In this document: positions 1 through 64,000 of the stretch, piece by piece
Layout of the letters: every line of letters begins with the position of its first letter
How positions within the stretch are numbered: position 1 is the stretch's first letter
Assembly: GCA_023382675.1 (NCBI GenBank)
Contig: JAHDWN010000014.1
Location: forward strand, 1-64,000
Source: Anaerolineae bacterium
GTDB taxonomy: Bacteria; Chloroflexota; Anaerolineae; Aggregatilineales; Phototrophicaceae
Length of the DNA: 64,000 nucleotides
Direction of reading: 5' to 3'
Notes under the pieces: model-generated
Databases searched by the model: none
Told to the model about the DNA's origin: nothing
The model's input: only the letters and a program-made list of their open reading frames with translations
Made by a program: the position numbers and the translations under genes

Positions 1-115
1 TGGGTGCGCAGGGCCTGGCTCACGGTGCGAAATACAGGTACTCTGTACTTTTTGTACTCGGTTCAACAGGCAAGCCACGTCTAATGGCTAACGCCTCCAA
101 AGCCGCCCGCCAGCC
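1..115 (+). repeat. Composite intergenic repeat, first copy (cut by window edge)
   Basis: The first 62 bases hold GTACTC-type words (two GTACT words and GTACTCGG). They are followed by TTCAACAGGCAAGCCACG and then GGCTAACG-type words. The same order recurs at 3.9 kb and in reverse at 38.8 kb. No gene is visible here. Confidence 0.6.
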
Positions 116-193
116 CCAGAAGCCAAGTGCCAATACCCAGTCCCCAAAAGCTCGCAACACGCTACAATGCTGCCCAAAACCGAGGCAAACACC

Positions 194-1015
194 ATGGCTG
201 AAGTCGATACCATCCATCCTGATCACTTGCCGCTGACGGTCGACTCGCTGGCGGAGCAGTTCGCGGCCTGCGGGCTCGCCGCCGGGCATACGGTGCTCGT
301 CCACACGCGGATGAGTGCGCTCGGCTGGGTTACAGGTGGGCCGGTCGCCGTCATTCAGGCATTGCTGCGCGTGTTGACGCCGACCGGCACATTGATGATG
401 CCCGCCTTCTCACCCGACACAACCGATCCGGCCAACTGGAGGAATCCGCCTGTGCCGGAGCACTGGTGGCCGGTCATCCGCGAACACATGCCCGCCTATG
501 ATCCGCGGACGACGCCGACGCGCGGCGTTGGACAGGTAGCCGAACTGTTCCGGACGTGGCCGGGTGTCATGCGCAGCGCCCATCCCGAGGCATCGTTTGC
601 GGCCATCGGTCCCAACGCGGCGTATCTGCTGGCGAATCACACGTCGCTGGAACCGTTGTTCGCCGATGATTCGCCTGTTGGCAAGCTGTATGCGCTGGAT
701 GGCTACGTCTTCCTGCTCGGCCCAACTCACCTTAACAACACGTCGCTGCATCTGGCCGAATACCGCGCGAACATCCCCAAGCGCTATTTTCGCGAAAGCG
801 TCGCCATGTTCGTCGATGGGGTGCGCCAGCGGATCAGCTACGACCTGCGCGATCTGAACGACGCGGACTTTGCCGCGCTCGGCGATGAATACGAGGCAGC
901 GCATGGCATCCCGCGCGGGCGCGTAGGGCAGGCTGAGGTGCGCTTTATGAAGCAGCGTCCGCTGGTCGATTACGCGGTCACGTGGCTGGAGCAGCATCGC
1001 GCCGAGGATGGATAA
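194..1015 (+). CDS. AAC(3)-family aminoglycoside N-acetyltransferase-like protein
   Basis: The 273-residue protein has the full length and block order of the AAC(3)/YokD acetyltransferase family, which transfers acetyl from acetyl-CoA to an amino group. Visible blocks are VHTRMSALGWVTGG (residues 36-49), GTLMMPAFSPDTTDPANW, DPRTTPTRGVGQVAELFR and SAHPEASFAAIG with His130. I start it at ATG 194. An earlier in-frame ATG at 167 overlaps a TACAAT -10-like box at 163-168 and would add nine non-conserved residues. Chromosomal members of this family often do not confer resistance, so the true substrate is open. It stands alone between repeat tracts. Confidence 0.85.
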   Translation: MAEVDTIHPDHLPLTVDSLAEQFAACGLAAGHTVLVHTRMSALGWVTGGPVAVIQALLRVLTPTGTLMMPAFSPDTTDPANWRNPPVPEHWWPVIREHMPAYDPRTTPTRGVGQVAELFRTWPGVMRSAHPEASFAAIGPNAAYLLANHTSLEPLFADDSPVGKLYALDGYVFLLGPTHLNNTSLHLAEYRANIPKRYFRESVAMFVDGVRQRISYDLRDLNDADFAALGDEYEAAHGIPRGRVGQAEVRFMKQRPLVDYAVTWLEQHRAEDG

Positions 1016-1102
1016 GCACTGGTACTCAGTTCTGAGTTAGCGTACAACCTGACAAGGCACAGTGTTTGTCTGCCCAAGAAGCTAAGGACTATTGACTAAC
1101 GG
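1016..1102 (+). repeat. Composite intergenic repeat, copy 2
   Basis: GGTACTCAGTTCTGAGTTAG is followed by the linker words CAACCTGACAAGGCACAGTG and TTTGTCTGCCCAAGAAGC, and then by GACTAACGGCTAAAGGC. The element lies between convergent genes and may also end their transcripts, but no T-run is visible. Confidence 0.6.
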
Positions 1103-2119
1103 CTAAAGGCTGAAACGCAGAATCAGCGGCGTCTGCCCGAACAGACTGATCTCGATCTGATCGGCGGGGGCGGCAGGCAGCAGATCGGGCAAGGTGGTCA
1201 GCAGGACGAGCGCGCGGCCGGGCGTGACGACGCGCTGCATCTCGGCGAAGGCAGCCCGATAGAGCGCGCGCAGATCATCGCTGGCGGCGATCTGGCGGCC
1301 CCAGGGCAGATTGGACACGACCGCCGCCACCGAGGCGCTCGCCAGGGGCAGCCGCGCGGCATCCCACAGAGCAAAGCGCGCGGGCACACCGGCCAGCCGA
1401 GCATTCGCCTGCGCAGCCGCCAGGACAGCGCGCGTCAAATCCCCACCGATGGCCGCGCAGCCTGCGCTGGCCGCCTCAATCGGGATCGTGCCGGCGCCGC
1501 AGAACGGATCGAGCAGCGTCACGCCCGGCGCACAGCCCGCCAGCCGGAGCATGGCCGCGGCGACCGTCGGCTTGAGCGAGCCGGGCAGGTGAATCTGCTT
1601 GTAGGCGCGGCGGTGCAGCGGCTGACGGAGCAGGCGCGCGCCAATCACTGCCTCGGCGTGGTCAATGAAGACGCGTAGATTGAGATCAGCCTCGTCGTCG
1701 TCGGCATATGTCCAGGTGGGCTGCGCTCGCAATACGCCATCAGCGACAGCCGTCTTGATCTCCTGCGCTGAGTAGTTGCGCTTGCCGACGAAGTTGGCTG
1801 TGACCGAGAAGCGCACCGGCTCAACCAGCGGGCGAACGTGGCGAATTGTTGCCAGCGCAGCACCCAGCGGCAGACGCGCGCTCCACATTCTGATCTGCGC
1901 CAGCGCGTCGCGCGTGTGCGGCAGGTCGTGCCAGTCGGCGATGTGCAGGAACACGTCGTCCACCGTGCGTAACTCTGCAACGGTTGCCAGCGCATCGGCG
2001 TCCACCTGCGCGGCAACTCGCCGGTAGGCGATCTGGCGCGTGCGCAGGCCAAGCTCGGTCATTTCCGCGGCGCTGATGCTTTCCAGGCCGCGTGTGGTGA
2101 TGGCGAAGAGATCGATCAT
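1103..2119 (-). CDS. THUMP-domain class I methyltransferase (RNA guanine-N2 or tRNA type)
   Basis: The 338-residue protein has an N-terminal ferredoxin-like/THUMP region (about 1-160, with GLESISAAEMTELGL near the start) and a Rossmann methyltransferase domain. Motif I is TLLDPFCGAGTIPIEAA at 201-217. The catalytic SNLPWG sequence at 269-274 is the NPPY-type motif of N2-guanine methyltransferases such as Trm14 and RlmL. It should methylate a guanine in tRNA or rRNA using S-adenosylmethionine. I chose ATG 2119 because the 39 residues upstream in frame are low in conservation and overlap the divergent neighbour's leader. It is divergent from the aminotransferase with a 94-base gap. Confidence 0.85.
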   Translation of the reverse strand: MIDLFAITTRGLESISAAEMTELGLRTRQIAYRRVAAQVDADALATVAELRTVDDVFLHIADWHDLPHTRDALAQIRMWSARLPLGAALATIRHVRPLVEPVRFSVTANFVGKRNYSAQEIKTAVADGVLRAQPTWTYADDDEADLNLRVFIDHAEAVIGARLLRQPLHRRAYKQIHLPGSLKPTVAAAMLRLAGCAPGVTLLDPFCGAGTIPIEAASAGCAAIGGDLTRAVLAAAQANARLAGVPARFALWDAARLPLASASVAAVVSNLPWGRQIAASDDLRALYRAAFAEMQRVVTPGRALVLLTTLPDLLPAAPADQIEISLFGQTPLILRFSL

Positions 2120-2213
2120 GCGCCGGATTGTAGCACTGCGCGGCGCGAGCGGTAGAATCGGCGTCGTTGCGCTCGCAGCGCTGTTGGCGCACGTGAACGA
2201 CGAAGGCATTCCC

Positions 2214-3323
2214 ATGATCGAGCTGCCCATTACCAATGATTATCTCGCCTGGGCGCGCGGCGTTCAGGACATGATCGACGCGCACCCTGATCTCTACAAC
2301 CTGTTCAGCAGCGCCAGCGCCATGCCGCGTGATCTGCTGCTGGCGGATCTCGAAGCGATGACGCCGCACGACTGGCTCGCGTCGGTCTCGCCCTGGGGGC
2401 ATCACACCGTCGCTGAGCGGATCGCGGCCTGGTGCGGTGTTCCCTCGGAGTGGGTGCTCGTCACCAGCGGTGCGTCGAATGGTCTGGTTGTGGTCGCGCG
2501 GGCGCTGGTCGGGCAGGGCGACCGCGTCGTGGTCGAAGCGCCCGCCTACCAGCCATTTTTGCGTGTGCTGGAAGATTGCGGCGCGCAGATTGTCCGTGTG
2601 CCCCGGCTGGCGGCGTATGACTTCGCGCTCGATCTGGCGGCGCTGAACGAGGCGCTCAAGAGCGGCGCGCGGCTGATCCTGCTCTCGAATCTGCACAATC
2701 CAAGCGCGGCGTCGCTGAGCAGTGACGATCTGGCGGTGGTGCTGGCGCTGGCGGAACGCGCGGGCGCGCTGGTCGTGGTCGACGAGGTCTACCAGCACTT
2801 TGTCGCGTGTGATTCAGCGGCTGTTCAGGCGGATCACGCCATCGCGATCAGCAGCCTGTCGAAGACTTACGGCATGGGTGGGCTGCGTTGCGGTTGGATC
2901 ATCGCCGCGCCGCCGCTGATCGAATGGCTGCGACCGGCGCACACGCTCTACGAGAACACAACCTCGGCGGCGGCGCAGACGGTCTCTGCGCGCGTCTGGT
3001 CACACATCGGCGACTACCGCGCGCTGGCAGTCGAGCGGGCGGCGGCCAATCGCGCGCTCGTTCAGGATTTTGCCGCGCCGCTGCTCGCCGACGGGTTGCT
3101 CGTGGGCGCTGTCCCGGCGCAGGGCTGTGTTTATTTTCCACAGCTGGCAGGGATTGATGACACCGATGCCTTCTCACGGCGCACAGTGCGCGATCAGCAT
3201 GTGGTCGTCGTGCCGGGCGAGTTCTTCGAGGTGCCGGGGCACATCCGCATCGGCTATGGCGGTGACAGCGCGCGGCTGGCTGCCGGGCTGGAGCGGCTGG
3301 CGGCAGCGATCCGGGCGGGTTAA
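2214..3323 (+). CDS. PLP-dependent aminotransferase, class I/II fold
   Basis: The 369-residue fold-type I enzyme has the expected blocks: VTSGASNGL (84-91) for phosphate contact, SNLHNPSA (158-165), VVDEVYQHF (188-196), and ISSLSKTYGMGGLRCGW with the Schiff-base lysine Lys217. It should transfer an amino group or carry out a related PLP reaction; the substrate cannot be read from the sequence. ATG 2214 is chosen because it begins a typical N-terminus (MIELPITNDYLAW). Its last codons overlap the 3' end of ruvC by four bases on the opposite strand. Confidence 0.85.
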   Translation: MIELPITNDYLAWARGVQDMIDAHPDLYNLFSSASAMPRDLLLADLEAMTPHDWLASVSPWGHHTVAERIAAWCGVPSEWVLVTSGASNGLVVVARALVGQGDRVVVEAPAYQPFLRVLEDCGAQIVRVPRLAAYDFALDLAALNEALKSGARLILLSNLHNPSAASLSSDDLAVVLALAERAGALVVVDEVYQHFVACDSAAVQADHAIAISSLSKTYGMGGLRCGWIIAAPPLIEWLRPAHTLYENTTSAAAQTVSARVWSHIGDYRALAVERAAANRALVQDFAAPLLADGLLVGAVPAQGCVYFPQLAGIDDTDAFSRRTVRDQHVVVVPGEFFEVPGHIRIGYGGDSARLAAGLERLAAAIRAG

Positions 3324-3808
3324 TACAGGCTGTCCATCTGCGAGTATTGGATCGCGGTGATGGCGATGGCGAGCGCGTCGGCGGCGTCGTCCGGTTTGGG
3401 CACGGTGTCCAGGCCGAGCAGCATTCGCACCATCTCCTGCATCTGCGGCTTCTTCGCGCCGCCGTAGCCGGTGACCGTTTGCTTGATGATGCTCGGCTGG
3501 TATTCAGCAATCGGCAGGTTCGCCAGCGACAGCGACAGCAGGATCACGCCGCGCCCCTGGGCGACGGTGATGGCTGTGGTGATGTTCTTGCCGAAGTAAA
3601 GCTGCTCGACGGCGGCCTGATCGGGCTTGTAGATCTCGATCAGCGCCGTCAGTTCGTCGTAGATCGTGCGCAGGCGTTCCGGCATCGGCTGACCGGCAGG
3701 CGTGGTGATGACGCCATACTTGACGGTCTGGAGCGCGCCGTCATGGAGCTGCCGCACCAGGCCGTAACCGACCGTGGCTGTGCCGGGGTCAATGCCGAGG
3801 GCTAGCAT
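3320..3808 (-). CDS. ruvC: Holliday junction resolvase RuvC
   Basis: The 162-residue protein starts MLALGIDPGTATVGYG. It has all four acidic residues of the RuvC active site: Asp7, Glu68 (in AVEQLYFGKN), Asp141 and Asp144 (in DDAADALAIA). RuvC resolves Holliday junctions made by RuvAB during recombination. Length and N-terminus match the family. It lies downstream of yebC on the same strand, a common arrangement, although 248 bases of repeat separate them. The start codon directly abuts a GTACTC-type repeat tract, so no clear Shine-Dalgarno site is present. ruvB is 35 kb away. Confidence 0.96.
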   Translation of the reverse strand: MLALGIDPGTATVGYGLVRQLHDGALQTVKYGVITTPAGQPMPERLRTIYDELTALIEIYKPDQAAVEQLYFGKNITTAITVAQGRGVILLSLSLANLPIAEYQPSIIKQTVTGYGGAKKPQMQEMVRMLLGLDTVPKPDDAADALAIAITAIQYSQMDSLY

Positions 3809-4056
3809 GGGACACTCGGTTCTGGGTACTGAGTTCTGTGTTCTGGGTTCAAATTTGGGTGCTCAGTGCTCGGTGCTCAGTTCAGGGTTCACGGTGCGAC
3901 AAAACGAGTACTCGGTGCTCGGTACTCTGTACTCGCTTCAACGGACAAGCCACATTTTTTGCGTGCCCGAAAAGCTAAGCGCTAAAGGCTATCGGCTAGA
4001 GGCCAAAAGCTCAAAAGCCAAAAGCTGACAGCCGACCGCCGCTAGCCAACCGCCAC
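3809..4056 (+). repeat. Composite intergenic repeat, copy 3 (long)
   Basis: This copy carries two GTACTC/GTGCTC tracts (about 3812-3940), the linker words TTCAACGGACAAGCCACA and GTGCCCGAAAAGCTAAG, and a long GGCTAA/AGCC tract (about 3978-4050). It fills the whole yebC-ruvC gap and would be transcribed as the ruvC leader. Confidence 0.7.
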
Positions 4057-4809
4057 CTACGCTGTCTCGAAGGCGTTGAGCGCCTCGTCGGTCATCATCA
4101 GGTTGCTGGAGACGCTCTGCACGTCGTCAAGTTCTTCCAGCTCGCTCATGATGCGCAGGTTCTGGATCGCCTTTTCGAGCGCGACTTCGGTCTCGTTCTT
4201 CGAAATCCACTTGAGTTCGGACTCGTCGATCTCGTAACCGGCCTCCGCCAGCGCCTCTTCGACCGCCGCGAACTGCTCGCGCGGGGTGTAGACGACCACG
4301 ACGCCGTCTTCGTTGACGACATCGTCCGCGCCGGCTTCGGCGGCGACCATGAACACCTCGTCAAAATCGACCGCGTCGCCCTTGAGGATGATCGCGCCTT
4401 TGTGCTCGAACTGCCAGAGCACCGACCCGACCGAGGCCATGTTGCCGCCGAACTTGTTGAAGACACGCTTCATCTCGCCGAGGGTGCGGTTCTTGTTGTC
4501 GGTCAGCACGTCGATGACAATGCCGACGCCTTCCGCGCCGTAAGCCTCGAATGTGATCTCCTCCATGTCCGCGCCTTCGAGCTTGCCCGTGCCTTTGAGA
4601 ATGGCGCGCTCGATGTTCTCTTTCGGCATGTTCGCCGCGCGCGCTTTCTGAATGGCGAGGCGCAGCTTGGCATTGGCGTTCTCGTCGCCGCCGCCTTCGC
4701 GCGCTGCCTGAACGATCTCACGCCCCAGGCGGGTAAAGATTTTCCCTCGCTTGGCGTCTTCTGCGCCTTTCTTACGCTTAATGGTCGACCATTTGCTATG
4801 TCCGGACAT
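4057..4809 (-). CDS. yebC: YebC/PmpR-family protein
   Basis: The 250-residue protein begins MSGHSKWSTIKRKKGAEDAK, the signature start of YebC. Hallmarks follow: NMPKENIERAILKGTG, FEAYGAEGVGI and NKNRTLGEMKRVFNKFGG. Family members are either DNA-binding regulators or ribosome-associated factors that help translate proline-rich stretches, a role that would fit the Pro-rich proteins in this window; that link is an inference. ATG 4809 is certain from homology, and upstream in-frame codons are not conserved. A TATAAT -10 box lies at 4852-4857 on the same strand. Confidence 0.96.
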   Translation of the reverse strand: MSGHSKWSTIKRKKGAEDAKRGKIFTRLGREIVQAAREGGGDENANAKLRLAIQKARAANMPKENIERAILKGTGKLEGADMEEITFEAYGAEGVGIVIDVLTDNKNRTLGEMKRVFNKFGGNMASVGSVLWQFEHKGAIILKGDAVDFDEVFMVAAEAGADDVVNEDGVVVVYTPREQFAAVEEALAEAGYEIDESELKWISKNETEVALEKAIQNLRIMSELEELDDVQSVSSNLMMTDEALNAFETA

Positions 4810-4851
4810 ATCTTCGGTGTCCCCCCCAAAAGTGATTTCAAAGTTGTGATG

Positions 4852-4857
4852 ATTATA
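4852..4857 (-). promoter_or_regulatory. Candidate -10 box of the yebC promoter
   Basis: The minus strand reads GGTATAATC about 45 bases upstream of the yebC start. No convincing -35 box is seen at 17 bases spacing. Confidence 0.45.
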
Positions 4858-5091
4858 CCTGAGAGGCGCGCGAGCGTCGAGACAGGGGCACAGATCGCGC
4901 GGGCAAACGGGGGAGGGGGAACCACAGTGGCACACAGGCCACAGAGGTACACTGTTTCCTGTCGAATTCGCTGATGCGCTAATCTGCTATTTCGCTATTT
5001 CGCTAATTTGCTCTCCACGCCAGGGCAAACGCATCAAAATCCTCGATGGGTTCTTAATGGTTCATAGTGTATCGCAAAGGGTGATTTCTTC

Positions 5092-5173
5092 GTAGGGGCG
5101 CATCATGATGCGCCCCTACAGACACCCAGAGACCCTTTATAACCCGTGGTTCCTGATTCATGCGATTGCCCTG
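5092..5173 (+). repeat. 82-base dispersed repeat, copy 1 (inverted copy at 20652-20733)
   Basis: The reverse complement of these 82 bases is identical, base for base, to 20652-20733, and identity stops sharply at both ends. One end is a 28-base perfect palindrome with arms GTAGGGGCGCATC and GATGCGCCCCTAC. The rest includes CCTTTATAACCCGTGGTTCC. Confidence 0.95.
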
Positions 5174-5212
5174 TCTCCACGCTTGAGATGCGCCGTTGCC
5201 TCAGTTGGTGCG

Positions 5213-5221
5213 TGTTATAAT
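5213..5221 (+). promoter_or_regulatory. Extended -10 promoter for the FecR-like gene
   Basis: TGTTATAAT is a consensus -10 hexamer with the upstream TGn extension. It lies 39 bases before the ATG at 5261. No good -35 is seen, as expected for extended -10 promoters. Confidence 0.5.
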
Positions 5222-5260
5222 GCACGTCGCTCGTCAGTAAGGTGTTTTCGCATAGTCAGT

Positions 5261-6721
5261 ATGAGCACGACCACCCGCGAACATCCACGTCTCCGCCAGC
5301 GCAGCCAGCAGAACGTCGCCTGGGGCATCCTCTGGATCGCGCTCGGACTGTTCTTTCTCACGGTTGCGCTGGCCAGCATGGGCATCTATTACTTCCTGTT
5401 TCGCTCGACAGTGCCGCTGCAATCACAACTCCAGGTCTCGCGCGGGACGCTCGGCGTCACCGGCACGGATCTGATCGAGCAGGTGGTGCGCGGCGACCGC
5501 CAGCCATATCTGCTCTTTGGCGACGTTATCACCGTCAACCCTGACTCGCAGGGGCTGCTCTTGATCGACGACGTGCGCCTGGAAGACGCGCCCTATGTCG
5601 CCGCGCTCACCTTGAGCAATGATTCATCGGTCACGCTCAACGAGGCCGCGCGCCCGCGCTACGATTGGAGCAGCCAGCCCTATACGCTCGATCTCGGCAA
5701 CGTTGCCGGCGAAGTCAGTGTGCTGATCTCCGAGCAGAGCGAGCGCGAGGTACGCATCGCGCTCACGACGCGGAGCGGCGACTCGGTCATCCTGACCAGT
5801 CCAGGTGAGTATCTGGTGACAGCACGCGGCGAACAACTGGCGGTCTCCAACATCAGCGGCACGGCGCTGCTGGTCACGGACGACCGAAACAGCAACCGCG
5901 CGGTGCCCGCCGGTCAGCGCGGCCTGCTGACGACCACGAACAACGAGATCAGCCTGGAAGGTGGCTACGTCAATCTACTAGGGGAGCGCGGCTTCCGCGA
6001 AACCAACATCGTCGCGGACGCAGCCAGCTCAGCGGCTGGCGCAGGGCCGAACGCCACCCCCTGGATTTGCAGCAGCCCGCCGCATGACCCGCCGCGCGGC
6101 TCCTATGGCATCGTCAACTTCGACGGGCGTACCACGCTTCACATCATCCGTGATGGCGGCGCACAAACGCACGGCGAAACGCGCTGCACCAAGTATTTCG
6201 GCGCAGGCACGACCGGCATCGACATTTCAGATCACAGCTACCTGGCGCTGAGGGTGACGTTCTACGTGGCCGGGCAGTCGCTGGCCGTATGCGGCGTGGC
6301 CGGGACGGAATGCCCGCTGATGGTCAACATGCAGTACATCCCCCAGAATACGCCGGGTGCCGAAAGCGCCGCGTCACTCACAGTCAATCCCGCGACACCG
6401 GAACAGCCGTTTGGCCCGATCCCGGTCGAAGACATCCCGGTGCGCAATTGGCATCACGGTTTCTACACCGTGCCTGCGGGCTCAATCCCGTCGCCGCTGC
6501 GCTGCGATACCTGCCCGCAGGAGCATTCGTTCATCCGCCAAGGCCGTTGGTTCACCTATGACACGGGCAATCTGCTGGCGCTGTTCCCTCAGGAGCAAAA
6601 GCCCGGCTCAATCCTCAGCTTCAGCTTTTACGCATCCGGTCACGAATACGACGTCTACGTCAGCGAAGTCGCGCTGCTGGTGGACACGCTTTCGGCAGAC
6701 TCCGAACAACCGGCAGGGTAG
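5261..6721 (+). CDS. Membrane-anchored protein with FecR-like beta domain, function unknown
   Basis: The 486-residue protein has one N-terminal membrane helix (about residues 22-48, WGILWIALGLFFLTVALASM), so nearly all of it is outside the membrane. Residues about 65-260 read like a FecR-type beta domain: repeated short strands, then LTSPGEYLVTARGEQLAV and AVPAGQRGLL. The C-terminal half has four to six cysteines (CSSPPHD, ETRCTK, AVCGVAGTEC, LRCDTC) and resembles a secreted beta-sandwich, possibly carbohydrate binding. I do not recognise a named family. ATG 5261 is chosen because it precedes the hydrophilic stub and helix; the in-frame codons before it fall in the 82-base repeat. Confidence 0.7.
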   Translation: MSTTTREHPRLRQRSQQNVAWGILWIALGLFFLTVALASMGIYYFLFRSTVPLQSQLQVSRGTLGVTGTDLIEQVVRGDRQPYLLFGDVITVNPDSQGLLLIDDVRLEDAPYVAALTLSNDSSVTLNEAARPRYDWSSQPYTLDLGNVAGEVSVLISEQSEREVRIALTTRSGDSVILTSPGEYLVTARGEQLAVSNISGTALLVTDDRNSNRAVPAGQRGLLTTTNNEISLEGGYVNLLGERGFRETNIVADAASSAAGAGPNATPWICSSPPHDPPRGSYGIVNFDGRTTLHIIRDGGAQTHGETRCTKYFGAGTTGIDISDHSYLALRVTFYVAGQSLAVCGVAGTECPLMVNMQYIPQNTPGAESAASLTVNPATPEQPFGPIPVEDIPVRNWHHGFYTVPAGSIPSPLRCDTCPQEHSFIRQGRWFTYDTGNLLALFPQEQKPGSILSFSFYASGHEYDVYVSEVALLVDTLSADSEQPAG

Positions 6722-6739
6722 CAGCGAAAGGGCGCAGAT

Positions 6740-7105
6740 TTGGCGAAGGTAAGCGTACAAGACATCCTTGCCGGGCATACGCCGCCTGTGCAGGCATTGG
6801 CCGAGCACCTGCGCGCGCTGATCCTGGATGCCGAGCCGCGTCTGATCGAAAAGGCGTATGCGGGCTGGCATGGTATCGGCTACACCCACCCGCAGGCTGG
6901 GTACGTCTGCGCGATCTTTCCCCACGAAAACAGCGTCAAGCTCGGCTTCGAGCACGGCGCAAGCCTGCACGATCCGGATGGCCGCCTGCGCCAGGGGGCG
7001 AGCAAGGGCAAGCAGGTGCGCTACTACGAAATCCACAGCCTTGATGACATCTACCCGGATGCCATCCTCGACTTTTTGGTACAGGCCATCCGCCTCAAGT
7101 CATAA
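6740..7105 (+). CDS. DUF1801 (YdhG-like) protein
   Basis: The 121-residue protein matches the DUF1801 pattern: a helical start (VQALAEHLRALILDAEPRLIEKAYAGW), the core FPHENSVKLGFEHGASL and the end GKQVRYYEIHSLDDI. Members are small alpha/beta proteins without an established reaction. It starts at TTG 6740 with GAAAGGG upstream; no in-frame ATG precedes it. It begins 19 bases after the FecR-like gene and is probably co-transcribed with it. Confidence 0.75.
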   Translation: MAKVSVQDILAGHTPPVQALAEHLRALILDAEPRLIEKAYAGWHGIGYTHPQAGYVCAIFPHENSVKLGFEHGASLHDPDGRLRQGASKGKQVRYYEIHSLDDIYPDAILDFLVQAIRLKS

Positions 7106-7130
7106 AGGCACGCAGCAGATGACTTCTGCG

Positions 7131-7835
7131 TCAGAAGCCGAGATTGCTCTCGCGCAGTGATGTCCAACCGCCGCGCGCGATGATCAGATGATCGAGGAAC
7201 TGGATGTCGAGCAGTTCCCCGGCGGCTGCCAGCGCGCGCGTGATCTCCACGTCTTCCGGCGACGGCGCGGGATCGCCGGACGGGTGGTTGTGTGCCAGGA
7301 TCAGCGCCGGGCAGTTGCGGGCGATGGCTTCGCGGTAGACCTCGGCCACGCGCACGACCGACGCATTCAGCGTGCCGATGTAGATGGTCGAGATGGCGAC
7401 GACGCGCCGCCCGCTGTCGAGGAGCAGGGCGCGCACGTGCTCCTGTTGTAGATGCGCCATATCCTGCACGAGGCCAATCGCATCCTCCGCCTTGTAGATG
7501 ACCGGTTGGTCGTGCGGAGTGATCGTACTCAGGCGGCGGGCCAGCTCGGCCGTGGCGAGGAGTTGCGTGCGCTTGGTCTCGCCCAGGCCGTGAATATCCG
7601 TCAAGTCTGCCGGTTGAACGCTCAGCAAGCCGTGCAGGCCGCCGATGCGCGCGAGCACGCGCTCGGCCAGGTGGACGACACTTTCTTGCTGGCTGCCCGT
7701 GCGCAAGATCAGCGCCAACAGCTCGGCGTTGGTCAGTGCTTCCGCGCCCAGCCGCAGCAGCCGTTCGCGCGGGCGCTCGCTCGCGGGCAGGTCGTGTAGA
7801 GAGAGGCTGGCGCGGTCGGCGGGCATTCGCGTCAT
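7131..7835 (-). CDS. radC: RadC-family JAMM protein
   Basis: The 234-residue protein has the standard RadC architecture: an N-terminal UPF0758 segment (DLPASERPRERLLRLGAEAL), a helix-hairpin-helix (LTDIHGLGETKRTQLLA, about 78-94) and a JAMM metalloprotease-like domain. The metal ligands are His182, His184 and Asp195 in HNHPSGDPAPSPED. The biochemical role of RadC is still unsettled; family members turn up near recombination and defence genes. It is divergent from the zinc-ribbon gene that leads into the ATPase/HNH pair. An AGGA ribosome site precedes ATG 7835. Confidence 0.93.
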   Translation of the reverse strand: MTRMPADRASLSLHDLPASERPRERLLRLGAEALTNAELLALILRTGSQQESVVHLAERVLARIGGLHGLLSVQPADLTDIHGLGETKRTQLLATAELARRLSTITPHDQPVIYKAEDAIGLVQDMAHLQQEHVRALLLDSGRRVVAISTIYIGTLNASVVRVAEVYREAIARNCPALILAHNHPSGDPAPSPEDVEITRALAAAGELLDIQFLDHLIIARGGWTSLRESNLGF

Positions 7836-7868
7836 CAGTTGTCCTGGCGGTCTATTCTTACGACTTGA

Positions 7869-7877
7869 TGCTATACT
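7869..7877 (+). promoter_or_regulatory. Extended -10 promoter upstream of the zinc-ribbon membrane gene
   Basis: TGCTATACT fits a TGn-TATACT extended -10 element. It lies 35 bases upstream of the ATG at 7912 and could drive the gene and the ATPase/HNH pair after it. Confidence 0.45.
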
Positions 7878-7911
7878 TTCATCATATCACGTACCGCCTG
7901 GAGGCGTTTGC

Positions 7912-8496
7912 ATGTTTGGATTGGATGCGGATACCACCAATAACCTGGTTGTTGCCGGGTTGGTCTACCTGGGCATGGTCGCGGCGGCCTTCTGGCTGGC
8001 GATGATCATCTGGGCCTACCGCGATATGCGCGCCCGCTCGCGCGATGCGCTGGCACAGTGGTTGGTGGCGCTTCTGGTGGCGGTGCTCAATCTGCCTGGT
8101 CTGCTCATTTACCTGTTCCTGCGCCCGCGCGAGACGCTCTCGGAAGCTTACGAGCGCTCGCTCGAAGAAGAGGCGCTCTTACAGGAGATCGAAGACAAGC
8201 CGGTGTGTCCCGCCTGCCGCCAGAAGACCGACCCCGAATGGCAGGCGTGCCCACACTGCCACACGCGCTTGAAGAAGCCGTGCATCCGCTGCGGGCGGAT
8301 GCTCGAACTGCCGTGGGATCTGTGCCCACACTGCGCGACGCCGCAGCCCGCCAGCTATGGCGAGCCTGCCTACAGCACAGCGCCCGCCGGGGACATCGGC
8401 CTGCCGAAGGTCAGCCGCCGCGAACGGCGGGCCGCGCGTGCCAGCGCTCCCTCTACCGGCAGCAGCGGTTCCATCGAGTTCGTGGACGAGGAATGA
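7912..8496 (+). CDS. Two-helix membrane protein with double zinc ribbon
   Basis: The 194-residue protein has two membrane helices (about 11-35 and 47-70) followed by two CxxC...CxxC zinc ribbons: Cys99, 102, 113, 116 and Cys124, 127, 138, 141. It ends in a basic, Ser-rich tail. Such proteins are common but functionally uncharacterised; the ribbons should sit in the cytoplasm. ATG 7912 has GGAGG upstream (CCTGGAGGCG). Its stop is 52 bases before the ATPase gene, so the three genes at 7.9-10.6 kb may form one transcript. Whether it belongs to the defence module is an open question. Confidence 0.75.
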   Translation: MFGLDADTTNNLVVAGLVYLGMVAAAFWLAMIIWAYRDMRARSRDALAQWLVALLVAVLNLPGLLIYLFLRPRETLSEAYERSLEEEALLQEIEDKPVCPACRQKTDPEWQACPHCHTRLKKPCIRCGRMLELPWDLCPHCATPQPASYGEPAYSTAPAGDIGLPKVSRRERRAARASAPSTGSSGSIEFVDEE

Positions 8497-8548
8497 AACG
8501 ATCAGCGTCTGATGCCCGGCCAATGCGCCGGAAGCGAGGAGCCGCCTC

Positions 8549-9805
8549 ATGTATGTGACTCTCGTTCAGATCAACAACATCCGCTCGATCCGCAGCCTGG
8601 AATGGAAGATCAAGCCACAGGAAGCGCCCGGCTGGCACGTCATCCTGGGCGAGAACGGCTCCGGCAAATCGACGCTGCTGCGCGCGATTGCGCTGGCGCT
8701 GGTTGGCGAGCGCGATGCCGTGAAACTGCGCCAGGACTGGAGCCGTTGGCTGACGTATGGCGAAAACAAGGGCAGCACGTGCCTGAACGCGATCCCCGAT
8801 CCGGCCTATGACGAGGCCAAGGGCGGCAGACGCGCCAAGGGCGTGGAATTCGCCGTGTCGTTTGAGCGCGACGATGGCCTTGTCGAACTGTCGGGCGACC
8901 GCGAGGGCGGGCGTTTGCCACCCAAGGGTTGGTTTTCCGCGGGATATGGCCCGTTCCGGCGCTTCGGCGGGATGGCCATGCAGCAGCAAGAACTGATGGA
9001 GAGCCGCAGTGTGGGCCGCCTGTCCGCGCATCTGTCGATCTTTGGCGAAGATTATTCGCTGACGGAAGCGCTCGAATGGCTCAGGCAGTTGAACTACCAG
9101 CGCCTTGAGAAGCGCAAGGAAGGCCACCTGCTCGATTCGTTGATCCGCTTTGTCAATCAGCCGGGCTTTTTGCCGCAGGATACGCAGCTCAAGGAAATTT
9201 CCTCCGACGGTGTCACGTTCCAGGATGCCAACGGCGCGCTTGTGCCCGTCGAGTCGCTCAGTGATGGCTATCGCTCGATCCTGAGCATGACCTTCGAGCT
9301 GATCCGCCAGCTCTCGTTTGTTTATCCGCTGGATGAGATTTTCTCGAAAGATGAGTCCAAGATCGTCGCACCCGGCGTCGTCCTGATCGACGAGGTGGAC
9401 GCGCATCTTCATCCGACGTGGCAGCGCGAGATCGGCTTCCGCATGTGCGAGTTTCTGCCCAACATGCAGTTCATCATCGCCACCCACAGCCCGCTCGTCT
9501 GCCAGGCCGCCATCAAGGGCAGCATCTGGAAGCTGCCGCGTCCGGGCAGTGATCAGGTCTTCCACCGCGTCGAAGAACCCGAACTTGGTCGCTTGCTCTA
9601 TGGCAACGTCCTCGACGCTTTCGGGACGGATCTGTTCGGCAGCGACGTGGCGCGCTCCGAACCGGCCAAAGAGAAGCTTCAGCGCCTGGCCGAACTCAAT
9701 ATGAAGGAGCTTCAGGGCAGCCTGACCGCGCAGGAAGCCTCAGAGCAGCAAACCCTGCGCGCCGTCATGCCGACCGCGGCCAGCACCAGCCGCCAGCGAA
9801 AATGA
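8549..9805 (+). CDS. PtuA-like AAA/ABC-type ATPase (Septu-type defence system)
   Basis: The 418-residue protein is an SMC/RecF-like ATPase of the AAA_21 type. It has Walker A GENGSGKS (34-41), an ABC-signature-like SLSDGYRSI (236-244), Walker B VVLIDEVDAHLHP (277-289) and the switch histidine in IIATHSPL (309-316). A region of about 190 residues between Walker A and signature replaces a coiled coil. In known Septu and type I-A retron systems this kind of ATPase (PtuA) pairs with an HNH nuclease (PtuB). Here the HNH gene overlaps it by four bases (ATGA). No reverse transcriptase is nearby, which favours Septu over a retron. OLD-family nucleases are excluded because there is no Toprim domain. 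Confidence 0.8.
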   Translation: MYVTLVQINNIRSIRSLEWKIKPQEAPGWHVILGENGSGKSTLLRAIALALVGERDAVKLRQDWSRWLTYGENKGSTCLNAIPDPAYDEAKGGRRAKGVEFAVSFERDDGLVELSGDREGGRLPPKGWFSAGYGPFRRFGGMAMQQQELMESRSVGRLSAHLSIFGEDYSLTEALEWLRQLNYQRLEKRKEGHLLDSLIRFVNQPGFLPQDTQLKEISSDGVTFQDANGALVPVESLSDGYRSILSMTFELIRQLSFVYPLDEIFSKDESKIVAPGVVLIDEVDAHLHPTWQREIGFRMCEFLPNMQFIIATHSPLVCQAAIKGSIWKLPRPGSDQVFHRVEEPELGRLLYGNVLDAFGTDLFGSDVARSEPAKEKLQRLAELNMKELQGSLTAQEASEQQTLRAVMPTAASTSRQRK

Positions 9806-10608
9806 GACGCATTCCTGATCACGTGCTGCCGGACGAGGTGTTGGCGCAGCTTCTGGCGTGGCAGCACGAGATCGACGCGCTGCCGGATTTCGCCGCCAGG
9901 GTGGACGCCGCCAAAACGCGCTTTAGTTCGCGCAGCGGGCGCTCGAACAAAACGTTTCGCCAGGTGCGTGCGGCGCTCAAGGAGATGTGTGCTGGCGCGC
10001 GGCGCTGCATGTACTGCGAAGATTCGGTTGCGGACGAGGTCGAGCATATCAAACCCAAGAATTTCTATCCCGAAGCCGTGTTCACCTGGGAAAACTATCT
10101 GTATGCCTGTGGCCCGTGCAACGGTGGCAAGAGCGACCAGTACGCTGTGATCGATGCTGCGACAGGCGCGATTATGCCGCTCATGCGGGCGACGGGCGCA
10201 CCGCCGCTGCCGCCGCAGGCAGGCGAGCCGGTCTTTCTCAATCCACGCACGGAAGCTGTCGAGCAGCTTTTCTTTCTGGATTTGCTCGATACATTCTTTC
10301 TGCTGCCGGACCCCGGCGCACCGCTGGCGCTGCAACAGCGCACTCAGTACACCATCGACGTGCTCAAGCTCAACCGCGAGAGTCTGCCCGAAGCGCGCCA
10401 GGAAGCCTACGACAGCTACCGCGACCGTCTGGAGGCCTATATCCGGCGGCGCGACCTGGGGGATTCGGCGGCCAAATTGCAGAAGCGCATCGACAGCCTG
10501 AAGAAGGCAGCGCACCCCACGGTCTGGCATGAGATGAAGCGCCTGCACGCGCAGGTGCCGGAACTGAACGCGCTCTTTCAGGAAGCCCCGGAAGCCCTGG
10601 GGTGGTGA
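9802..10608 (+). CDS. PtuB-like HNH endonuclease (TIGR02646-type)
   Basis: The 268-residue protein has a zinc-bracketed HNH site: Cys69 and Cys72 (CMYC), the catalytic block DEVEHIKPK with His82, the middle WENYL and a second pair Cys103/Cys106 (CGPCNGGK). This spacing is typical of the HNH proteins that pair with PtuA-like ATPases. It should cut DNA when released or activated by its ATPase. The C-terminal 150 residues are helical. Its start codon lies inside the ATPase stop (ATGA), so translation is coupled. It ends 76 bases from the convergent membrane gene. Confidence 0.82.
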   Translation: MRRIPDHVLPDEVLAQLLAWQHEIDALPDFAARVDAAKTRFSSRSGRSNKTFRQVRAALKEMCAGARRCMYCEDSVADEVEHIKPKNFYPEAVFTWENYLYACGPCNGGKSDQYAVIDAATGAIMPLMRATGAPPLPPQAGEPVFLNPRTEAVEQLFFLDLLDTFFLLPDPGAPLALQQRTQYTIDVLKLNRESLPEARQEAYDSYRDRLEAYIRRRDLGDSAAKLQKRIDSLKKAAHPTVWHEMKRLHAQVPELNALFQEAPEALGW

Positions 10609-10625
10609 TCGGTCGAATCGACACA

Positions 10626-10643
10626 GGCGGCACATTGGCCGCC
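10626..10643. terminator. Weak hairpin between convergent genes
   Basis: GGCGGC, loop ACATTG, GCCGCC, followed by CGTTCTGT. It lies in the 76-base gap after the HNH gene. The T-run is poor. Confidence 0.25.
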
Positions 10644-10684
10644 CGTTCTGTCATGGCATGTCTGCCCGTGGACTGCTGACAGCG

Positions 10685-11377
10685 CTATGCCGATACGGCC
10701 TCTCGGATGCGGCGCAGGCCGAGCGTGACGAGGGCGAACGCCAGCAAGACCGAGGCGATGACGCTGATGATCTCGATGTCGGGGTTGAGCAGCAGTGCCG
10801 ACCCGGCGATGAGCAGCCCGGCCTGCCAGCGCGGGAGCACGCCGGTGCGGTAGAAGCCGATGCCCATGATGATGAAGCCGATTGGCAGCAGTACCAGCCC
10901 ATAGACGAGCCACAGCCAGCCCTGCATCCCCTTCATCGCCGCGATGGCCGGGTAGATCTGCGCGAACTCAGCCGCGGAGAGGGTGTCAAAGGCGCTTGTC
11001 ACCAGACACAGCGCGCCCTTATCCGCCGCCAGGAAGACGGCACCAACGATTGCCAGGATTCCGCCGACAAAGCCGTAGGGGCGTCCCTTTGCGCGCAGCA
11101 TGGTCATCAACTCGGTGGTGATCGCGATCAGCAGCGGCACGCACAACAACATGAGTACGTGACTGAAATGGAGCGGCGCATTGCCGTGCCATTCGGCGAT
11201 CCAGGCGTCGATCTCATGAACGGGTTGCAGACTGAGCAGATTCGGATGTGACGCATAGATGAAGATTGATAAAATCGGAAAGACGATCAGGGCGAGGCCG
11301 ACGGCAAAGCGCCCGTTTTGCCTGGCATGTCGCCGGCTCTGGCTGTGAGTCGTGAGGCTCGTCTGTAAGGTAGTCAT
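10685..11377 (-). CDS. Polytopic membrane protein, unknown function
   Basis: The 230-residue protein has about six membrane segments (for example FAVGLALIVFPILSIFIYAS, FSHVLMLLCVPLLIAITTEL, GGILAIVGAVFLAA, WLWLVYGLVLLPIGFIIMGI). It has no transporter motif I can name. ATG 11377 has a clear AGGAG upstream; an earlier in-frame ATG at 11455 lies in the divergent promoter. It is divergent from a TetR regulator with a 118-base gap, so it is the likely target of that regulator. Confidence 0.75.
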   Translation of the reverse strand: MTTLQTSLTTHSQSRRHARQNGRFAVGLALIVFPILSIFIYASHPNLLSLQPVHEIDAWIAEWHGNAPLHFSHVLMLLCVPLLIAITTELMTMLRAKGRPYGFVGGILAIVGAVFLAADKGALCLVTSAFDTLSAAEFAQIYPAIAAMKGMQGWLWLVYGLVLLPIGFIIMGIGFYRTGVLPRWQAGLLIAGSALLLNPDIEIISVIASVLLAFALVTLGLRRIREAVSA

Positions 11378-11495
11378 GTGCGGGTTTCTCCTGTTCAATT
11401 GCGATGACTTCACCATAGGCGCGAACGCCGCGGACAGCAATAAACAGGCGCGCACGTGTGTCGGATACTGAACAAAAGGTGCAAGGTGTTCAATC

Positions 11496-12089
11496 GTGAA
11501 TGAAGATCGGCGGGTGCAGCGAACGCGCGAACTGCTGCAAAACGCATTGATGGAACTCTTGGAGACGCGCGACTACGACGCGCTCACGATCCAGGATGTT
11601 GCGGAACGCGCGAACGTAGGCCGGACGACCGTTTATTTGCATTTCGAAAGCAAAGAGGATCTTTATCGCCAGGCGCACCGGGCAGAGATTGCGCGTATCG
11701 CCGGTGCGCCACTCACGCGCGTGGAGTTGTTCGCCGACGATCCGCCCGACCGCATGGTCGCCGTCTACGCTTATCACTGGGCGACGCGAGATGTCCTGCG
11801 CATGGTCTACTTTGGCAAAGATGCGGAAGTCATCCACCGGCAGATGCGCGATCAGCACTCAGTGCAGATCGCAACCTACCTGGCGGCGACCTTCGCCGGC
11901 GTGCGTTTCATCCTGCCTGTTGATGTGCTGGCGAATTGTCTGGCGGTGTCGGAGATGGGCTTAATGATGTGGTGGATCGAGAAGCATCCGCCGTACACGC
12001 CGGAGCAAATGGCCACCCATTTTCACCGCCTGCGGCGCGGTAGCCTGCGCGAAGGGCTGGCACTCACGGACGTATCCCCCTCAAGTTGA
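11496..12089 (+). CDS. TetR-family transcriptional regulator
   Basis: The 197-residue protein has a TetR helix-turn-helix at about residues 8-55 (TRELLQNALMELLET... LTIQDVAERANVGRTTVYLHFESKEDLYRQ). The C-terminal half is a ligand and dimer domain without a recognisable ligand signature. It starts at GTG 11496. It is divergent from a membrane protein and is followed at 12229 by a UvrA-like ATPase, a typical setting for a regulator of a drug or stress response. Confidence 0.9.
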   Translation: MNEDRRVQRTRELLQNALMELLETRDYDALTIQDVAERANVGRTTVYLHFESKEDLYRQAHRAEIARIAGAPLTRVELFADDPPDRMVAVYAYHWATRDVLRMVYFGKDAEVIHRQMRDQHSVQIATYLAATFAGVRFILPVDVLANCLAVSEMGLMMWWIEKHPPYTPEQMATHFHRLRRGSLREGLALTDVSPSS

Positions 12090-12147
12090 GAATACAGCCC
12101 TCGTTGAGCGGAATCATCGCCGCGCGCCGTCACAAAATGGCCGCCCC

Positions 12148-12167
12148 CGGCATATACAGATATGCCG
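12148..12167. promoter_or_regulatory. Palindromic operator candidate before the UvrA-like gene
   Basis: CGGCATAT, spacer ACAG, ATATGCCG: a perfect 8-base inverted repeat in the 139-base gap between the TetR gene and the UvrA-like gene. Size and spacing suit a TetR dimer site. Confidence 0.5.
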
Positions 12168-12228
12168 AAAGCGTTCGCGAACACAATTCTGTCTTTGGCG
12201 ATTGTTGGTGTCAGACGAGGAGATTTTT

Positions 12229-14478
12229 GTGAGTCAGGAATACATCGAAATCCGGGGCGCGCGTGAGAACAATCTGAAGGATGTGTCGCTGCGCATTCCC
12301 AAGCGCAAAATCACAATCTTTACCGGGGTGTCCGGGTCGGGCAAGTCGTCGATTGTCTTCGACACGATTGCCAATGAGGCGCAGCGTCTCTTGAACGAGA
12401 ATTTCAGCATGTTCGTGCGCGCGTTTCTGCCCCGCTACGCGCAGCCGGACGCCGATGCCATCGAAAACCTGAGTATGCCGATCATCGTCGATCAGAAACG
12501 GCTGGGCGGCGGCGCACACTCGACCGTGGGCACGATCACGGACATCTATGCTGTGCTGCGACGCTTGTTCGCGCGCGTTGGCCAGCCGCACGTCGGCTAT
12601 GCCAACGTCTTTTCGTTCAACGATCCGGCAGGCATGTGCCCGGAATGCAGCGGCGTTGGTCGCAAGATCGGCGTTGATCTAGACAAGTTTCTGGACACCT
12701 CAAAGTCATTGAATGACGGCGCAATTTTGTTCGGAGCCTATGCAGTCGGTAAATGGGATTGGAATTTCCTGACCCAATCCGGGTTATTCGACAACGACAA
12801 AAAGCTTGAGGATTACACCGATGAAGAGATGGAGCGTCTCCTGTATAGCCCACCGATCAAAGTGAAAACCGAATTCGCGGGAAATTCTGTGAACCTGACC
12901 TTTGAAGGCATCATCGACAAATTCACGCGCAAATACATCACCAACGATCTCAAGACGATGTCAGAGCGCACGCAGAAGACGGTCGCACCGTTCATGACTT
13001 TTGGGCTCTGCCCGCTGTGCAAGGGCGCGCGCTTGAGCCAGGCGGCGCTCAGTTGCAAGATCGACGGCTATAACATCGCCGACCTGGCTGCGATGGAAGT
13101 CGACGAGCTGATCGAGGTCATCCGCGCGATTGATCACCCGGTCGCGCGCCCAATCGTCGCGACTCTGGCCGAGCGCTTGCAGCACCTGATCGATATTGGC
13201 CTGGAATATCTCACGCTCAGCCGCGAAACCGACACGCTCTCCGGCGGTGAATCGCAGCGCGTCAAGATCGTCAAGCATCTGAGCAGCAGCCTGATCGACG
13301 TGATGTACATCTTCGACGAGCCGAGCATCGGCCTGCATCCGCGCGACGTGCATCGCCTCAACGAACTGCTGCAAAAGCTGCGCGACAAGGGCAACACGGT
13401 GATCGTGGTCGAGCACGATCCCGACGTGATCAAATCCGCCGATCACGTGGTCGATGTCGGGCCGTTCGCCGGGGCGCGCGGCGGCAGCATCGTCTACGAA
13501 GGCAGCTATGCCGGGCTGCTGGAGGCCGATACGCTGACCGGGCAGCACATTCGGCGCACGCTGTCGATCAAAGACGCTTTTCGCCCACCGGCGGGACGGC
13601 TGCCGGTCGTCAATGCCAGGGTCAACAACCTGCAAAACGTGAGCATCGATATTCCCGTCGGCGTGCTGACCGCCGTCACCGGGGTGGCTGGCTCCGGCAA
13701 AAGCTCGCTCATCCATCAGGCTTTCCTGAAGCAGCACCCGGATGCCGTTGTCATCGATCAGACGCCGGTGGGCACGTCAACGCGCTCCAACCCGGCGACC
13801 TACACCGGCATCATGGACGACATTCGCAAAGCTTTCGCGCAGGCCAACGGCGTCAGCGCGTCACTGTTCAGCTTCAACTCCGAGGGCGCGTGCGAGAACT
13901 GCCAGGGGTTGGGCGTCATCTACACCGATCTGGCGGCGCTGGGCGAGGTGAAGTCACCGTGCGAGGTCTGTGACGGCAAACGCTTCAAGGACGAGGTGCT
14001 CGGCTACCTGTACAACGGCAAGTCGATCACCGACGTGCTCGACATGACCGTGCAGCAGGCGCTCGATTTCTTCGACCTCAAGAAAGTCGCGAGTACGCTG
14101 CAAGCCTTGAGCGATGTCGGGCTGGATTATCTGATGCTCGGCCAGCCGCTGAGCACGCTCTCCGGCGGCGAATGCCAGCGCATCAAGCTCGCCAGCGAGC
14201 TGCACAAGAAGGGCAGCGTTTACGTCCTGGACGAGCCGACGACCGGCCTGCACCGCTCGGACATCAGCAAGCTGCTGGCGATCATGAATCGCCTGGTCGA
14301 TACGGGCAACACGGTGATCGTGATCGAGCACAACCTGGACATCATCAAGAACGCTGACTGGATCATCGACCTGGGGCCGGAGGGCGGTCACAAGGGTGGG
14401 CGCGTCCTGTTCGCGGGCACCCCGGCGCAGCTGCTCGGCGTGCAGGGGTCGTATACGAGCGCGTATTTGCAGAACTAG
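12229..14478 (+). CDS. UvrA-like ABC ATPase lacking the UvrB-binding segment (DrrC type)
   Basis: The 749-residue protein has two ABC modules. Walker A motifs are at about 33-41 (GVSGSGKSS) and 485-493 (GVAGSGKSS). Signatures are LSGGESQRVK (about 335) and LSGGECQRIK (about 643). Zinc pairs are CPEC/CPLC (about 136 and 260) and CENC/CEVC (about 554 and 577). In canonical UvrA (about 940 residues) some 215 residues separate Walker A from the first CxxC; here it is about 100, so the UvrB-binding region is missing. Such paralogues, including DrrC, protect against DNA-binding drugs. GTG 12229 has GAGGAG upstream and is preferred over the TTG at 12202. The TetR neighbour suggests inducible expression. 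Confidence 0.9.
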   Translation: MSQEYIEIRGARENNLKDVSLRIPKRKITIFTGVSGSGKSSIVFDTIANEAQRLLNENFSMFVRAFLPRYAQPDADAIENLSMPIIVDQKRLGGGAHSTVGTITDIYAVLRRLFARVGQPHVGYANVFSFNDPAGMCPECSGVGRKIGVDLDKFLDTSKSLNDGAILFGAYAVGKWDWNFLTQSGLFDNDKKLEDYTDEEMERLLYSPPIKVKTEFAGNSVNLTFEGIIDKFTRKYITNDLKTMSERTQKTVAPFMTFGLCPLCKGARLSQAALSCKIDGYNIADLAAMEVDELIEVIRAIDHPVARPIVATLAERLQHLIDIGLEYLTLSRETDTLSGGESQRVKIVKHLSSSLIDVMYIFDEPSIGLHPRDVHRLNELLQKLRDKGNTVIVVEHDPDVIKSADHVVDVGPFAGARGGSIVYEGSYAGLLEADTLTGQHIRRTLSIKDAFRPPAGRLPVVNARVNNLQNVSIDIPVGVLTAVTGVAGSGKSSLIHQAFLKQHPDAVVIDQTPVGTSTRSNPATYTGIMDDIRKAFAQANGVSASLFSFNSEGACENCQGLGVIYTDLAALGEVKSPCEVCDGKRFKDEVLGYLYNGKSITDVLDMTVQQALDFFDLKKVASTLQALSDVGLDYLMLGQPLSTLSGGECQRIKLASELHKKGSVYVLDEPTTGLHRSDISKLLAIMNRLVDTGNTVIVIEHNLDIIKNADWIIDLGPEGGHKGGRVLFAGTPAQLLGVQGSYTSAYLQN

Positions 14479-14482
14479 GGGA

Positions 14483-14660
14483 GAGGGTGCTCAGTGCTCG
14501 GTGCTCAGTTCTGAGTACTGGGTACTGAGTTCTGGGTTCAGAAGAGGGTGCTCAGTTGGGTCACGGCTCACGGTGCGAATACTGGTGATGAGGTGATGAG
14601 GAACGAGGGGATGAGGAGAGCGCCAGCCTGGTGTTCGCTGTTCACGGTACGACAAAACAT
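14483..14660 (+). repeat. Composite intergenic repeat, copy 4 (GTGCTC tract plus GATGAG words)
   Basis: GTGCTCAGTGCTCGGTGCTC and GAGTACTGGGTACTGAGT lie at 14487-14535, followed by GGTCACGGCTCACGGTGCGA and a short GTGATGAGGTGATGAGG tract. The rest of the 324-base gap to 14802 shows no coding frame and no clear promoter. Confidence 0.6.
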
Positions 14661-14802
14661 GTGCCATCGCGCAGTTTGACCCGCCGACGACGCAAACGAC
14701 CCAGCCCGGTTACTGCCAAAGCCAGACATCCGATCATCTGTAACTCTATGATCCATATGCCATGATCCGCCAAATCCCCATGAGTATAGACAAAGGTGCC
14801 AG

Positions 14803-15279
14803 ATGCCTAACGATCTCACGGACATCAAATCGTATGTTGTAGGCTGCCACATGATGCGCAACGGTGCTCTGGAGCGCCTCAGGGACGCCGATCTGCAATT
14901 CGTACCTGGCGGTGACAACCTCACGCTGGGGGAGTTATTCAAGGAGTTGGGTGAGCACCAACATGCTTATGTTGAGTCGTTGATCACGCTCAAGCAGGAT
15001 TGGACCTACCGCAATGATGAACCTGGGCTATCGACCAGCCTCGCGCAGTTGAACCGCTGGTTCGCGCAACTCGACCGAAAAATGGAAGATGTACTGAACC
15101 GGCTTGACGAGAGCGATCTAGAAAAGATGGTTGATCGCACCAATGGTTCGATCCGCTCCGTCCTCAGCCAACTCGACATCTATACTCAGACGATGTTGAT
15201 CTTCCTGGGGAAGGTGGTTATCTACTTCAGAGCCATGCAAAAGCCGCTACCACCATCCATCGCAACGTATATTGGCTAG
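14803..15279 (+). CDS. DinB-like four-helix protein
   Basis: The 158-residue protein fits the DinB/YfiT four-helix-bundle superfamily: an early histidine in VVGCHMMRNGALERLRDAD, then LTLGELFKELGEHQHAYVESL, and a third block, SVLSQLDIYTQTMLIFLGK, where the usual metal histidines are absent. Members bind a divalent metal through three histidines and include bacillithiol and mycothiol transferases. The incomplete histidine set leaves catalysis in doubt. The start is ATG 14803. Function is not predicted further. Confidence 0.65.
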   Translation: MPNDLTDIKSYVVGCHMMRNGALERLRDADLQFVPGGDNLTLGELFKELGEHQHAYVESLITLKQDWTYRNDEPGLSTSLAQLNRWFAQLDRKMEDVLNRLDESDLEKMVDRTNGSIRSVLSQLDIYTQTMLIFLGKVVIYFRAMQKPLPPSIATYIG

Positions 15280-15352
15280 ATTCTGTTTACGACAAGCGGA
15301 TGTCGATTCCCACCCCCGAATATCTCGTCCAGCGACAGTCTGTGGGCTGAGT

Positions 15353-15982
15353 TCACGCTTCGACGGCGGCGCGCAGCCGCATCTCCAGTTCGGCGAGCAT
15401 GATCGCGGTCGCGCCCCAGACTTTGTGCCCGGCAAAGGCATAGAACGGGATGTCGAACGTGCCTCCGGCGAATGTCCACGGTTCGCGCTGCTGCACAGCC
15501 GGATCGAGCAGGCTGGACAGATCGACATGGATGATTTCAGCCACTTCGAGCGGATTGGGCTGCAAGGGCGGCAGTGAAGGCAGGTAGCCGACGACGGAGT
15601 AGACCAGGAAGTTGGTCGGCGGCACGTAGAGCGGCGTCAGGCTGCCGAGCAGGGCGATGCTGGGATCGCACAGGCCGAGTTCTTCGCAGGTTTCGCGCAG
15701 GGCTGTGTCTGCGAGGGTCGCGTCGGCGCGATCCTGCCTGCCGCCGGGGAAGCTGATCTGCCCGCTGTGCTGGCGCAGCGACTCCGGCCTGCGCGTCAGC
15801 ACGAAACGCAGGCCAGCGCCGCCGGGATAGAGCAGGATGAGCACGCCCGCGGGTTTGGCGCTGGCAGGCGGCGCGGGTACCATGCGCCGCCCTTCCGGGG
15901 CCATGTGCAGGCGCGCCGCGTCAACATCAAAATCCGGCAGCGCGAGCGCCGCGCGAACGTGTTCGAGTGTGATCGGTATCAT
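15353..15982 (-). CDS. Nudix hydrolase, CoA pyrophosphatase (NudL) type
   Basis: The 209-residue protein has the UPF0035 motif LTRRPESLRQHSGQISFPGG (62-81) immediately before its Nudix box, which ends in REtCEELGL (97-104). That combination marks the coenzyme A pyrophosphatase branch, which splits CoA into 4'-phosphopantetheine and 3',5'-ADP. The C-terminal YAFAGHKVWGATAIML block is also typical. The canonical Glu early in the box is Ala here, as can occur in this subgroup. No strong ribosome site precedes ATG 15982. It is 51 bases upstream of the pyk stop on the same strand, but reads away from it. Confidence 0.85.
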   Translation of the reverse strand: MIPITLEHVRAALALPDFDVDAARLHMAPEGRRMVPAPPASAKPAGVLILLYPGGAGLRFVLTRRPESLRQHSGQISFPGGRQDRADATLADTALRETCEELGLCDPSIALLGSLTPLYVPPTNFLVYSVVGYLPSLPPLQPNPLEVAEIIHVDLSSLLDPAVQQREPWTFAGGTFDIPFYAFAGHKVWGATAIMLAELEMRLRAAVEA

Positions 15983-16033
15983 GCCCGTATGGTATCAGAA
16001 ATTGCCGTCGAAAATGCCCAGTGCTGCCGCTAG

Positions 16034-17509
16034 CTATTCGCTGTTGAGTTCGCCGCTTTCGCCCACGGTGTGAATCTTGAGGAAATTCGTCTGCCCCGCC
16101 ACGCCAAACGGTACACCGGCGATGATGATGATGCGGTCGCCGATGCCGACCAGGTGCGCATCCACCGCGGCGCGGACGACGATCCGCAGCATGTCGTCGA
16201 TGGTCGTAAACTCGCGCACCGCCACCGGGATCGCGCCCCAGACGAGCGACATGCGGGTGTAGGTGAGTTCACTCGGCGTCGCGCAAATGATCGGCGTCCG
16301 CGGGCGTTCGCGGGCGACGCGGCGGGTGGTGTAGCCGGAGAGCGTCAGCGTGATGATCGCTTTGCATTCGAGCGCGTCCGCGATCTGCGTCGTCGCGATA
16401 CAGACGGCGTCGGCCGCTGTCTCGATGCCTTCACGCTCGTCGGTGAGCGGGTCGTCGATGATGGGGAAGTGAGGCGGTGTGATGTGCTGCTCGGCGATGT
16501 TGGCAATCTGCGCCATCACCTCGATCGCGCGCACGGGATACTTCCCCGACGCCGTCTCGTTGCTGAGCATGACCGCGTCTGTGCCGTCGATAATGGCGTT
16601 GTAAACGTCGCTGGCTTCGGCGCGGGTGGGGCGCGGGTTATCGACCATCGAGTTGAGCATCTGCGTCGCCGTGATGACCGGCTTGCCCGCGTGGTTGCAC
16701 AGGGCGATGATGCGCTTCTGGTGGAAGGGCACTTCTTCCGCCGGGGTCTCAACGCCCAGATCGCCGCGCGCGACCATGATGCCATCTGAAGCGGCGATGA
16801 TCGACTCGATGTTGTCCAGCGCCTCGCGCATCTCGATTTTGGCGATGATGGCTGCATGGCCGCCCAGGTGGCGGATGAGCCATTTCATCTCGCGGATGTC
16901 CGCCTCAGAGCGCACGAACGACATGGCGATATATTCCGTACCCTTGGAGAGCGCGAACTGCACATCGGCGCGATCTTTATCGGTGATTGCGCTTAGAGTC
17001 AGGCGGCTGTCTGGCGCGCTGATGCCCTTGCGCGAGGTCAGCTCGCCACCGACGACGACCTGGCAGATGAGCGAGCTTGCGGTCGCGGATGTGACCGTGA
17101 ATTCGAGCTTGCCATCGTCCAGGAGCAGCGTCGAACCCGCCTTGATGTCACGCACGAACTCCGGATGCGGCAGCGTGACGACGTTGTTGCTGCCATCCGC
17201 CGAATCCAGCGTCAGTGTGATCGTGTCGCCTGGCTCCAGGACGAGCGGCTCTTTGGCGATCTTGCCGATGCGGATCTTAGGCCCCTGGATGTCGCAGAGC
17301 ACAGCCACGACCGAGCCTTCTTCCTTGGCGATGCGGCGAATGTCGTCGATAGCTTTGCTGTGACCTTCGTGATCGCCATGCGAGAAGTTGATGCGGGCGA
17401 CGTTCAGGCCACCACGCACGAACCGGCGCAGGGTAGTTTCGTCCCGCGATGACGGGCCGAGTGTGGCGACAATTTTCGTGCGCTTCTGGTCGATGCTGAT
17501 GTTGCTCAT
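16034..17509 (-). CDS. pyk: Pyruvate kinase
   Basis: The 491-residue protein converts phosphoenolpyruvate and ADP to pyruvate and ATP. Diagnostic blocks are KIVATLGPSSRD, NVARINFSHGDHEGH, the catalytic-lysine region IIAKIEMREALDNI, and VARGDLGVE with the Mg ligands, then TQMLNSM and EASDVYNAIIDGTDAVMLSNETASGKYP. The C-terminal domain is present, so the enzyme has full length. Enolase, the preceding glycolytic step, lies just upstream on the same strand; a repeat-rich 182-base gap separates them. Confidence 0.98.
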   Translation of the reverse strand: MSNISIDQKRTKIVATLGPSSRDETTLRRFVRGGLNVARINFSHGDHEGHSKAIDDIRRIAKEEGSVVAVLCDIQGPKIRIGKIAKEPLVLEPGDTITLTLDSADGSNNVVTLPHPEFVRDIKAGSTLLLDDGKLEFTVTSATASSLICQVVVGGELTSRKGISAPDSRLTLSAITDKDRADVQFALSKGTEYIAMSFVRSEADIREMKWLIRHLGGHAAIIAKIEMREALDNIESIIAASDGIMVARGDLGVETPAEEVPFHQKRIIALCNHAGKPVITATQMLNSMVDNPRPTRAEASDVYNAIIDGTDAVMLSNETASGKYPVRAIEVMAQIANIAEQHITPPHFPIIDDPLTDEREGIETAADAVCIATTQIADALECKAIITLTLSGYTTRRVARERPRTPIICATPSELTYTRMSLVWGAIPVAVREFTTIDDMLRIVVRAAVDAHLVGIGDRIIIIAGVPFGVAGQTNFLKIHTVGESGELNSE

Positions 17510-17515
17510 GTGTCG

Positions 17516-17691
17516 CTCTCTTGATAGCCGTTAGCGCTTGGCCACTAGCCTTTAGCTAGATGATTGCCGCGTATCTTCCCGCATTGTAAATTATGTACTC
17601 AGTACTCAGTACCGAGTACTAAGCACCCAAAAGTACCCAGTACTCAGCACCGAGTACTGAGTACCGAGCACTGAGTACCGAGCACCATCCC
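17516..17691 (-). repeat. Composite intergenic repeat, copy 5 (reverse orientation)
   Basis: On the plus strand a GCCGTTAGCGCTTGGCC tract comes first and is followed, after a non-conserved middle, by GTACTCAGTACTCAGTACCG-type words to 17685. Read on the minus strand this is the order GTACTC tract then GGCTAA tract. It fills the eno-pyk gap. Confidence 0.65.
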
Positions 17692-19017
<1,326 letters not shown>

Positions 19018-19069
19018 TTAATGCACAATAGAGGACTGTTTGGGTTTTGCACGAAACAGAACCTGGATG

Positions 19070-19075
19070 ATTATA
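19070..19075 (-). promoter_or_regulatory. -10 box of the eno promoter
   Basis: The minus strand reads CGCTATAATC, with a weak TGCAGA at the -35 position about 16 bases upstream. It lies 86 bases from the eno start. Confidence 0.45.
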
Positions 19076-19234
19076 GCGGATGCGTGGGGAGTCTGCACTA
19101 GGGATCGACGATGTTTACGCTGTCTGCCATTCCTCCCGATGCGATGACCCCTGCTCCTCACAATCCGAACTATACTCAACGCGAACAGCATGGCTCAGAC
19201 GCGATTATTGCGCGCATAAGGTTGGAGAAATATC

Positions 19235-19930
19235 ATGGGCAGGACACATCGTGAGTCTCATCGTACAGAGCGGATTGGCTGGCTGCGCGCCGCAGTCCTG
19301 GGCGCGAATGATGGCATCGTTTCCACGGCGAGTCTGGTCGTCGGGGTGGCAGCTGCGAGCGCTGGGCGCAGCGAAGTCCTGGTCGCCGGGATCGCCGGGC
19401 TGGTGGCCGGGGCGATGTCGATGGCCGCCGGGGAGTACGTTTCGGTAAGTTCACAGGCGGATACCGAGCAGGCCGATCTCGCCCGCGAGCGCAAGGAGCT
19501 TGCAACTGATGAGGCCGCCGAAGTGAAGGAACTCACGCAGATTTATGTGGATCGCGGCCTCGAACCCAAGTTGGCGGAGGAGGTCACGCGGCAGTTGATG
19601 GCGCATGACGCCTTGGGCGCGCACGCCCGCGATGAACTCGGCATCACTGAGAACCTGGCGGCGCGCCCGGTCCAGGCCGCGCTCGCATCGGCGGCCAGCT
19701 TCGCTGTCGGGGCAGCGCTGCCGCTGCTGGTTGTGTTGATCGCGCCGGAGTCGAGCCTGGTGATCATCGTGTCGGCAGTCTCGCTGGTATTCCTGGCGGT
19801 GCTGGGTGTGCTGGCCGCGCGCGCGGGTGGCGCGCCTGTCCTGAAGCCGACTCTGCGCGTCACCTTCTGGGGGGCGCTGGCGATGTTAGCGACGGCCATC
19901 GTCGGCTCACTGTTCGGGACGGTCGTGTAG
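19235..19930 (+). CDS. VIT1/CCC1-family Fe(II)/Mn(II) transporter
   Basis: The 231-residue protein starts with WLRAAVLGANDGIVSTASLVVGVAAA, the first-helix signature of the VIT1/CCC1 family, followed by GLVAGAMSMAAGEYVSVSSQADTE. A charged metal-binding loop (about 75-130, rich in Glu and Asp) precedes three more membrane helices. Members move iron or manganese out of the cytosol. GGAG precedes ATG 19235. It is convergent with a membrane gene whose promoter has a metal-regulator-like palindrome. Confidence 0.9.
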   Translation: MGRTHRESHRTERIGWLRAAVLGANDGIVSTASLVVGVAAASAGRSEVLVAGIAGLVAGAMSMAAGEYVSVSSQADTEQADLARERKELATDEAAEVKELTQIYVDRGLEPKLAEEVTRQLMAHDALGAHARDELGITENLAARPVQAALASAASFAVGAALPLLVVLIAPESSLVIIVSAVSLVFLAVLGVLAARAGGAPVLKPTLRVTFWGALAMLATAIVGSLFGTVV

Positions 19931-19977
19931 GCGGTCTGAAGGCGAGCCGGACACGCGCTCGCCTGGTTGATTCTTCG

Positions 19978-20469
19978 TCAGATGAGTGTCGCTGCCAACG
20001 CAATCGGCGCAGCGAGAACGGCGCACAAGACGACGCCCTTGAGATAATTGCGCACCTGCCAGCGCGCATCCATCAGGCCGAAATACCCCCACGCTTCCGG
20101 AATGATGGCAAAGCGCGGCTTCATCAAGCTGAGGAAAAGCCAGTCGATGACGACGGCATCGAACAGGTTGGCGATGTTGAGCACCAGGAACGCATGAGCA
20201 TAGGCGCTCAGAAAGGACACGTCCCCGGCCTGCGCGAACGCACGCGTCGAAAAATAGGGCACGAGCAGGAACGCCAGCAGAAACGGTACCATGAACACGT
20301 ACTGCTGCCGCTTCTCGTTGCTGGTCAGCGGCGGGGCCACCTGCCGGATCGGCTCTGGATAGTCGTTGAGCCAGATGCGCGGATTGACGATCAGTGACGT
20401 GAGAATGACCGCGCCGATTGCCAGCGAAAGCAGCGCGCCGCTCAGGAGAATTTCGGATAGTTGAAGCAT
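19978..20469 (-). CDS. Four-helix membrane protein, unknown function
   Basis: The 163-residue protein has four membrane segments (about 5-27, 58-80, 88-112, 140-162). It carries conserved-looking loops NPRIWLNDYPEPIRQ and DWLFLSLMKPRFAIIPEAWGYFGLMDARWQVRNYLKG. I do not recognise a named family. GAGGTGG precedes ATG 20469. Its promoter has a consensus TTGACA -35 and a palindrome filling the spacer, so it is tightly regulated. Confidence 0.7.
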   Translation of the reverse strand: MLQLSEILLSGALLSLAIGAVILTSLIVNPRIWLNDYPEPIRQVAPPLTSNEKRQQYVFMVPFLLAFLLVPYFSTRAFAQAGDVSFLSAYAHAFLVLNIANLFDAVVIDWLFLSLMKPRFAIIPEAWGYFGLMDARWQVRNYLKGVVLCAVLAAPIALAATLI

Positions 20470-20501
20470 CTTCCACCTCGTAGCTAGACTTTGATGGTCT
20501 C

Positions 20502-20530
20502 AATTTAGACTAGCCTAAATAAAATGTCAA
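20502..20530 (-). promoter_or_regulatory. Promoter with operator in the -35/-10 spacer
   Basis: On the minus strand TTGACA (20530-20525), a 17-base spacer and TAAATT (20507-20502). The spacer and -10 are covered by ATTTAGGCTAGTCTAAAT (20520-20503), an 18-base palindrome with one mismatched pair. The words resemble DtxR-family boxes, but the spacing differs. Confidence 0.6.
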
Positions 20531-20651
20531 TCATCCTTTTGAATGACTTCCGACCCCCTTAAGACGGTGTTCGGTAGCTAAAGGACGCAAATGTCCGCCT
20601 TTTTGAGGCACTTGCGGTTGCGGGCAGGCGCAATCGGGAAAGGGCGCGATT

Positions 20652-20733
20652 CAGGGCAATCGCATGAATCAGGAACCACGGGTTATAAAGGGTCTCTGGG
20701 TGTCTGTAGGGGCGCATCATGATGCGCCCCTAC
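20652..20733 (-). repeat. 82-base dispersed repeat, copy 2 (inverted copy of 5092-5173)
   Basis: Perfect reverse-complement match to 5092-5173 over 82 bases, ending in the same GTAGGGGCGCATC palindrome. Confidence 0.95.
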
Positions 20734-20756
20734 TAAATCAGGCAGATTCTGGGGAC

Positions 20757-20821
20757 GGACGCCAAGAATGGCGTCCCTACCACGACGTAACGCAGCCGTA
20801 GGGACGGCAAGAATGCCGTCC
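20757..20821. repeat. Two short hairpins of the GTAGGG family
   Basis: GGACGCC-AAGAAT-GGCGTCC followed by CTACC, and GTAGGGACGGCA-AGAA-TGCCGTCC. They share the flanking GTAGGG/CCCTAC words with the palindromes at 5.1, 20.7, 42.9 and 45.6 kb. Confidence 0.6.
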
Positions 20822-20920
20822 GCGCCGCCGCCAAGAACCCCTCTTCACGGCAAGGTGAATAAATACCGCCCTGGACGGACGTTGCCCAGCATCCGCAGTC
20901 GTCTTTTGCAAAACGGAAAC

Positions 20921-20950
20921 TTGCATCGCCCAGGGCACTTCAGCTACAAT
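20921..20950 (+). promoter_or_regulatory. Sigma-70-type promoter of the His-rich membrane gene
   Basis: TTGCAT, an 18-base spacer, and TACAAT, followed within two bases by the palindrome at 20953-20967. Confidence 0.55.
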
Positions 20951-20952
20951 TC

Positions 20953-20967
20953 TTTAGCGACGCTAAA
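20953..20967. promoter_or_regulatory. Perfect palindromic operator TTTAGCG-A-CGCTAAA
   Basis: A 7-base perfect inverted repeat around one central base lies directly after the -10 box, over the likely transcription start of the gene at 21000. The position implies repression. Confidence 0.55.
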
Positions 20968-20999
20968 TAAACGTCGATTGAAGGATAGGAGGAGCACTA

Positions 21000-22139
21000 A
21001 TGGCCGTACTTGGCGCTCGGATGCCGGGCGCAGGATCGATGACGGCTGCGCCGGACAAGTTCTGGCTGCGCAGCCGCAATTGGGATCTGATGTTCATCAC
21101 GATGAGTGTTATCCTGGTTCCGCTGCCGTACCTGTTCTATCTGCTCGGCCTGAACCTGGGTATGCACGAGGACGTCGCTCGCAATCTCGTCAATGGCTTC
21201 GTCGCGGTCGCCATCGGCGGGCCGCACATGATGTCCACCTTCCTGCGTACCGGGCTGGACGGCGAGTTCCGCCAGCGCTACCCAATGCTGATCCGCTCGT
21301 CGATCATCATCCCGATCATCGTCGTCTCGCTGGCCTTCCTCAACCTGGGGCTGCTGCTGACAGTCTTCTTCTTCTGGGCGGCGACGCACGTGCTGCATCA
21401 GGTGACATATATTGTCGAACTCTACAACCACAAGCAGCACCGTGTCGTCAGCAAGGGGAGTGCGGTCAGCCTGCAAGCCCGCCTGATCGATTACGCGCTC
21501 ATCCTCACCTGTCTGTTCCCGTTAGCGGCATACAAGATCAGCCAGGACAACTTCTGGATCGGCGTCAACGATCTCGGCCAGGTCATCCCCGGCTTCTTCA
21601 AGGCGGAGTGGTTCTTCTATTCGGTGGCCGTGGTCTTCGGTATCGCGCTCGTCGCTTTCATCGCCAAGACGATCCGCGAGATTCGCGGCGGCTATGTCAA
21701 CTGGCCGAAGACGGTCTTCATCACCCTCACCGTGCTGGTGTCGTTCACCGTGCCGGCGCTGCCGAACATGGACACAGCCTTCCAGGGTATGAACACGTGG
21801 CATTCGTTCCAGTACCTGGCGATTACGTTCTACATCATCAAGATCCGCCAGCAGTACGGCGACCTCCAGGGCGCGCCGCTGGTCGAACGCTTCGCCAAGG
21901 CGACCAAGGACAGCAAGGGCTTGTTCGCGCTGAGCACGATGATGCTGATCGGCTCGGTGATCGTCTTCAGCATCGTCTACATCCTGGCCCGCGTGATCAT
22001 CCCCGACATCGACCCGAACAAGAACTTCGACATCGCTTACTACACGTCGATCCTGTCGTTCCTGTGGATTCACTACTATCACGATCACTTCTTGTTCACG
22101 AACTTTGAGGCGCTGGACAAGGCTTACGGCGAGGCGTGA
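21000..22139 (+). CDS. Polytopic membrane protein with paired histidine motifs, function unknown
   Basis: The 379-residue protein has about eight membrane segments. Histidines recur at helix ends in a pattern typical of membrane metal enzymes: GGPHMMSTFLRT (His76), ATHVLHQVTYIVELYNHKQH (His130, 133, 144, 147), NTWHSFQYLAI (His268) and IHYYHDHFLF (His358, 361, 363). Brp/Blh carotenoid dioxygenases and fatty-acid desaturases use comparable layouts, but I see no specific match to either. GGAGGAG precedes ATG 21000. A perfect palindrome sits at the promoter, and a terminator follows at 22174. Confidence 0.7.
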   Translation: MAVLGARMPGAGSMTAAPDKFWLRSRNWDLMFITMSVILVPLPYLFYLLGLNLGMHEDVARNLVNGFVAVAIGGPHMMSTFLRTGLDGEFRQRYPMLIRSSIIIPIIVVSLAFLNLGLLLTVFFFWAATHVLHQVTYIVELYNHKQHRVVSKGSAVSLQARLIDYALILTCLFPLAAYKISQDNFWIGVNDLGQVIPGFFKAEWFFYSVAVVFGIALVAFIAKTIREIRGGYVNWPKTVFITLTVLVSFTVPALPNMDTAFQGMNTWHSFQYLAITFYIIKIRQQYGDLQGAPLVERFAKATKDSKGLFALSTMMLIGSVIVFSIVYILARVIIPDIDPNKNFDIAYYTSILSFLWIHYYHDHFLFTNFEALDKAYGEA

Positions 22140-22140
22140 T

Positions 22141-22172
22141 CAGCCGATAGCCTCTAGCCATTAACCGTAAGA
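22141..22172 (+). repeat. Short GGCTAA-type tract (half element)
   Basis: CAGCCGATAGCCTCTAGCCATTAACC-type words without the GTACTC half. It sits between the stop codon and the terminator hairpin. Confidence 0.4.
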
Positions 22173-22173
22173 C

Positions 22174-22206
22174 GAGGGCGCATCCGTTGGGGTGCGCTCT
22201 ATTTAT
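22174..22206 (+). terminator. Rho-independent terminator
   Basis: GAGGGCGCATCC, short loop, GGGGTGCGCTCT, then ATTTATT. The stem has one or two imperfect pairs. It ends the gene at 21000-22139. Confidence 0.55.
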
Positions 22207-22384
22207 TCACCGGCAACTTCTTGCGGCAGCGGCCATCTGCACGGACTTACCGATCTAGGTGATAGCCAATGACGATAGACTTGTTGCGATACTGAGATGT
22301 CCTGCACGAGCGCAATTGCTTGTTTATTTGAACCGCTACGCTAAGAATAGGGGTGAGACCCTCTCCGCACCTTCGGAGCCAACC

Positions 22385-23332
22385 ATGTCGCTCCCTTATT
22401 CATCTGTCGGCGCTTCTGTCCATGAAGCGAAGTCGGTTTATGTCGTGGTCGATCCGCCGCTGTCGATTCGTTCTACTTACAGCGTCGGCGTCCGCGCCTC
22501 TGAGATGCTGCAGCTCAATGACCGCATCATCGTCGAGCCGAAGCCGGTCACGGCGGGCGGCTACGTCTGGCGCAGGCATGAAGCCGGCTGGTCGATTGAG
22601 GGCAAAGTCACGAAGCCGGAGATCTACCTGATCCCGTTGAGCGACAACCCGGGCTTGCAGCACGCCGGGCCACCGATCACGCTGCCTGACGCAGCGACCA
22701 CGCTCGATCTGCCGCCGCTGTTCGTGGCGCTGCCCGTGCCACTGGCAGAGACAACCTGGCTGCACTATTTCGGCAACACGCGCTTCGCCGCGCATCTGCG
22801 TCAACAGGCGAACGAGCGCCGTCGCGCCAGCTACAATTACTGCCAGGGGCTGCACGGCGGGCTGGATTTCGGCAATACCGGGCGCAATCAGCCGCCGTCG
22901 GTCGTGCGCGCGGGCCTGCCCAACGGCATCGTCAGCGAAGTCTCGCCGAACAGCAACGCCTACCGTCCGGGCACCGTCCGCATCAGGGTCGGCATCTTCA
23001 CGGTCACCTACGGGCATATCACCAACCTGCGCCATCTGACTGTCGGCCAGCAGGTGCGCCCGGATACGTTCCTCGGCGAAATCGATCTCAAAGAGCAGTT
23101 TCATCTGCATCTTGAGGTGCGCGTTCGCCTGGACAAACGCGATTACATCCTCAATCCGCTGAACGTGATGCCGCCGCCGCTGCGCGGCCCGCTGATCGAC
23201 AAGTTCTCCGCCTTCGATCAGCACTTCTATCGCGATCAAACGTGGCAGCAGTGGCAGACGCCGCTGGATCAGCCGGTGCTCAAGGCCTGGGTGGGCAGCC
23301 AACCCGAACTGATCGGCCCGTTTGCGCGTTGA
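22385..23332 (+). CDS. M23 (LytM)-like peptidase domain protein
   Basis: The 315-residue protein has an N-terminal SH3-like segment (about 15-85, VYVVVDPPLSIRSTYSVGVR) and a C-terminal M23 fold. Metal and catalytic positions are present: His157 and Asp161 in HGGLD, His211 in VTYGHITNL, and His240/His242 in FHLHLEVR. M23 enzymes cut peptidoglycan cross-bridges. No signal peptide is visible, which is odd for a wall hydrolase; it may act inside the cell or use another export route. GGAG lies six bases before ATG 22385, chosen over the upstream in-frame start at 22259. Confidence 0.75.
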   Translation: MSLPYSSVGASVHEAKSVYVVVDPPLSIRSTYSVGVRASEMLQLNDRIIVEPKPVTAGGYVWRRHEAGWSIEGKVTKPEIYLIPLSDNPGLQHAGPPITLPDAATTLDLPPLFVALPVPLAETTWLHYFGNTRFAAHLRQQANERRRASYNYCQGLHGGLDFGNTGRNQPPSVVRAGLPNGIVSEVSPNSNAYRPGTVRIRVGIFTVTYGHITNLRHLTVGQQVRPDTFLGEIDLKEQFHLHLEVRVRLDKRDYILNPLNVMPPPLRGPLIDKFSAFDQHFYRDQTWQQWQTPLDQPVLKAWVGSQPELIGPFAR

Positions 23333-23423
23333 GACTATCCGGATGTTAAATTACCGGTGCTTTCGCGCGCGTCGGGAATTCGGTATCGTCTAACTCATGC
23401 AGGCATCAGCAGGAGCAACTGGC

Positions 23424-24113
23424 ATGAGCGGGACTATGCGGAATGACATCGCCTTTCTTTTCGATCTGGATGGTACTCTGGTTGACAGCGTCTACCAGCA
23501 CGTGCTGGCCTGGCGCGATGCGCTGGAAGAGACGGGCATCGAGCTATCTGTCTGGCGCATTCACCGGCGTATCGGTATGAGCGGTGGTTTGTTCATGAAC
23601 GCGCTGCTGCGCGAGACGAGCACCCCGGTCACGCCGGAGCAGGCGGCGCGGCTGCCGCAGCTTCACGCGGCGGCGTATGCGCGCCGCGCGTCGCAGGTGC
23701 GGGCGCTGCCGGGCGCGAAGGCGCTGCTGGCACGCCTGACGGAGGTCGGCGTTCCCTGGGCGATTGCCACCAGCGGGCGCATGGAGTCCGCCGGGCGCGT
23801 GCTCGCGCTGCTCGACGTGCCGAAAGACGTGCCCATCGTCACGCGCGATCTCGTGCCCTACGCCAAGCCCGATCCCGATCTGTTCCTGGCGGCGGCGGAG
23901 CGGCTGGGCATCTCCATCGATCTCTCGGTCGTCGTTGGCGACAGTGTCTGGGATCTGCTGGCGGCGCGGCGGGCGCGGGCGCTCGGCGTCGGTCTGCTCT
24001 CTGGCGGCTACGGCCAGGAGGAACTCGAACGCGCGGGCGCGTATCGCGTCTATGCAGACCCCGACGATCTGCTGCGCCATCTGGACGAGGTTGGCGTGCG
24101 CTCGGAGGGGTGA
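23424..24113 (+). CDS. HAD-superfamily phosphatase (phosphoglycolate phosphatase-like)
   Basis: The 229-residue protein has the four HAD motifs: DLDGTLVDS (motif I with both Asp), ATSGR (motif II), KPDPDLFLAAAERLG (motif III Lys) and VVGDSVWDLLAARRAR (motif IV). A helical cap (about 20-85) places it in subfamily I of phosphoglycolate and sugar-phosphate phosphatases. AGGAG lies eight bases before ATG 23424. The substrate is not readable from the sequence. Confidence 0.88.
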   Translation: MSGTMRNDIAFLFDLDGTLVDSVYQHVLAWRDALEETGIELSVWRIHRRIGMSGGLFMNALLRETSTPVTPEQAARLPQLHAAAYARRASQVRALPGAKALLARLTEVGVPWAIATSGRMESAGRVLALLDVPKDVPIVTRDLVPYAKPDPDLFLAAAERLGISIDLSVVVGDSVWDLLAARRARALGVGLLSGGYGQEELERAGAYRVYADPDDLLRHLDEVGVRSEG

Positions 24114-24124
24114 GCAGGATACCG

Positions 24125-24199
24125 CATCCCCACCCCTGAACCTGACGGTTCTTCCCCTCCCCATCGCAATGGGGATGGGAATGAGGGGAGGAGATACAC
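24125..24199 (+). repeat. Dispersed CATCCCCACCCCT repeat, copy A
   Basis: It aligns with 63619-63690 over about 70 bases, sharing CATCCCCACCCCT, AACCT, CGGTTC, CCCCTCCCCATCGC and ATGAGGGGAGG. It lies directly before the ribosome site of the next gene. Confidence 0.75.
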
Positions 24200-24241
24200 T
24201 TGTCATAGTAACGGAAGTTGCACTCAAGAGGAGACTCGCTG

Positions 24242-24673
24242 ATGGCACGCGACATGACGCCGGAGGAATATCGCGCCTTCATGATGCAGGGCACACGCAC
24301 AGGCAAGGTGGCGACCGTGCGCGCCGATGGCCGCCCGCATGTCGCGCCGATCTGGTTCGTGCTCGACGGCGACGATCTGATTTTCACGACCTGGCACACG
24401 ACGGTCAAAGCGGCCAATCTGCGCCGCAGCCGTTACGTCGCCATCAGTGTTGACGATCAAGCGCCGCCGTTCTCGTTCGCCGTGGTCGAGGGCGAGGCCG
24501 AGATTGTCGATGCTGCGCCGGACGAGCTGCTCAAATGGGCGACGGCCATTGGCGGGCGCTACATGGGCGTGGATAAGGCAGAAGCCTTCGGCAAGCGCAA
24601 TGCCGTCCCTGGCGAACTATTGATCCGCGTGCGCCCGACCAAGATCATCACGCGCCTGAACATGACGGAGTGA
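24242..24673 (+). CDS. PPOX-class F420/FMN-dependent oxidoreductase
   Basis: The 143-residue protein has a split beta-barrel of the pyridoxamine-phosphate-oxidase type. The signature is GKVATVRADGRPHVAPIWFVLDGDDLIFTT, followed by KAANLRRSRYVAISVDD, and the C-terminal RVRPTKIITRLNM is typical of the F420-dependent PPOX family. AGAGGAG lies before ATG 24242. It likely reduces or oxidises a small molecule with F420 or a flavin. Confidence 0.85.
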   Translation: MARDMTPEEYRAFMMQGTRTGKVATVRADGRPHVAPIWFVLDGDDLIFTTWHTTVKAANLRRSRYVAISVDDQAPPFSFAVVEGEAEIVDAAPDELLKWATAIGGRYMGVDKAEAFGKRNAVPGELLIRVRPTKIITRLNMTE

Positions 24674-24745
24674 TGTGCGGGCGTCGACGCTTGCTGGAGA
24701 TGACGCGGTGTGATCAGATCGGCGTTTGTCGGCTATCATAGACGG

Positions 24746-25021
24746 ATGTTTCGTTCGCAGGCGGCATGGGAGTTCTCAGGCGTGGACGAGGTTGACAAGC
24801 GTCATCGCTTGGATGACGAGGTTTTTTCCTTTCAAGTGACCAAAGATCAACGGGTGCGCCTGTTCTGGCACGAGCGGCATGTCAAGACACTGGCGGGCGC
24901 AGAAGCACGCAGGCTGCTGGACAAGCTCGATGGGTTGGACGGACACGATCTGCAATTGGTGTTGGCAAAAGCAACCGGGAACTTCAAGCGTGGGAATGAA
25001 CGCCCTGTCCGCCGCCGCTGA
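24746..25021 (+). CDS. Small conserved protein ending KATGNFKRGNER
   Basis: The 91-residue hydrophilic protein has the body DEVFSFQVTKDQRVRLFWHERHVKTLAGAEARRLLDKLDG and the end LVLAKATGNFKRGNER. I have seen this layout in uncharacterised short proteins of many bacteria; no reaction is known. ATG 24746 is preferred over GTG 24710 because the first 12 residues of the longer form look unrelated. It sits 55 bases before the GDSL gene. Confidence 0.65.
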   Translation: MFRSQAAWEFSGVDEVDKRHRLDDEVFSFQVTKDQRVRLFWHERHVKTLAGAEARRLLDKLDGLDGHDLQLVLAKATGNFKRGNERPVRRR

Positions 25022-25076
25022 CGCCTGCCCACGGCTCTCGCTGATGGTCGTCGTTTCCCGGTCGGAGGGGTGATCT

Positions 25077-26192
25077 GTGTCCAGGCGGCTATTGCTCAAT
25101 CTCATGTTGGTGATCTTTGGGCTGGCGCTCGCGGTGATCGCGCTCGAACTCGGTGTGCGCGCCTGGTTCGACGCGCGTGGCAGCGAGCAGGATCGCATCC
25201 GGTACATTTACGACCGCGGGACCATCGACGCCAAGACCGCGCAGTTAGTCGGCGTGCCCTATCTCAACTACGTGCCGAACCCCGCGCTGGATGACGTAAA
25301 CGAGCGCGGCTATCGCGGTGAAGCCGTCGCTGTCCCCAAGCCGGACGGGGTGTACCGGATCGTCGCGCTCGGCGGATCGACGACTTACGGCCACGGCCTG
25401 ACCGAGGCCGAGAGCTGGCCGCGCCAGCTTGAACGCAGCTTGCGCGAGGATTACGGTGATGCGCAGGTCGAGGTCGTCAACCTGGGGGCGCCCGGTTACT
25501 TCAGCCTGGACTCGGCCGTCAACCTGGCGACGCGCGGGCTGGCACATGAGCCGGACGCGATCATCGTCTACCACGGTATCAATGACGCCATTGTGCGCAT
25601 GTTCCAGGATCCGACCTGCTACGCCAGCGACTCGCCGCTGGTCGGCATGGGGCTGGATCGCGGCATCTGGCAGTACACGGGCGAGGATATGCCGCCGAGC
25701 GCGCTTTACCGGCTGCTGGCGCTGCGCCTTGGCTGGATGGACGATCCGACCATCTTCACTGACCGCTTACAGCACACCGGCTTCTGCCCGCCGGAACCGG
25801 GCACGAATCCGCTTGACCTGCTCGATGCCAACCCGCCAGTCTATTTCGAGCGCAATCTGCGCAGCATCGCCGGGTTGGGGCAGGCGGCGGGTGCGCGCGT
25901 CGTGCTCTCGACCTTCGCCTGGGACACGGCCGCTGCCGAGGCCGCGCTCGCCGCTGATCCTTCGCTCTTGCAGGCCGAAGCGATGCTGCGCGCCATCGCC
26001 GAGCAGAACGCGCTCATCCCGCAGATTGCCGAGGACACGGGCGCGTTGGTGGTCGATCTGGCGGCGGAGATGGGGCAGGGCGCGTACTACCAGGGTGATC
26101 AGGTGCATCAGACCGCCGCGGGCGCGCGCCGCCAGGCCGAAATCTACGCGGCGGCGCTGGCGAGCATGATCGGCACTGACGACGGTTCGTAA
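25077..26192 (+). CDS. Membrane-anchored SGNH/GDSL hydrolase
   Basis: The 371-residue protein has an N-terminal anchor (about 5-26, LLLNLMLVIFGLALAVIALELG) and an extracytoplasmic SGNH domain. Block I is VALGGSTTYGHG with nucleophile Ser101. Block III is the YHGINDA region with the oxyanion Asn. Block V is GDQVHQTAAGARRQA with the Asp/His pair. Such proteins are esterases or acetylesterases that act on wall glycans or lipids. It starts at GTG 25077 after GGAGGGG. The anchor could also be a signal peptide. Confidence 0.82.
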   Translation: MSRRLLLNLMLVIFGLALAVIALELGVRAWFDARGSEQDRIRYIYDRGTIDAKTAQLVGVPYLNYVPNPALDDVNERGYRGEAVAVPKPDGVYRIVALGGSTTYGHGLTEAESWPRQLERSLREDYGDAQVEVVNLGAPGYFSLDSAVNLATRGLAHEPDAIIVYHGINDAIVRMFQDPTCYASDSPLVGMGLDRGIWQYTGEDMPPSALYRLLALRLGWMDDPTIFTDRLQHTGFCPPEPGTNPLDLLDANPPVYFERNLRSIAGLGQAAGARVVLSTFAWDTAAAEAALAADPSLLQAEAMLRAIAEQNALIPQIAEDTGALVVDLAAEMGQGAYYQGDQVHQTAAGARRQAEIYAAALASMIGTDDGS

Positions 26193-26204
26193 AACGTGTC
26201 GTTT

Positions 26205-26231
26205 TGTCGATCTGTCCGTCGGGCCTGCGTC
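26205..26231 (+). promoter_or_regulatory. ECF42-type promoter of the first DGPF gene
   Basis: TGTCGA (26205-26210), 17 bases, CGTC (26228-26231). The same boxes with the same spacing precede the second DGPF gene. TGTCGA is the -35 motif reported for ECF42 sigma factors. Confidence 0.75.
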
Positions 26232-26278
26232 TCCTTCATAAGCGCAGACGGCGCTGGCTTGAACTCAGGAGGCACATA

Positions 26279-26635
26279 ATGCAGTATATGTTCTTGATCT
26301 ACGGCGACGAGACGGCGGAAGCCCGGCAGACTGCGGAGACGCGGCAGGCGGTGCTCAACGAGTACTTTGCCTTTGCGCGGGAGGCGCGCCAGCGCGGCAT
26401 CATGCTGGCAGGTGACGAGCTTCAGCCGACAGCGCAAGCGCGCACCGTGCGCCGGCGCGGCGGCAAGATCGTGGTCACGACCGGGCCGTTCGCGGAGACG
26501 AAAGAGCAGTTGGGCGGCTACTTCGTCATCGAATGTAAAGACCTGGACGAGGCGCTGGCGCTGGCGCGCAAGATCCCGGCGGTACGCACGGGTGCGGTCG
26601 AGGTGCGGCCGATTGCCCAGTACGACCTCAGGTAG
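26279..26635 (+). CDS. DGPF-domain (YCII-like) protein 1
   Basis: The 118-residue protein starts [14 protein letters not shown] and has the DGPF-type core [29 protein letters not shown], followed by DLDEALALARKIPAVRTGAVEVRPI. Proteins of this family form ferredoxin-like dimers and are encoded beside ECF42 sigma factors; their role is unknown. ATG 26279 has a strong AGGAGG. It is the first gene of the module and is 118 bases upstream of its paralogue. Confidence 0.9.
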   Translation: MQYMFLIYGDETAEARQTAETRQAVLNEYFAFAREARQRGIMLAGDELQPTAQARTVRRRGGKIVVTTGPFAETKEQLGGYFVIECKDLDEALALARKIPAVRTGAVEVRPIAQYDLR

Positions 26636-26669
26636 CGGTGGACGGAATTTCGAGCAAATGTTCGGAGGT

Positions 26670-26696
26670 TGTCGATCTGGCACGGGCTTATGCGTC
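26670..26696 (+). promoter_or_regulatory. ECF42-type promoter of the second DGPF gene
   Basis: TGTCGA (26670-26675), 17 bases, CGTC (26693-26696). Flanking bases TCTG and CGGGC also match the first copy. Confidence 0.75.
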
Positions 26697-26752
26697 TACT
26701 CCATAGAGCGGCGAAATCGTTCGCCCGGAAATGCGCAGAAGGAGACGCACTC

Positions 26753-27109
26753 ATGCAGTACATGTTCTTGATCTACACCGATCCGCAGTTGATCGCCGGC
26801 GTGCAGCAGGCGGATGCGGATGCGACGATGGCGGCCTATTTCGCCTTCGACAGCGAGGTGCGCCAGAAGGGCGTGCACGTCTCCGGCGAGGGCTTGCAAC
26901 CACCGATGACGGCGACGACCGTGCGCCAGTCTGGCGGCAAGCTGGTGACGACCGACGGCCCGTTCGCCGAGACGAAGGAATTCCTCGGCGGCTACTACAT
27001 CCTGGAATGCAAAGACCTGGATGAAGCGGTCGAATGGGCGGGCAAGATCCCCGGTGTAAAATACGGCTCGATTGAGATCCGTCCGGTGATGATCTATCCG
27101 ACTGAGTGA
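26753..27109 (+). CDS. DGPF-domain (YCII-like) protein 2
   Basis: The 118-residue tandem paralogue of the gene at 26279 shares MQYMFLIY at the start, [26 protein letters not shown] in the core (true DGPF) and [28 protein letters not shown] at the end. GGAG precedes ATG 26753. Its stop touches the sigma factor gene (…GAGTGACGATG), so the two are co-translated. A dedicated promoter in the intergenic gap lets it and the sigma gene be expressed together. Confidence 0.92.
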
Positions 27110-27111
27110 CG

Positions 27112-28350
27112 ATGCAGGGGCTTGCGCAAGCCATTGAGAAGATCTTCTACGACGAATCAGGGCGGATTCTCGCCGCCCTGATCGCCGATCTGCGCGACAT
27201 CGAGCTGGCGCAGGACGTGCTGCAAGATGCGTTCGCCGTCGCCCTCGAACGCTGGCTCGACGGCATCCCACACAATCCGTCCGGCTGGCTCTACGTGACC
27301 GCGCGGCGCAAGGCGCTCGACCGGCTGCGGCGCGAGCGCAAGCATACCCACGACCCGGCCATCCTCGACGCTCTGGCTGCCGCCGAAACCGCCGACAGCA
27401 ACCTGATCGACACCATCCCCGACGAGCGGCTCAAGCTGATGTTCACCTGCTGCCACCCGGCGCTGGCAGGCGAAGTGCAGATTGCGCTGACGCTGAACAC
27501 CATCGGCGGCCTGTCCGTGCCGGAGGTTGCGCGCGCCTTCCTGGTCGAGCCGACGACGATGGCGCAGCGGCTCGTGCGCGCCAAGCGCAAGATCCGCGAC
27601 GCGGGCATCCCGTATGACGTGCCGCCGCTCAAACAGCTGCCCGAACGGTTGGAGACGCTCCAGGCCGTCATCTACCTGATCTTCAACGAGGGTTACGGCG
27701 CAGCCCAGGGCGACGCGCTTATCCGCAATGAGTTGTGCGTCGAAGCGATCCGCCTGGGGCGCATCCTGGCGGAACTGTTGCCGGAGTCGGAGTCGCTCGG
27801 CTTGCTGGCCTTGATGCTGCTGCATCATGCGCGGCGGCGGGCGCGCGTCAGCGAGGGGCAGTTGGTGCTGCTGGAAGCGCAGGATCGGGCGCTCTGGGAT
27901 AGGGCGGAGATCGCCGAGGGGATCGCGCTGCTGGATCGGGCGTTGTCACAGCGGCGCGCGGGCGCGTATCAGATCCAGGCGGCGATTGCGGCGCTCCATG
28001 CCCAGGCCGACTCGTCGGAGACGACCGATTGGGCGCAGATCGCGGCGTTGTATGGCGCACTTTATCGCCGCGTGCCCTCGCCAGTGGTCGCACTCAACAA
28101 GGCGGTCGCGCTGGCGGAAGCCTTTGGCTGCGAGGCTGGTCTGCACAGGCTGGAGGCGCTCGGTGAAGACGCCTTCATGCAGCGCTACTATCTCTTTCAC
28201 GCCGCCCGCGCCGATCTTCTGCGCCGATCCGCGCGCTATGGCGATGCTCTCACGGCCTACCGCAGCGCCCTCGAATTGTGCCAGAACGCGGTCGAATGCG
28301 CCTTTCTGGAGCGCCGCATCGCAGAAGTTGTGGCGCTGGTCGAGTCTTAG
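27112..28350 (+). CDS. ECF42-type RNA polymerase sigma factor with C-terminal extension
   Basis: The 412-residue protein has sigma regions 2 and 4 ([21 protein letters not shown] near residue 30; [39 protein letters not shown] about 122-160). A long helical, TPR-like tail follows (about 200-412), which is the DUF6596-containing ECF42 layout. The family has no anti-sigma factor; the tail and the DGPF proteins are thought to control it. I use ATG 27112; a GTG at 27106 overlapping the previous stop is equally possible. The promoters of both DGPF genes match its expected motif. Confidence 0.9.
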
Positions 28351-28568
28351 CCAGTCTCCGCGCCGTCTGGACAGGATAGATTTCCCCCTCAGACGTGAGT
28401 TTCAACACTAAGGCCCCATCATCATTCGTATTACGATTTATATTAGCCATGATCCACGGCCTTTTATTGAGTGCGCTACGCGCTCTGGCGGTTGGCTGTT
28501 CCACGATCACCGCCCGAATGTGACCGTCCATCCAGACATGAGGCGTTCAGTATGCAGGGGACCCGGCA

Positions 28569-29540
28569 ATGGAAGAAAATCAGAATTCTTACGTGATCGA
28601 AACCTTTGGGCTTGGGAAGAGCTATCAGGGGGAGAGCGCTTTGAAGGCGCTCAATCTCAAAGTCCCCAAGCATTCGATATTCGGCTTTCTCGGCCCAAAC
28701 GGCGCGGGCAAGACGACTACAATCAAGCTGCTCCTTGGCCTTGCCGCCCCGACGACCGGGACGGCCACCGTTTTTGGCCATGATATCCAGCGCGAAAGCG
28801 TCGAGATTCGCCGCCGGGTTGGCTATCTGGCGCAAGATCCGCGTTACTACGAGCACATGAGCGCGCGCGAAGTTCTGCGTTTTACAGCCCGTTTCTTCTA
28901 TACGGGGCCGGCGGCGGAGATCGAGCAGCGCATCGACGAAACCCTGACACTCGTCGGCCTGGAGACCAAGGCTGACCGGCCAACCAAAGGCTTTTCTGGC
29001 GGCGAACGCCAGCGGCTTGGTATTGCCCAGGCCCAGGTCAATTATCCCGATCTGTTGATCCTCGACGAGCCAGCGGCCTCACTCGACCCGCAGGGGCGCT
29101 ACGATGTGCTGGAAGTGATGGAACGGCTGCGCAAGCACACGACCATCTTCTATTCGACACACATCTTGAGCGACGTCCAGCGAGTCAGTGATACAGTCGC
29201 CATCCTCAATCACGGCGAGCTGGTGGCGCAAGCGCCGATTGAAGCGCTATTGGCTGGGGCAGATCATGGTGTGGTCTACACGCTCTCGCTCAAGGGCGAT
29301 ACCACGGCTGCACAGGCGACAATGCGCAGTCAGCCATGGGTTGCCTCGCTGACTGAGACACGCACGAACGGCATCACCCGCTGGGACGTTGGCGTGACAG
29401 ATGAGACGGCAGCCGAGTCCGAATTGCTGCGCCTTGTCCTGAGCGACCGCGCCATCAACGTGACCGATTTTGGCCGCAAACAACACAACCTCGAAGAAGT
29501 CTTCCTGAGCATGGTAGGAGATAACCAGCATGGCGACTAA
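28569..29540 (+). CDS. ABC transporter ATP-binding protein
   Basis: The 323-residue protein is a CcmA-type (ABC-2) ATPase. It has Walker A GPNGAGKTT (about 43-51), a Q-loop (YLAQDPRYYE), the signature FSGGERQRLGIAQA, Walker B LLILDEPAASLDP, and the H-switch in FYSTHILSDVQR. A C-terminal domain of about 90 residues follows, as in exporters of the drug or gliding type. AGGGG precedes ATG 28569. It overlaps the permease gene by 11 bases, so the two form one transporter. Confidence 0.93.
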   Translation: MEENQNSYVIETFGLGKSYQGESALKALNLKVPKHSIFGFLGPNGAGKTTTIKLLLGLAAPTTGTATVFGHDIQRESVEIRRRVGYLAQDPRYYEHMSAREVLRFTARFFYTGPAAEIEQRIDETLTLVGLETKADRPTKGFSGGERQRLGIAQAQVNYPDLLILDEPAASLDPQGRYDVLEVMERLRKHTTIFYSTHILSDVQRVSDTVAILNHGELVAQAPIEALLAGADHGVVYTLSLKGDTTAAQATMRSQPWVASLTETRTNGITRWDVGVTDETAAESELLRLVLSDRAINVTDFGRKQHNLEEVFLSMVGDNQHGD

Positions 29541-30378
29541 TCGCGCGACGCTGAACCCGGTGACTACCCACGGCTGGCGCATGGGCTTCGCCAATATGTT
29601 TCGCAAAGAAAACGGCGAGCGGTGGACAACACGCGTCTGGCTGCGACAGGCGATCATCTGGCTGCTGATCATCAATGGTTTGCTGGCGGCGGTCCTCTGG
29701 TCTGCGCCCCGGACGCCGGCGAACATGTCTGATTCGGAACGTGAAGCGCTGACAGCCCTGAGCCAAACGCGCTACCAGACAGGGCTTGAAGTATTCTTCA
29801 TGGTTGGTGGCATGGCTGCCGCAACCGGGATCACGATCATGGCCCAGGAATCGATCCTGGACGAGAAACGGTCAGGTACGCTCGCCTGGGTACTCTCCAA
29901 GCCCGTTTCACGAACGTCAGTCTTTCTGGCGAAGCTGTTGGCGCAAACTGTCTCAATGCTGATCATCATAGTCGGGCTGCAGGCGGTGATCGCTTACGTG
30001 CAGCTATCGGCGTCGAAGGGCGCACCGCTGCCCGCACTCGGGTTTATGCTGGCGGCAGCGATGTTGGCGCTCTATGTGCTGTTCTACCTGTCGCTCACAC
30101 TCATGCTCAGTGTAATCTTCGACAATCGTGGCGCGGTCCTCGGCATTCCGCTGTTGATCGCCTTCGGTTACCAGTTCATCGTGGGCATTCTGCAGGGCTT
30201 TTCGGATGTGCTGCCGTACAGCCTGGTCATAGCGCTCACGCCACCTAACCCGTCCCTGGCGATGGCCTTCGCGACCGAACAGCCAGTCCCATCGCTCCTG
30301 CCGATCGTGAGCACAGTCGTCTGTATCATCGTCTTTAACGCGGTGGCGATCTGGCGCTTTAGAAAGATAGAATTCTAA
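29530..30378 (+). CDS. ABC-2-type transporter permease
   Basis: The 282-residue membrane protein has six predicted helices. The first is at about 36-57 (IIWLLIINGLLAAVLW), then the conserved FMVGGMAAATGITIMAQESILDEKRSGTLAWVLSKPVSRTSVFLAKLLAQ block of ABC-2 permeases. It partners with the overlapping ATPase gene. The cargo is unknown. AGGAG precedes ATG 29530. A second sigma-factor vestige follows 98 bases after its stop. Confidence 0.9.
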   Translation: MATNRATLNPVTTHGWRMGFANMFRKENGERWTTRVWLRQAIIWLLIINGLLAAVLWSAPRTPANMSDSEREALTALSQTRYQTGLEVFFMVGGMAAATGITIMAQESILDEKRSGTLAWVLSKPVSRTSVFLAKLLAQTVSMLIIIVGLQAVIAYVQLSASKGAPLPALGFMLAAAMLALYVLFYLSLTLMLSVIFDNRGAVLGIPLLIAFGYQFIVGILQGFSDVLPYSLVIALTPPNPSLAMAFATEQPVPSLLPIVSTVVCIIVFNAVAIWRFRKIEF

Positions 30379-30654
30379 ATCTCGACCGAGCGGCTGCCAA
30401 CAATACGGGCGGCCAGCCTGTGTGCAGACCTGCCCGAAAAACATGATCAACCTCACGTGTGCGCGCGCAGGCTGAAATGCGCTGTATCTCTGCCAGAATA
30501 CAACCGAAAGTGCCTTTCTGGAGCGCCGCATCGCACAGGTGACGGCGTTACTGGCAGAATGAGCGCAAAAGAGAAGCGCACCTCTGATGAGTGTGCGCTC
30601 CTACCTGATGTTGATGTCACGCCCGCGCCGGTGCGCGCACATGACGACTGCGAA
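30379..30654 (+). other. Gap between the permease and the small membrane gene
   Basis: The gap contains the sigma-factor vestige (30476-30562) and otherwise shows no conserved frame or clear hairpin. Confidence 0.5.
30476..30562 (+). pseudogene. Vestige of a second ECF42 sigma factor (C-terminal end)
   Basis: Reading frame 30476-30562 gives [20 protein letters not shown] and then QVTALLAE and a stop. The intact sigma factor ends [20 protein letters not shown] and VALVES. The 24 bases GCCTTTCTGG...CGCATCGCA at 30512-30535 are identical to 28300-28323. An in-frame TGA at 30473-30475 and no recognisable sequence upstream show that only the tail remains. Confidence 0.85.
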
Positions 30655-30831
30655 CTAGACGCCTTCCAGGAGGTTGCCCGCCGCCAGGATCAGCCAGGCG
30701 ATCAGCAGAATCCAGAACGGATACGATCCCAGAAGCGGGACAGTGGGCGCGAGGAAGCCGATCAAGGCCAGAATCGCGACGACCAGCGAAATAATGAACG
30801 TGATTACTTTCGGCGCACTTAACTGCATCAT
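30655..30831 (-). CDS. 58-residue two-helix membrane protein
   Basis: Minus-strand ATG 30831 (or the adjacent ATG 30828) starts MMQLSAPKVITFIISLVVAI. Two hydrophobic helices follow: one at about 10-26, then APTVPLLGSYPFWILLIAWL with the second at about 38-52. The end is NLLEGV and a stop at 30655. A strong AAGGGGG ribosome site lies just before the start. No family is recognised; length and layout suit a small membrane regulator or stress protein. Confidence 0.75.
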   Translation of the reverse strand: MMQLSAPKVITFIISLVVAILALIGFLAPTVPLLGSYPFWILLIAWLILAAGNLLEGV

Positions 30832-31007
30832 AGCCCCCTTTGCAAGTCAGAACGTAATTTAGCAGGCAGATGTGTAAGATACTTTCCACATCGGAGGGGA
30901 TTATAGGTATCTGTCAATTGTTCGGCAATATTGTGATATTTTTCGTGAGTCAGTTTCGGCGGCAAGGGTGGGCCGGCTGCTCAGGGCGGCAGACAAGCCA
31001 ATCGCCT

Positions 31008-33485
31008 TCAACCGCGTCGTTTGCGCGTGACGCTCTGCGGATCGGCGTGAAACTCGACCTCGATCCGGCTGAAATTGCCGTCGGTGAGCACTTCTAAGCG
31101 ACCTTTGTCGTAGTACCAGACGGGCGCACCCTGGCGGTCAAGACGCACCTCGACCGGCTCGGTGTTGATGCCGACGATCTCGATCAACATGCGGCGATAG
31201 GTCTGGAAGAAGTTGGTGCCCGCCACGCGAAAACGCACGGCAAAGCGCATGTCCGTGTCCCACTCGCAGGTGAAATACAGCCAGCGGTATTCGCCGTGGC
31301 GATAGGCCGTGCCCTCGCCATGATCTTCATAGAGCGCCGTCTCGCCATCCCCCGGATAGATGCGCACCGTGATCTGCTCCGGCGTGTAGGACTTGACGTG
31401 CTGCATCGGCTCCCAGAGCGGCAGCGCTGTGCCACTGCGCACGAACAGCGGCAGCCGTTCCAGCGACGCGGGCACGGTGATCGTCTGCCGTCCTTCGTGC
31501 AGTTCGTGCGTCCAGAAATCGTACCAATATCCGGCGGGCAGATGCAGGCGGCGTTCGTGGGTATCCGGCGTGATGACCGGCGCTGCCAGCAGATGCTCGC
31601 CGATCATGTAGGCGTCGTCGATCTTGCTCAACTGCGCGTTCGCCGGGTCGGCCATCCAGAGCGGGCGGATGATCGGCACGCCATACTCGCGCGCCTGAGC
31701 AGCGCAGGCGTAGAGATAGGGCAGCAGCCGGTAGCGCAGCTCCAGCGTCAGCCGGTTGATCAGCGCATACGGCTGGCCGTGCATCCAGGGACGCCCGGCG
31801 CTCAAACCGGGCAGCAGGGCGACGGCTTGCAGCCAGCGGGTGAAGCGCTCGCCGTCGTCTGCGCCGATGGTCTTCGCCGTGACGCCGACGAGCGGGATGC
31901 CGGAGAGCGCGCCGTTGAGCGCGGCGCGGATGCTTGAGCGCACGATCTCCCAACCGGCGTCCTCAGTTTCATACCAACCGAAGCCAAAGGCGCTGCTGCC
32001 CATCCAGCCGGAGGTGATGACGTTGTGATGGCGCAGCACCGGGCTGTGCTGTTCGAGCGCGGATCGTGTCGCCGCCGCCATTTGCGCACCGTAGAGGTTA
32101 TGCGCCTGCACGTGCGAAACCGGGGTGTCGTCGCCGTGCTGGGCGGCATCCGGCAGGCTGTTTGGACCGGCAGTACGCAGGATCGTCGGCTCGGCATATT
32201 CCTGGATGAAGCCGTCGATGCCCAGGCGCACGAGCGCCGCCATCTGTTCCACCCACCACTGGCGCACGTCGGCGCGGATGAAGTCTGGGAAGGCGCAGAC
32301 ACCGGGCAGGGCGGCGCCATGCACAACCGTGCCGTCCGGGTATTTGACGTAGGCACTGCGGGTTGTGCCGTTCAGGTAGGTCGGGTAGGTCTCATCTCTG
32401 CGGATCGCCGGGTGCAGGTCGGTCATAACGGCGAAACCGCCTTCATGCAGCCTGTCGATCACGTCTCTGGCGGCGGGATAACGCTCGGCATCCACGGTAA
32501 ACGGGCGGCCTGCGTCCATGAGACTGACGCCGAAATGGATCACGTCGCAGGGGACGAGGCTGCGGCGGTAATCGGCGGCAATCTGCTCGATTTCCAGCGC
32601 GTCCGGCAGCACACCCGTTTCGCGATGCTGATACCCTAATGCCCACACGGGGGGCAGGGTCAACGGATCGAACAGGGTGGTGACGCGCGCGACGGCGGCG
32701 GCGGCATCTGCTGCCATGCAGATGATGTAGTCGAGCCGGTCGTCTTCGCTTTCGATCACGAGTTCGCTGGAGCGGCCTGCGCCGCAATCGACCGTGCCGC
32801 GCGCCGGGTTTAGCCAGACCAGCGCACCGGCTGACGTGGGCGTGACATTCACGATGACCGGCGCAGTGTAGCGCGCTTTGCCTTCGCCCGTGGCATTCCA
32901 GAGCGGCGCGCGCTGCCCACGCAAGTCCGGCGCAGCGTCGCGGATGCCCAGCCCGCAGATCCGGTCATCGCGGCGCAGTTCCAGCGAGAGGCGCGCCCGC
33001 GCCCCTGGCTGCCAGGCTGGCCCGCCCAGTTCGGCATAGGTAAGCCCGCGGTTCGCCAGCTCCAGACGCAGCTTGAAGGCGCGTTTATCGACGCGGCAGA
33101 CGGCGGTCTCGGTCAGCAGCGACACCACCTCCGCGCCGTCGTCCAATTCGCACTTGACGGGCGTCGCCACCTCGGCGCGCAGGGGCGGGAAGACAGCGGG
33201 CGGCTCTTGTCCGTCATGTCGGTCTTGGGTGATGGTCACGCGCAGGCAGTCCGGTGTGAGCCACGTCAGCGTGACGACCGCGTGCTCGCAGATCAGCCGC
33301 GCGCCGCAGACATCACCTTCGACGTGGCGAACTTCGCCCGGCGTCTGCCAGTCCGGTGCTGATGTAGTGACGGCATAGCGTTTTTCGTAAGCGCGGATTT
33401 CATGCTCGCAGCGCTCAACCGCCTCAGAGACGGCGGGTGATTGAGGGACGGCAGTCGGCGGGCGGCGGAAAAGACGCTGGATCAT
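31008..33485 (-). CDS. GH31 family glycosidase-like protein with altered active-site residues
   Basis: The 825-residue protein has the GH31 layout: an N-terminal beta-sandwich, the barrel entry LPPVWALGYQHRE, then FAVMTDLHPAI, and C-terminal beta domains with YWYDFW, TVPASLERLPLFVRSGTALPL and IYPGDGETALYEDHG. GH31 enzymes cleave alpha-glucosides with an Asp in DMNE. Here that site reads DGFIQEYAEP, so the nucleophile position is Glu429. The acid/base region is WYETEDAGW, and the usual DIGGF is KTIGAD. It may have changed or lost activity. ATG 33485 overlaps the upstream gene's stop (ATGA). Confidence 0.82.
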   Translation of the reverse strand: MIQRLFRRPPTAVPQSPAVSEAVERCEHEIRAYEKRYAVTTSAPDWQTPGEVRHVEGDVCGARLICEHAVVTLTWLTPDCLRVTITQDRHDGQEPPAVFPPLRAEVATPVKCELDDGAEVVSLLTETAVCRVDKRAFKLRLELANRGLTYAELGGPAWQPGARARLSLELRRDDRICGLGIRDAAPDLRGQRAPLWNATGEGKARYTAPVIVNVTPTSAGALVWLNPARGTVDCGAGRSSELVIESEDDRLDYIICMAADAAAAVARVTTLFDPLTLPPVWALGYQHRETGVLPDALEIEQIAADYRRSLVPCDVIHFGVSLMDAGRPFTVDAERYPAARDVIDRLHEGGFAVMTDLHPAIRRDETYPTYLNGTTRSAYVKYPDGTVVHGAALPGVCAFPDFIRADVRQWWVEQMAALVRLGIDGFIQEYAEPTILRTAGPNSLPDAAQHGDDTPVSHVQAHNLYGAQMAAATRSALEQHSPVLRHHNVITSGWMGSSAFGFGWYETEDAGWEIVRSSIRAALNGALSGIPLVGVTAKTIGADDGERFTRWLQAVALLPGLSAGRPWMHGQPYALINRLTLELRYRLLPYLYACAAQAREYGVPIIRPLWMADPANAQLSKIDDAYMIGEHLLAAPVITPDTHERRLHLPAGYWYDFWTHELHEGRQTITVPASLERLPLFVRSGTALPLWEPMQHVKSYTPEQITVRIYPGDGETALYEDHGEGTAYRHGEYRWLYFTCEWDTDMRFAVRFRVAGTNFFQTYRRMLIEIVGINTEPVEVRLDRQGAPVWYYDKGRLEVLTDGNFSRIEVEFHADPQSVTRKRRG

Positions 33486-34843
33486 GGCTGGAACGTCTGC
33501 TGCACCCACTGCATCGGGTCAACGGGCACACCATTCACCCACAGCTCCCAATGCAGATGCGGGCCGGTCACGCGGCCACTGCTGCCGATGGTGCCGATCA
33601 CCTGTCCGGCGCTGACGTAATCGCCCACCTGAACGTAGCTCTCGGTCTGATGCCAGTAGCCAGTGTGAACGCCCCAGCCATGATCGATGATCGTCGCCAG
33701 CCCGCGCACGTCGAGCGGCCCGGAGAAGACGACCTGGCCGCTGCCCGCCGCGTAGATCGCGGTGCCCGGCGCACCGGCGAAATCCGTGCCTGTGTGCAGG
33801 CTCTGCAAGACGCCGCCGTTGTACGAGCGCAGTGATCCGAACGGCGAGGTGATGGCGGCAGCAGCCGGCAGCGTCATCGGCCCGTCGTACATGCGCACCG
33901 GGGTGTAGGTCGCCATGATCTGGCGCACGAGTTCGGCTTCGGCGGCATTGACATCGTTCTGGATCAGCGCCAACCGGTCGTTAGGGATGGTGATGCCTTC
34001 GGTGTGATACTGGCCGTCAACGACCTGCGCATTGATGGTCAGGCTCGTTGGGCCTGTGCCATCATCGACCGCGATCTCCAGCGGGTAGACGCCTGCCGCC
34101 GTATTGATCGGGATGCCGAAGAGGAGGACGTGAACCAGGCGCGCATCGTCGGTCGAACCGACGAGCGGCAGCCCGGCAAAGGTGCCGGTGACGGTCGCGG
34201 CAGCGCGCGTTGCCAACACGGCCATGCCCGTGCGCCCGGCGACGAAGACCTGCGGCTGGATGCGGATGTCGGCCACGTTCGCCGGGAGATCGACGGTCAG
34301 CCGGGGCGGCTCGACGCCCGGAATCAAAAGCTGCTGGCCGGGATAGATCAGGCTGGGGTCGCCGATGCTGTTGGCGCTGGTAATCTGGTTGACGGTGACG
34401 CCGTACTGCGTGGCGATCTTGAACATCGTCTCGCCGGGTAGGACGATGTGCCAGACGCGGTCGGGCATGTCTGTCAGCGCCGCTGTATCGGCGGGCGGCG
34501 GGGCGGCTGCCGGGGCTGGCTCGGCGGGCGCGGGCGGCGCGGCCTCGACCGGTGCGCCCGGCTCGGCGGGCACGAGCAGCCGCTGCCCGACCTGAATGTT
34601 GGTCACGTCGAGGATGCCGTTCAGGCGCGCCAGATCATCGACCGAGATGCCGTAGCGCAGGCCGATGCGGAACAGATTCTCGCCGCGCTGGACGACGTGG
34701 ATCGTCAGGCCGGGCTGCGTCGTCTGATCCTGCGCCGTGGCGACCGGCAGGCCGATCGGCAACGCACACAGCAGACACAAAAGCGCGAACGCCACCCAGC
34801 GGCGCGCGTGATTAAGTTGCGGTTTCGTCGAAACGGAGGACAT
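33482..34843 (-). CDS. Secreted LysM and M23 metallopeptidase
   Basis: The 453-residue protein has a signal peptide (about 1-38, RWVAFALLCLLCALPIGLPVATAQ), two LysM modules (about 47-92 and 130-175), an Ala/Pro-rich linker between them, a middle beta domain, and a C-terminal M23 domain. M23 residues are His and Asp in HTGTDFAG and the second His pair in GPHLHWELW. It should bind peptidoglycan through LysM and cut cross-bridges outside the cell. ATG 34843 begins just before the signal peptide and overlaps the DUF192 gene by 32 bases. Confidence 0.92.
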   Translation of the reverse strand: MSSVSTKPQLNHARRWVAFALLCLLCALPIGLPVATAQDQTTQPGLTIHVVQRGENLFRIGLRYGISVDDLARLNGILDVTNIQVGQRLLVPAEPGAPVEAAPPAPAEPAPAAAPPPADTAALTDMPDRVWHIVLPGETMFKIATQYGVTVNQITSANSIGDPSLIYPGQQLLIPGVEPPRLTVDLPANVADIRIQPQVFVAGRTGMAVLATRAAATVTGTFAGLPLVGSTDDARLVHVLLFGIPINTAAGVYPLEIAVDDGTGPTSLTINAQVVDGQYHTEGITIPNDRLALIQNDVNAAEAELVRQIMATYTPVRMYDGPMTLPAAAAITSPFGSLRSYNGGVLQSLHTGTDFAGAPGTAIYAAGSGQVVFSGPLDVRGLATIIDHGWGVHTGYWHQTESYVQVGDYVSAGQVIGTIGSSGRVTGPHLHWELWVNGVPVDPMQWVQQTFQP

Positions 34844-35189
34844 CGCCCACCTGTACCCGATCCAGGATGCTGACGTTGGCCTCAAGATAATACCGCGCCG
34901 GGGCCTGCGGTGCATAGGCCGGACGCCACGGCTTCGCGAGTTGTTTATCGACCACGCGCCCGCTCGAATCGAGCCAGACGACGCCAATGGACATCAACAT
35001 GAAGAACATGTGGATCGTCGTGTTGACACGGCTTTCCTGCCCAGTGACGAAGAGCAGGCCTTCGTTTTCGGGCAGGTTGGACGTGAGCATCAAGCCTTTG
35101 AAGTGACACCAGATGCTGGCGCAGAGTTTGACTCGCGCCAGCACAATGTCATCGTTCGCGGCGTTGCGAAGGATGCGCCATGAACTCAT
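34812..35189 (-). CDS. DUF192 protein
   Basis: The 125-residue protein has the DUF192 signature: LARVKLCASIWCHFKGLML, then LLFVTGQESRVNTTIHMFFMLMSIGVVWLDSSGRVVD, and the end ARYYLEANVSILDRVQVGDVL. DUF192 proteins are small beta barrels, usually exported, of unknown role. No signal peptide is seen here, so it could act in the cytoplasm. ATG 35189 overlaps the LysM gene's stop (ATGA), which fixes the start and couples translation. Confidence 0.9.
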   Translation of the reverse strand: MSSWRILRNAANDDIVLARVKLCASIWCHFKGLMLTSNLPENEGLLFVTGQESRVNTTIHMFFMLMSIGVVWLDSSGRVVDKQLAKPWRPAYAPQAPARYYLEANVSILDRVQVGDVLRFDETAT

Positions 35190-36805
35190 GGAATGATGAG
35201 CACCTGCCCGACGAAGATTCGGTTCGGGTTAGTGAGGTTATTCGCCTGAATCAGGGCGGTCAGCGAAACGCCATGCCGCAGCGCAATCCGGTAGAGCGTG
35301 TCGCCCGGCTGCACCCGGTAGGTTTGCGGCTGCGGCTGCGGTTGCGGCTGGGGCTGTGGCGCACCCGGCGCGGGCACAGTCAGCACCTGCCCGACAAAGA
35401 TCAGGTTCTGGTTGGTGATGCGGTTCAACTGAAGCAGCGCCGGGATGGTCGTGCGGAATTGCACGGCGATGCGGTAGAGCGTGTCGCCGGGGCGCACAAC
35501 GTAGGTCGTCGTGCCGGTCTGCGGCGGCGGGACACCCGGCCCGGCGCTTGTCGGCGCCGGCGTCGCCGTCACGACGATCACTGCCGGGGTGTATGTCGGT
35601 GTCACCGTCGCTGGGGCGGGAATACGCACCGGGATGATCAAACCCTGGCCGACGAAGATGAGCGCATTTTCGTTCAGGCCGTTGGCCGCAATGATCGCCT
35701 GGATCGTGCTGCCATAGAGCGCCGCCAGCCGCGCCACCGTATCGCCCGGACGGACGGTGTGGATGATGGTGCCGGGGAAGACTTCATTCGGCGCAGGCGT
35801 ATTTGTTGGCGGCACGGTCGTCGGTGCGGCGGTCGGTGGAACGATAGTGATCGGCGGCGCACTCGTCGGCGGGACTTGGGTTGGCGGAACGGCGGTGGGC
35901 GGCACAGCCGTCGGTGGCACGGTGGTGGGTGGTACAGCGGTTGCCGGTTCGCTGGTCGGTGGCACGCCAGTCGCTGGCGCTACCGTTGCTGGTGCTACCG
36001 TCGCTGGCGCTGTCGTGGGCGGCACCGGCGTCGCTGATGCCGGGACGGGCGTGTTCGTCGGTGGCTTTGGTGTGTTCGACGGTTGGACGGGCGTATTGGT
36101 CGGTGGCACCGGCGTGTTCGTTGGTGATGTGTCGCCGGTCGCCGTCAGCGCGGCGTCGTCCAGGTAGATGTTGTTGTTGCGCACCGGGAAGCTGACAATC
36201 GAGCGCACCCAGACCGAGACGGCAGAGCCGCTGGCGGTCGCGGTGACGACGTACTGGTTAAAAGCGTCGTAGAGCGGCACGGCCGATGACCAGATGATGC
36301 TCGCGCTCTGACCGTCAGTGCCGCCTGCCGGGTCGATGCCGACCTGGAGCAGCACGCCGCCATCTTCCTCGCTGACATCCGGGTCATCGAACGAAGATGA
36401 CCAGACGTAGGCGAAGACGCTGAAGCGCAGTTCCGTGCCGGGCGTGACGCCGGTGACGCGCTGGAAGACGCCGCCGGTGTGGGTGCCAAAGAAGGTGAAA
36501 TACTGCTGGGCGTCGGTGCCACTGCGGATGCGCGGCACGCCCAGGCCGTTCGAGACATCGGACGAGGGATAATACTCCGGCTCAAGATTTTGCGACGACG
36601 TATCGCCGCTGCCCTGTGGCACGTGCCAGGGTGTCCAGCCCTGGGCGACCTGCACGAGGGCGTTGCCGCCGACATTGACAAACGGCGGCTCGAACCCGGG
36701 ATTTTGCAAGAGATTTGTTTGTGCCTGCGCGGTCATCGCTCCGAAGGCGATCAGCACAGCGGCCAGAATCATCAATAAACGGATCGTGCGGATTGGCTTC
36801 GTCAT
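35186..36805 (-). CDS. Secreted protein with three LysM modules and Thr-Pro linker
   Basis: The 539-residue protein has a signal peptide (about 1-29, RTIRLLMILAAVLIAFGAMTAQA), an N-terminal jelly-roll domain (about 30-205, TNLLQNPGFEPPF), a long linker of TNTPVPPTNTPV-type repeats (about 206-330), then three LysM modules: TIIHTVRPGDTVARLAALYG, TYVVRPGDTLYRIAVQF and TYRVQPGDTLYRIALRHG. A PQPQPQPQPQ linker joins the last two. The layout is that of a wall-bound display protein of Chloroflexota. GGGAG precedes ATG 36805. Confidence 0.92.
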   Translation of the reverse strand: MTKPIRTIRLLMILAAVLIAFGAMTAQAQTNLLQNPGFEPPFVNVGGNALVQVAQGWTPWHVPQGSGDTSSQNLEPEYYPSSDVSNGLGVPRIRSGTDAQQYFTFFGTHTGGVFQRVTGVTPGTELRFSVFAYVWSSSFDDPDVSEEDGGVLLQVGIDPAGGTDGQSASIIWSSAVPLYDAFNQYVVTATASGSAVSVWVRSIVSFPVRNNNIYLDDAALTATGDTSPTNTPVPPTNTPVQPSNTPKPPTNTPVPASATPVPPTTAPATVAPATVAPATGVPPTSEPATAVPPTTVPPTAVPPTAVPPTQVPPTSAPPITIVPPTAAPTTVPPTNTPAPNEVFPGTIIHTVRPGDTVARLAALYGSTIQAIIAANGLNENALIFVGQGLIIPVRIPAPATVTPTYTPAVIVVTATPAPTSAGPGVPPPQTGTTTYVVRPGDTLYRIAVQFRTTIPALLQLNRITNQNLIFVGQVLTVPAPGAPQPQPQPQPQPQTYRVQPGDTLYRIALRHGVSLTALIQANNLTNPNRIFVGQVLIIP

Positions 36806-36944
36806 GGACGACTCCCGTGGTAAATGCAGAAGCATCGGCGCGTAGATTATGGCGCAATAGGCTCTAAAAGTTTGTCAAACTATACGCTGAATTGCGTAAT
36901 ACGGCAACGACAATGGCTGAATCCTCATCGACCTGTGCCCCTTA

Positions 36945-37325
36945 TCAGAGCAGTGAACGTTCGGCCAGCACGTTCTTGATGCTGTCACGGAGTTTCTCCG
37001 GCGTGAACGGTTTGGTAATGTAATCGTCCACGTGTGCCAGCCGCAGCGCGATCAGCTTGTCCGTCTGATGCGCGCGTGCGCTGACGACGATCACCGGGAT
37101 GTGCTGCGTTTCTTCGTTGGCCTTCAACTGCTGGTAGACCTCCCAGCCGTCGATGTCGGGCATCATCAGATCGAGCAGAATCATGTCTGGACGGAAGCTT
37201 TTCACGAGGGCGAGTCCCTCGCGGCCGTTCTGTGCACCTTTGACCTCGTGCCCCATCTTGCTGACGATGATTTCGACGAGATTGACCATCGCCCCATCAT
37301 CTTCGATACAGAGAATTCGCGCCAT
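36945..37325 (-). CDS. Single-domain response regulator
   Basis: The 126-residue receiver domain has the acidic pair Asp9/Asp10 (IEDDGAM), phospho-acceptor Asp52 (LLDLMMPDIDGW), Ser82 (VVSAR) and Lys105 (YITKPFTPE). No output domain is fused, so it acts by protein contact or phosphotransfer. No kinase gene lies beside it. AAGGAAGGG precedes ATG 37325. A composite repeat fills its upstream region. Confidence 0.93.
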   Translation of the reverse strand: MARILCIEDDGAMVNLVEIIVSKMGHEVKGAQNGREGLALVKSFRPDMILLDLMMPDIDGWEVYQQLKANEETQHIPVIVVSARAHQTDKLIALRLAHVDDYITKPFTPEKLRDSIKNVLAERSLL

Positions 37326-37329
37326 TTGC

Positions 37330-37495
37330 CCTTCCTTTCGTTGAACGGCGGTTGGCTTTTAGCTTTTAGCCGTTAGCTTTTTGGCAGACAAATCATGTGT
37401 CTAGTCCGGCGTACTCTGAACCTGGAACCGAGTACTGAGAACCAAGCACTGAGTACCAAGTACCGAGCACCGAGGACTGAGCACCAAACACCCCC
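37330..37495 (-). repeat. Composite intergenic repeat, copy 7 (reverse orientation)
   Basis: Plus-strand order is GGCTTTTAGCTTTTAGCCGT, the linker word GGCAGACAAATCATGTGTCT, and GTACC/GAGTACTGAG words to about 37485. Read on the minus strand it matches copies 2 and 8, including GTCTGCC before the AGCTAA tract. Confidence 0.7.
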
Positions 37496-37717
37496 ATGCC
37501 CCCAATTGATTGAGCGTCATAATACACATTAGATAATAGCCCCGGTTAGTCTGTCTGCGGAATAAAGACCGCAGCAGATTGGCAGGCATTTTGACGCTCA
37601 TGCCGTCATACTGGGATAAAGGTCAGGGGAAATGGGTGACGTTTGCGGGCGACGCGGCGCGAAGGAACGCCTATAGTCAAAGAGGGGGAATCTGGCAGCA
37701 TGATTCTGGAGGTCACT

Positions 37718-38311
37718 ATGAGCACCCTCAGCCCACAGACCGAGGCCGAACTGCGCGAGGTGTTCAAGCGGTTCAACAAGTTCGTCTTGATCCTCTGGCG
37801 GCTGGGCATTGGCCCGCTGATGGGCGTCTACCCGGATGTCACCGGGCGTTTCATGGTCATTGTCCATACGGGGCGCAAGACGGGCAAACAACGCCGCACG
37901 CCGGTCAACTATGCCGAGGTGGATGGCGAAATCTACTGCACCGCCGGGTTTGGCAGCGGCTCACATTGGTATCAGAACATCCTGGCCGATCCGAACGTGG
38001 AGATCTGGTGTGGCGATGATCGCTGGGCGGCAGTCGCCGAAGATGTGAGCGAGCACCCGGAGCGCCTGCGCCTGATGCGCGAGGTCCTGAAGGGCAGCGG
38101 CATGGTCGCGCCGCTGGTCGGTGTCGATCCGCGCAGCCTCAGCGATGACGAGCTGGCGCAGGCTACCGCCAAGTACCGGCTGCTGCACATGCGGCGCGTC
38201 GAGGCGCGGACGGGCGCGGGTGGCCCTGGCGATCTGGTGTGGGTGTGGCCGGTGCTGGCGACGTTGATTCTGCCGCTGGCGCTGCGGGGCCTCTGCAGTA
38301 GGCGGAAATGA
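37718..38311 (+). CDS. Deazaflavin (F420)-dependent nitroreductase family protein
   Basis: The 197-residue protein has the DUF385/DDN signature: VIVHTGRKTGKQRRTPVNYAEVDGEIYCTAGFG, then SHWYQNILADPNVEIW, followed by a long C-terminal helix and a hydrophobic tail (about 170-192) that may anchor it. It should use F420H2 to reduce a substrate. GGAGG lies seven bases before ATG 37718, which begins MSTLSPQTEAELR; upstream in-frame starts at 37643 and 37700 lack such a site. Confidence 0.82.
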   Translation: MSTLSPQTEAELREVFKRFNKFVLILWRLGIGPLMGVYPDVTGRFMVIVHTGRKTGKQRRTPVNYAEVDGEIYCTAGFGSGSHWYQNILADPNVEIWCGDDRWAAVAEDVSEHPERLRLMREVLKGSGMVAPLVGVDPRSLSDDELAQATAKYRLLHMRRVEARTGAGGPGDLVWVWPVLATLILPLALRGLCSRRK

Positions 38312-38337
38312 AAAGAGGGCGCTCTCTGCGCCCCCTC
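38311..38337. terminator. Bidirectional terminator between convergent genes
   Basis: AAAAGAGGGCGCTCTCTGCG followed by CCCCCTC. On the minus strand the hairpin ends in CTCTTTTC, which suits termination of the short gene at 38399-38617. Confidence 0.45.
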
Positions 38338-38398
38338 CGCTGAGTGATGACCCTACCGCATTACTATGCTTCCGGAGGGTGCTCCGGCGCGGTGGGGC

Positions 38399-38617
38399 CT
38401 AGGCATTCGCCTCGTCGTCACGCTCGCTGCCTGCGATGCGCTCGACTATACGAGCGACGAGGTTACGTTTGTGAACGACTGCCGATGCCTCGCTGGCCGT
38501 GTCTGCCGACGGCGCGTAGTCAGCCAACTGGTGCAGCCAGTATGCCTGCTTCGTCGCGCGTTCGGTCTGCTCATGAACCATCTTCAGCGTGAGTTCGGGG
38601 GAGTAGAAGTTCAACAT
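38399..38617 (-). CDS. 72-residue hydrophilic protein, unknown
   Basis: The protein starts MLNFYSPELTLKMVHEQTER and continues ATKQAYWLHQLADYAPSADT, with no membrane segment. It is strongly helical. It is followed on the same strand by a hairpin with a T-run at 38311-38337. I recognise no family, but composition and terminator support a real gene. The ribosome site is weak (ACAGG at a distance). Confidence 0.5.
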   Translation of the reverse strand: MLNFYSPELTLKMVHEQTERATKQAYWLHQLADYAPSADTASEASAVVHKRNLVARIVERIAGSERDDEANA

Positions 38618-39104
38618 TGCGATTACCTGTTCTGCATCTGCATCCTGTTCGTCGTTAGTTATACGTTACTCCGGATGGAAAAGTTCCATATCATCCGAAA
38701 GTTGTATTTCGGCGTCATCAAAGGTTGTATTTTGGCGGTTGGCATTGGCTTTCGGCGGTCAGCTTTCGGCTTTTGAGCCATTAGCCTTTGGCCGATAGCC
38801 ATTCGCTTTTAGCTTTTATGGCAGATAACCACTGTGTCGTGTCTGTTGAACCCAGTACCAAGTACCGAGCACCGAGCACCGAACGCCCGCCGGACGTTGA
38901 AACGCCCGGCTAGACGAAATCAAGCGCACTGAAGGCGCTGGGAAAAAAGGCGATCAATCCCGGCTGTCGGCATCTCGTCTGAACCTCGTCCCACATAACC
39001 TCTTTACCGCACCGAGCACCAACTTCCCCCTTCTTCCCGTGGCGCTCAACTTTGATGTTACAATGGGGACGTTAGAACATTTTTGCAGTATGGGAGTGGC
39101 ATGG
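38618..39104. other. 487-base gap before ruvB
   Basis: The gap holds a composite repeat (38765-38882), a hairpin CCGGACGTTGAAACGCCCGG-like at about 38890, the word GCGCACTGAAGGCGCTG, and TACAAT (39058-39063) that could serve as a -10 box of ruvB. No conserved frame is seen. Confidence 0.5.
38765..38882 (-). repeat. Composite intergenic repeat, copy 8 (reverse orientation)
   Basis: Plus-strand order is AGCCATTAGCCTTTGGCCGA words, AGCTTTTATGGCAGATAACC, TGTCTGTTGAACCC, then AGTACCAAGTACCGAGCACC words. Read in reverse it gives GTACTTGGTACTGGGTTCAA, then GTTATCTGCC, then AAAAGCTAAAAGC, which matches copies 1 to 3. Confidence 0.7.
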
Positions 39105-40139
39105 ATGTCGGATCAGCCGCTGCGCGCGGTCAGCGGAAACCAGTTGCCTGACGAGCGCGACAATATTGCCCTGCGCCCGCGTTTCCTCAAGGACATCATC
39201 GGCCAGGACAGCGTCAAGCGCAATCTGGAGATTATCATCGAGGCGGCACGTGGCCGCGGCGAACCGATTGATCACACGCTGTTTTACGGCCCGCCTGGCT
39301 TGGGCAAAACTTCCTTTGCGCACATCATCGCCAACGAGATGAAGGTCAACATCCGCATCACGTCCGGCCCAGCCATCGAGCGTGCAGGCGACCTGGCCGC
39401 GATCCTGACCAGCATCAAGCAGCACGACATCCTGTTCATCGACGAGATCCACCGGCTCGGCAGGGCAGTCGAAGAAGTGCTCTATCCGGCGATGGAAGAT
39501 TTCGCGCTCGACATCGTCATCGGCAAGGGGCCGGGCGCGAAGTCGATGCGTTTGCGGTTGCCGCGCTTCACCGTCGTCGGCGCGACGACGCGGCTGTCGC
39601 TGCTGGCTGGGCCGCTGCGGGATCGCTTCGGCGTCCACTTCCGCATGGACTTCTACGATCAGGCGGCGCTGGAGCACATCATCACCCGCGCGGCGGAAAT
39701 GCTCGGCGTCGAGGCGCGCCCGGAAGGCATCGCCGAGATCGCGCGCCGTGCTCGTGGAACGCCGCGTATCGGCCTGCGCCTGCTGCGCCGTGTGCGCGAT
39801 TACGCCCAGGCACGCGCCGATGGCATTATCACCGGGCGGGTGGCGGGCGAGGCGCTTAACCTGATGGAGATCGATCACCTGGGGCTGGACGAGACTGACC
39901 TGCGCGTGCTGCGGACGATCATTGAGAAATACGGCGGCGGGCCGGTCGGCGTCGAGACGATTGCGGCGGCAGTCGCCGAGGACTCCTCGACCGTGCAGGA
40001 TGTCTTCGAGCCGTATCTCCTGCAGTTGGGCTTCATCAAGCGGACGCCGCGCGGGCGCATGGCGACAGCCATCGCCTACGAGCATCTCGGCATCCCGTAC
40101 AATCCGCTGCCGGATCAGCCGCGCCTGTTCGAGGAGTAG
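39105..40139 (+). CDS. ruvB: Holliday junction DNA helicase RuvB
   Basis: The 344-residue AAA+ motor that drives branch migration with RuvA. It has [20 protein letters not shown], Walker A GPPGLGKT (62-69), Walker [11 protein letters not shown], sensor 1 VGATTR, and the arginine finger region GPLRDRFGV. The C-terminal winged helix (about 250-330, [17 protein letters not shown]) is intact. I start at ATG 39105 ([11 protein letters not shown]) with GGGAG upstream; longer in-frame starts exist at 39039 and 39090 but add non-conserved residues. ruvC is far away, and no ruvA is in the window. Confidence 0.96.
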
Positions 40140-40158
40140 GGCACATGTGAGCCAACGC

Positions 40159-40300
40159 CCGACCGTCGAACGGTCGGCCTGGCGAGGTTGGAAGCCATCT
40201 GGAAGATGGCTGTTTTGCGAAATTCGTATCCAGTGATGTGTAAGCGCAGCCCCATTCCATGGGGCTTACTCAAGAATCCAGCGCGAGGCTTCGAGCCTCG
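40159..40300 (+). repeat. Four consecutive short hairpins after ruvB
   Basis: CCGACCGT-CGA-ACGGTCGG (40159-40177), AGCCATCT-GGA-AGATGGCT (40193-40211), AGCCCCAT-TCC-ATGGGGCT (40248-40266) and CGAGGCT-TCG-AGCCTCG (40284-40300). All have three-base loops and perfect stems of seven or eight pairs. The stems differ from each other, so the shape is shared, not the sequence. Confidence 0.8.
40193..40216 (+). terminator. Candidate ruvB terminator
   Basis: AGCCATCT-GGA-AGATGGCT followed by GTTTTG, 54 bases after the ruvB stop. Confidence 0.45.
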
Positions 40301-40411
40301 TGCAGTGAGGGAATCACCTTTGAGGTTCAAATTGGGCGGCGGAATACCCCAACGAGCGTTACAATTGCCCGCTTATACTCCCACACTCCTGAATGTTAGG
40401 ATCATCAAGAC

Positions 40412-41836
40412 ATGTCGTCGCCTGCGCCTGCCCGAACCCTCTCTGATAATCTGCTGCTGGGCGCGACCCGGCTCGCCTCGCTGACCTGGCCGGCCGCTGG
40501 TCGCATCTTCCCGGAGCGCGCAGAATATGACGACAATCAATCGCTGTGGGTGAGCCAGACGGCGGACTACCGCCCCGGCGCGCCGCTGCGTGAGAATATC
40601 ACTGCCGATCTGGCGATCATCGGCGGTGGCTTCGCCGGCGTCTCGACGGCCTACCACTTCAGCCGCCGCTATCCTGAGAAGCGCGTCGTGCTGCTGGAGG
40701 CGAAGTCGCTCGCCAACGGCGCGAGCGGGCGCAACGGCGGGCTGATGCTGAACTGGCTCGCCAGCATGCCCGATCACAGCCCGGAGATGACGCGCCGCGT
40801 CTACGACATGACCAGCGCGGGCATCCGCATGATCCAGGCGATCATCGAGCGGCACAATCTGCCTGTGAGCCATCGCAGCGACGGCACGCTGACGGTCTAC
40901 ACCGACGCGCGGCGCGCCGAAGCCGCCCACGCCGAGGCGGAATATCACCAGCAGCTTGGCATCCCATCGCAGTACCTCGATTCGGCGGCGCTCAAGCAGC
41001 ATCTCGATCTCCAGGGCGTCAGCGGTGGGCTGCTCGACCCGGACACGGGGCAGATCAACGGCGCGCAGTTGGTGCGCAGCCTGCGACCGGTGCTGATCGA
41101 GCAGGGCGTCGCTATCTACGAGGGGACGCCGGTGCTGAGCATCCGCGAAGGCGCGACGATTACGCTGGCGACGCCGCACGGCGAAGTGCGGGCGCAAGCC
41201 ATCGCCCTGGCGACCAACGGCTACACGATGAAGCTGGGCTATTTCCGCGACGCCATCTTCCCGCTGCATTCACACATCTTCGCCACGACCGCGCTCACGC
41301 CGGAGCAGCAGGCGGCGCTCGGCTGGCGGCGCTATGCGGGCTACAGCGACGATCTGGATCGCATCGCCTATTCGAGCCTGACCAACGAAGGCCACATCGT
41401 CTTCGGCGGCGGCAGCAACGCGGCCTACGATTACTGCTTCCGCAATCGCACGGTCTTCCCCGGCGCGCCGGAGTCGACGGCGGGCATGATGCGCCAGATC
41501 AAAGACACGATGGCGGGCTATCTGCCGGGCAGCGAGGACATCTCGATTGCTTATCGCTGGACGGGGACGCTCGGCTTCACGCTCAATCGCAATCCGCTGA
41601 TGGGCGTGCGCGGTGCGCATCAGAACGTCTACTATGCGATTGGCTTCTGTGGGCATGGCGTGACGCTGGCGAACGTCGCCGGGCAGGTGCTGACCGATCT
41701 CTATTCGCGTGACGATGCGCATTGGCGCGGCCTGCCGATCTACCAGACAGGTTACGTGCCGATCCCGCCGGAGCCGTTCCGCTGGATCGGCTACCAGATG
41801 TACACGCGCCTGACCGGGCGCTCGCCGAGGCTGTGA
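40412..41836 (+). CDS. FAD-dependent amine oxidase-like protein (DAO family)
   Basis: The 474-residue protein has the dinucleotide motif IIGGGFAGVSTAYH (69-82) and the DAO-family loop NGASGRNGGLMLNW (about 103-116). The C-terminal FAD site is YYAIGFCGHGVTLANVAGQVL. The layout is closest to gamma-glutamylputrescine oxidase (PuuB) and related polyamine or sarcosine oxidases. It should oxidise a secondary or primary amine with release of hydrogen peroxide. The first 45 residues are an unusual N-terminal extension. AGGA precedes ATG 40412. Confidence 0.88.
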   Translation: MSSPAPARTLSDNLLLGATRLASLTWPAAGRIFPERAEYDDNQSLWVSQTADYRPGAPLRENITADLAIIGGGFAGVSTAYHFSRRYPEKRVVLLEAKSLANGASGRNGGLMLNWLASMPDHSPEMTRRVYDMTSAGIRMIQAIIERHNLPVSHRSDGTLTVYTDARRAEAAHAEAEYHQQLGIPSQYLDSAALKQHLDLQGVSGGLLDPDTGQINGAQLVRSLRPVLIEQGVAIYEGTPVLSIREGATITLATPHGEVRAQAIALATNGYTMKLGYFRDAIFPLHSHIFATTALTPEQQAALGWRRYAGYSDDLDRIAYSSLTNEGHIVFGGGSNAAYDYCFRNRTVFPGAPESTAGMMRQIKDTMAGYLPGSEDISIAYRWTGTLGFTLNRNPLMGVRGAHQNVYYAIGFCGHGVTLANVAGQVLTDLYSRDDAHWRGLPIYQTGYVPIPPEPFRWIGYQMYTRLTGRSPRL

Positions 41837-41839
41837 GAA

Positions 41840-41905
41840 GTGCATTGGCAAATTAGCATATTAGCACATTAGCCAAAAGCCAATCGCCCATCGATTTTCG
41901 ATGAA
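41840..41905 (+). repeat. ATTAGCACATTAGCC-type simple tract
   Basis: GGCAAATTAGCATATTAGCA and CATTAGCCAAAAGCC words lie in the gap before the DUF433 gene. A related tract is at 4964-5015. Confidence 0.5.
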
Positions 41906-41972
41906 TTTCCTCAGCGCTCGTTATGTTTGTACGTCACGTAGAACGGTATAATCACGAGTGGAGGGTCCACAC

Positions 41973-42299
41973 ATGAACCCCATAATCATTCCGCTCAACT
42001 ATATCGAGCGCAAACCGGAGTCCGATAAATACCGCATTGTCGGCAAAGGCGTAACGGTCGAATTCCTGGCGCAGTTCATCAACGACCCCGAATGGACGAT
42101 GGAGCGTATCTGCGAGAATTACGGCCTGACGCCTGCCGAGGTACACAGCGCGTGGGCTTTCTACTACGATCATCGAAGTGAGATCGATGCACATATTGCC
42201 ACAGCGAGTGCGCATGATGCGGCGAACGACGAGGAAAGTCTGCGCCAGCGCCAGGCGCTCGAGGCGCGCCGCGATGCTGGTATAGACGATAGCGGCTGA
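41973..42299 (+). CDS. DUF433-domain protein
   Basis: The 108-residue protein has the DUF433 core YRIVGKGVTVEFLAQFINDPEW, then ICENYGLTPAEVHSAWAFYYDHRSEIDAHI, a winged-helix fold. DUF433 proteins are often antitoxin-like partners of PIN or DUF5615 toxins. No toxin gene lies next to it, so it may be an orphan. A longer tail (residues 80-108, EESLRQRQALEARRDAG) goes beyond the domain. GGAGGG lies eight bases before ATG 41973. Confidence 0.8.
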   Translation: MNPIIIPLNYIERKPESDKYRIVGKGVTVEFLAQFINDPEWTMERICENYGLTPAEVHSAWAFYYDHRSEIDAHIATASAHDAANDEESLRQRQALEARRDAGIDDSG

Positions 42300-42310
42300 C
42301 GAGGTGAATC

Positions 42311-42844
42311 ATGTCACAATCTGCTCCATCACGTCCCGTGATGTTCACGCTACTCGGCTTGCCCTGGACACGCACGGCACAGACGATCCCCTTTGTCCTG
42401 ACGCGGCTGGCGCTCGGCCTGATCGCGGCGTGGCTGCTGCTGCCGTTAGAGACGCCGGTCGTGCGCGTGATCTGGGGGCTGGTCTACGGCCTGCTGATCA
42501 TCGGCGTGCAGGTCATCCACACGGTCGGGCACATCCTGAGCAGCAAGCGTGTTTCGCCGCCGATGCGCGAGGTGCGCTCGCTCATGATCGGCTTCGCGAC
42601 ACTCTATCCGCGCGAGGCTGCGCCCCTGCCGGGGAGTGTTCACCTGACGCGCTCGCTCGGCGGCCCGATCATCAATGTGCTGGTGGGCATCGCCGCGCTG
42701 ATTCTGTCGGCGATCCTCGGCGGGCACGTGCTCGGCTTCTTCGGCGCGGCCAACATCCTGCTCGCGCTTGCGGCGCTGCTGCCGCTGCCGATGATCGACG
42801 GCGGCGTCATCTGGCGCGAGTTGGGCAACTACCTGGGGGATTAA
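42311..42844 (+). CDS. Site-2-protease-like (M50) membrane protein with degenerate metal motif
   Basis: The 177-residue protein has about five membrane helices and an M50 layout, but the metal motif HExxH reads HTVGH (70-74). The later NPDG-type motif is PLPMIDGGVIW with Asp163. M50 enzymes cut membrane-embedded substrates. The missing Glu means it should not be an active protease, yet the metal ligands are kept. GAGGTGA precedes ATG 42311, 11 bases after the DUF433 stop. Confidence 0.65.
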   Translation: MSQSAPSRPVMFTLLGLPWTRTAQTIPFVLTRLALGLIAAWLLLPLETPVVRVIWGLVYGLLIIGVQVIHTVGHILSSKRVSPPMREVRSLMIGFATLYPREAAPLPGSVHLTRSLGGPIINVLVGIAALILSAILGGHVLGFFGAANILLALAALLPLPMIDGGVIWRELGNYLGD

Positions 42845-42877
42845 CGCGACGACAAGATTTGCCTGGTCGGTCGCTCT

Positions 42878-42903
42878 GGGCAAGCCACCGGCTTGCCCCT
42901 ACG
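42878..42903 (+). repeat. Short hairpin of the GTAGGGGC family
   Basis: GGGCAAGCC-ACC-GGCTTGCCC followed by CTACG. It lies in the gap before the RDD gene. The end word CCCCTACG is shared with the palindrome at 45.6 kb. Confidence 0.6.
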
Positions 42904-43008
42904 TTCATTCTGGTGTACCTGGACCAAAGCCGACTACGAATTTTGCAACTCCTGCGCGCGGGCTGCGTATACATGCATGACTATGACAGGCACACAGGGG
43001 TGAATAAA

Positions 43009-43398
43009 ATGACTGTCAATACCATGAATGATCGCGCGGACTTTGGGGCGCGCTTTATCGCCATCGCCATCGACGGTTTCGTGCTTGGCTTGATCGCTGC
43101 GCTGCTCTTCGGCGCGGGGCGCGAGGCGGGTGGGATCGTCGGCTTTATTGTCGGGCTGGTCTACAACTGGTACTTCTGGACGCGCCAGGACGGCCAGACG
43201 CCGGGCAAGCGCATCATGAACTTGCGCGTCGTCAAGACGGATGGCTCGGCCATCAGCGACACCGACGCCATGGTGCGCTACATCGGCTACTACCTCAACA
43301 CCGCGCTGCTGATGATCGGCTGGCTGTGGGCGCTGTTCGATGAGCGCGGCCAGGGCTTGCACGACAAGATCGCGAGCACGATGGTTGTGCGCGCGTAA
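43009..43398 (+). CDS. RDD-family membrane protein
   Basis: The 129-residue protein has the RDD signature: RADFGARFIAIAIDGFVLGL (Arg and Asp at the first helix), then WTRQDGQTPGKRIMNLRVVKTDG, ending DERGQGLHDKIASTMVV. RDD proteins are small membrane proteins of unknown or osmolyte-related role. ATG 43009 follows AGGGG. A long open frame upstream (from 42304) has no family support and is an accident of high GC. Confidence 0.85.
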   Translation: MTVNTMNDRADFGARFIAIAIDGFVLGLIAALLFGAGREAGGIVGFIVGLVYNWYFWTRQDGQTPGKRIMNLRVVKTDGSAISDTDAMVRYIGYYLNTALLMIGWLWALFDERGQGLHDKIASTMVVRA

Positions 43399-43424
43399 CC
43401 TACGCGCGGACGATGAGGCTGCGC

Positions 43425-43452
43425 AGAGCGCTCCGTAGGGGGCGCTCTTTTT
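43425..43452 (+). terminator. Rho-independent terminator of the RDD gene
   Basis: AGAGCGCTCC-GTAG-GGGGCGCTCT followed by TTTTT. The stem has one G-U pair. Confidence 0.8.
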
Positions 43453-43570
43453 GATTCCGGCGCGGATTGGTGAAAAATGCGAGCGCTGTCGGGTGAGGTT
43501 TAACACTGGTCGTGGAATGGACGGTCGATGACGATGTGCGGTAATGGCTCGGCAGCAGAAAGGCAGCACC

Positions 43571-44386
43571 ATGCCCGAATCAGGTGTCACTATCGAACCC
43601 CTTCCGTTGATGCGCCAACTCGAGACGGATATCGGTTGGCTCGCGAAAATGACCGACCCGATCATCGGCTTGCTCGAAATCGACGTGACCGAGGCGCGCC
43701 GCCGCATTCAGGCGCAGGCGGAGACCACCGGCGAGCGCTTGTCGTTCACGGCTTACGTTGTCCACTGCGTCGCTCAGGCGGTTGATGCGCACAAGCAGGT
43801 TCACGCCATCCGCGATTGGCGGGGACGCTCGCACATTTTTGATGAAGTCGATGTCATCACCATGGTCGAAATTGAGGCGGACGGCAAAAAGACGCCGGTT
43901 GGGCGCATTATTCGCGCGGCCAATCACAAAAGTCTGCGCCAGCTTCATGATGAAATTCGCGGCGTTCAGAAGGTGCAAGCAGCGGGCGGCGAAGCGCAGT
44001 ACGTGCGTGTCCTGGCGCGCATCCCACGGTTCATCCGCCGCCCAATCATGTATGTGCTGGTGAAGACGCCGCGCTGGGCGAAACGGGCGCGCGGCACGGT
44101 TGTCGTGACGGCAGTCGGCATGTTTGGCAAGGGCAGCGGGTGGGGCGTCGCGCTGCCCTCACATTCGCTGGTGGTGATGGTCGGCGGCATCGCTGAGAAG
44201 CCGTGGGTCGTCAACGGCGAGATCACGATTCGCGAAATCCTGAACTTGACCCTGTCGTTCGATCACGCGGTCGTCGATGGCGCGCCCGCCGCGCGGTTCG
44301 CCGCCTTCGTCAGCGAGCTGATCGAGAGCGGCGTTGATCTGCCGGAAAGCGCGGACGAGCCGCTTGCCGTGCCTACGGGCGGTTGA
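43571..44386 (+). CDS. Stand-alone 2-oxoacid dehydrogenase E2-type acyltransferase domain
   Basis: The 271-residue protein is only the catalytic core of an E2 component. Its C-terminal motif FDHAVVDGAPAARF gives His232 and Asp236, and TVVVTAVGMFGKGSGWG is the expected block before it. No lipoyl or E3-binding domain is present. A role as a chloramphenicol-acetyltransferase-like acyltransferase with its own CoA substrate is likely. I chose ATG 43571 after AAAGG; ATG 43544 in the same frame is possible. Confidence 0.82.
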   Translation: MPESGVTIEPLPLMRQLETDIGWLAKMTDPIIGLLEIDVTEARRRIQAQAETTGERLSFTAYVVHCVAQAVDAHKQVHAIRDWRGRSHIFDEVDVITMVEIEADGKKTPVGRIIRAANHKSLRQLHDEIRGVQKVQAAGGEAQYVRVLARIPRFIRRPIMYVLVKTPRWAKRARGTVVVTAVGMFGKGSGWGVALPSHSLVVMVGGIAEKPWVVNGEITIREILNLTLSFDHAVVDGAPAARFAAFVSELIESGVDLPESADEPLAVPTGG

Positions 44387-44527
44387 GCACGCAACTAACG
44401 AGCGCAGGACTGTCTGCATATCCCTCGGATAGTCTAAGCTTGAATGCGCGCTGCGCCACAAGGTTTCTCGACCCAACATCATCTTATAATCGAGTCATGG
44501 CAGCCGACTTCACAGAAATCGAGGCAC

Positions 44528-45199
44528 ATGAAAGCCGGAACACGTTCTACATCTGAAGGCCGCGGCCCGCGACTGCGATCTACGCTGCTGCTCGCCCCCG
44601 TACTTTCGCTTGGCGGTGGTTTGCTGCTCGGCCTGCGCAGGCTAATTGCCGCAGGCGATTCTGCGCAGGTCGGCCTGGACCTCGTCCTGGGTACGCTCCT
44701 GGTGCTGGTCCTGGTGCTGGTGGTTGGCGCTATCCACGTGTTCAAAGACTGGGACATCCACTGGCGCACCATTTTGGCGACGATGTATCTCACCTCGGCG
44801 CTCGGCATGCTGGTTTACGCGGTCATTGATGCAGATACACTGCGCTGGTTGGTGTCGGGCATCGGTGATGTCGCGTTGGCCGATACGCGGCGCCGGATCG
44901 TGATCGGCGGGCTGGATGGCTTTGTCTACGGCAGTGCGATTGGCCTGATCATCACGCTCCTTGATCCACGGGCGACGCGCTTTACGAGCACAGGCATTCT
45001 CCGTTATATTGCCATCTACGCGCTCCACGCCGGCGGGATTGCCCTGATCACCGCCATCGAGCTGTCAGGCAGCGTGCTCAGCCGCTTCACTGTCTTCATG
45101 TTCGCCGGTCTCATCTTGACGCTCAAGGCAGTCATTCATTGGTGGGATAACCGCCACCCGGAACAGCAGCCGACCACGGATGAGAGAGCGATGGTCTGA
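44528..45199 (+). CDS. Five-helix membrane protein, unknown
   Basis: The 223-residue protein has about five membrane segments (for example STLLLAPVLSLGGGLLLGL, TLLVLVLVLVVGAIHVFK, YLTSALGMLVYAVID). It ends in a hydrophilic tail WWDNRHPEQQPTTDE. No family is recognised. ATG 44528 begins MKAGTRSTSEGR. It stands alone with no co-directed neighbour closer than 70 bases. Confidence 0.65.
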   Translation: MKAGTRSTSEGRGPRLRSTLLLAPVLSLGGGLLLGLRRLIAAGDSAQVGLDLVLGTLLVLVLVLVVGAIHVFKDWDIHWRTILATMYLTSALGMLVYAVIDADTLRWLVSGIGDVALADTRRRIVIGGLDGFVYGSAIGLIITLLDPRATRFTSTGILRYIAIYALHAGGIALITAIELSGSVLSRFTVFMFAGLILTLKAVIHWWDNRHPEQQPTTDERAMV

Positions 45200-45276
45200 C
45201 GAAACGCTCAATACGAACCGGCAAAACTCGCGCTAGAATGAAAATTGAGCTGCCAGTATAGGGCGAGGACACACGT

Positions 45277-45519
45277 ATGGATTTTCAGAATCTCGGTCGC
45301 ATTCTGCTGCTGGTCGGCGGCGTGATCGTCGTCATCGGCGGCCTGTTCCTGCTGATCGGGCGCGTGCCTTTTCTCAACCGTCTGGGCAATCTGCCGGGCG
45401 ACATCCGCATCGAGACCGGCAGCTTCACCTGCATGATGCCGATCGTGAGCATGATCCTGATCAGCGTTGTGCTGACGATTGTCGTCAACATCATCCTGCG
45501 CATCATCAACCGGCCGTGA
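45277..45519 (+). CDS. DUF2905 membrane protein
   Basis: The 80-residue protein has two membrane helices and the DUF2905 hallmark LIGRVPFLNRLGNLPGDIRIE between them. The family is widespread and uncharacterised. GAGGA precedes ATG 45277. Confidence 0.9.
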   Translation: MDFQNLGRILLLVGGVIVVIGGLFLLIGRVPFLNRLGNLPGDIRIETGSFTCMMPIVSMILISVVLTIVVNIILRIINRP

Positions 45520-45552
45520 TCTGCGCGCGGGCTTTTGTGCAAATGCGAGTGC

Positions 45553-45580
45553 CGGGCGCATCATGATGCGCCCCTACGCC
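45553..45580. repeat. Palindrome of the GTAGGGGC family
   Basis: GGGCGCATC and GATGCGCCC arms around a central ATG junction, followed by CTACG. The core is the same as in the 82-base repeat, but its other flank is absent. Confidence 0.7.
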
Positions 45581-45674
45581 TAATCTTGGATACGCTAGGC
45601 AGCTTGCGGCTGTTGGGCTGGGGCGCTCGGCTTTATACTGATGGCGACGTGAGACAAGCTGAGAACCCGACCTT

Positions 45675-46742
45675 ATGCACCTTTCCGATTTCGATTACGA
45701 CCTGCCCGAACACTACATCGCCCAAACGCCGGTGGAGCCGCGCGATGCGTCGCGCCTGATGCTGCTCGACCGCGAGACGGGTGCGCTTGAACACCGGACA
45801 TTCCACGACATCGCCGACCTGCTGACGCCCGACGATCTGCTCGTCTTCAACGATACGCGCGTCATCCCGGCGCGGCTGCACGCCCACAAGGCGGAGACAG
45901 GTGGGGCGGTCGAAATCCTGTTGCTGCGCCAGATCAACGACACCGACTGGCAGGCGCTGGTCGGCGGGCGCAACGTCGTTCCAGGCGTAATGCTGGCTGT
46001 CGATGGCAGCGACATTCAGGCCGAGGTGATCGAGGTGCTGGACGAGTCAGAGCGGGTCGTGCGCTTCAGCCAGCCGATCAATGAGCATCTGGTCACGATC
46101 GGCGAGACGCCGCTGCCGCCCTACATTCACACCCATCTTGACGACCCGGAGCGCTACCAGACCGTCTATTCACGGGATGAGGGCAGCGCCGCCGCGCCAA
46201 CCGCCGGGCTGCACTTCACGCCGGATCTCCTGATCCAACTGCGACGGCAGGGCGTCAAGTTCGCCTACTGCACGCTGCATATCGGGCTGGGGACGTTCAA
46301 GCCGGTCAACGTCGAACAGATCGCCGACTACCAGATTCACGCCGAGTATGCGGTGCTCAAGGCGGAAGATGCCAAGCTGATCAACGACACCAAGCTCGGC
46401 GGCGGGCGGGTGATTGCCGTGGGTACGACGGTAGCGCGCACGCTGGAGACGGCGGCGGTGCTGAGCGCGGGCGGCGATCCGGCGCGGGCGATGGAACTCG
46501 GCGACCTGTGCCCGTGGCGGCCTGTGATCGCCTTCGAGGGCGATACACGGCTCTACATCTATCCCGGCTATCACTGGCGGGTGGTGGACGCGCTGATCAC
46601 GAACTTCCACCTGCCCAAGTCGTCACTGCTGATGATGGTCAGCAGTTTTGCCGGGCGCGAGCACGTGCTGAATGCCTACGAGCTCGCCAGGCGCGAGGGC
46701 TACCGCTTCTTCTCGTTCGGCGATGCGATGTTCATCCGGTGA
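45675..46742 (+). CDS. queA: S-adenosylmethionine:tRNA ribosyltransferase-isomerase QueA
   Basis: The 355-residue protein adds the cyclopentene-like ribosyl unit in queuosine synthesis on tRNA. It starts MHLSDFDYDLPEHYIAQTPVEPRDASRL and has VFNDTRVIPARL, EVLLLR-like GAVEILLLRQ, YQTVYSRDEGSAAAPTAGLHFT, and DALITNFHLPKSSLLMMVSSFAG at the end, all family blocks. The ribosome site is weak. A strong promoter for the ribosomal gene cluster begins 28 bases after its stop. Confidence 0.97.
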   Translation: MHLSDFDYDLPEHYIAQTPVEPRDASRLMLLDRETGALEHRTFHDIADLLTPDDLLVFNDTRVIPARLHAHKAETGGAVEILLLRQINDTDWQALVGGRNVVPGVMLAVDGSDIQAEVIEVLDESERVVRFSQPINEHLVTIGETPLPPYIHTHLDDPERYQTVYSRDEGSAAAPTAGLHFTPDLLIQLRRQGVKFAYCTLHIGLGTFKPVNVEQIADYQIHAEYAVLKAEDAKLINDTKLGGGRVIAVGTTVARTLETAAVLSAGGDPARAMELGDLCPWRPVIAFEGDTRLYIYPGYHWRVVDALITNFHLPKSSLLMMVSSFAGREHVLNAYELARREGYRFFSFGDAMFIR

Positions 46743-46769
46743 TCGTGCGATCAGACGTATATTTCGCAA

Positions 46770-46799
46770 TTGACGCCTGACCGTCGCCTCGCCTATAAT
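46770..46799 (+). promoter_or_regulatory. Strong promoter of the rplU-rpmA-rpmE cluster
   Basis: TTGACG, 18-base spacer, consensus TATAAT. The predicted transcript has a leader of about 125 bases before rplU, with a stem TGCGG...CCGCA near 46859-46877. Confidence 0.75.
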
Positions 46800-46932
46800 T
46801 CAACGGCTATTTATTGATACACATTGTGATGCAGTTTGACGCATCCAATCTCCCCGCCGTGCGGCTCTTTCCGCAGGATCTGTGATGTGCAGCGCGCCCG
46901 GCGGCGGTAAGTGAGTATTGGAGTTACCCCTC

Positions 46933-47244
46933 ATGTACGCAGTCGTCCGAACGGGCAACAAGCAGTACCGTGTCGAAGAAGGCGCGGTGATTGACGTTGA
47001 GAAGCTCCCGCAAGCAGCCGGCGATCAGTTCGATTTGACCGACGTTCTCATGGTCGGCGATGGCGATAAGACCGTTATCGGCCAGCCGACCGTCGATGGC
47101 GCGAAGGTCACGGTCACAGTGGTGGAGCAGTGGCGCAGCAAGCGCATCATCGTCTTCCGTTATCGCCAGCGCACCAAGTACCGCAGCAAGCGCGGTCATC
47201 GCCAGCACTACACCCGTCTGCACGTCGATGCAATCAAGGCTTAG
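46933..47244 (+). CDS. rplU: 50S ribosomal protein L21
   Basis: The 103-residue protein starts MYAVVRTGNKQYRVEEGAVI and ends with the RNA-binding tail KRIIVFRYRQRTKYRSKRGHRQHYTRLHVDAI. L21 sits at the 23S rRNA domain II surface. Length is normal, and no C-terminal extension is present, unlike its neighbours. A start at 46918 would add five residues. rpmA follows after 18 bases. Confidence 0.97.
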   Translation: MYAVVRTGNKQYRVEEGAVIDVEKLPQAAGDQFDLTDVLMVGDGDKTVIGQPTVDGAKVTVTVVEQWRSKRIIVFRYRQRTKYRSKRGHRQHYTRLHVDAIKA

Positions 47245-47262
47245 TCGAGGAGAGCAACCGAG

Positions 47263-48057
47263 ATGGCACACAAAAAAGGCGGCGGCTCGAGCCGCAACGG
47301 TCGTGATAGCAACTCGCAGCGGTTGGGTGTCAAGCGCTATGGCGGGCAGTTTGTCATTCCCGGCAACATCATCATCCGCCAGCGGGGGACGAAGTTCCAC
47401 CCCGGCGAAAACGTGATGATGGGCAAGGATCACACGATTTACGCGGTGGCCGAAGGCTACGTCGTCTTCGAACAGCCGCACCACGGCAAGCGTCACATCA
47501 GCGTCTATCCTGAGCTGACGACCGTGACCCCGGCAGCGCCCAAGGCTGCGCCGGTCGCGATTGCCGACGTGGTCAAAGCCAGGACGCCGAAGGCGAAACC
47601 GGCTGCCGAAGAGAAAGCGCCCAAGGCGGAAGCGCCTGTCGCTGAGAAAAAAGCAGCCAAGGTTGAAGCGGAAGCGCCCGTCGCTGAGAAGAAGGCAGCC
47701 AAGGGCAAGGCCGAAGTGCCTGTGATTGAGGAAAAGGCCGAGCCAGAAGAGAAACCCGCGCCCAAGCCGCGCGCCAAGAAGGCCAAGGCCGAGGGGCAGG
47801 ACGATCTCAAGCGCATCGAGGGCATCGGGCCGAAGGTCGAGAAGACGCTGAATGCCGCCGGTATCACCACGTTTGCGCAGGTGGCTGAGATGAGCGCCGA
47901 CGATCTGTATCGCATCGTCAAAGTCGAGGGCAAAGTCAACATCGTTGGCGATGCGGCGACCTGGCCGAAGCAGGCGAAACTGCTGGCCGCGGGCGACGAA
48001 GACGGCTTGAAGGCCTACCAGGATCGCCTGGTGGGTGGCCGCGAGCCTTCTGAATAG
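47263..48057 (+). CDS. rpmA: 50S ribosomal protein L27 fused to a helix-hairpin-helix tail
   Basis: The 264-residue protein has a normal L27 core (1-84: [20 protein letters not shown] to [11 protein letters not shown]). A linker follows (88-178), rich in Ala, Lys, Glu and Pro, with two [10 protein letters not shown] repeats. The tail (179-264) is a helix-hairpin-helix domain: [39 protein letters not shown] and [21 protein letters not shown]27 reaches the peptidyl-transferase centre; the tail would stick out from the ribosome. There is no N-terminal cleavage extension. GGAG precedes ATG 47263. Confidence 0.95.
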
Positions 48058-48199
48058 AACATGAGACTGCCGCGCTGGGCGAAGATGGGCAGCGCGGCAT
48101 TGTTAGTAAGATCATGCGTCCTGCGCCGTCGGATAGATCGGCGCAGTTTCTAGTCAGCGCGCTGTGACCTATTGCAGCACAGCGCCGAGAGAGGAACAC

Positions 48200-48670
48200 A
48201 TGAAAGAGAAGATTCACCCGACCTGGTATCCGAATGCGGTCGTAACGTGCGCTTGCGGCAATACCTGGGTGACTGGGGCGACCCAGCCGGAGATCAAGAC
48301 CGACATTTGCTCGAAGTGCCACCCGTTCTACACCGGCGAGCAGCGTATCGTCGATACGGAAGGGCAGGTTGACCGCTTCATCAAGCGTTTGCAGGTGCGT
48401 GATAACAAGCGGCAGGAAGCCGAAGAGCGCGCAGCCTCGAAGACACCGCTGACGCTGCCGATTGCCGAACTGTCGCTGAACTCGCGCTACATCAAGGCGC
48501 TCAGCGAGGCGGGCATCGCGACGGCGGGCGACTTCTTGGGCCGCCTGGAAAGCGATGGCGAGGACAAGCTGGCAGAAGCGCCGGGCATCAACCCCAAGCT
48601 GATCCACGACGTGAAGAAGCAGCTTGCCGAGCGCGGTTACTCCGTGTCGAACGCGGAAGCCGAAGCCTAA
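48200..48670 (+). CDS. rpmE: 50S ribosomal protein L31 with an alpha-CTD-like tail
   Basis: The 156-residue protein has an L31 core (1-70: MKEKIHPTWYPNAVVTCACG, CSKCHPFYTGEQRIVDTEGQ, VDRF) with zinc-binding Cys17, Cys19, Cys37 and Cys40. The tail (about 84-148) reads LPIAELSLNSRYIKALSEAG, IATAGDFLGRLE, then PGINPKLIHDVKKQLAERGY, which follows the helix-hairpin-helix of the RNA polymerase alpha C-terminal domain. Normal L31 has about 70 residues. GAGGAA precedes ATG 48200. A long terminator follows. Confidence 0.95.
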   Translation: MKEKIHPTWYPNAVVTCACGNTWVTGATQPEIKTDICSKCHPFYTGEQRIVDTEGQVDRFIKRLQVRDNKRQEAEERAASKTPLTLPIAELSLNSRYIKALSEAGIATAGDFLGRLESDGEDKLAEAPGINPKLIHDVKKQLAERGYSVSNAEAEA

Positions 48671-48691
48671 CCGCTCGCGACCTGAACAGAC

Positions 48692-48766
48692 AGCTTTCGG
48701 CGGTCAGTGCCACCGATCAGTTCTCTCCGAGCTGATCGCTGAGAACTGATCGCCGAGAGCTTTTTT
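48692..48766 (+). terminator. Nested double hairpin terminator after rpmE
   Basis: The outer stem pairs AGCTTTCGGCGGTCAG with CTGATCGCCGAGAGCT. An inner stem pairs GATCAGTTCTC with GAGAACTGATC. Six T follow. It ends the ribosomal gene transcript. Confidence 0.85.
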
Positions 48767-48809
48767 ATTGCTTGTTTCAGCCGTTGGTTGTTGGCTCAGG
48801 GGGACTCGT

Positions 48810-49379
48810 ATGATCCATCATGCCGGACGCATCGAAATGGTGTGCGGGAGCATGTTTTGCGGCAAGACGGAAGAGCTGATCCGCCGGGTGCGCCGCGCCG
48901 TGATCGCGCGGCAGAAGGTGCAGGTGTTCAAGCACAGCCTGGACGCGCGCTACACCGAGCAGGCGGTCGCCAGCCACAGCGGGCAGAACTTCGATGCGCA
49001 GCCGGTGCAGACCGCCGCTCAAATCGCGGACAACGTCCTGCCGGATACGACGGTGGTCGCGATTGACGAGGTGCAGTTCTTCGACGACGGCATCGTCGCG
49101 GTCGCCGAGGGGCTGGCCGAGCGCGGCATCCGCGTGATCGTGGCCGGGCTGGACATGGATTTTCGCGGCGAACCATTTGGGCCGATGCCGGAACTCCTGT
49201 GCCGCGCCGAGGAAGTCACGAAGCTGCACGCGATCTGCATGGTCTGCGGTGAATCCGCCAGCCGGACGCAGCGGATCGTCAACGGGCAGCCCGCGCGCTA
49301 TGACGATCCGATCATCATGATCGGTGCGCAGGAACACTACGAGGCGCGCTGCCGGGAGCATCATCTGGTGCCGAGATAG
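48810..49379 (+). CDS. tdk: Thymidine kinase
   Basis: The 189-residue type II thymidine kinase has the P-loop [21 protein letters not shown] (about 9-29), [22 protein letters not shown] (Walker B and lasso), [14 protein letters not shown], and zinc ligands CMVCG and CREHH. It phosphorylates thymidine for salvage. ATG 48810 follows GGGGG and is preferred over the start at 48768. Its stop is followed by a repeat tract. Confidence 0.96.
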
Positions 49380-49380
49380 G

Positions 49381-49470
49381 GCGGAATGGTGCGCAGTGCT
49401 CGGTGCTCAGTTCTGGGTTCGCGGTACACGGTTCACAGTTCAAGGTGCGAGAAGGGGCGAGGTAGACATG
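49381..49470 (+). repeat. GTGCTC-type tract (A half only)
   Basis: GTGCTCGGTGCTCAGTTCTG, CGGTACACGGTTCACAG and GGTGCGAGAAGGGG words follow tdk. No GGCTAA half is attached. Confidence 0.5.
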
Positions 49471-49634
49471 GATGTCGCTGCATTCGCATGTATGCCGGGC
49501 CAAACATGACCTTTGCGCTATAAAAACGGCGCGAACGTGACTTTTGCCCTTACAATGGCAGAGTCCTGGGTGGTGCATGACAACGAGCGGTTGTGCCTTG
49601 CCCATGACTTCCGTCAAAGATGGAGGGCGCAAAC

Positions 49635-52600
49635 ATGCGGCATCATTTCCTTCCGTTTCCTCGTTTTGTTCCCCTGTTGTTCGTGTTGATTATGTTATCG
49701 AGTATCAGTTTTCCCGGCCTCGTGAGTGCGCAGCAGGCGATTGTTGCTGTGCAACCGATCAGTGGGCCGCCGGGCACGACGGTCAATGTCGTCGACCAGG
49801 GTGGCAACCGCGCGCGGACGTGCTTCGCGCAGATTGGTTCTGGCGCGCCGGTCAGCATTGGCACGATGGGCGGTTCAATCAGCTACGTCGTGCCGTCGAA
49901 TCTAGCCCAGGGCACGGTGATCAACTTCTTCTGTACTGCAGCCGGCGCTGCGCCGTCGAACCGGGCGCCGTTCACCGTGACGGCGCCGGTGGTGGTCGAT
50001 AGCGATGGTGACGGCCTGCCCGATGCGAACGATTCGTGTCCGCAACAGGCTGGTCCACGTGACAATGGCGGCTGCCCGCAGCAGACTGTCGACAGCGATG
50101 GCGACGGTATCCCGGACAATGCCGATGCCTGCCCGAACCAGCCGGGACCTGCCGCTAGCGGCGGCTGCGCGCCATCCCCCTCGCCGCAGCCGCAGGTTGT
50201 GCTACCCCAACTACCAACGAGCGGGCCGTGCGTGATCGCCACGCTGGACACGGACAACGTCAACGTGCGCGAGATGCCAACCACCGAGGCGGCGATCGTC
50301 GGCGCACTCGACCCGGCGCAAATCTACGCCGTGATCGGCCAGAATGCCGATGGCTCTTGGTTCCAGGTCAATGTCGGTTGGGTGGCGGGGTTTGTCACGC
50401 GGCGTGGTGGCGATTGCAGCAATCTGCCCCAGGCGGATGCCGCGCCCGCGCCTGACGTGCCGCAGGAATTGGCGCCGCCGCCCAGCGATCCGCAAGGGAT
50501 CGGGCTGCTGGTTCCAGCCGTGCAAAAAGTGAGCGAAGCAGCCGCGCGCATGGGCAACTGCCCGGATTTAGTGCCTCAACTCGACGGACTGCCGACGTTC
50601 CTGGCGCTCTCGATTATCGGGGAGCCGGACCCGTGTGCTGCGGCACAGGCAGAAATAGACGACTTATTCTTCAATCCCGCAACGCAGGGCGGCCAGTTGG
50701 ATCTCCCGGAGTGCCAGCCCAACACGGAACCCATGGTCAGCGAATTTGTTGGCTTGCTCAACGGGGTTGGCGAACCGACGCGGAGTTTCCTGGTAGCCAT
50801 GATCGACGATCCGGGCACTTACTGCCTGTTTCTTTACGATCTCTACGCCAGCTACATCACGCCGACGACTGTGCCAGACGTGAGCCACATCGTGCCGATT
50901 ACGTTCATCACGTGCGACGTCTCCATCGCCTTGCGCCCCGTGCTGGAACAGCGCATTCAAGGCCTGGGCATCTCGCACGAAGCGCTGCGCTTCTACGGCA
51001 CGGACGGCGCATGTGATTTCTACAATTATCTGCGACCACTTGGATCAACGCCGGCGGGTAACGTTCAGTTGTACTCGACGCTGGCCAGTGATTGTGCGCT
51101 TGGGGCAGGTGAGGCGGCGAAGCGCTCGTTCTCGGACGCCATACGCGGCGCCTTCGACGCGGCGGCGGCAGCCAACCAGGGCTGCGCAGGCAACGCCACG
51201 CTGGAGAATTTCCCGCTGCCGGATGATTTGCAGCCCGCCTTGCCTCAGATCGCGATGGGCGACGGCGATTGTACAGGCAATTTCCGTATGCTGGCGACCC
51301 ATAACGATGCGCTGGGACTGGAAAGCCTCTACCGCATTTTGAAGTCGCTCGACCCGTGTGCCGCGGCAGCCGAATACACCTGGACGGGCAACGTACCGCT
51401 GAACGTCGTGCCGCCGCCGGAGTGCATCCAGGGCGGCATAATGACCCTCGGCGCGGCGCAGTTCAATCAGACGGTGCTCAACACCGGATCGTCGTGGTTC
51501 CAGAAGATCCGCGCGCTCGACCGGCCCCTGGACGAGCTGTGTTCGGCAGTGGCAGGCCAATCCGGCGGTGGCTTTGCCGCCGTACCCACGGCGACGATGG
51601 GCGCGTTTGCCGCCAACCCGACGGCGACTCTGCCGGTGCTGGTTGCGAATCCGACGGCGACGCTGCCCGCGTTCGTGGGCAATCCCACGGCGACACCGGC
51701 GGGAGGGGTGGTGCCTCTGCCGACCGCGACGCCGGGAGAAATCGTCGGCTTACCGACGGCGACGCCTGAGGTGGGCGTGGTTCAAGCGACCGCAACACCT
51801 GGAGACGGTGTGGGCATCCCGACCACGACGCCGCTTCCGGAAGGCGCAGCGCCGCCTGGTGAGGGCGAACCGCCGGGCGGTAGTCCATCAACTGAGACGA
51901 GCGGCCAGGGCGGCGGCTGCTTCGGCTGTCTGCCAGATGATCCCGTCTTCCCAAGCGGGCAGGCGCAGGCGCTCGTCGTCGGGACGGATGCCAACGGGCT
52001 GCCGGCGATCTTCGGCGCGGACGGCGCGGCGCAGGTCGATCCTGAAACGGGACAGCTTCCCTTCGTGCAGATCCCGTTGGCGGGGTTGCCGCAGCCGCTG
52101 CCGGATTACCCGGTGGTGCTCTCCCCGGACGGCGTGCAGATGGGCTTTTTCGTCAGCAGTGCAGATGCTGCGGCCAACCCCGTCGAGGCCACGCAGGTCA
52201 ACGTGATGGGGCCGGATGGCCTGCTGCCGGGCACGGATCTGCCGGGCGAAGTCTCCCTCATGCTCATCAAGTTCAAGCAGATGTACATCTCAAGCTATCA
52301 AACCTCGGGAGGGACGACTTCGCTCGTGCGCTTCCCGGCCAGCCTGACGCCAGCGCCGTATGCGCCGGTGTGGTCTGCTGATGGAAGCACGCTGTTCATG
52401 TCGCTGACCGATACGGCGGGTGTCACCTCGATTTATGGGCTGCTGATCGAAGGCGCAGGCGACACGCTGCTGCCGCTGGCGATTGTGCAGAATGCGTTCG
52501 CGCCCGCGGCTGCGCCGAATGGCCGTTACATCGCTTTCGAGCGCAACGATCCGAATGGTCGTAACATCTACGCCATGGCGCTCAACAGCCTGCTGGAGAA

Positions 52601-52907
52601 CCCGATCACGCAGCAGCAGCCGGGCGCGGAGTGCTACGGGCCGAGGTTCGGCGCGAACTCGCTCAAGATTTTCTTCACCTGCGCGGCCGATGGCGAACGG
52701 CAGATGTACGTTTATGGCCTGGGCGGCGTGACGGCGATCCAGACGGGGGTGGCGAACGCGCAGAACCCGACGCCGAGCGATACCGACGGGTTCATCTACT
52801 TCGACGATGGGCGGTCTCTCTTCTTGAGCGCTGAGGACGGCAGCGGTGTATCGCCGGTTGCCGACGAGGGTCACAAGAACTGGATCGATCTGCTGAGCTT
52901 CGAGTTG
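49635..52907 (+). CDS. Large secreted protein: TSP3 repeats, SH3b domain and beta-propeller
   Basis: The 1091-residue protein has a signal peptide (about 1-32) and an N-terminal IPT-like domain ([19 protein letters not shown]). Two calcium-binding [15 protein letters not shown] and [15 protein letters not shown] repeats lie at about 118-165, and an SH3b domain ([15 protein letters not shown]) at about 205-260. A cysteine-rich middle of about 370 residues has no known match. A linker of NPTATLP repeats follows, then a C-terminal propeller of the TolB/PD40 type ([40 protein letters not shown]). It is a surface or matrix protein. ATG 49635 has GGAGGG seven bases upstream; ATG 49620 is the alternative. 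Confidence 0.85.
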
Positions 52908-52910
52908 TGA

Positions 52911-53102
52911 GGCAGGTGACCGTCGGGTATTGGCTTCTGGGTTCAGAGTGAGAGAAGGGTGGACTCTGTCCGATCGCTGAGTCCACCCTTCTTTGGAAGC
53001 CTGGCGGAGTACATCGCTATCGACGAGGCTGCGCCGGAATCCGCCTGGGGGATGCTGGCGGCGCTGCATTTCGTGGGCACATAAACTGCTGCGGTTCTAG
53101 CA
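52911..53102. other. Gap between convergent genes
   Basis: The gap includes a short GGGTATTGGCTTCTGGGTTC word and a possible hairpin GGTGGACTCTGTC/GAGTCCACC (about 52959-52989). It could end both flanking transcripts. Confidence 0.4.
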
Positions 53103-53519
53103 CTAACGGGTCGTGAGCAGCTCTGTGCGCGCCTGCGACCAATCAATCGCCTCATCCGCGCTCTTCAGGAAGGCGATGGCTTCATCGACGGTGTCGAAGC
53201 TTTGCGTTCTGAGATGCATCAGCTCGCGCGCAACCCCCATCGCGAGTTTAACAATCACGTTTTGCCCTCCAACCGTCAAAACCCAGCCGGCGCGTTCATG
53301 GATGGGGGTCGACCGCGCGGTACTGATGGTTGCTGGCAAGGATGGAGAAGTTGTCGCCGCTGTCGAGTCGACGATGATATGCACCCACTGCGCGTCGCAC
53401 GAATCGATCATGGCAACCGAGCGATTTCCGCTGGTTATCATGTCTTCTTTGGTGGCTTCACCAAAAAAGCGCGTCATGATGACGGCATTCGGTACCAACC
53501 ACTCCGTTTGAAAAGGCAT
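53103..53519 (-). CDS. STAS-like protein, tandem copy 1 of 3
   Basis: The 138-residue protein starts MPFQTEWLVPNAVIMTRFFG and has the core WVHIIVDSTAATTSPSLPAT and the end FDTVDEAIAFLKSADEAIDW. It shares about half its residues with the genes at 53643 and 54191. The layout is that of short SpoIIAA/STAS-like proteins seen in Chloroflexota, without a clear phosphorylated Ser. It is the last gene of a tandem array. ATG 53519 is chosen by alignment to its sisters. Confidence 0.75.
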   Translation of the reverse strand: MPFQTEWLVPNAVIMTRFFGEATKEDMITSGNRSVAMIDSCDAQWVHIIVDSTAATTSPSLPATISTARSTPIHERAGWVLTVGGQNVIVKLAMGVARELMHLRTQSFDTVDEAIAFLKSADEAIDWSQARTELLTTR

Positions 53520-53642
53520 TGCGACTCCTACATTTCTTGAAGAACATACTTCAATAGCATAACGCTGACGGCAAGGAGCGTTCATGAAGTTCTTCTGAAT
53601 TCGGGCGCTTCGCCTGTTATGAATCGACACCCCAAGGACGAG

Positions 53643-54065
53643 TCAGCGTGGGCCAGACGTGAGCAACTCTGCGCGCGCCTGAGACCAATCAATCGTCTCG
53701 TCCACGCTTTTCAGGAAGGCGATGGCTTCTTCGAGCGTGTCGAAGTTTTGCGTTCTGACCTGGAGAAGCTGACGGGAAACACTGGATGCGAACTTGATGA
53801 TCGGGTTTTGCTCGCCAATCGTCACGAGCCAGCCGGCCCGTTCGTGCTTGGGGGAGGATTTCGCCGCCCTGATGGTCGCGGGCAGCGGTGGGGAAGCCGT
53901 TACCGCCGTCGTATCGACAATGATGTGGATCAGGGGCGTATCACAGGTCTCGATCAGGTCGATGATATTGTGGCCATTCTGGATGATCTCATCTTCCGTC
54001 GGCGCGCCTGAGAAGCGAGAAAAAACCACGGCCTTGGGCACGTACCAGTTGCTTTGAATGGGCAT
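53643..54065 (-). CDS. STAS-like protein, tandem copy 2 of 3
   Basis: The 140-residue protein starts MPIQSNWYVPKAVVFSRFSG, continues with LIHIIVDTTAVTASPPLPAT and ends FDTLEEAIAFLKSVDETIDW, QARAELLTSGPR. It is about 60 percent identical by eye to copy 3 and less to copy 1. Function is unknown. About 120 bases separate the genes, and the spacers contain a common sequence, so duplication included the flanks. Confidence 0.75.
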   Translation of the reverse strand: MPIQSNWYVPKAVVFSRFSGAPTEDEIIQNGHNIIDLIETCDTPLIHIIVDTTAVTASPPLPATIRAAKSSPKHERAGWLVTIGEQNPIIKFASSVSRQLLQVRTQNFDTLEEAIAFLKSVDETIDWSQARAELLTSGPR

Positions 54066-54190
54066 TACGCTGACTCCTGCATTTCTTCAACAGTATACTC
54101 CACACAGCCAACCGGTGACTGCAAGGCATACGTGAAGGTCTTCTGAATTCGGGCGCTTCGCCTGTTCTGAACCGACACCCCAAGGACGAG

Positions 54191-54613
54191 TCAGCGTGGG
54201 CCGGACGTGAGCAATTCTGCGCGCGCCTGCGACCAATCAATCGTCTCGTCCATGGTCTTCAGGAAGGCGATGGCGTCTTCGAGCGTGTCGAAGTTTTGCG
54301 TTCTGACTTGCAGAAGCTGGCGCGCAACACTCATCGCGAATTTGACCACCGTGTTCTGACCACCGATCGTCAGCAGCCAGCCGGCGCGTTCGTGGCGGGG
54401 GGACGCTTTTGCTGTTCTAATCGTCACGGGAAGGGGCGGGACAGCCGTCACTTCCGTTGAATCGATGATGATGTGGACAAAGCGCGTATCGCACGAATTG
54501 ATCATGGCAATTGTGTCATGAGAATTGCCGATCATCTCTTCTTCGGTGGATTCACCCCAATAGCGGGTAAGAATGACGGCATTTGGTACTAACCAGTCGC
54601 TTCGAATAGGCAT
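54191..54613 (-). CDS. STAS-like protein, tandem copy 3 of 3
   Basis: The 140-residue protein starts MPIRSDWLVPNAVILTRYWG, continues FVHIIIDSTEVTAVPPLPVT, and shares QARAELLTSGPR with copy 2. It is the first gene of the array on the minus strand. ATG 54613 is chosen by alignment; the in-frame codons upstream do not match. Expression of the three genes together is likely, with no separate terminators seen. Confidence 0.75.
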   Translation of the reverse strand: MPIRSDWLVPNAVILTRYWGESTEEEMIGNSHDTIAMINSCDTRFVHIIIDSTEVTAVPPLPVTIRTAKASPRHERAGWLLTIGGQNTVVKFAMSVARQLLQVRTQNFDTLEDAIAFLKTMDETIDWSQARAELLTSGPR

Positions 54614-54857
54614 TGCGCTGACTCCTAGATCCAATAAACCACAGAGTGCAACATTAGGATACCGTCGATTGCATAGGAACACCGTTAAGATTTACTGTAA
54701 TATTTCGCAATGCAGGCGCGCTGCGGTGGCGATCTCGCCCCCTGCGATTCAGTAAAAATTGATTAGAATGAAGCGTCTGCTGAATGCTGATCTCCCATTG
54801 TCGAGAGGCGGTGGGAGGGTGTTGTGAGCGAGCGATGGATTACAGGAGCAGGGAGCG

Positions 54858-55469
54858 ATGGCAAAGAAGGCGACGAAAAGCGCGAAAGCGACCCGGCCCA
54901 GCGGGTTCGCGGCACGTTATGGGCACTTATTGACGATGGATCGCATCATCATCGGCGGGAGCGTGCTGCTGGCGCTGATCCTGATCGGTGTGTTCGCGCT
55001 CAGTGCCAGCCAGAACAGCCCGGTCGAGATCGAGGGCATTGTGCGCTCGGTCGGCCTGGCACGCGATCATCAGGAGAATGTCAGCTACCCGAACACGGGG
55101 CTGCCACCGGTGGGCGGGACGCATAACCCGACGTGGATGAACTGCGGCATTTACGATACGCCGGTGCGCACGGAACTGGCGGTGCATTCGCTGGAGCACG
55201 GCAGCGTCTGGGTGACGTACCAGCCGGAGTTGCCCGCGGATCAGGTGCAGCAGCTGCGCGATCTGGTGCGCGGCAAAGACCACGTCCTGCTGAGTCCGTT
55301 CCCCGGCCTGAAAAGCCCGGTGGTGGCGACGGCCTGGGGGCTGCAGCTCGAACTGCCGGACACCAGCGACTCGCGGCTGGCGGCCTTCATCCGCAACTAC
55401 GAGAATGGGCCGCAGACACCGGAACCGGGCGCGGCCTGCTCCGGTGGGGTCGGGCAGCCGATTGCGTAG
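54858..55469 (+). CDS. DUF3105 membrane-anchored protein
   Basis: The 203-residue protein has a basic N-terminus, one membrane helix (about 30-50, DRIIIGGSVLLALILIGVFALSA) and an outer DUF3105 domain. Signature words are YPNTGLPPVGGTHNPTWMNCGIYDTPV, AVHSLEHGSVWVTYQPELPA, and PGLKSPVVATAWG. The conserved His/Cys residues suggest metal binding, but no activity is known. GGAGCAGGGAG precedes ATG 54858. Confidence 0.9.
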   Translation: MAKKATKSAKATRPSGFAARYGHLLTMDRIIIGGSVLLALILIGVFALSASQNSPVEIEGIVRSVGLARDHQENVSYPNTGLPPVGGTHNPTWMNCGIYDTPVRTELAVHSLEHGSVWVTYQPELPADQVQQLRDLVRGKDHVLLSPFPGLKSPVVATAWGLQLELPDTSDSRLAAFIRNYENGPQTPEPGAACSGGVGQPIA

Positions 55470-55567
55470 AGGGCGGGTAGCCGCCGATAGCCATTGGCTG
55501 GATAGTGTGGGGCGCATCACGCTGCGCCCTCGCTGCGCCCTCGCTGCTGTCCTTGTGCCCAATGCCG

Positions 55568-56440
55568 TTATTTTGCGGGCGTCATCGGTTCAGAGACGGT
55601 CGCCGCGACAATCGGCGTGTAGAGTTCCGGGCGGCGGTTGAAATAGAAGTGCCACGTGTTGCGCACTTCTTGGATCACGTCCAGATCCATATCACGCACG
55701 ATCAGCTCTTCGTCGTGGGCGCTGCCGACAGCGCCGATGAACTGGCCGCGCGGGTCGCAGAAGTAGCTTTCGCCGTAGAAGTCGTCGTCGCCATATTCCT
55801 CGATGCCGACGCGGTTGATCGTGCCGACGAAATAGGTGTTGAAGATGGCGTGTGAGGTCTGCTCGATGCGCCACAGGTGCTGGCTCAGTCCGCGCGAGGT
55901 GGCCGACGGGATAAAGACCATCTCTGCGCCGTTCAGCCCCAGGATGCGCGCGCCCTCCGGGAAGTGGCGGTCGTGGCAGATGTAGACGCCGACCTTGCCG
56001 ACGGACGTTTCAAAGACAGGGTAGCCGAGGTTGCCGGGGCGGAAATAGTATTTTTCCCAGAAGCCGGGCACCTGCGGGATGTGCGTCTTGCGGTATTTGC
56101 CCTTGTACGTGCCGTCGGAATCGATCACAGCGGCGGTGTTGTAATAGACGCCGACGCCATCCTGCTCGAACGTCGGCACGACCAGCACCAGCTTGAGTTC
56201 CTGCGCCAGCTTCTGCATCTTTTCGGTCGTCGGCCCGTTCGGGATCGGCTCGGTGTAGCTGAAGAACTCCGGCTTCTGTACCTGACAGAAATAGGGGCCA
56301 TAAAAAAGCTCCTGAAAGCACATGACCTGCGCGCCCTGGTCGGCGGCCTTGCGCGCATATTCGACGTGCTTCTCGATCATCGACTCTTTGTCACCCGTCC
56401 AGGTGGCCTGGAGCAGTGCTCCACGGACGATGCGTGTCAT
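55568..56440 (-). CDS. Nitrilase-superfamily amidohydrolase (beta-ureidopropionase-like)
   Basis: The 290-residue protein has the catalytic triad Glu44 (CFQELFYGPYF), Lys118 (YRKTHIPQVPGFWEKYYFRPGN) and Cys155 (VYICHDRHFPEGAR). The YYFRPGN stretch is characteristic of the beta-ureidopropionase/N-carbamoylputrescine amidase branch. It should hydrolyse an N-carbamoyl amine to amine, CO2 and ammonia. AAAGGAG precedes ATG 56440. It is 180 bases from the next gene on the other strand. Pyrimidine or polyamine breakdown is the likely context. Confidence 0.9.
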   Translation of the reverse strand: MTRIVRGALLQATWTGDKESMIEKHVEYARKAADQGAQVMCFQELFYGPYFCQVQKPEFFSYTEPIPNGPTTEKMQKLAQELKLVLVVPTFEQDGVGVYYNTAAVIDSDGTYKGKYRKTHIPQVPGFWEKYYFRPGNLGYPVFETSVGKVGVYICHDRHFPEGARILGLNGAEMVFIPSATSRGLSQHLWRIEQTSHAIFNTYFVGTINRVGIEEYGDDDFYGESYFCDPRGQFIGAVGSAHDEELIVRDMDLDVIQEVRNTWHFYFNRRPELYTPIVAATVSEPMTPAK

Positions 56441-56620
56441 GATTAATAATCTCCTTTATGGCCTGAAGTAGTTCGGATGGCTAATTTTAGCAAGCGGCGA
56501 GTCGATGACAAATCAGATGGGGTTCGATAGGCTGGGTGCGAAATCGTGTGATTCGTGACATTAAGAGGGAGTCTTCGGGTTGCCCAGATTTGATCGATGG
56601 CAATGGAAAGGAAAGCGTCC

Positions 56621-57205
56621 ATGTCCGTTGATGCGGCATTCACACAGTTTCCGATCTTAATGACGAACCGGTTGCGCTTGCGCCAGATTCAGCCGGGTGA
56701 TGCTGAGGCGCTGTTTGCGGTCAAGTCGAATCCGGTGGTAACGCATCCCTACGGGCGAACGCCGCACGCGTCGCTGGATGACACCCGCGCCTGGATGCAG
56801 CGCATACACGGAAACTATGAGAGGCGCGAAGGGCTGGTCTGGGCGATCACGTTTCCGGGCAAAGATGTGGTGATCGGGTCAGTTCTGCTCTGGAACTTCG
56901 ACGCGGAGTATCAATGTGGGGAGATCGGTTACGAGCTCGATCCGGCGTTCTGGCGTCAGGGCATCATGGCCGAGGCAGTGCCGGTTATCCTGCGCTATGG
57001 CTTCACTGCGCTGGATTTGCATCGGATTGAAGCGGTCACCAGCGCTGAAAATGTGCCCTCCGGCAGCCTGCTGCGCAAGCTCGGCTTCGACCTGGAGGGC
57101 ACGCTGCGCCAACGCCAGTTCTTTGAGGGGCGCTACGAAGATCAGCTGTATTTCGGCTTGCTTAAAGACAAATGGCTGAAGTCAGCCGCTTCGGGTATCC
57201 CCTAG
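56621..57205 (+). CDS. GNAT N-acetyltransferase (RimJ/RimL type)
   Basis: The 194-residue protein begins with LTNRLRLRQI-like TNRLRLRQIQPGDAEALFAV and has the acetyl-CoA block IGYELDPAFWRQGIMAEAVPVILRYGF, then LHRIEAVTSAENVPSGSLLRKLGFDLEGTLRQRQFF. This is the RimJ/RimL ribosomal-protein or drug acetyltransferase pattern. I use ATG 56621 after GGAAAGG; ATG 56597 is possible. Confidence 0.88.
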   Translation: MSVDAAFTQFPILMTNRLRLRQIQPGDAEALFAVKSNPVVTHPYGRTPHASLDDTRAWMQRIHGNYERREGLVWAITFPGKDVVIGSVLLWNFDAEYQCGEIGYELDPAFWRQGIMAEAVPVILRYGFTALDLHRIEAVTSAENVPSGSLLRKLGFDLEGTLRQRQFFEGRYEDQLYFGLLKDKWLKSAASGIP

Positions 57206-57329
57206 CTGATGCTGTCCTGAAGAGCTTCGGGCTGTCTGGATGTTGCAGGTGACGCAAGACATGGTTTTCGGTGGCGTTCTGGCTTAGAATGGCAGTCCCC
57301 CTGTCTGGGAAAGCAAGGAGAGAAAGCCC

Positions 57330-58490
57330 ATGAGCGCCCGCCACATCTATCTCGATCATTCCGCCACCACGCCGGTCGATCCGCGTGTGGTCGAGGCGAT
57401 GCTGCCCTATTTCAGCGACATCTACGGCAATTCGCACTCCGCGCACAGCTTCGGGCAGCGGGCGGAGATGGCGGTCGAAGACGCGCGCGAGACGATGGCG
57501 CGGGTGCTCAACTGCAAGCCGTCAGAGATCATCTTCACCAGCGGCGGCTCGGAGAGCGATAACCTGGCGCTGCGCGGCGCGGGCTGGACACGCAAACGGG
57601 CTGACGGGCGCGATCATCTGATCACGTCGCCGGTCGAGCACAGCGCGGTCATCCGCACGGTGGCGCAGATGGCCGAAGTGATGGGCTTCAGCGAGACGAT
57701 CCTGCCGATTGGCAGCGATGGCATGGTTGACCCGGAAGACTTCGCGGGCGCGGTTACGCCGCAAACGTCGCTGGCGAGCCTGATGTACGCCAACAACGAA
57801 GTCGGCACGATCAACCCGATCCCGCACCTGGCGGCGCTGGCGCACGAGCACGGCGTGTTGTTTCATACGGATGCGGTGCAGGCGGGCGGGCAGATGCCGC
57901 TCGACGTGCAGGCGCTCGGTGTTGACATGCTGAGTCTGTCGGCGCACAAATTCTACGGGCCGAAGGGCGTCGGCGCGCTCTACGTGCGCGAGGGCATCGA
58001 CCTGCTGCCGAGCCAGTCGGGCGGCATCCACGAGGATGGGCGGCGCGCGGGGACGCTGAACACGCCGGGCATCGTCGGCATGGCGAAGGCGCTCGAACTG
58101 GCGTATGCGGAGCATGATGCGCGCGTCGCGCATTACCAGACCTTGCGCGATGCCTTGATTGACGGCGTGCTGGCGCGTGTGCCCGGCGCGCATCTGACGG
58201 GGCATCGCACGCAGCGGCTGCCTGGGCACGCGAGCTTCATCCTCGATGGCGTCGAAGCCAACATGCTGCTGGTGCATCTCGATCTCAAGGGCATTGCGGG
58301 GAGCAGCGGCAGCGCCTGTAAGACGGGCAATCCGGAGCCATCTGGCTTGCTGGTGGCGATGGGGTACACGCCGGAGCAGGCGCTCACCGGGCTGCGGTTG
58401 ACCGTCGGGATGCAGACGACCGAGGCGGACATTGACTATACCATCGACGTGATCGCGGAGAGCGTCGAGAAAGTGCGGGCGCTGGCATGA
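57330..58490 (+). CDS. Cysteine desulfurase (NifS/IscS family)
   Basis: The 386-residue PLP enzyme releases sulfur from cysteine. It has IYLDHSATTPVDPRVVEAM, TSGGSESDNLA, His104 (SPVEHSAV), Asp181 and Gln184 (FHTDAVQAGG), and the Schiff-base Lys207 (LSAHKFYGPKG). The active-site loop GSSGSACKTGNPEPS carries Cys330. The short loop after the cysteine places it near the group I/NifS branch. AAGGAG precedes ATG 57330. It overlaps the ACT-domain gene by four bases (ATGA). Confidence 0.95.
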   Translation: MSARHIYLDHSATTPVDPRVVEAMLPYFSDIYGNSHSAHSFGQRAEMAVEDARETMARVLNCKPSEIIFTSGGSESDNLALRGAGWTRKRADGRDHLITSPVEHSAVIRTVAQMAEVMGFSETILPIGSDGMVDPEDFAGAVTPQTSLASLMYANNEVGTINPIPHLAALAHEHGVLFHTDAVQAGGQMPLDVQALGVDMLSLSAHKFYGPKGVGALYVREGIDLLPSQSGGIHEDGRRAGTLNTPGIVGMAKALELAYAEHDARVAHYQTLRDALIDGVLARVPGAHLTGHRTQRLPGHASFILDGVEANMLLVHLDLKGIAGSSGSACKTGNPEPSGLLVAMGYTPEQALTGLRLTVGMQTTEADIDYTIDVIAESVEKVRALA

Positions 58491-58930
58491 ACGAACTACT
58501 CGAAGATGCTCTCAAACGGACGACCCTATACACTGACGGCGGCCTGTACGCCTTCGCACAACTGCCCGCTGAGGCGGTGACGGACGCCACCCACATCCTC
58601 GCCGAACTGCCCGATCCGTTCAGCGCGCTGCTGATCGACAAGGACGAGATCACGCTGGTGCTGCCGACTCATGCCTGGGACACCGTGGCGGCGCGTGTGC
58701 CTGGGGCGGTGCGCGAGCGCGACGACTACCGGCTGATCACGTTCGACGCGGTGCTGCCGCCGACACTGATCGGCTACATGGCCCATATCAGCGCGGCGCT
58801 GGCGGCGGCGGGCGTGCCGATCTTCCCGTTCGCTGCTTTCAGCCGGGATCATCTGCTCGTCCCGGCCAGCCACTTCGATCAGGCGTGGGCGACGCTGATC
58901 CACGACGTCGGACTGCGGGAAGCGGAATAG
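58487..58930 (+). CDS. ACT-domain protein co-translated with cysteine desulfurase
   Basis: The 147-residue protein has an ACT_7-like layout: LYAFAQLPAEAVTDATHIL, then DEITLVLPTHAWDTVAARVPG, and the second unit LPPTLIGYMAHISAALAAAGVPIFPFAAFSRDHLLVPASHFDQAW. Such proteins bind amino acids and often act as sensors (related to CASTOR). Its start overlaps the desulfurase stop, so it may sense cysteine or control the enzyme; this is an inference. Confidence 0.8.
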   Translation: MNELLEDALKRTTLYTDGGLYAFAQLPAEAVTDATHILAELPDPFSALLIDKDEITLVLPTHAWDTVAARVPGAVRERDDYRLITFDAVLPPTLIGYMAHISAALAAAGVPIFPFAAFSRDHLLVPASHFDQAWATLIHDVGLREAE

Positions 58931-59277
58931 AAGGGTACTCAGTACTTGGTACTCGGTACTCGGTACTGGGTTCAGTTAGGGTGCTCGGTGCTCAGTGCTC
59001 GGTTAGGTTTATCGTTCACGGTGCGGGAAGCAGTGATGCGTGATGAGTAATGGGTAATTAGGGTGCTCGCTGCGCGGCGAATATGGGCGTGACCGAAGGC
59101 GATGCCACCGAGCTAATTGTTTCCAGCCCGCTTCAGGGGGCTTGATGTCCCTTAGCCGACTGGCTTCAGCCGTCGGCGATACTCGATGCTCAGAATCGTG
59201 AATAGCGAATGGCCAACGGCTCATAAGCCGACCGCCGAAGGCCAATACCCAATAGCCAAAGGCTAAAGACTGAATCA
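58931..59277 (+). repeat. Composite intergenic repeat, long copy
   Basis: This 347-base gap holds GTACTCAGTACTTGGTACTC and GTGCTCGGTGCTCAGTGCTC tracts (58935-59005), GTGATGCGTGATGAGTAATG words, a hairpin CCGACTGGCTTCAGCCGTCGG-like near 59157-59177, and a GGCCAACGGCTCATAAGCCG to AGCCAAAGGCTAAAGACTG tract ending just before the next ATG. No gene is seen. Confidence 0.65.
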
Positions 59278-59652
59278 ATGGACATTCCGATCTTTCCCAG
59301 CACTGAAGCGCCGAAGCCGCGCGAGGAAGTGCGCATCGAAGCGCTGGACATCGCACTCTATCGCGACCGGATGCGCGTGCTCGTCCACATCCACGTGACG
59401 CCGTTCATGGAGCGGCCGAATCTGCTGATCATGGTGCGCGACGCCAACGACCGGCTCGTGGGCGAGCTGAACGTGATCGAGACAATGCATAACGACATGG
59501 AGTTCACGCTGCATCTGCGCGGCGTGACCGACCCGACCGGCTGGTACACCGCCGAGGTCGATCTGTTCTACGAGACGCGCCATCCCCCGCTGGATACACG
59601 CGTGGAAGCCTTCGAGATCCCGGCATCCGCGCCGGACGAGGATGAGCTATGA
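59278..59652 (+). CDS. Beta-sandwich protein, unknown, upstream of a JAMM gene
   Basis: The 124-residue protein has repeated strand-like segments (RMRVLVHIHVTPFMERPNLL, then LTFTLHLR-like DMEFTLHLRGVTDPTGWYTA) and an acidic end (PASAPDEDEL). It is not ubiquitin-like. No family is recognised. Its stop overlaps the JAMM start (ATGA), so the two proteins are made together. A GGCTAA-type repeat lies before ATG 59278, with no clear ribosome site. Confidence 0.65.
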   Translation: MDIPIFPSTEAPKPREEVRIEALDIALYRDRMRVLVHIHVTPFMERPNLLIMVRDANDRLVGELNVIETMHNDMEFTLHLRGVTDPTGWYTAEVDLFYETRHPPLDTRVEAFEIPASAPDEDEL

Positions 59653-60194
59653 GCAGCGCGATCTGGCTGCGACCGGCGCTGGCGGCGCAGATCCTCGATC
59701 ATGCGCGGGCAGATGCGCCGCGCGAAGCCTGCGGCCTGTTGATCGGGCGCGGCAGGGCGGTCGAGCTGGTCGTGCCCGCGCGCAATGCTGCCGACGACGC
59801 GACGCGCTTCTTCCGGCTGGATGAGCGCGATCTGGTGCGTGGCGTGTTCGACGCCGAGCGACGCGGGCTGGAATTGATCGGCTTCTATCATTCGCACCCG
59901 GACGGCGTGGCGATGCCCTCGCCGACCGACATCGCGCAGAGCTATTACCCCGACGCCATCCACGTGATCGCCGGGCTGCGTTCCGCTGCGCCGCTGGCGG
60001 CGTGGCGGCTGCGCTACGGCGAGGCCGAGCGGATCACGCTTCACGTGGCCGATCAGCCGCCGGTCGCGCCGGATGCCGTGGGCGGGCGCAGCGTGCGCCT
60101 GGCGGTCGTAATCGCGGCGCTGCTGGCGCTGGCGCTGACGATTGCGGCGTCGCTGGCGCTGCTGCCACCTGCGCCGAAAATCCCCGTGCCATAA
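59649..60194 (+). CDS. JAMM (M67) metallopeptidase with C-terminal membrane helix
   Basis: The 181-residue protein has the JAMM core: Glu26 (APREACGLLIG), the HSH motif FYHSHPDG with His81 and His83, and Ser91 and Asp94 in SPTD. This is the Mec+/Rri1-like branch that cleaves isopeptide or CysO-cysteine bonds. A membrane helix follows (about 148-170, RLAVVIAALLALALTIAASLALL), so the catalytic domain is tail-anchored, probably facing the cytoplasm. Cysteine desulfurase 1.2 kb upstream hints at sulfur metabolism. Confidence 0.87.
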   Translation: MSSAIWLRPALAAQILDHARADAPREACGLLIGRGRAVELVVPARNAADDATRFFRLDERDLVRGVFDAERRGLELIGFYHSHPDGVAMPSPTDIAQSYYPDAIHVIAGLRSAAPLAAWRLRYGEAERITLHVADQPPVAPDAVGGRSVRLAVVIAALLALALTIAASLALLPPAPKIPVP

Positions 60195-60235
60195 AGCGGA
60201 GGAATTCGCCGCTATCTGCCACCCATGAGTAGAAT

Positions 60236-61537
60236 TCAAGCGCGCACGGGAACGCGCGACGCACGAATGCCCAACGACTCGATCAACGCGACGGTGTTGG
60301 CGACGCCATCTTCGGCGCGGATGTTTGCGCCCAGCGCCTCGGCGTTCTGGCGGATGGCGGGTTTCGTCGTCACTTCGCGGATGGCCGCGGCCAGTTTTTC
60401 TGCCGTCAGCTGCTTTTGCGGGATGGGCTGGCTGCCGACACCGAGTTCGTAGACGCGCTGCCCCCAGAACGGCTGATCGCCCATGAACGAGCAGGTGACC
60501 GTTGGCCGACCGGCGCGTAAACCGGCTGCCGTCGTGCCCGCGCCGCCGTGGTGGACGACCGCCGCCACGCGCGGGAAGAGCCAGTCATGCGGCGCCTGAT
60601 CGATCTGGAAGATCGTCTCCGGCAGAGCGCCCGCCTGGAGGCCGCCCCAGCCGGTGGCGATGATGCCGCGCACATTCGCCTGCCGCAGCGCGTCGATGAC
60701 GATATTCGCCAGCCGCTGCGGGTTGCGCCCGGCCATGCTGCCGAAGCCGACGTAGACCGGCGGCTCTCCGGCGTCAAGAAACGCCTGCAACTCGGCTGGC
60801 GGCTGCCAGTCGTTCGCCTGATCCAGAAACCAGAAGCCGTTGACGTAGGCAAAGTCCGGCCAGTCGTGCGGGCGCGGGATCATATGCTGGCTGTAGGCGT
60901 GCAGCACCGGGACAGGTCGCCCGGCTACCTCCGCGAGCACATCCTGCGAACGCGGCAGCTTGCCGAGGCCGAGTGTCTCTGCGCGGAACGTGTTGATCAT
61001 GCCGCGGTACGAGCTGTAGCCCATGTTCACCAGTTTGTAGCCCAACTTGTTGTAGCCGCCGCCCAGCTTCAACGCCGGGATGCCGATCGGCGGCATGTCC
61101 GCCGTGGGCACAATCATCGGCACCGACGCCGTCAAGATGGCAGGCACGCCGAGTTTTTCCGCGATATGGGGCACGCCAAAGGCTTTGGGATGATAGATGA
61201 TCAGATCCGGTTCCGCAGTTTGGGCGGCGGCCCAGGTTTCTTTCAGGATCTGCCGGTAGATGCGGTTGCTTTCTTTGGCCAGCTTGATCATCGTCTTGAC
61301 CGAACCGAAGACACCGGCAGCCTCTTCCATCGCTGCGCGGCCCTCGGCTGTATCCATGAGATCCAGGAGTTCGTTGTTCAGATAGCCATAGCGCAGGCCG
61401 TGCCCGGTGATGAAAGACTCAAAGCTGGCGGCGGTGCAGACGGTGACGGTATGCCCCGCCGCCAGCAAGCCTTTGCCCAGTGCGACATACGGCTGGACAT
61501 CGCCCCGTGAGCCAAGGGTGACGATCAGGATGTTCAT
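60236..61537 (-). CDS. UGT-type glycosyltransferase (GT1)
   Basis: The 433-residue protein starts MNILIVTLGSRGDVQPYVAL, the sterol-glucosyltransferase/MGT hallmark. The C-terminal nucleotide-sugar domain has VYVGFGSMAGRNPQRL, IFQIDQAPHDWLFPRVAAVVHHGGAGTTAAGLRAGRP, then GDQPFWGQRVYELGVG. It should transfer a sugar from an activated donor to a lipid or drug-like acceptor. It lies 12 bases after a TetR gene in the same operon, so its substrate or a toxin may be the inducer. Confidence 0.9.
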   Translation of the reverse strand: MNILIVTLGSRGDVQPYVALGKGLLAAGHTVTVCTAASFESFITGHGLRYGYLNNELLDLMDTAEGRAAMEEAAGVFGSVKTMIKLAKESNRIYRQILKETWAAAQTAEPDLIIYHPKAFGVPHIAEKLGVPAILTASVPMIVPTADMPPIGIPALKLGGGYNKLGYKLVNMGYSSYRGMINTFRAETLGLGKLPRSQDVLAEVAGRPVPVLHAYSQHMIPRPHDWPDFAYVNGFWFLDQANDWQPPAELQAFLDAGEPPVYVGFGSMAGRNPQRLANIVIDALRQANVRGIIATGWGGLQAGALPETIFQIDQAPHDWLFPRVAAVVHHGGAGTTAAGLRAGRPTVTCSFMGDQPFWGQRVYELGVGSQPIPQKQLTAEKLAAAIREVTTKPAIRQNAEALGANIRAEDGVANTVALIESLGIRASRVPVRA

Positions 61538-61549
61538 GGGTTGACCTCG

Positions 61550-62248
61550 TTATGCCTGTTCTGACTCTTCGTGCTGTTCGACCTGCTGGCGGGTCACGTC
61601 GAAAATCTGGCGGATAATCGCCTTGCCGATCTCACTGTCAACGCCGTCCGGCGTCAGCGCGCGATCCATGATCGTGGCAATGCCCTCGATCAGGTCATCG
61701 AGCGGCGGGATTTCGTGCGCGGGGACGACCTCATCCATGCCGATCATGCCAAACGCCAGCATGTTCATGATGTGGGCGATGACTTTGGCGTCGATGTCCT
61801 GGCGCAGCGCCCCGGCGTCCTGCATCCGTTTGACGAATTCGTAGCGCGGCGACCGGTTTTCGCCGATCTGGACGCTGCGAAAGAAGTTGTCCGGCTTGCG
61901 CAGGTAATTGCCGAAGACACGGCCATCCTGCCGGAACGTCGCCGACAAGAACGGGCTGCTGGCAAGGGAATAGAGCATGTTCTTGTACATGCCGCCGATC
62001 CTGCCGCCGTCCGGGTCGGCCTCGATGCGCTGCAGCCAGTCTTCGGCGAAACGCTGCATCTCGCGCAGGATCAGATGCTCCAGGAGATCTTCCTTGTTGG
62101 CGAAGTGCAGGTAGATCGCACCCTGGCTGACGCCAGCGTCGCGCGCGATGTCGCTGACCGCCGTCTTGTCATAGCCATAGTGGCTGAACAGGTTGGCGGC
62201 AGCGTCGAGGATGCGTTGTTCGCGTTCCGTGTTGCCCGATTTTGCCAT
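61550..62248 (-). CDS. TetR-family regulator of the glycosyltransferase operon
   Basis: The 232-residue protein starts MAKSGNTEREQRILDAAANL. Its helix-turn-helix is FSHYGYDKTAVSDIARDAGVSQGAIYLHFANKEDL (about 22-56). ATG 62248 is fixed by the domain; the upstream in-frame codons look non-coding. It precedes the glycosyltransferase by 12 bases. A perfect inverted repeat in its promoter (62270-62297) makes autoregulation likely. Confidence 0.93.
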   Translation of the reverse strand: MAKSGNTEREQRILDAAANLFSHYGYDKTAVSDIARDAGVSQGAIYLHFANKEDLLEHLILREMQRFAEDWLQRIEADPDGGRIGGMYKNMLYSLASSPFLSATFRQDGRVFGNYLRKPDNFFRSVQIGENRSPRYEFVKRMQDAGALRQDIDAKVIAHIMNMLAFGMIGMDEVVPAHEIPPLDDLIEGIATIMDRALTPDGVDSEIGKAIIRQIFDVTRQQVEQHEESEQA

Positions 62249-62269
62249 CGTCGCCCTTGATCTTGATAC

Positions 62270-62297
62270 TTTGACGATTTTTGCACATTTCGTCAAA
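62270..62297. promoter_or_regulatory. Inverted-repeat operator of the TetR gene
   Basis: TTTGACGA, 12-base spacer, TCGTCAAA: a perfect 8-base inverted repeat starting 22 bases upstream of the TetR ATG. Confidence 0.65.
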
Positions 62298-62512
62298 TCG
62301 TACTGCTGAAAGCCTGGGAAGTCAATAATGAGGGCGTTCCGAGGGCTGGATCGGCAGAGCCGGGAAGTCAGCCTGGCCGCGCTGATCGTGCTGATGCCGC
62401 TGGCGCTGGGCGTGCTGCACGTCGCCGCGCTCAGTGGACGGTGAGCCTCACTCCGGTGATGCATCACGCCTAGCTCGGCGCTGACCTCTATCGTCCGGCG
62501 AAGCAGGCTGCG

Positions 62513-62557
62513 TTAAACTCGAAGCAAGAATATTGTTCATCGAGTAAGCGAGTTTAA
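62513..62557 (+). promoter_or_regulatory. Long-range hairpin at the PPK2 translation start
   Basis: TTAAACTCG (62513-62521) pairs perfectly with CGAGTTTAA (62549-62557), ending two bases before ATG 62560. No free Shine-Dalgarno site is visible, so folding could control translation. Confidence 0.5.
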
Positions 62558-62559
62558 AC

Positions 62560-63402
62560 ATGTCCAAATCTACCGGCACCAAGGGGAAGGTCGTCAAGAA
62601 GCCGACAGACGAGAAGCTCAACCAGAAATTCTACGAAGCAGAACTGCGGCGGCTGCAATTCGAGCTGGTCAAGCTGCAATACTGGATCAAGGATCAGGGC
62701 CTGCGTGTGATCGTGCTCTTTGAAGGGCGCGATGCGGCGGGCAAGGGTGGGGTGATCAAGCGCATTATCGAGCCGCTGGATGCGCGCGGCTACCGGGTGG
62801 TCGCGCTGCCGAAGCCCTCCGATGTCGAACGCACGCAGTGGTATTTTCAGCGTTATGTCGCGCATTTCCCGTCGGCGGGCGAAATAGTGCTGTTCGACCG
62901 CAGTTGGTACAACCGGGCCGGGGTCGAGCGCGTGATGGGCTACTGCACCGACGAGGAATACTGGGAGTTCCTGTGCTCCTGCCCGGATTTCGAGCGGATG
63001 CTGGTACGCTCTGGCATCATCCTGCTCAAATATTACCTGTCGGTCAGCGACGAGGAACAGGAAAAGCGCTTTCAATCGCGGGCAAAAGACCCCACCCGGC
63101 GCTGGAAACTCAGCCCGGTGGATCTGGAGACACGGCTGCGCTGGGTCGAATACTCCAAAGTCAAAGACATCATGCTGGAACACACCGACATCCCGGAAGC
63201 GCACTGGTATCAGATCAAATCTGACGACAAGCGCCGCGCCCGCTTGATCTGCATCCGGCATCTGCTGGAGCACATCCCCTACGAGGATGTCATTCCCGGC
63301 GCGCTCGAACTGCCGCCGCGCCCGCCACGAGACAAGCACTACGTGCGCCCGCCGCTGGATCGGCACATCATCCTGGTCGATCCATACGATGGCCATCATT
63401 AA
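62560..63402 (+). CDS. ppk2: Polyphosphate kinase 2
   Basis: The 280-residue protein has Walker A EGRDAAGKGG (55-64), a lid region RRARLICIRHLLEHIPYED and Walker B IVLFDRSWYNRAGVERVMG, all marks of one-domain PPK2 enzymes. It uses polyphosphate to phosphorylate nucleoside diphosphates. Its YFQRYVAHFPSAGEIVLFDRSWYN block is class I-like. Upstream is an inverted repeat that overlaps the start region. No ppk1 or exopolyphosphatase lies nearby. Confidence 0.95.
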   Translation: MSKSTGTKGKVVKKPTDEKLNQKFYEAELRRLQFELVKLQYWIKDQGLRVIVLFEGRDAAGKGGVIKRIIEPLDARGYRVVALPKPSDVERTQWYFQRYVAHFPSAGEIVLFDRSWYNRAGVERVMGYCTDEEYWEFLCSCPDFERMLVRSGIILLKYYLSVSDEEQEKRFQSRAKDPTRRWKLSPVDLETRLRWVEYSKVKDIMLEHTDIPEAHWYQIKSDDKRRARLICIRHLLEHIPYEDVIPGALELPPRPPRDKHYVRPPLDRHIILVDPYDGHH

Positions 63403-63759
63403 TTCGTGCAATCTCAGAGTAGATAACTTTAATGTGCTGTTGGCGAATTAATCTTTCTCTCTTTTAACCCTCACCCCGTCGCTTTGCGCCGCCCCTCTCC
63501 CTGAGGGCCGAGGGGTTAATAGCGCGCTTACTCCCCTTCTCCATGAGGGAGAAGGGGCCGGGGGATGAGGGCAAGAAGTCATTTCATGAGTTCGCCAACA
63601 GCATCCTTAATGTGCTTTCATCCCCACCCCTAAACCTGCGGTTCGTCCCCTCCCCATCGCGATAGGGAGGAGAATGAGGGGAGGGGACACATTCAAACAC
63701 AGTGCTTTATCCTGCATCAGGAATTCGCCTGCATCAATCATCGCGCTAAGGAAATCCAC
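63403..63759. other. 357-base gap with dispersed repeats
   Basis: The gap holds TTTAACCCTCACCCC and CTCCCTGAGGGCCGAGGGG words (63466-63512), a CTCCCCTTCTCCATGAGGGA hairpin (63530-63565), and the CATCCCCACCCCT repeat at 63619-63690. No gene is seen. Confidence 0.6.
63619..63690 (+). repeat. Dispersed CATCCCCACCCCT repeat, copy B
   Basis: Related to 24125-24199, with the same start word and the same ATGAGGGGAGGGG end. Confidence 0.75.
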
Positions 63760-64000
63760 GTGAGGACATTCATTTTCCCGTTCGTGAACACGCTGATCTT
63801 CGGCGCGCTCTTCTTCGTGGTCGGCTATTACCTCAACGATGTACTCAAGTGGCTGCTGATTGGCGCGGGCATTGGCCTGGGCATCGGGCTGCTGGTCGAG
63901 TGGGTGACGAAAGCCCTGGGCGGCTGGGTCTACCGGCGGCGTGTGCTGCTGGCCGCGCTGCTGGAGATCGTCCTCATCATCGCCTTCATCGGCCCGCTGG
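63760..64000 (+). CDS. Membrane protein, partial (cut by window end)
   Basis: From GTG 63760 after AAGGA the frame stays open to the window end. It starts MRTFIFPFVNTLIFGALFFV and continues with two hydrophobic helices and a VYRRRVLL loop before a third helix. About 80 residues are visible. No family can be named. Confidence 0.7.
   Translation, partial: MRTFIFPFVNTLIFGALFFVVGYYLNDVLKWLLIGAGIGLGIGLLVEWVTKALGGWVYRRRVLLAALLEIVLIIAFIGPL

What the first reader, a model, noticed from the sequence alone, without database searches (positions are those of the whole stretch)
8549..10608. A Septu-like ATPase and HNH nuclease pair, co-translated
The ATPase has Walker A, SDGYRS-type signature and THSPL switch. 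The HNH protein has CxxC...EHIKPK...CxxCN. Their genes overlap by ATGA. This is the arrangement of PtuA and PtuB in Septu and in type I-A retrons. No reverse transcriptase is present. A zinc-ribbon membrane protein sits 52 bases upstream and could be a third component not in the classic system.
Basis: partly seen in the sequence, partly recalled or inferred. Interest (0 to 1): 0.7.

Follow-up and report, generated by a model that had tools for sequence, protein, structure and literature searches.

The report
Ordinary Septu (PtuA-PtuB) anti-phage pair
Two overlapping genes in a bacterium of the Anaerolineae lineage encode a two-part anti-phage defence system of the known Septu type, and the neighbouring membrane protein suspected of being a third part is a gene that nearly all related genomes carry anyway.

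Summary
PADLOC gives PtuA (476 bits) and PtuB (337 bits) over full length; predicted folds match PtuA and PtuB of Septu and type I-A retrons first. In the best 80 PtuA-homologue loci, PtuB follows in 77. The HNH metal-binding and catalytic residues are invariant in 52 PtuB rows. No reverse transcriptase was found in the 64-kb window or the 80 loci, so this is Septu type I in PADLOC terms. The proposed third component is not supported: the zinc-ribbon gene is in 58 of 61 genomes of the lineage, a close PtuA in 4 of 61. In 11 of 12 relatives examined that gene abuts pyruvate kinase; here about 7.5 kb lies between, so ptuAB sits in an accessory block behind a core gene. What PtuB cuts cannot be read from sequence. 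An ordinary new member of a known kind; interest is low.

The parts
8549..9805 (+). ptuA: ABC/SMC-type ATPase of Septu, 418 aa
   Evidence: PADLOC PDLC00269 PtuA 476 bits over residues 1-415; AlphaFold2 mean pLDDT 90; the 50 PDB chains listed are all from Septu/PtuA or retron I-A entries
9802..10608 (+). ptuB: HNH endonuclease of Septu, 268 aa; start overlaps ptuA stop by ATGA
   Evidence: PADLOC PDLC00340 PtuB 337 bits over 1-268; AlphaFold2 mean pLDDT 96; the first ten PDB matches are all Septu or retron I-A entries; C69 C72 H82 N98 C103 C106 K110 invariant in 52 rows
7912..8496 (+). membrane double-zinc-ribbon protein: conserved gene of the lineage, judged NOT part of the system
   Evidence: 58 of 61 genomes; homologue in 1 of 80 ptuA loci
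8497..16045 (.). accessory block of about 7.5 kb between the zinc-ribbon gene and pyruvate kinase; holds ptuAB, a DUF4386-like membrane protein (below Pfam cut-off), a TetR regulator, a UvrA-like ATPase, a DinB-like protein and a NUDIX hydrolase
   Evidence: zinc-ribbon gene next to pyruvate kinase in 11 of 12 relatives examined; here pyruvate kinase is 16046-17509; contents shared with G002, families

Best explanation
This is a Septu anti-phage defence system (type I in PADLOC terms: PtuA + PtuB, no reverse transcriptase), carried in an accessory block behind a conserved gene. By analogy with solved Septu and retron I-A effectors, PtuA would form an ATP-binding oligomer that carries PtuB, and phage infection would switch on the HNH nuclease of PtuB, which cuts nucleic acid (phage DNA or a host tRNA) and stops phage production. 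Shown here: gene identity, intact motifs, conserved pairing, fold, absence of a nearby RT, patchy distribution. Inferred: oligomer, trigger, target and protection. In type I-A retrons the RT-msDNA part restrains PtuAB; what restrains it in RT-free Septu I did not find in the passages read.
For: Full-length PADLOC matches. PDB sequence matches (the single PtuB sequence alone is weak, best E 0.0015) and fold matches to PtuA/PtuB. PtuB downstream in 77 of 80 PtuA loci, with an in-frame ATG, GTG or TTG overlapping the ptuA stop in 46 of 80. HNH ligands invariant in 52 rows. No RT in the window or the 80 loci; control: 20 of 20 model members and the held-out RT L138 found. Patchy presence, 4 of 61 genomes, and spread over nine phylum labels. 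Some loci adjoin Hma or type I restriction genes; the PADLOC paper reports Hma often near Septu type I (PMC8565338, passages). Mechanism from PMC13096335 (abstract, Introduction, two Results sections, Discussion), PMC11555353 (passages) and PMC12948488 (passages).
Against: NCBIfam PtuA and PtuB models (retron Ec78 type) are matched far below their curated cut-offs (118 of 500 and 47 of 150 bits), so this is a branch distant from that type. Foldseek TM-scores normalised by the query are moderate, 0.51-0.66 for the PtuA rows shown and 0.47-0.53 for the ten PtuB rows, at 12-22% identity. A PADLOC 'type IV restriction' model scores 165 bits on PtuA, third in its list. The block is no clear defence island: among its five other proteins the only strong PADLOC match is the UvrA-like ATPase to a MADS model (255 bits), which NCBIfam reads as UvrA. 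GC does not stand out. Function was not tested.
Confidence: 0.95

Rival explanations
1. A three-gene Septu variant in which the membrane zinc-ribbon protein tethers or senses for PtuAB.
For: The gene lies 52 bases upstream in the same direction, with the same spacing in the sister genome G002.
Against: It is in 58 of 61 genomes, 54 or more of them without a close ptuA. In G001, whose ptuAB is on another contig, and in 10 other relatives it abuts pyruvate kinase instead. A homologue is in only 1 of 80 ptuA loci.
Confidence: 0.02
2. A type I-A retron effector pair whose reverse transcriptase was lost or lies elsewhere in the genome.
For: Retron I-A chains head the Foldseek lists of both proteins; one RT exists in the genome, on contig C27; 29 of 40 genomes holding homologue loci have an RT somewhere (given 43 of the 80 loci).
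Against: No RT in the window or inside the 80 homologue loci; no Rfam match at 4000-16000. PtuA is about 130 residues shorter than the 550-residue retron PtuA.
Confidence: 0.03
3. A methyl-directed type IV restriction pair rather than Septu (PADLOC mREase_IV models).
For: PDLC03660 165 bits on PtuA and PDLC03661 54 bits on PtuB.
Against: The PtuA and PtuB models score 476 and 337 bits; fold matches are Septu and retron effectors.
Confidence: 0.03

Closest known systems
Septu type I (PtuA + PtuB; PDB 8ee4, 8eea, 8sux)
   Same: Two genes, ATPase then HNH nuclease; no RT nearby; same folds
   Different: Only 15-18% identity to these chains in the fold alignments; PtuA shorter, 418 against 465 aa
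Type I-A retron effectors PtuA/PtuB (Ec78/Eco7, Ec83/Eco4)
   Same: First Foldseek matches of both proteins; ATPase plus HNH nuclease pair
   Different: No RT nearby; PtuA about 130 residues shorter; PtuB longer before its HNH part (profile position 53 aligns with chain residue 30)
PADLOC models PDLC00269 (PtuA) and PDLC00340 (PtuB)
   Same: Full-length matches of both proteins
   Different: Nothing notable seen

Membership tests
Septu type I | PtuA ATPase with Walker A, signature, Walker B, H-switch | tested here: met
   present in the window; core residues G34 N36 G39 K40, G240, D281 E282, H313 invariant in 62 rows, S238 and D239 nearly so
Septu type I | PtuB HNH nuclease with zinc ligands and catalytic His/Asn | tested here: met
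Septu type I | ptuA and ptuB adjacent as one unit | tested here: met
   (77 of 80 loci)
Septu type I | No reverse transcriptase next to the pair | tested here: met
   (0 in window ORFs, 0 in 80 loci)
Septu type I | Fold of both proteins | tested here: met
   TM-scores moderate
Septu type I | 6:2 PtuA:PtuB oligomer | not tested
   stoichiometry from the table of PMC12948488 (passage); no complex was predicted
Septu type I | Anti-phage protection | not testable with these tools
   needs a phage challenge
Type I-A retron | Reverse transcriptase and msr-msd RNA next to PtuAB | tested here: not met
   RT. RNA: no Rfam match, which covers only curated families
Three-gene Septu variant | Zinc-ribbon gene travels with ptuAB | tested here: not met

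The most novel reading that the evidence does not exclude
This RT-free branch of PtuAB, far from the retron Ec78 type and with a short PtuA and a longer PtuB N-terminal part, may be triggered or targeted differently from the E. coli systems studied so far, for example cutting a tRNA other than tRNA-Tyr.
Probability: 0.15. Interest if true: 0.4.

Novelty: new member of a known kind. Interest (0 to 1): 0.12.

Why it matters
It adds a clean Septu from the Anaerolineae lineage and removes a false lead (the zinc-ribbon third gene). The accessory block between a conserved membrane gene and pyruvate kinase gives an easy comparison of genomes with and without the pair. The target of PtuB in this branch (DNA or tRNA) stays open; published PtuABs differ in it (PMC11555353, passages).

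Tried and rejected
Third component: not supported. Any other conserved third gene: all-against-all comparison of neighbouring ORFs in 80 loci (up to 8 kb each side where the contig allowed) gave no third family near the pair; the clusters after ptuA and ptuB span 8 loci or fewer and are antisense ORFs, scattered genes, Hma and type I restriction genes. The picker there took only ORFs of 90 residues or more, longest first, and is imperfect: it recovered ptuA in 68 and ptuB in 56 of 80 loci, so a short or overlapping third gene could be missed. Retron: rejected. Viral contigs: one partial relative (38% identity). Phages: 8 of 50,697 records matched, one over at least 80% of the query at 25% identity. 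Plasmids: 93 of 72,556 records matched, 36 over at least 80% of the query, best rows about 44% identity, so relatives do ride on plasmids. Promoter and terminator scan: nothing beyond chance. GC of the pair (61-63% in the windows that cover it) does not stand out. The iterated PtuB profile was contaminated by out-of-frame ORF extensions; counts are taken, whose profile holds four proteins only. Literature search for 'Septu' with 'zinc ribbon' listed 7 papers, none with a title on the Septu system (the term also matches septum). Complex prediction was not attempted.

Full report
Observation. Two ORFs on the + strand, 8549-9805 (418 aa) and 9802-10608 (268 aa), overlap by ATGA at 9802-9805, and a zinc-ribbon ORF (ATG at 7912) ends at 8496, 52 bases upstream.

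Lineage. Records in the same genus group as the window's genome carry the title Anaerolineae bacterium: the contig of G002 (114,483 bases) and that of G001 (54,825 bases) agree in length and match with L057 and L062. That Anaerolineae is a class of Chloroflexota is recalled.

Identity. PADLOC gives PtuA PDLC00269 at 476 bits over residues 1-415 and PtuB PDLC00340 at 337 bits over 1-268; other PtuA and PtuB models follow at lower scores, and a 'type IV restriction' model is third for PtuA at 165 bits. NCBIfam PtuA and PtuB (retron Ec78 type) are hit below their cut-offs (118 of 500, 47 of 150 bits). PtuA chains of retron I-A and Septu are the best sequence relatives in the PDB, followed by AriA and an OLD-family protein. 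PtuB alone matches weakly (best E 0.0015) and its profile clearly (best E 2e-18, with IscB and other HNH proteins far below). AlphaFold2 models have mean pLDDT 90 and 96. Foldseek: the 50 chains listed for PtuA (of 212 at E up to 0.001) all come from Septu/PtuA or retron I-A entries; the first ten for PtuB likewise (E 1.8e-5 to 7.4e-3), after which E jumps to 3 and more. TM-scores are moderate (0.51-0.66 and 0.47-0.53 by query length).

Conserved unit. PtuB lies directly downstream in 77 of 80, and in 46 of 80 an in-frame start codon overlaps the ptuA stop. Of the three without PtuB, L122 has a transposase-like ORF next (recognised by eye), L104 has a shortened PtuA ORF ending in a PtuB-like tail, and L103 a long odd ORF with no PtuB behind it. 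The HNH pattern was found in 72 of the 77; of the other five, L079 and L095 are partial and L117, L132 and L136 have G in place of the Asn after the last Cys. I aligned 52 PtuB rows (the window, three relatives and 48 of the 77 loci; the rest left out for unclear ends, fragments, duplicates or closeness to others): C69, C72, H82, N98, C103, C106 and K110 are invariant. In 62 PtuA rows (the window, three relatives, 58 of 80 loci) the core Walker A, signature glycine, Walker B and switch histidine residues are invariant. A quick tree of these 62 rows holds nine phylum labels, needs 15 label changes against 37 in shuffles, and pairs the window with G002 (86% identity). G001 is next by path; L076 (Chloroflexota) and G016 follow at about equal distance. 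The group of the window, G002, G001 and G016 has 92% SH-aLRT, not starred.

No retron. The only RVT_1 match in the window's own genome is on contig C27. Homologue-bearing genomes do have RTs (29 of 40, given 43 of 80 loci). A profile of 20 of these RTs found 0 in window ORFs and 0 in ORFs of the 80 loci (flanks up to 8 kb, shorter at contig ends), while finding its 20 members and the held-out RT L138. Rfam at E up to 1 found nothing at 4000-16000. The PADLOC authors call PtuAB preceded by an RT Septu type II and equate it with type I-A retrons (PMC8565338, passages); this one is therefore type I.

The zinc-ribbon gene. It has a double zinc ribbon above Pfam's cut-off (35.5 against 27.3 bits) and an N-terminal part that looks membrane-spanning by eye. 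It occurs in 58 of 61 genomes (the own one and 60 of its genus, family and order; G017, G020 and G057 gave none, not looked into). PtuA at E below 1e-100 occurs in 4 of 61 (G000, G001, G002, G016); the matches in the 15 other genomes are partial, E 9e-5 to 1e-3. In G001 and G016 the pair is on another contig than the zinc-ribbon gene. Among the 80 loci a homologue occurs once, in L057, the sister genome. Of the genomes without the pair at this place I examined 12 downstream: in 11 a convergent ORF that reads as pyruvate kinase ends from 3 bases inside to 151 bases after the zinc-ribbon stop, and in 10 of those an enolase-like ORF follows; G024 (L052) has another gene. Names were checked by NCBIfam on L044 and the window, the others by eye. 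In the window pyruvate kinase is at 16046-17509 and enolase at 17695-18984. So about 7.5 kb, also present in G002, lies between them. Besides ptuAB it holds a membrane protein, a TetR regulator, a UvrA-like ATPase, a DinB-like protein and a NUDIX hydrolase. Whether it came in one step is not known.

Mechanism. Published work gives two activities for PtuAB: cleavage of DNA (Septu of E. coli ATCC25922 as told in PMC11555353, passages; Septu in the table of PMC12948488, and ssDNA for retron Ec83 there) and loss of tRNA-Tyr (retron-Eco7, PMC11555353; Septu EcB88, cut in the variable loop only on infection, PMC13096335). EcB88 needs both Walker and HNH residues for defence, and those motifs are intact here. 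Which substrate this PtuB cuts cannot be told from sequence.

Verdict. A well-formed, ordinary Septu type I system, new only as a member, with the third-component idea not supported.

Noticed in passing
12202-14478: UvrA-like double ATPase in the same accessory block: NCBIfam TIGR00630 788 bits, above its cut-off of 730, but shorter (746-758 aa) than that model (924); beside a TetR regulator. PADLOC's mad3 model also matches at 255 bits.
   Followed up: partly
8497-16045: Accessory block between a conserved zinc-ribbon gene and pyruvate kinase, present in G000 and G002; the two genes are adjacent in 11 of 12 relatives examined.
   Followed up: partly
L079, L091, L104: PtuAB relatives beside a cluster of Hma-type genes; HmaA model matched in L091, HmaB and HmaC models in L104.
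   Followed up: partly
L104 8610-9362: A PtuA ORF whose C-terminus reads into a PtuB-like tail, as if an internal deletion had fused the two genes.
   Followed up: no
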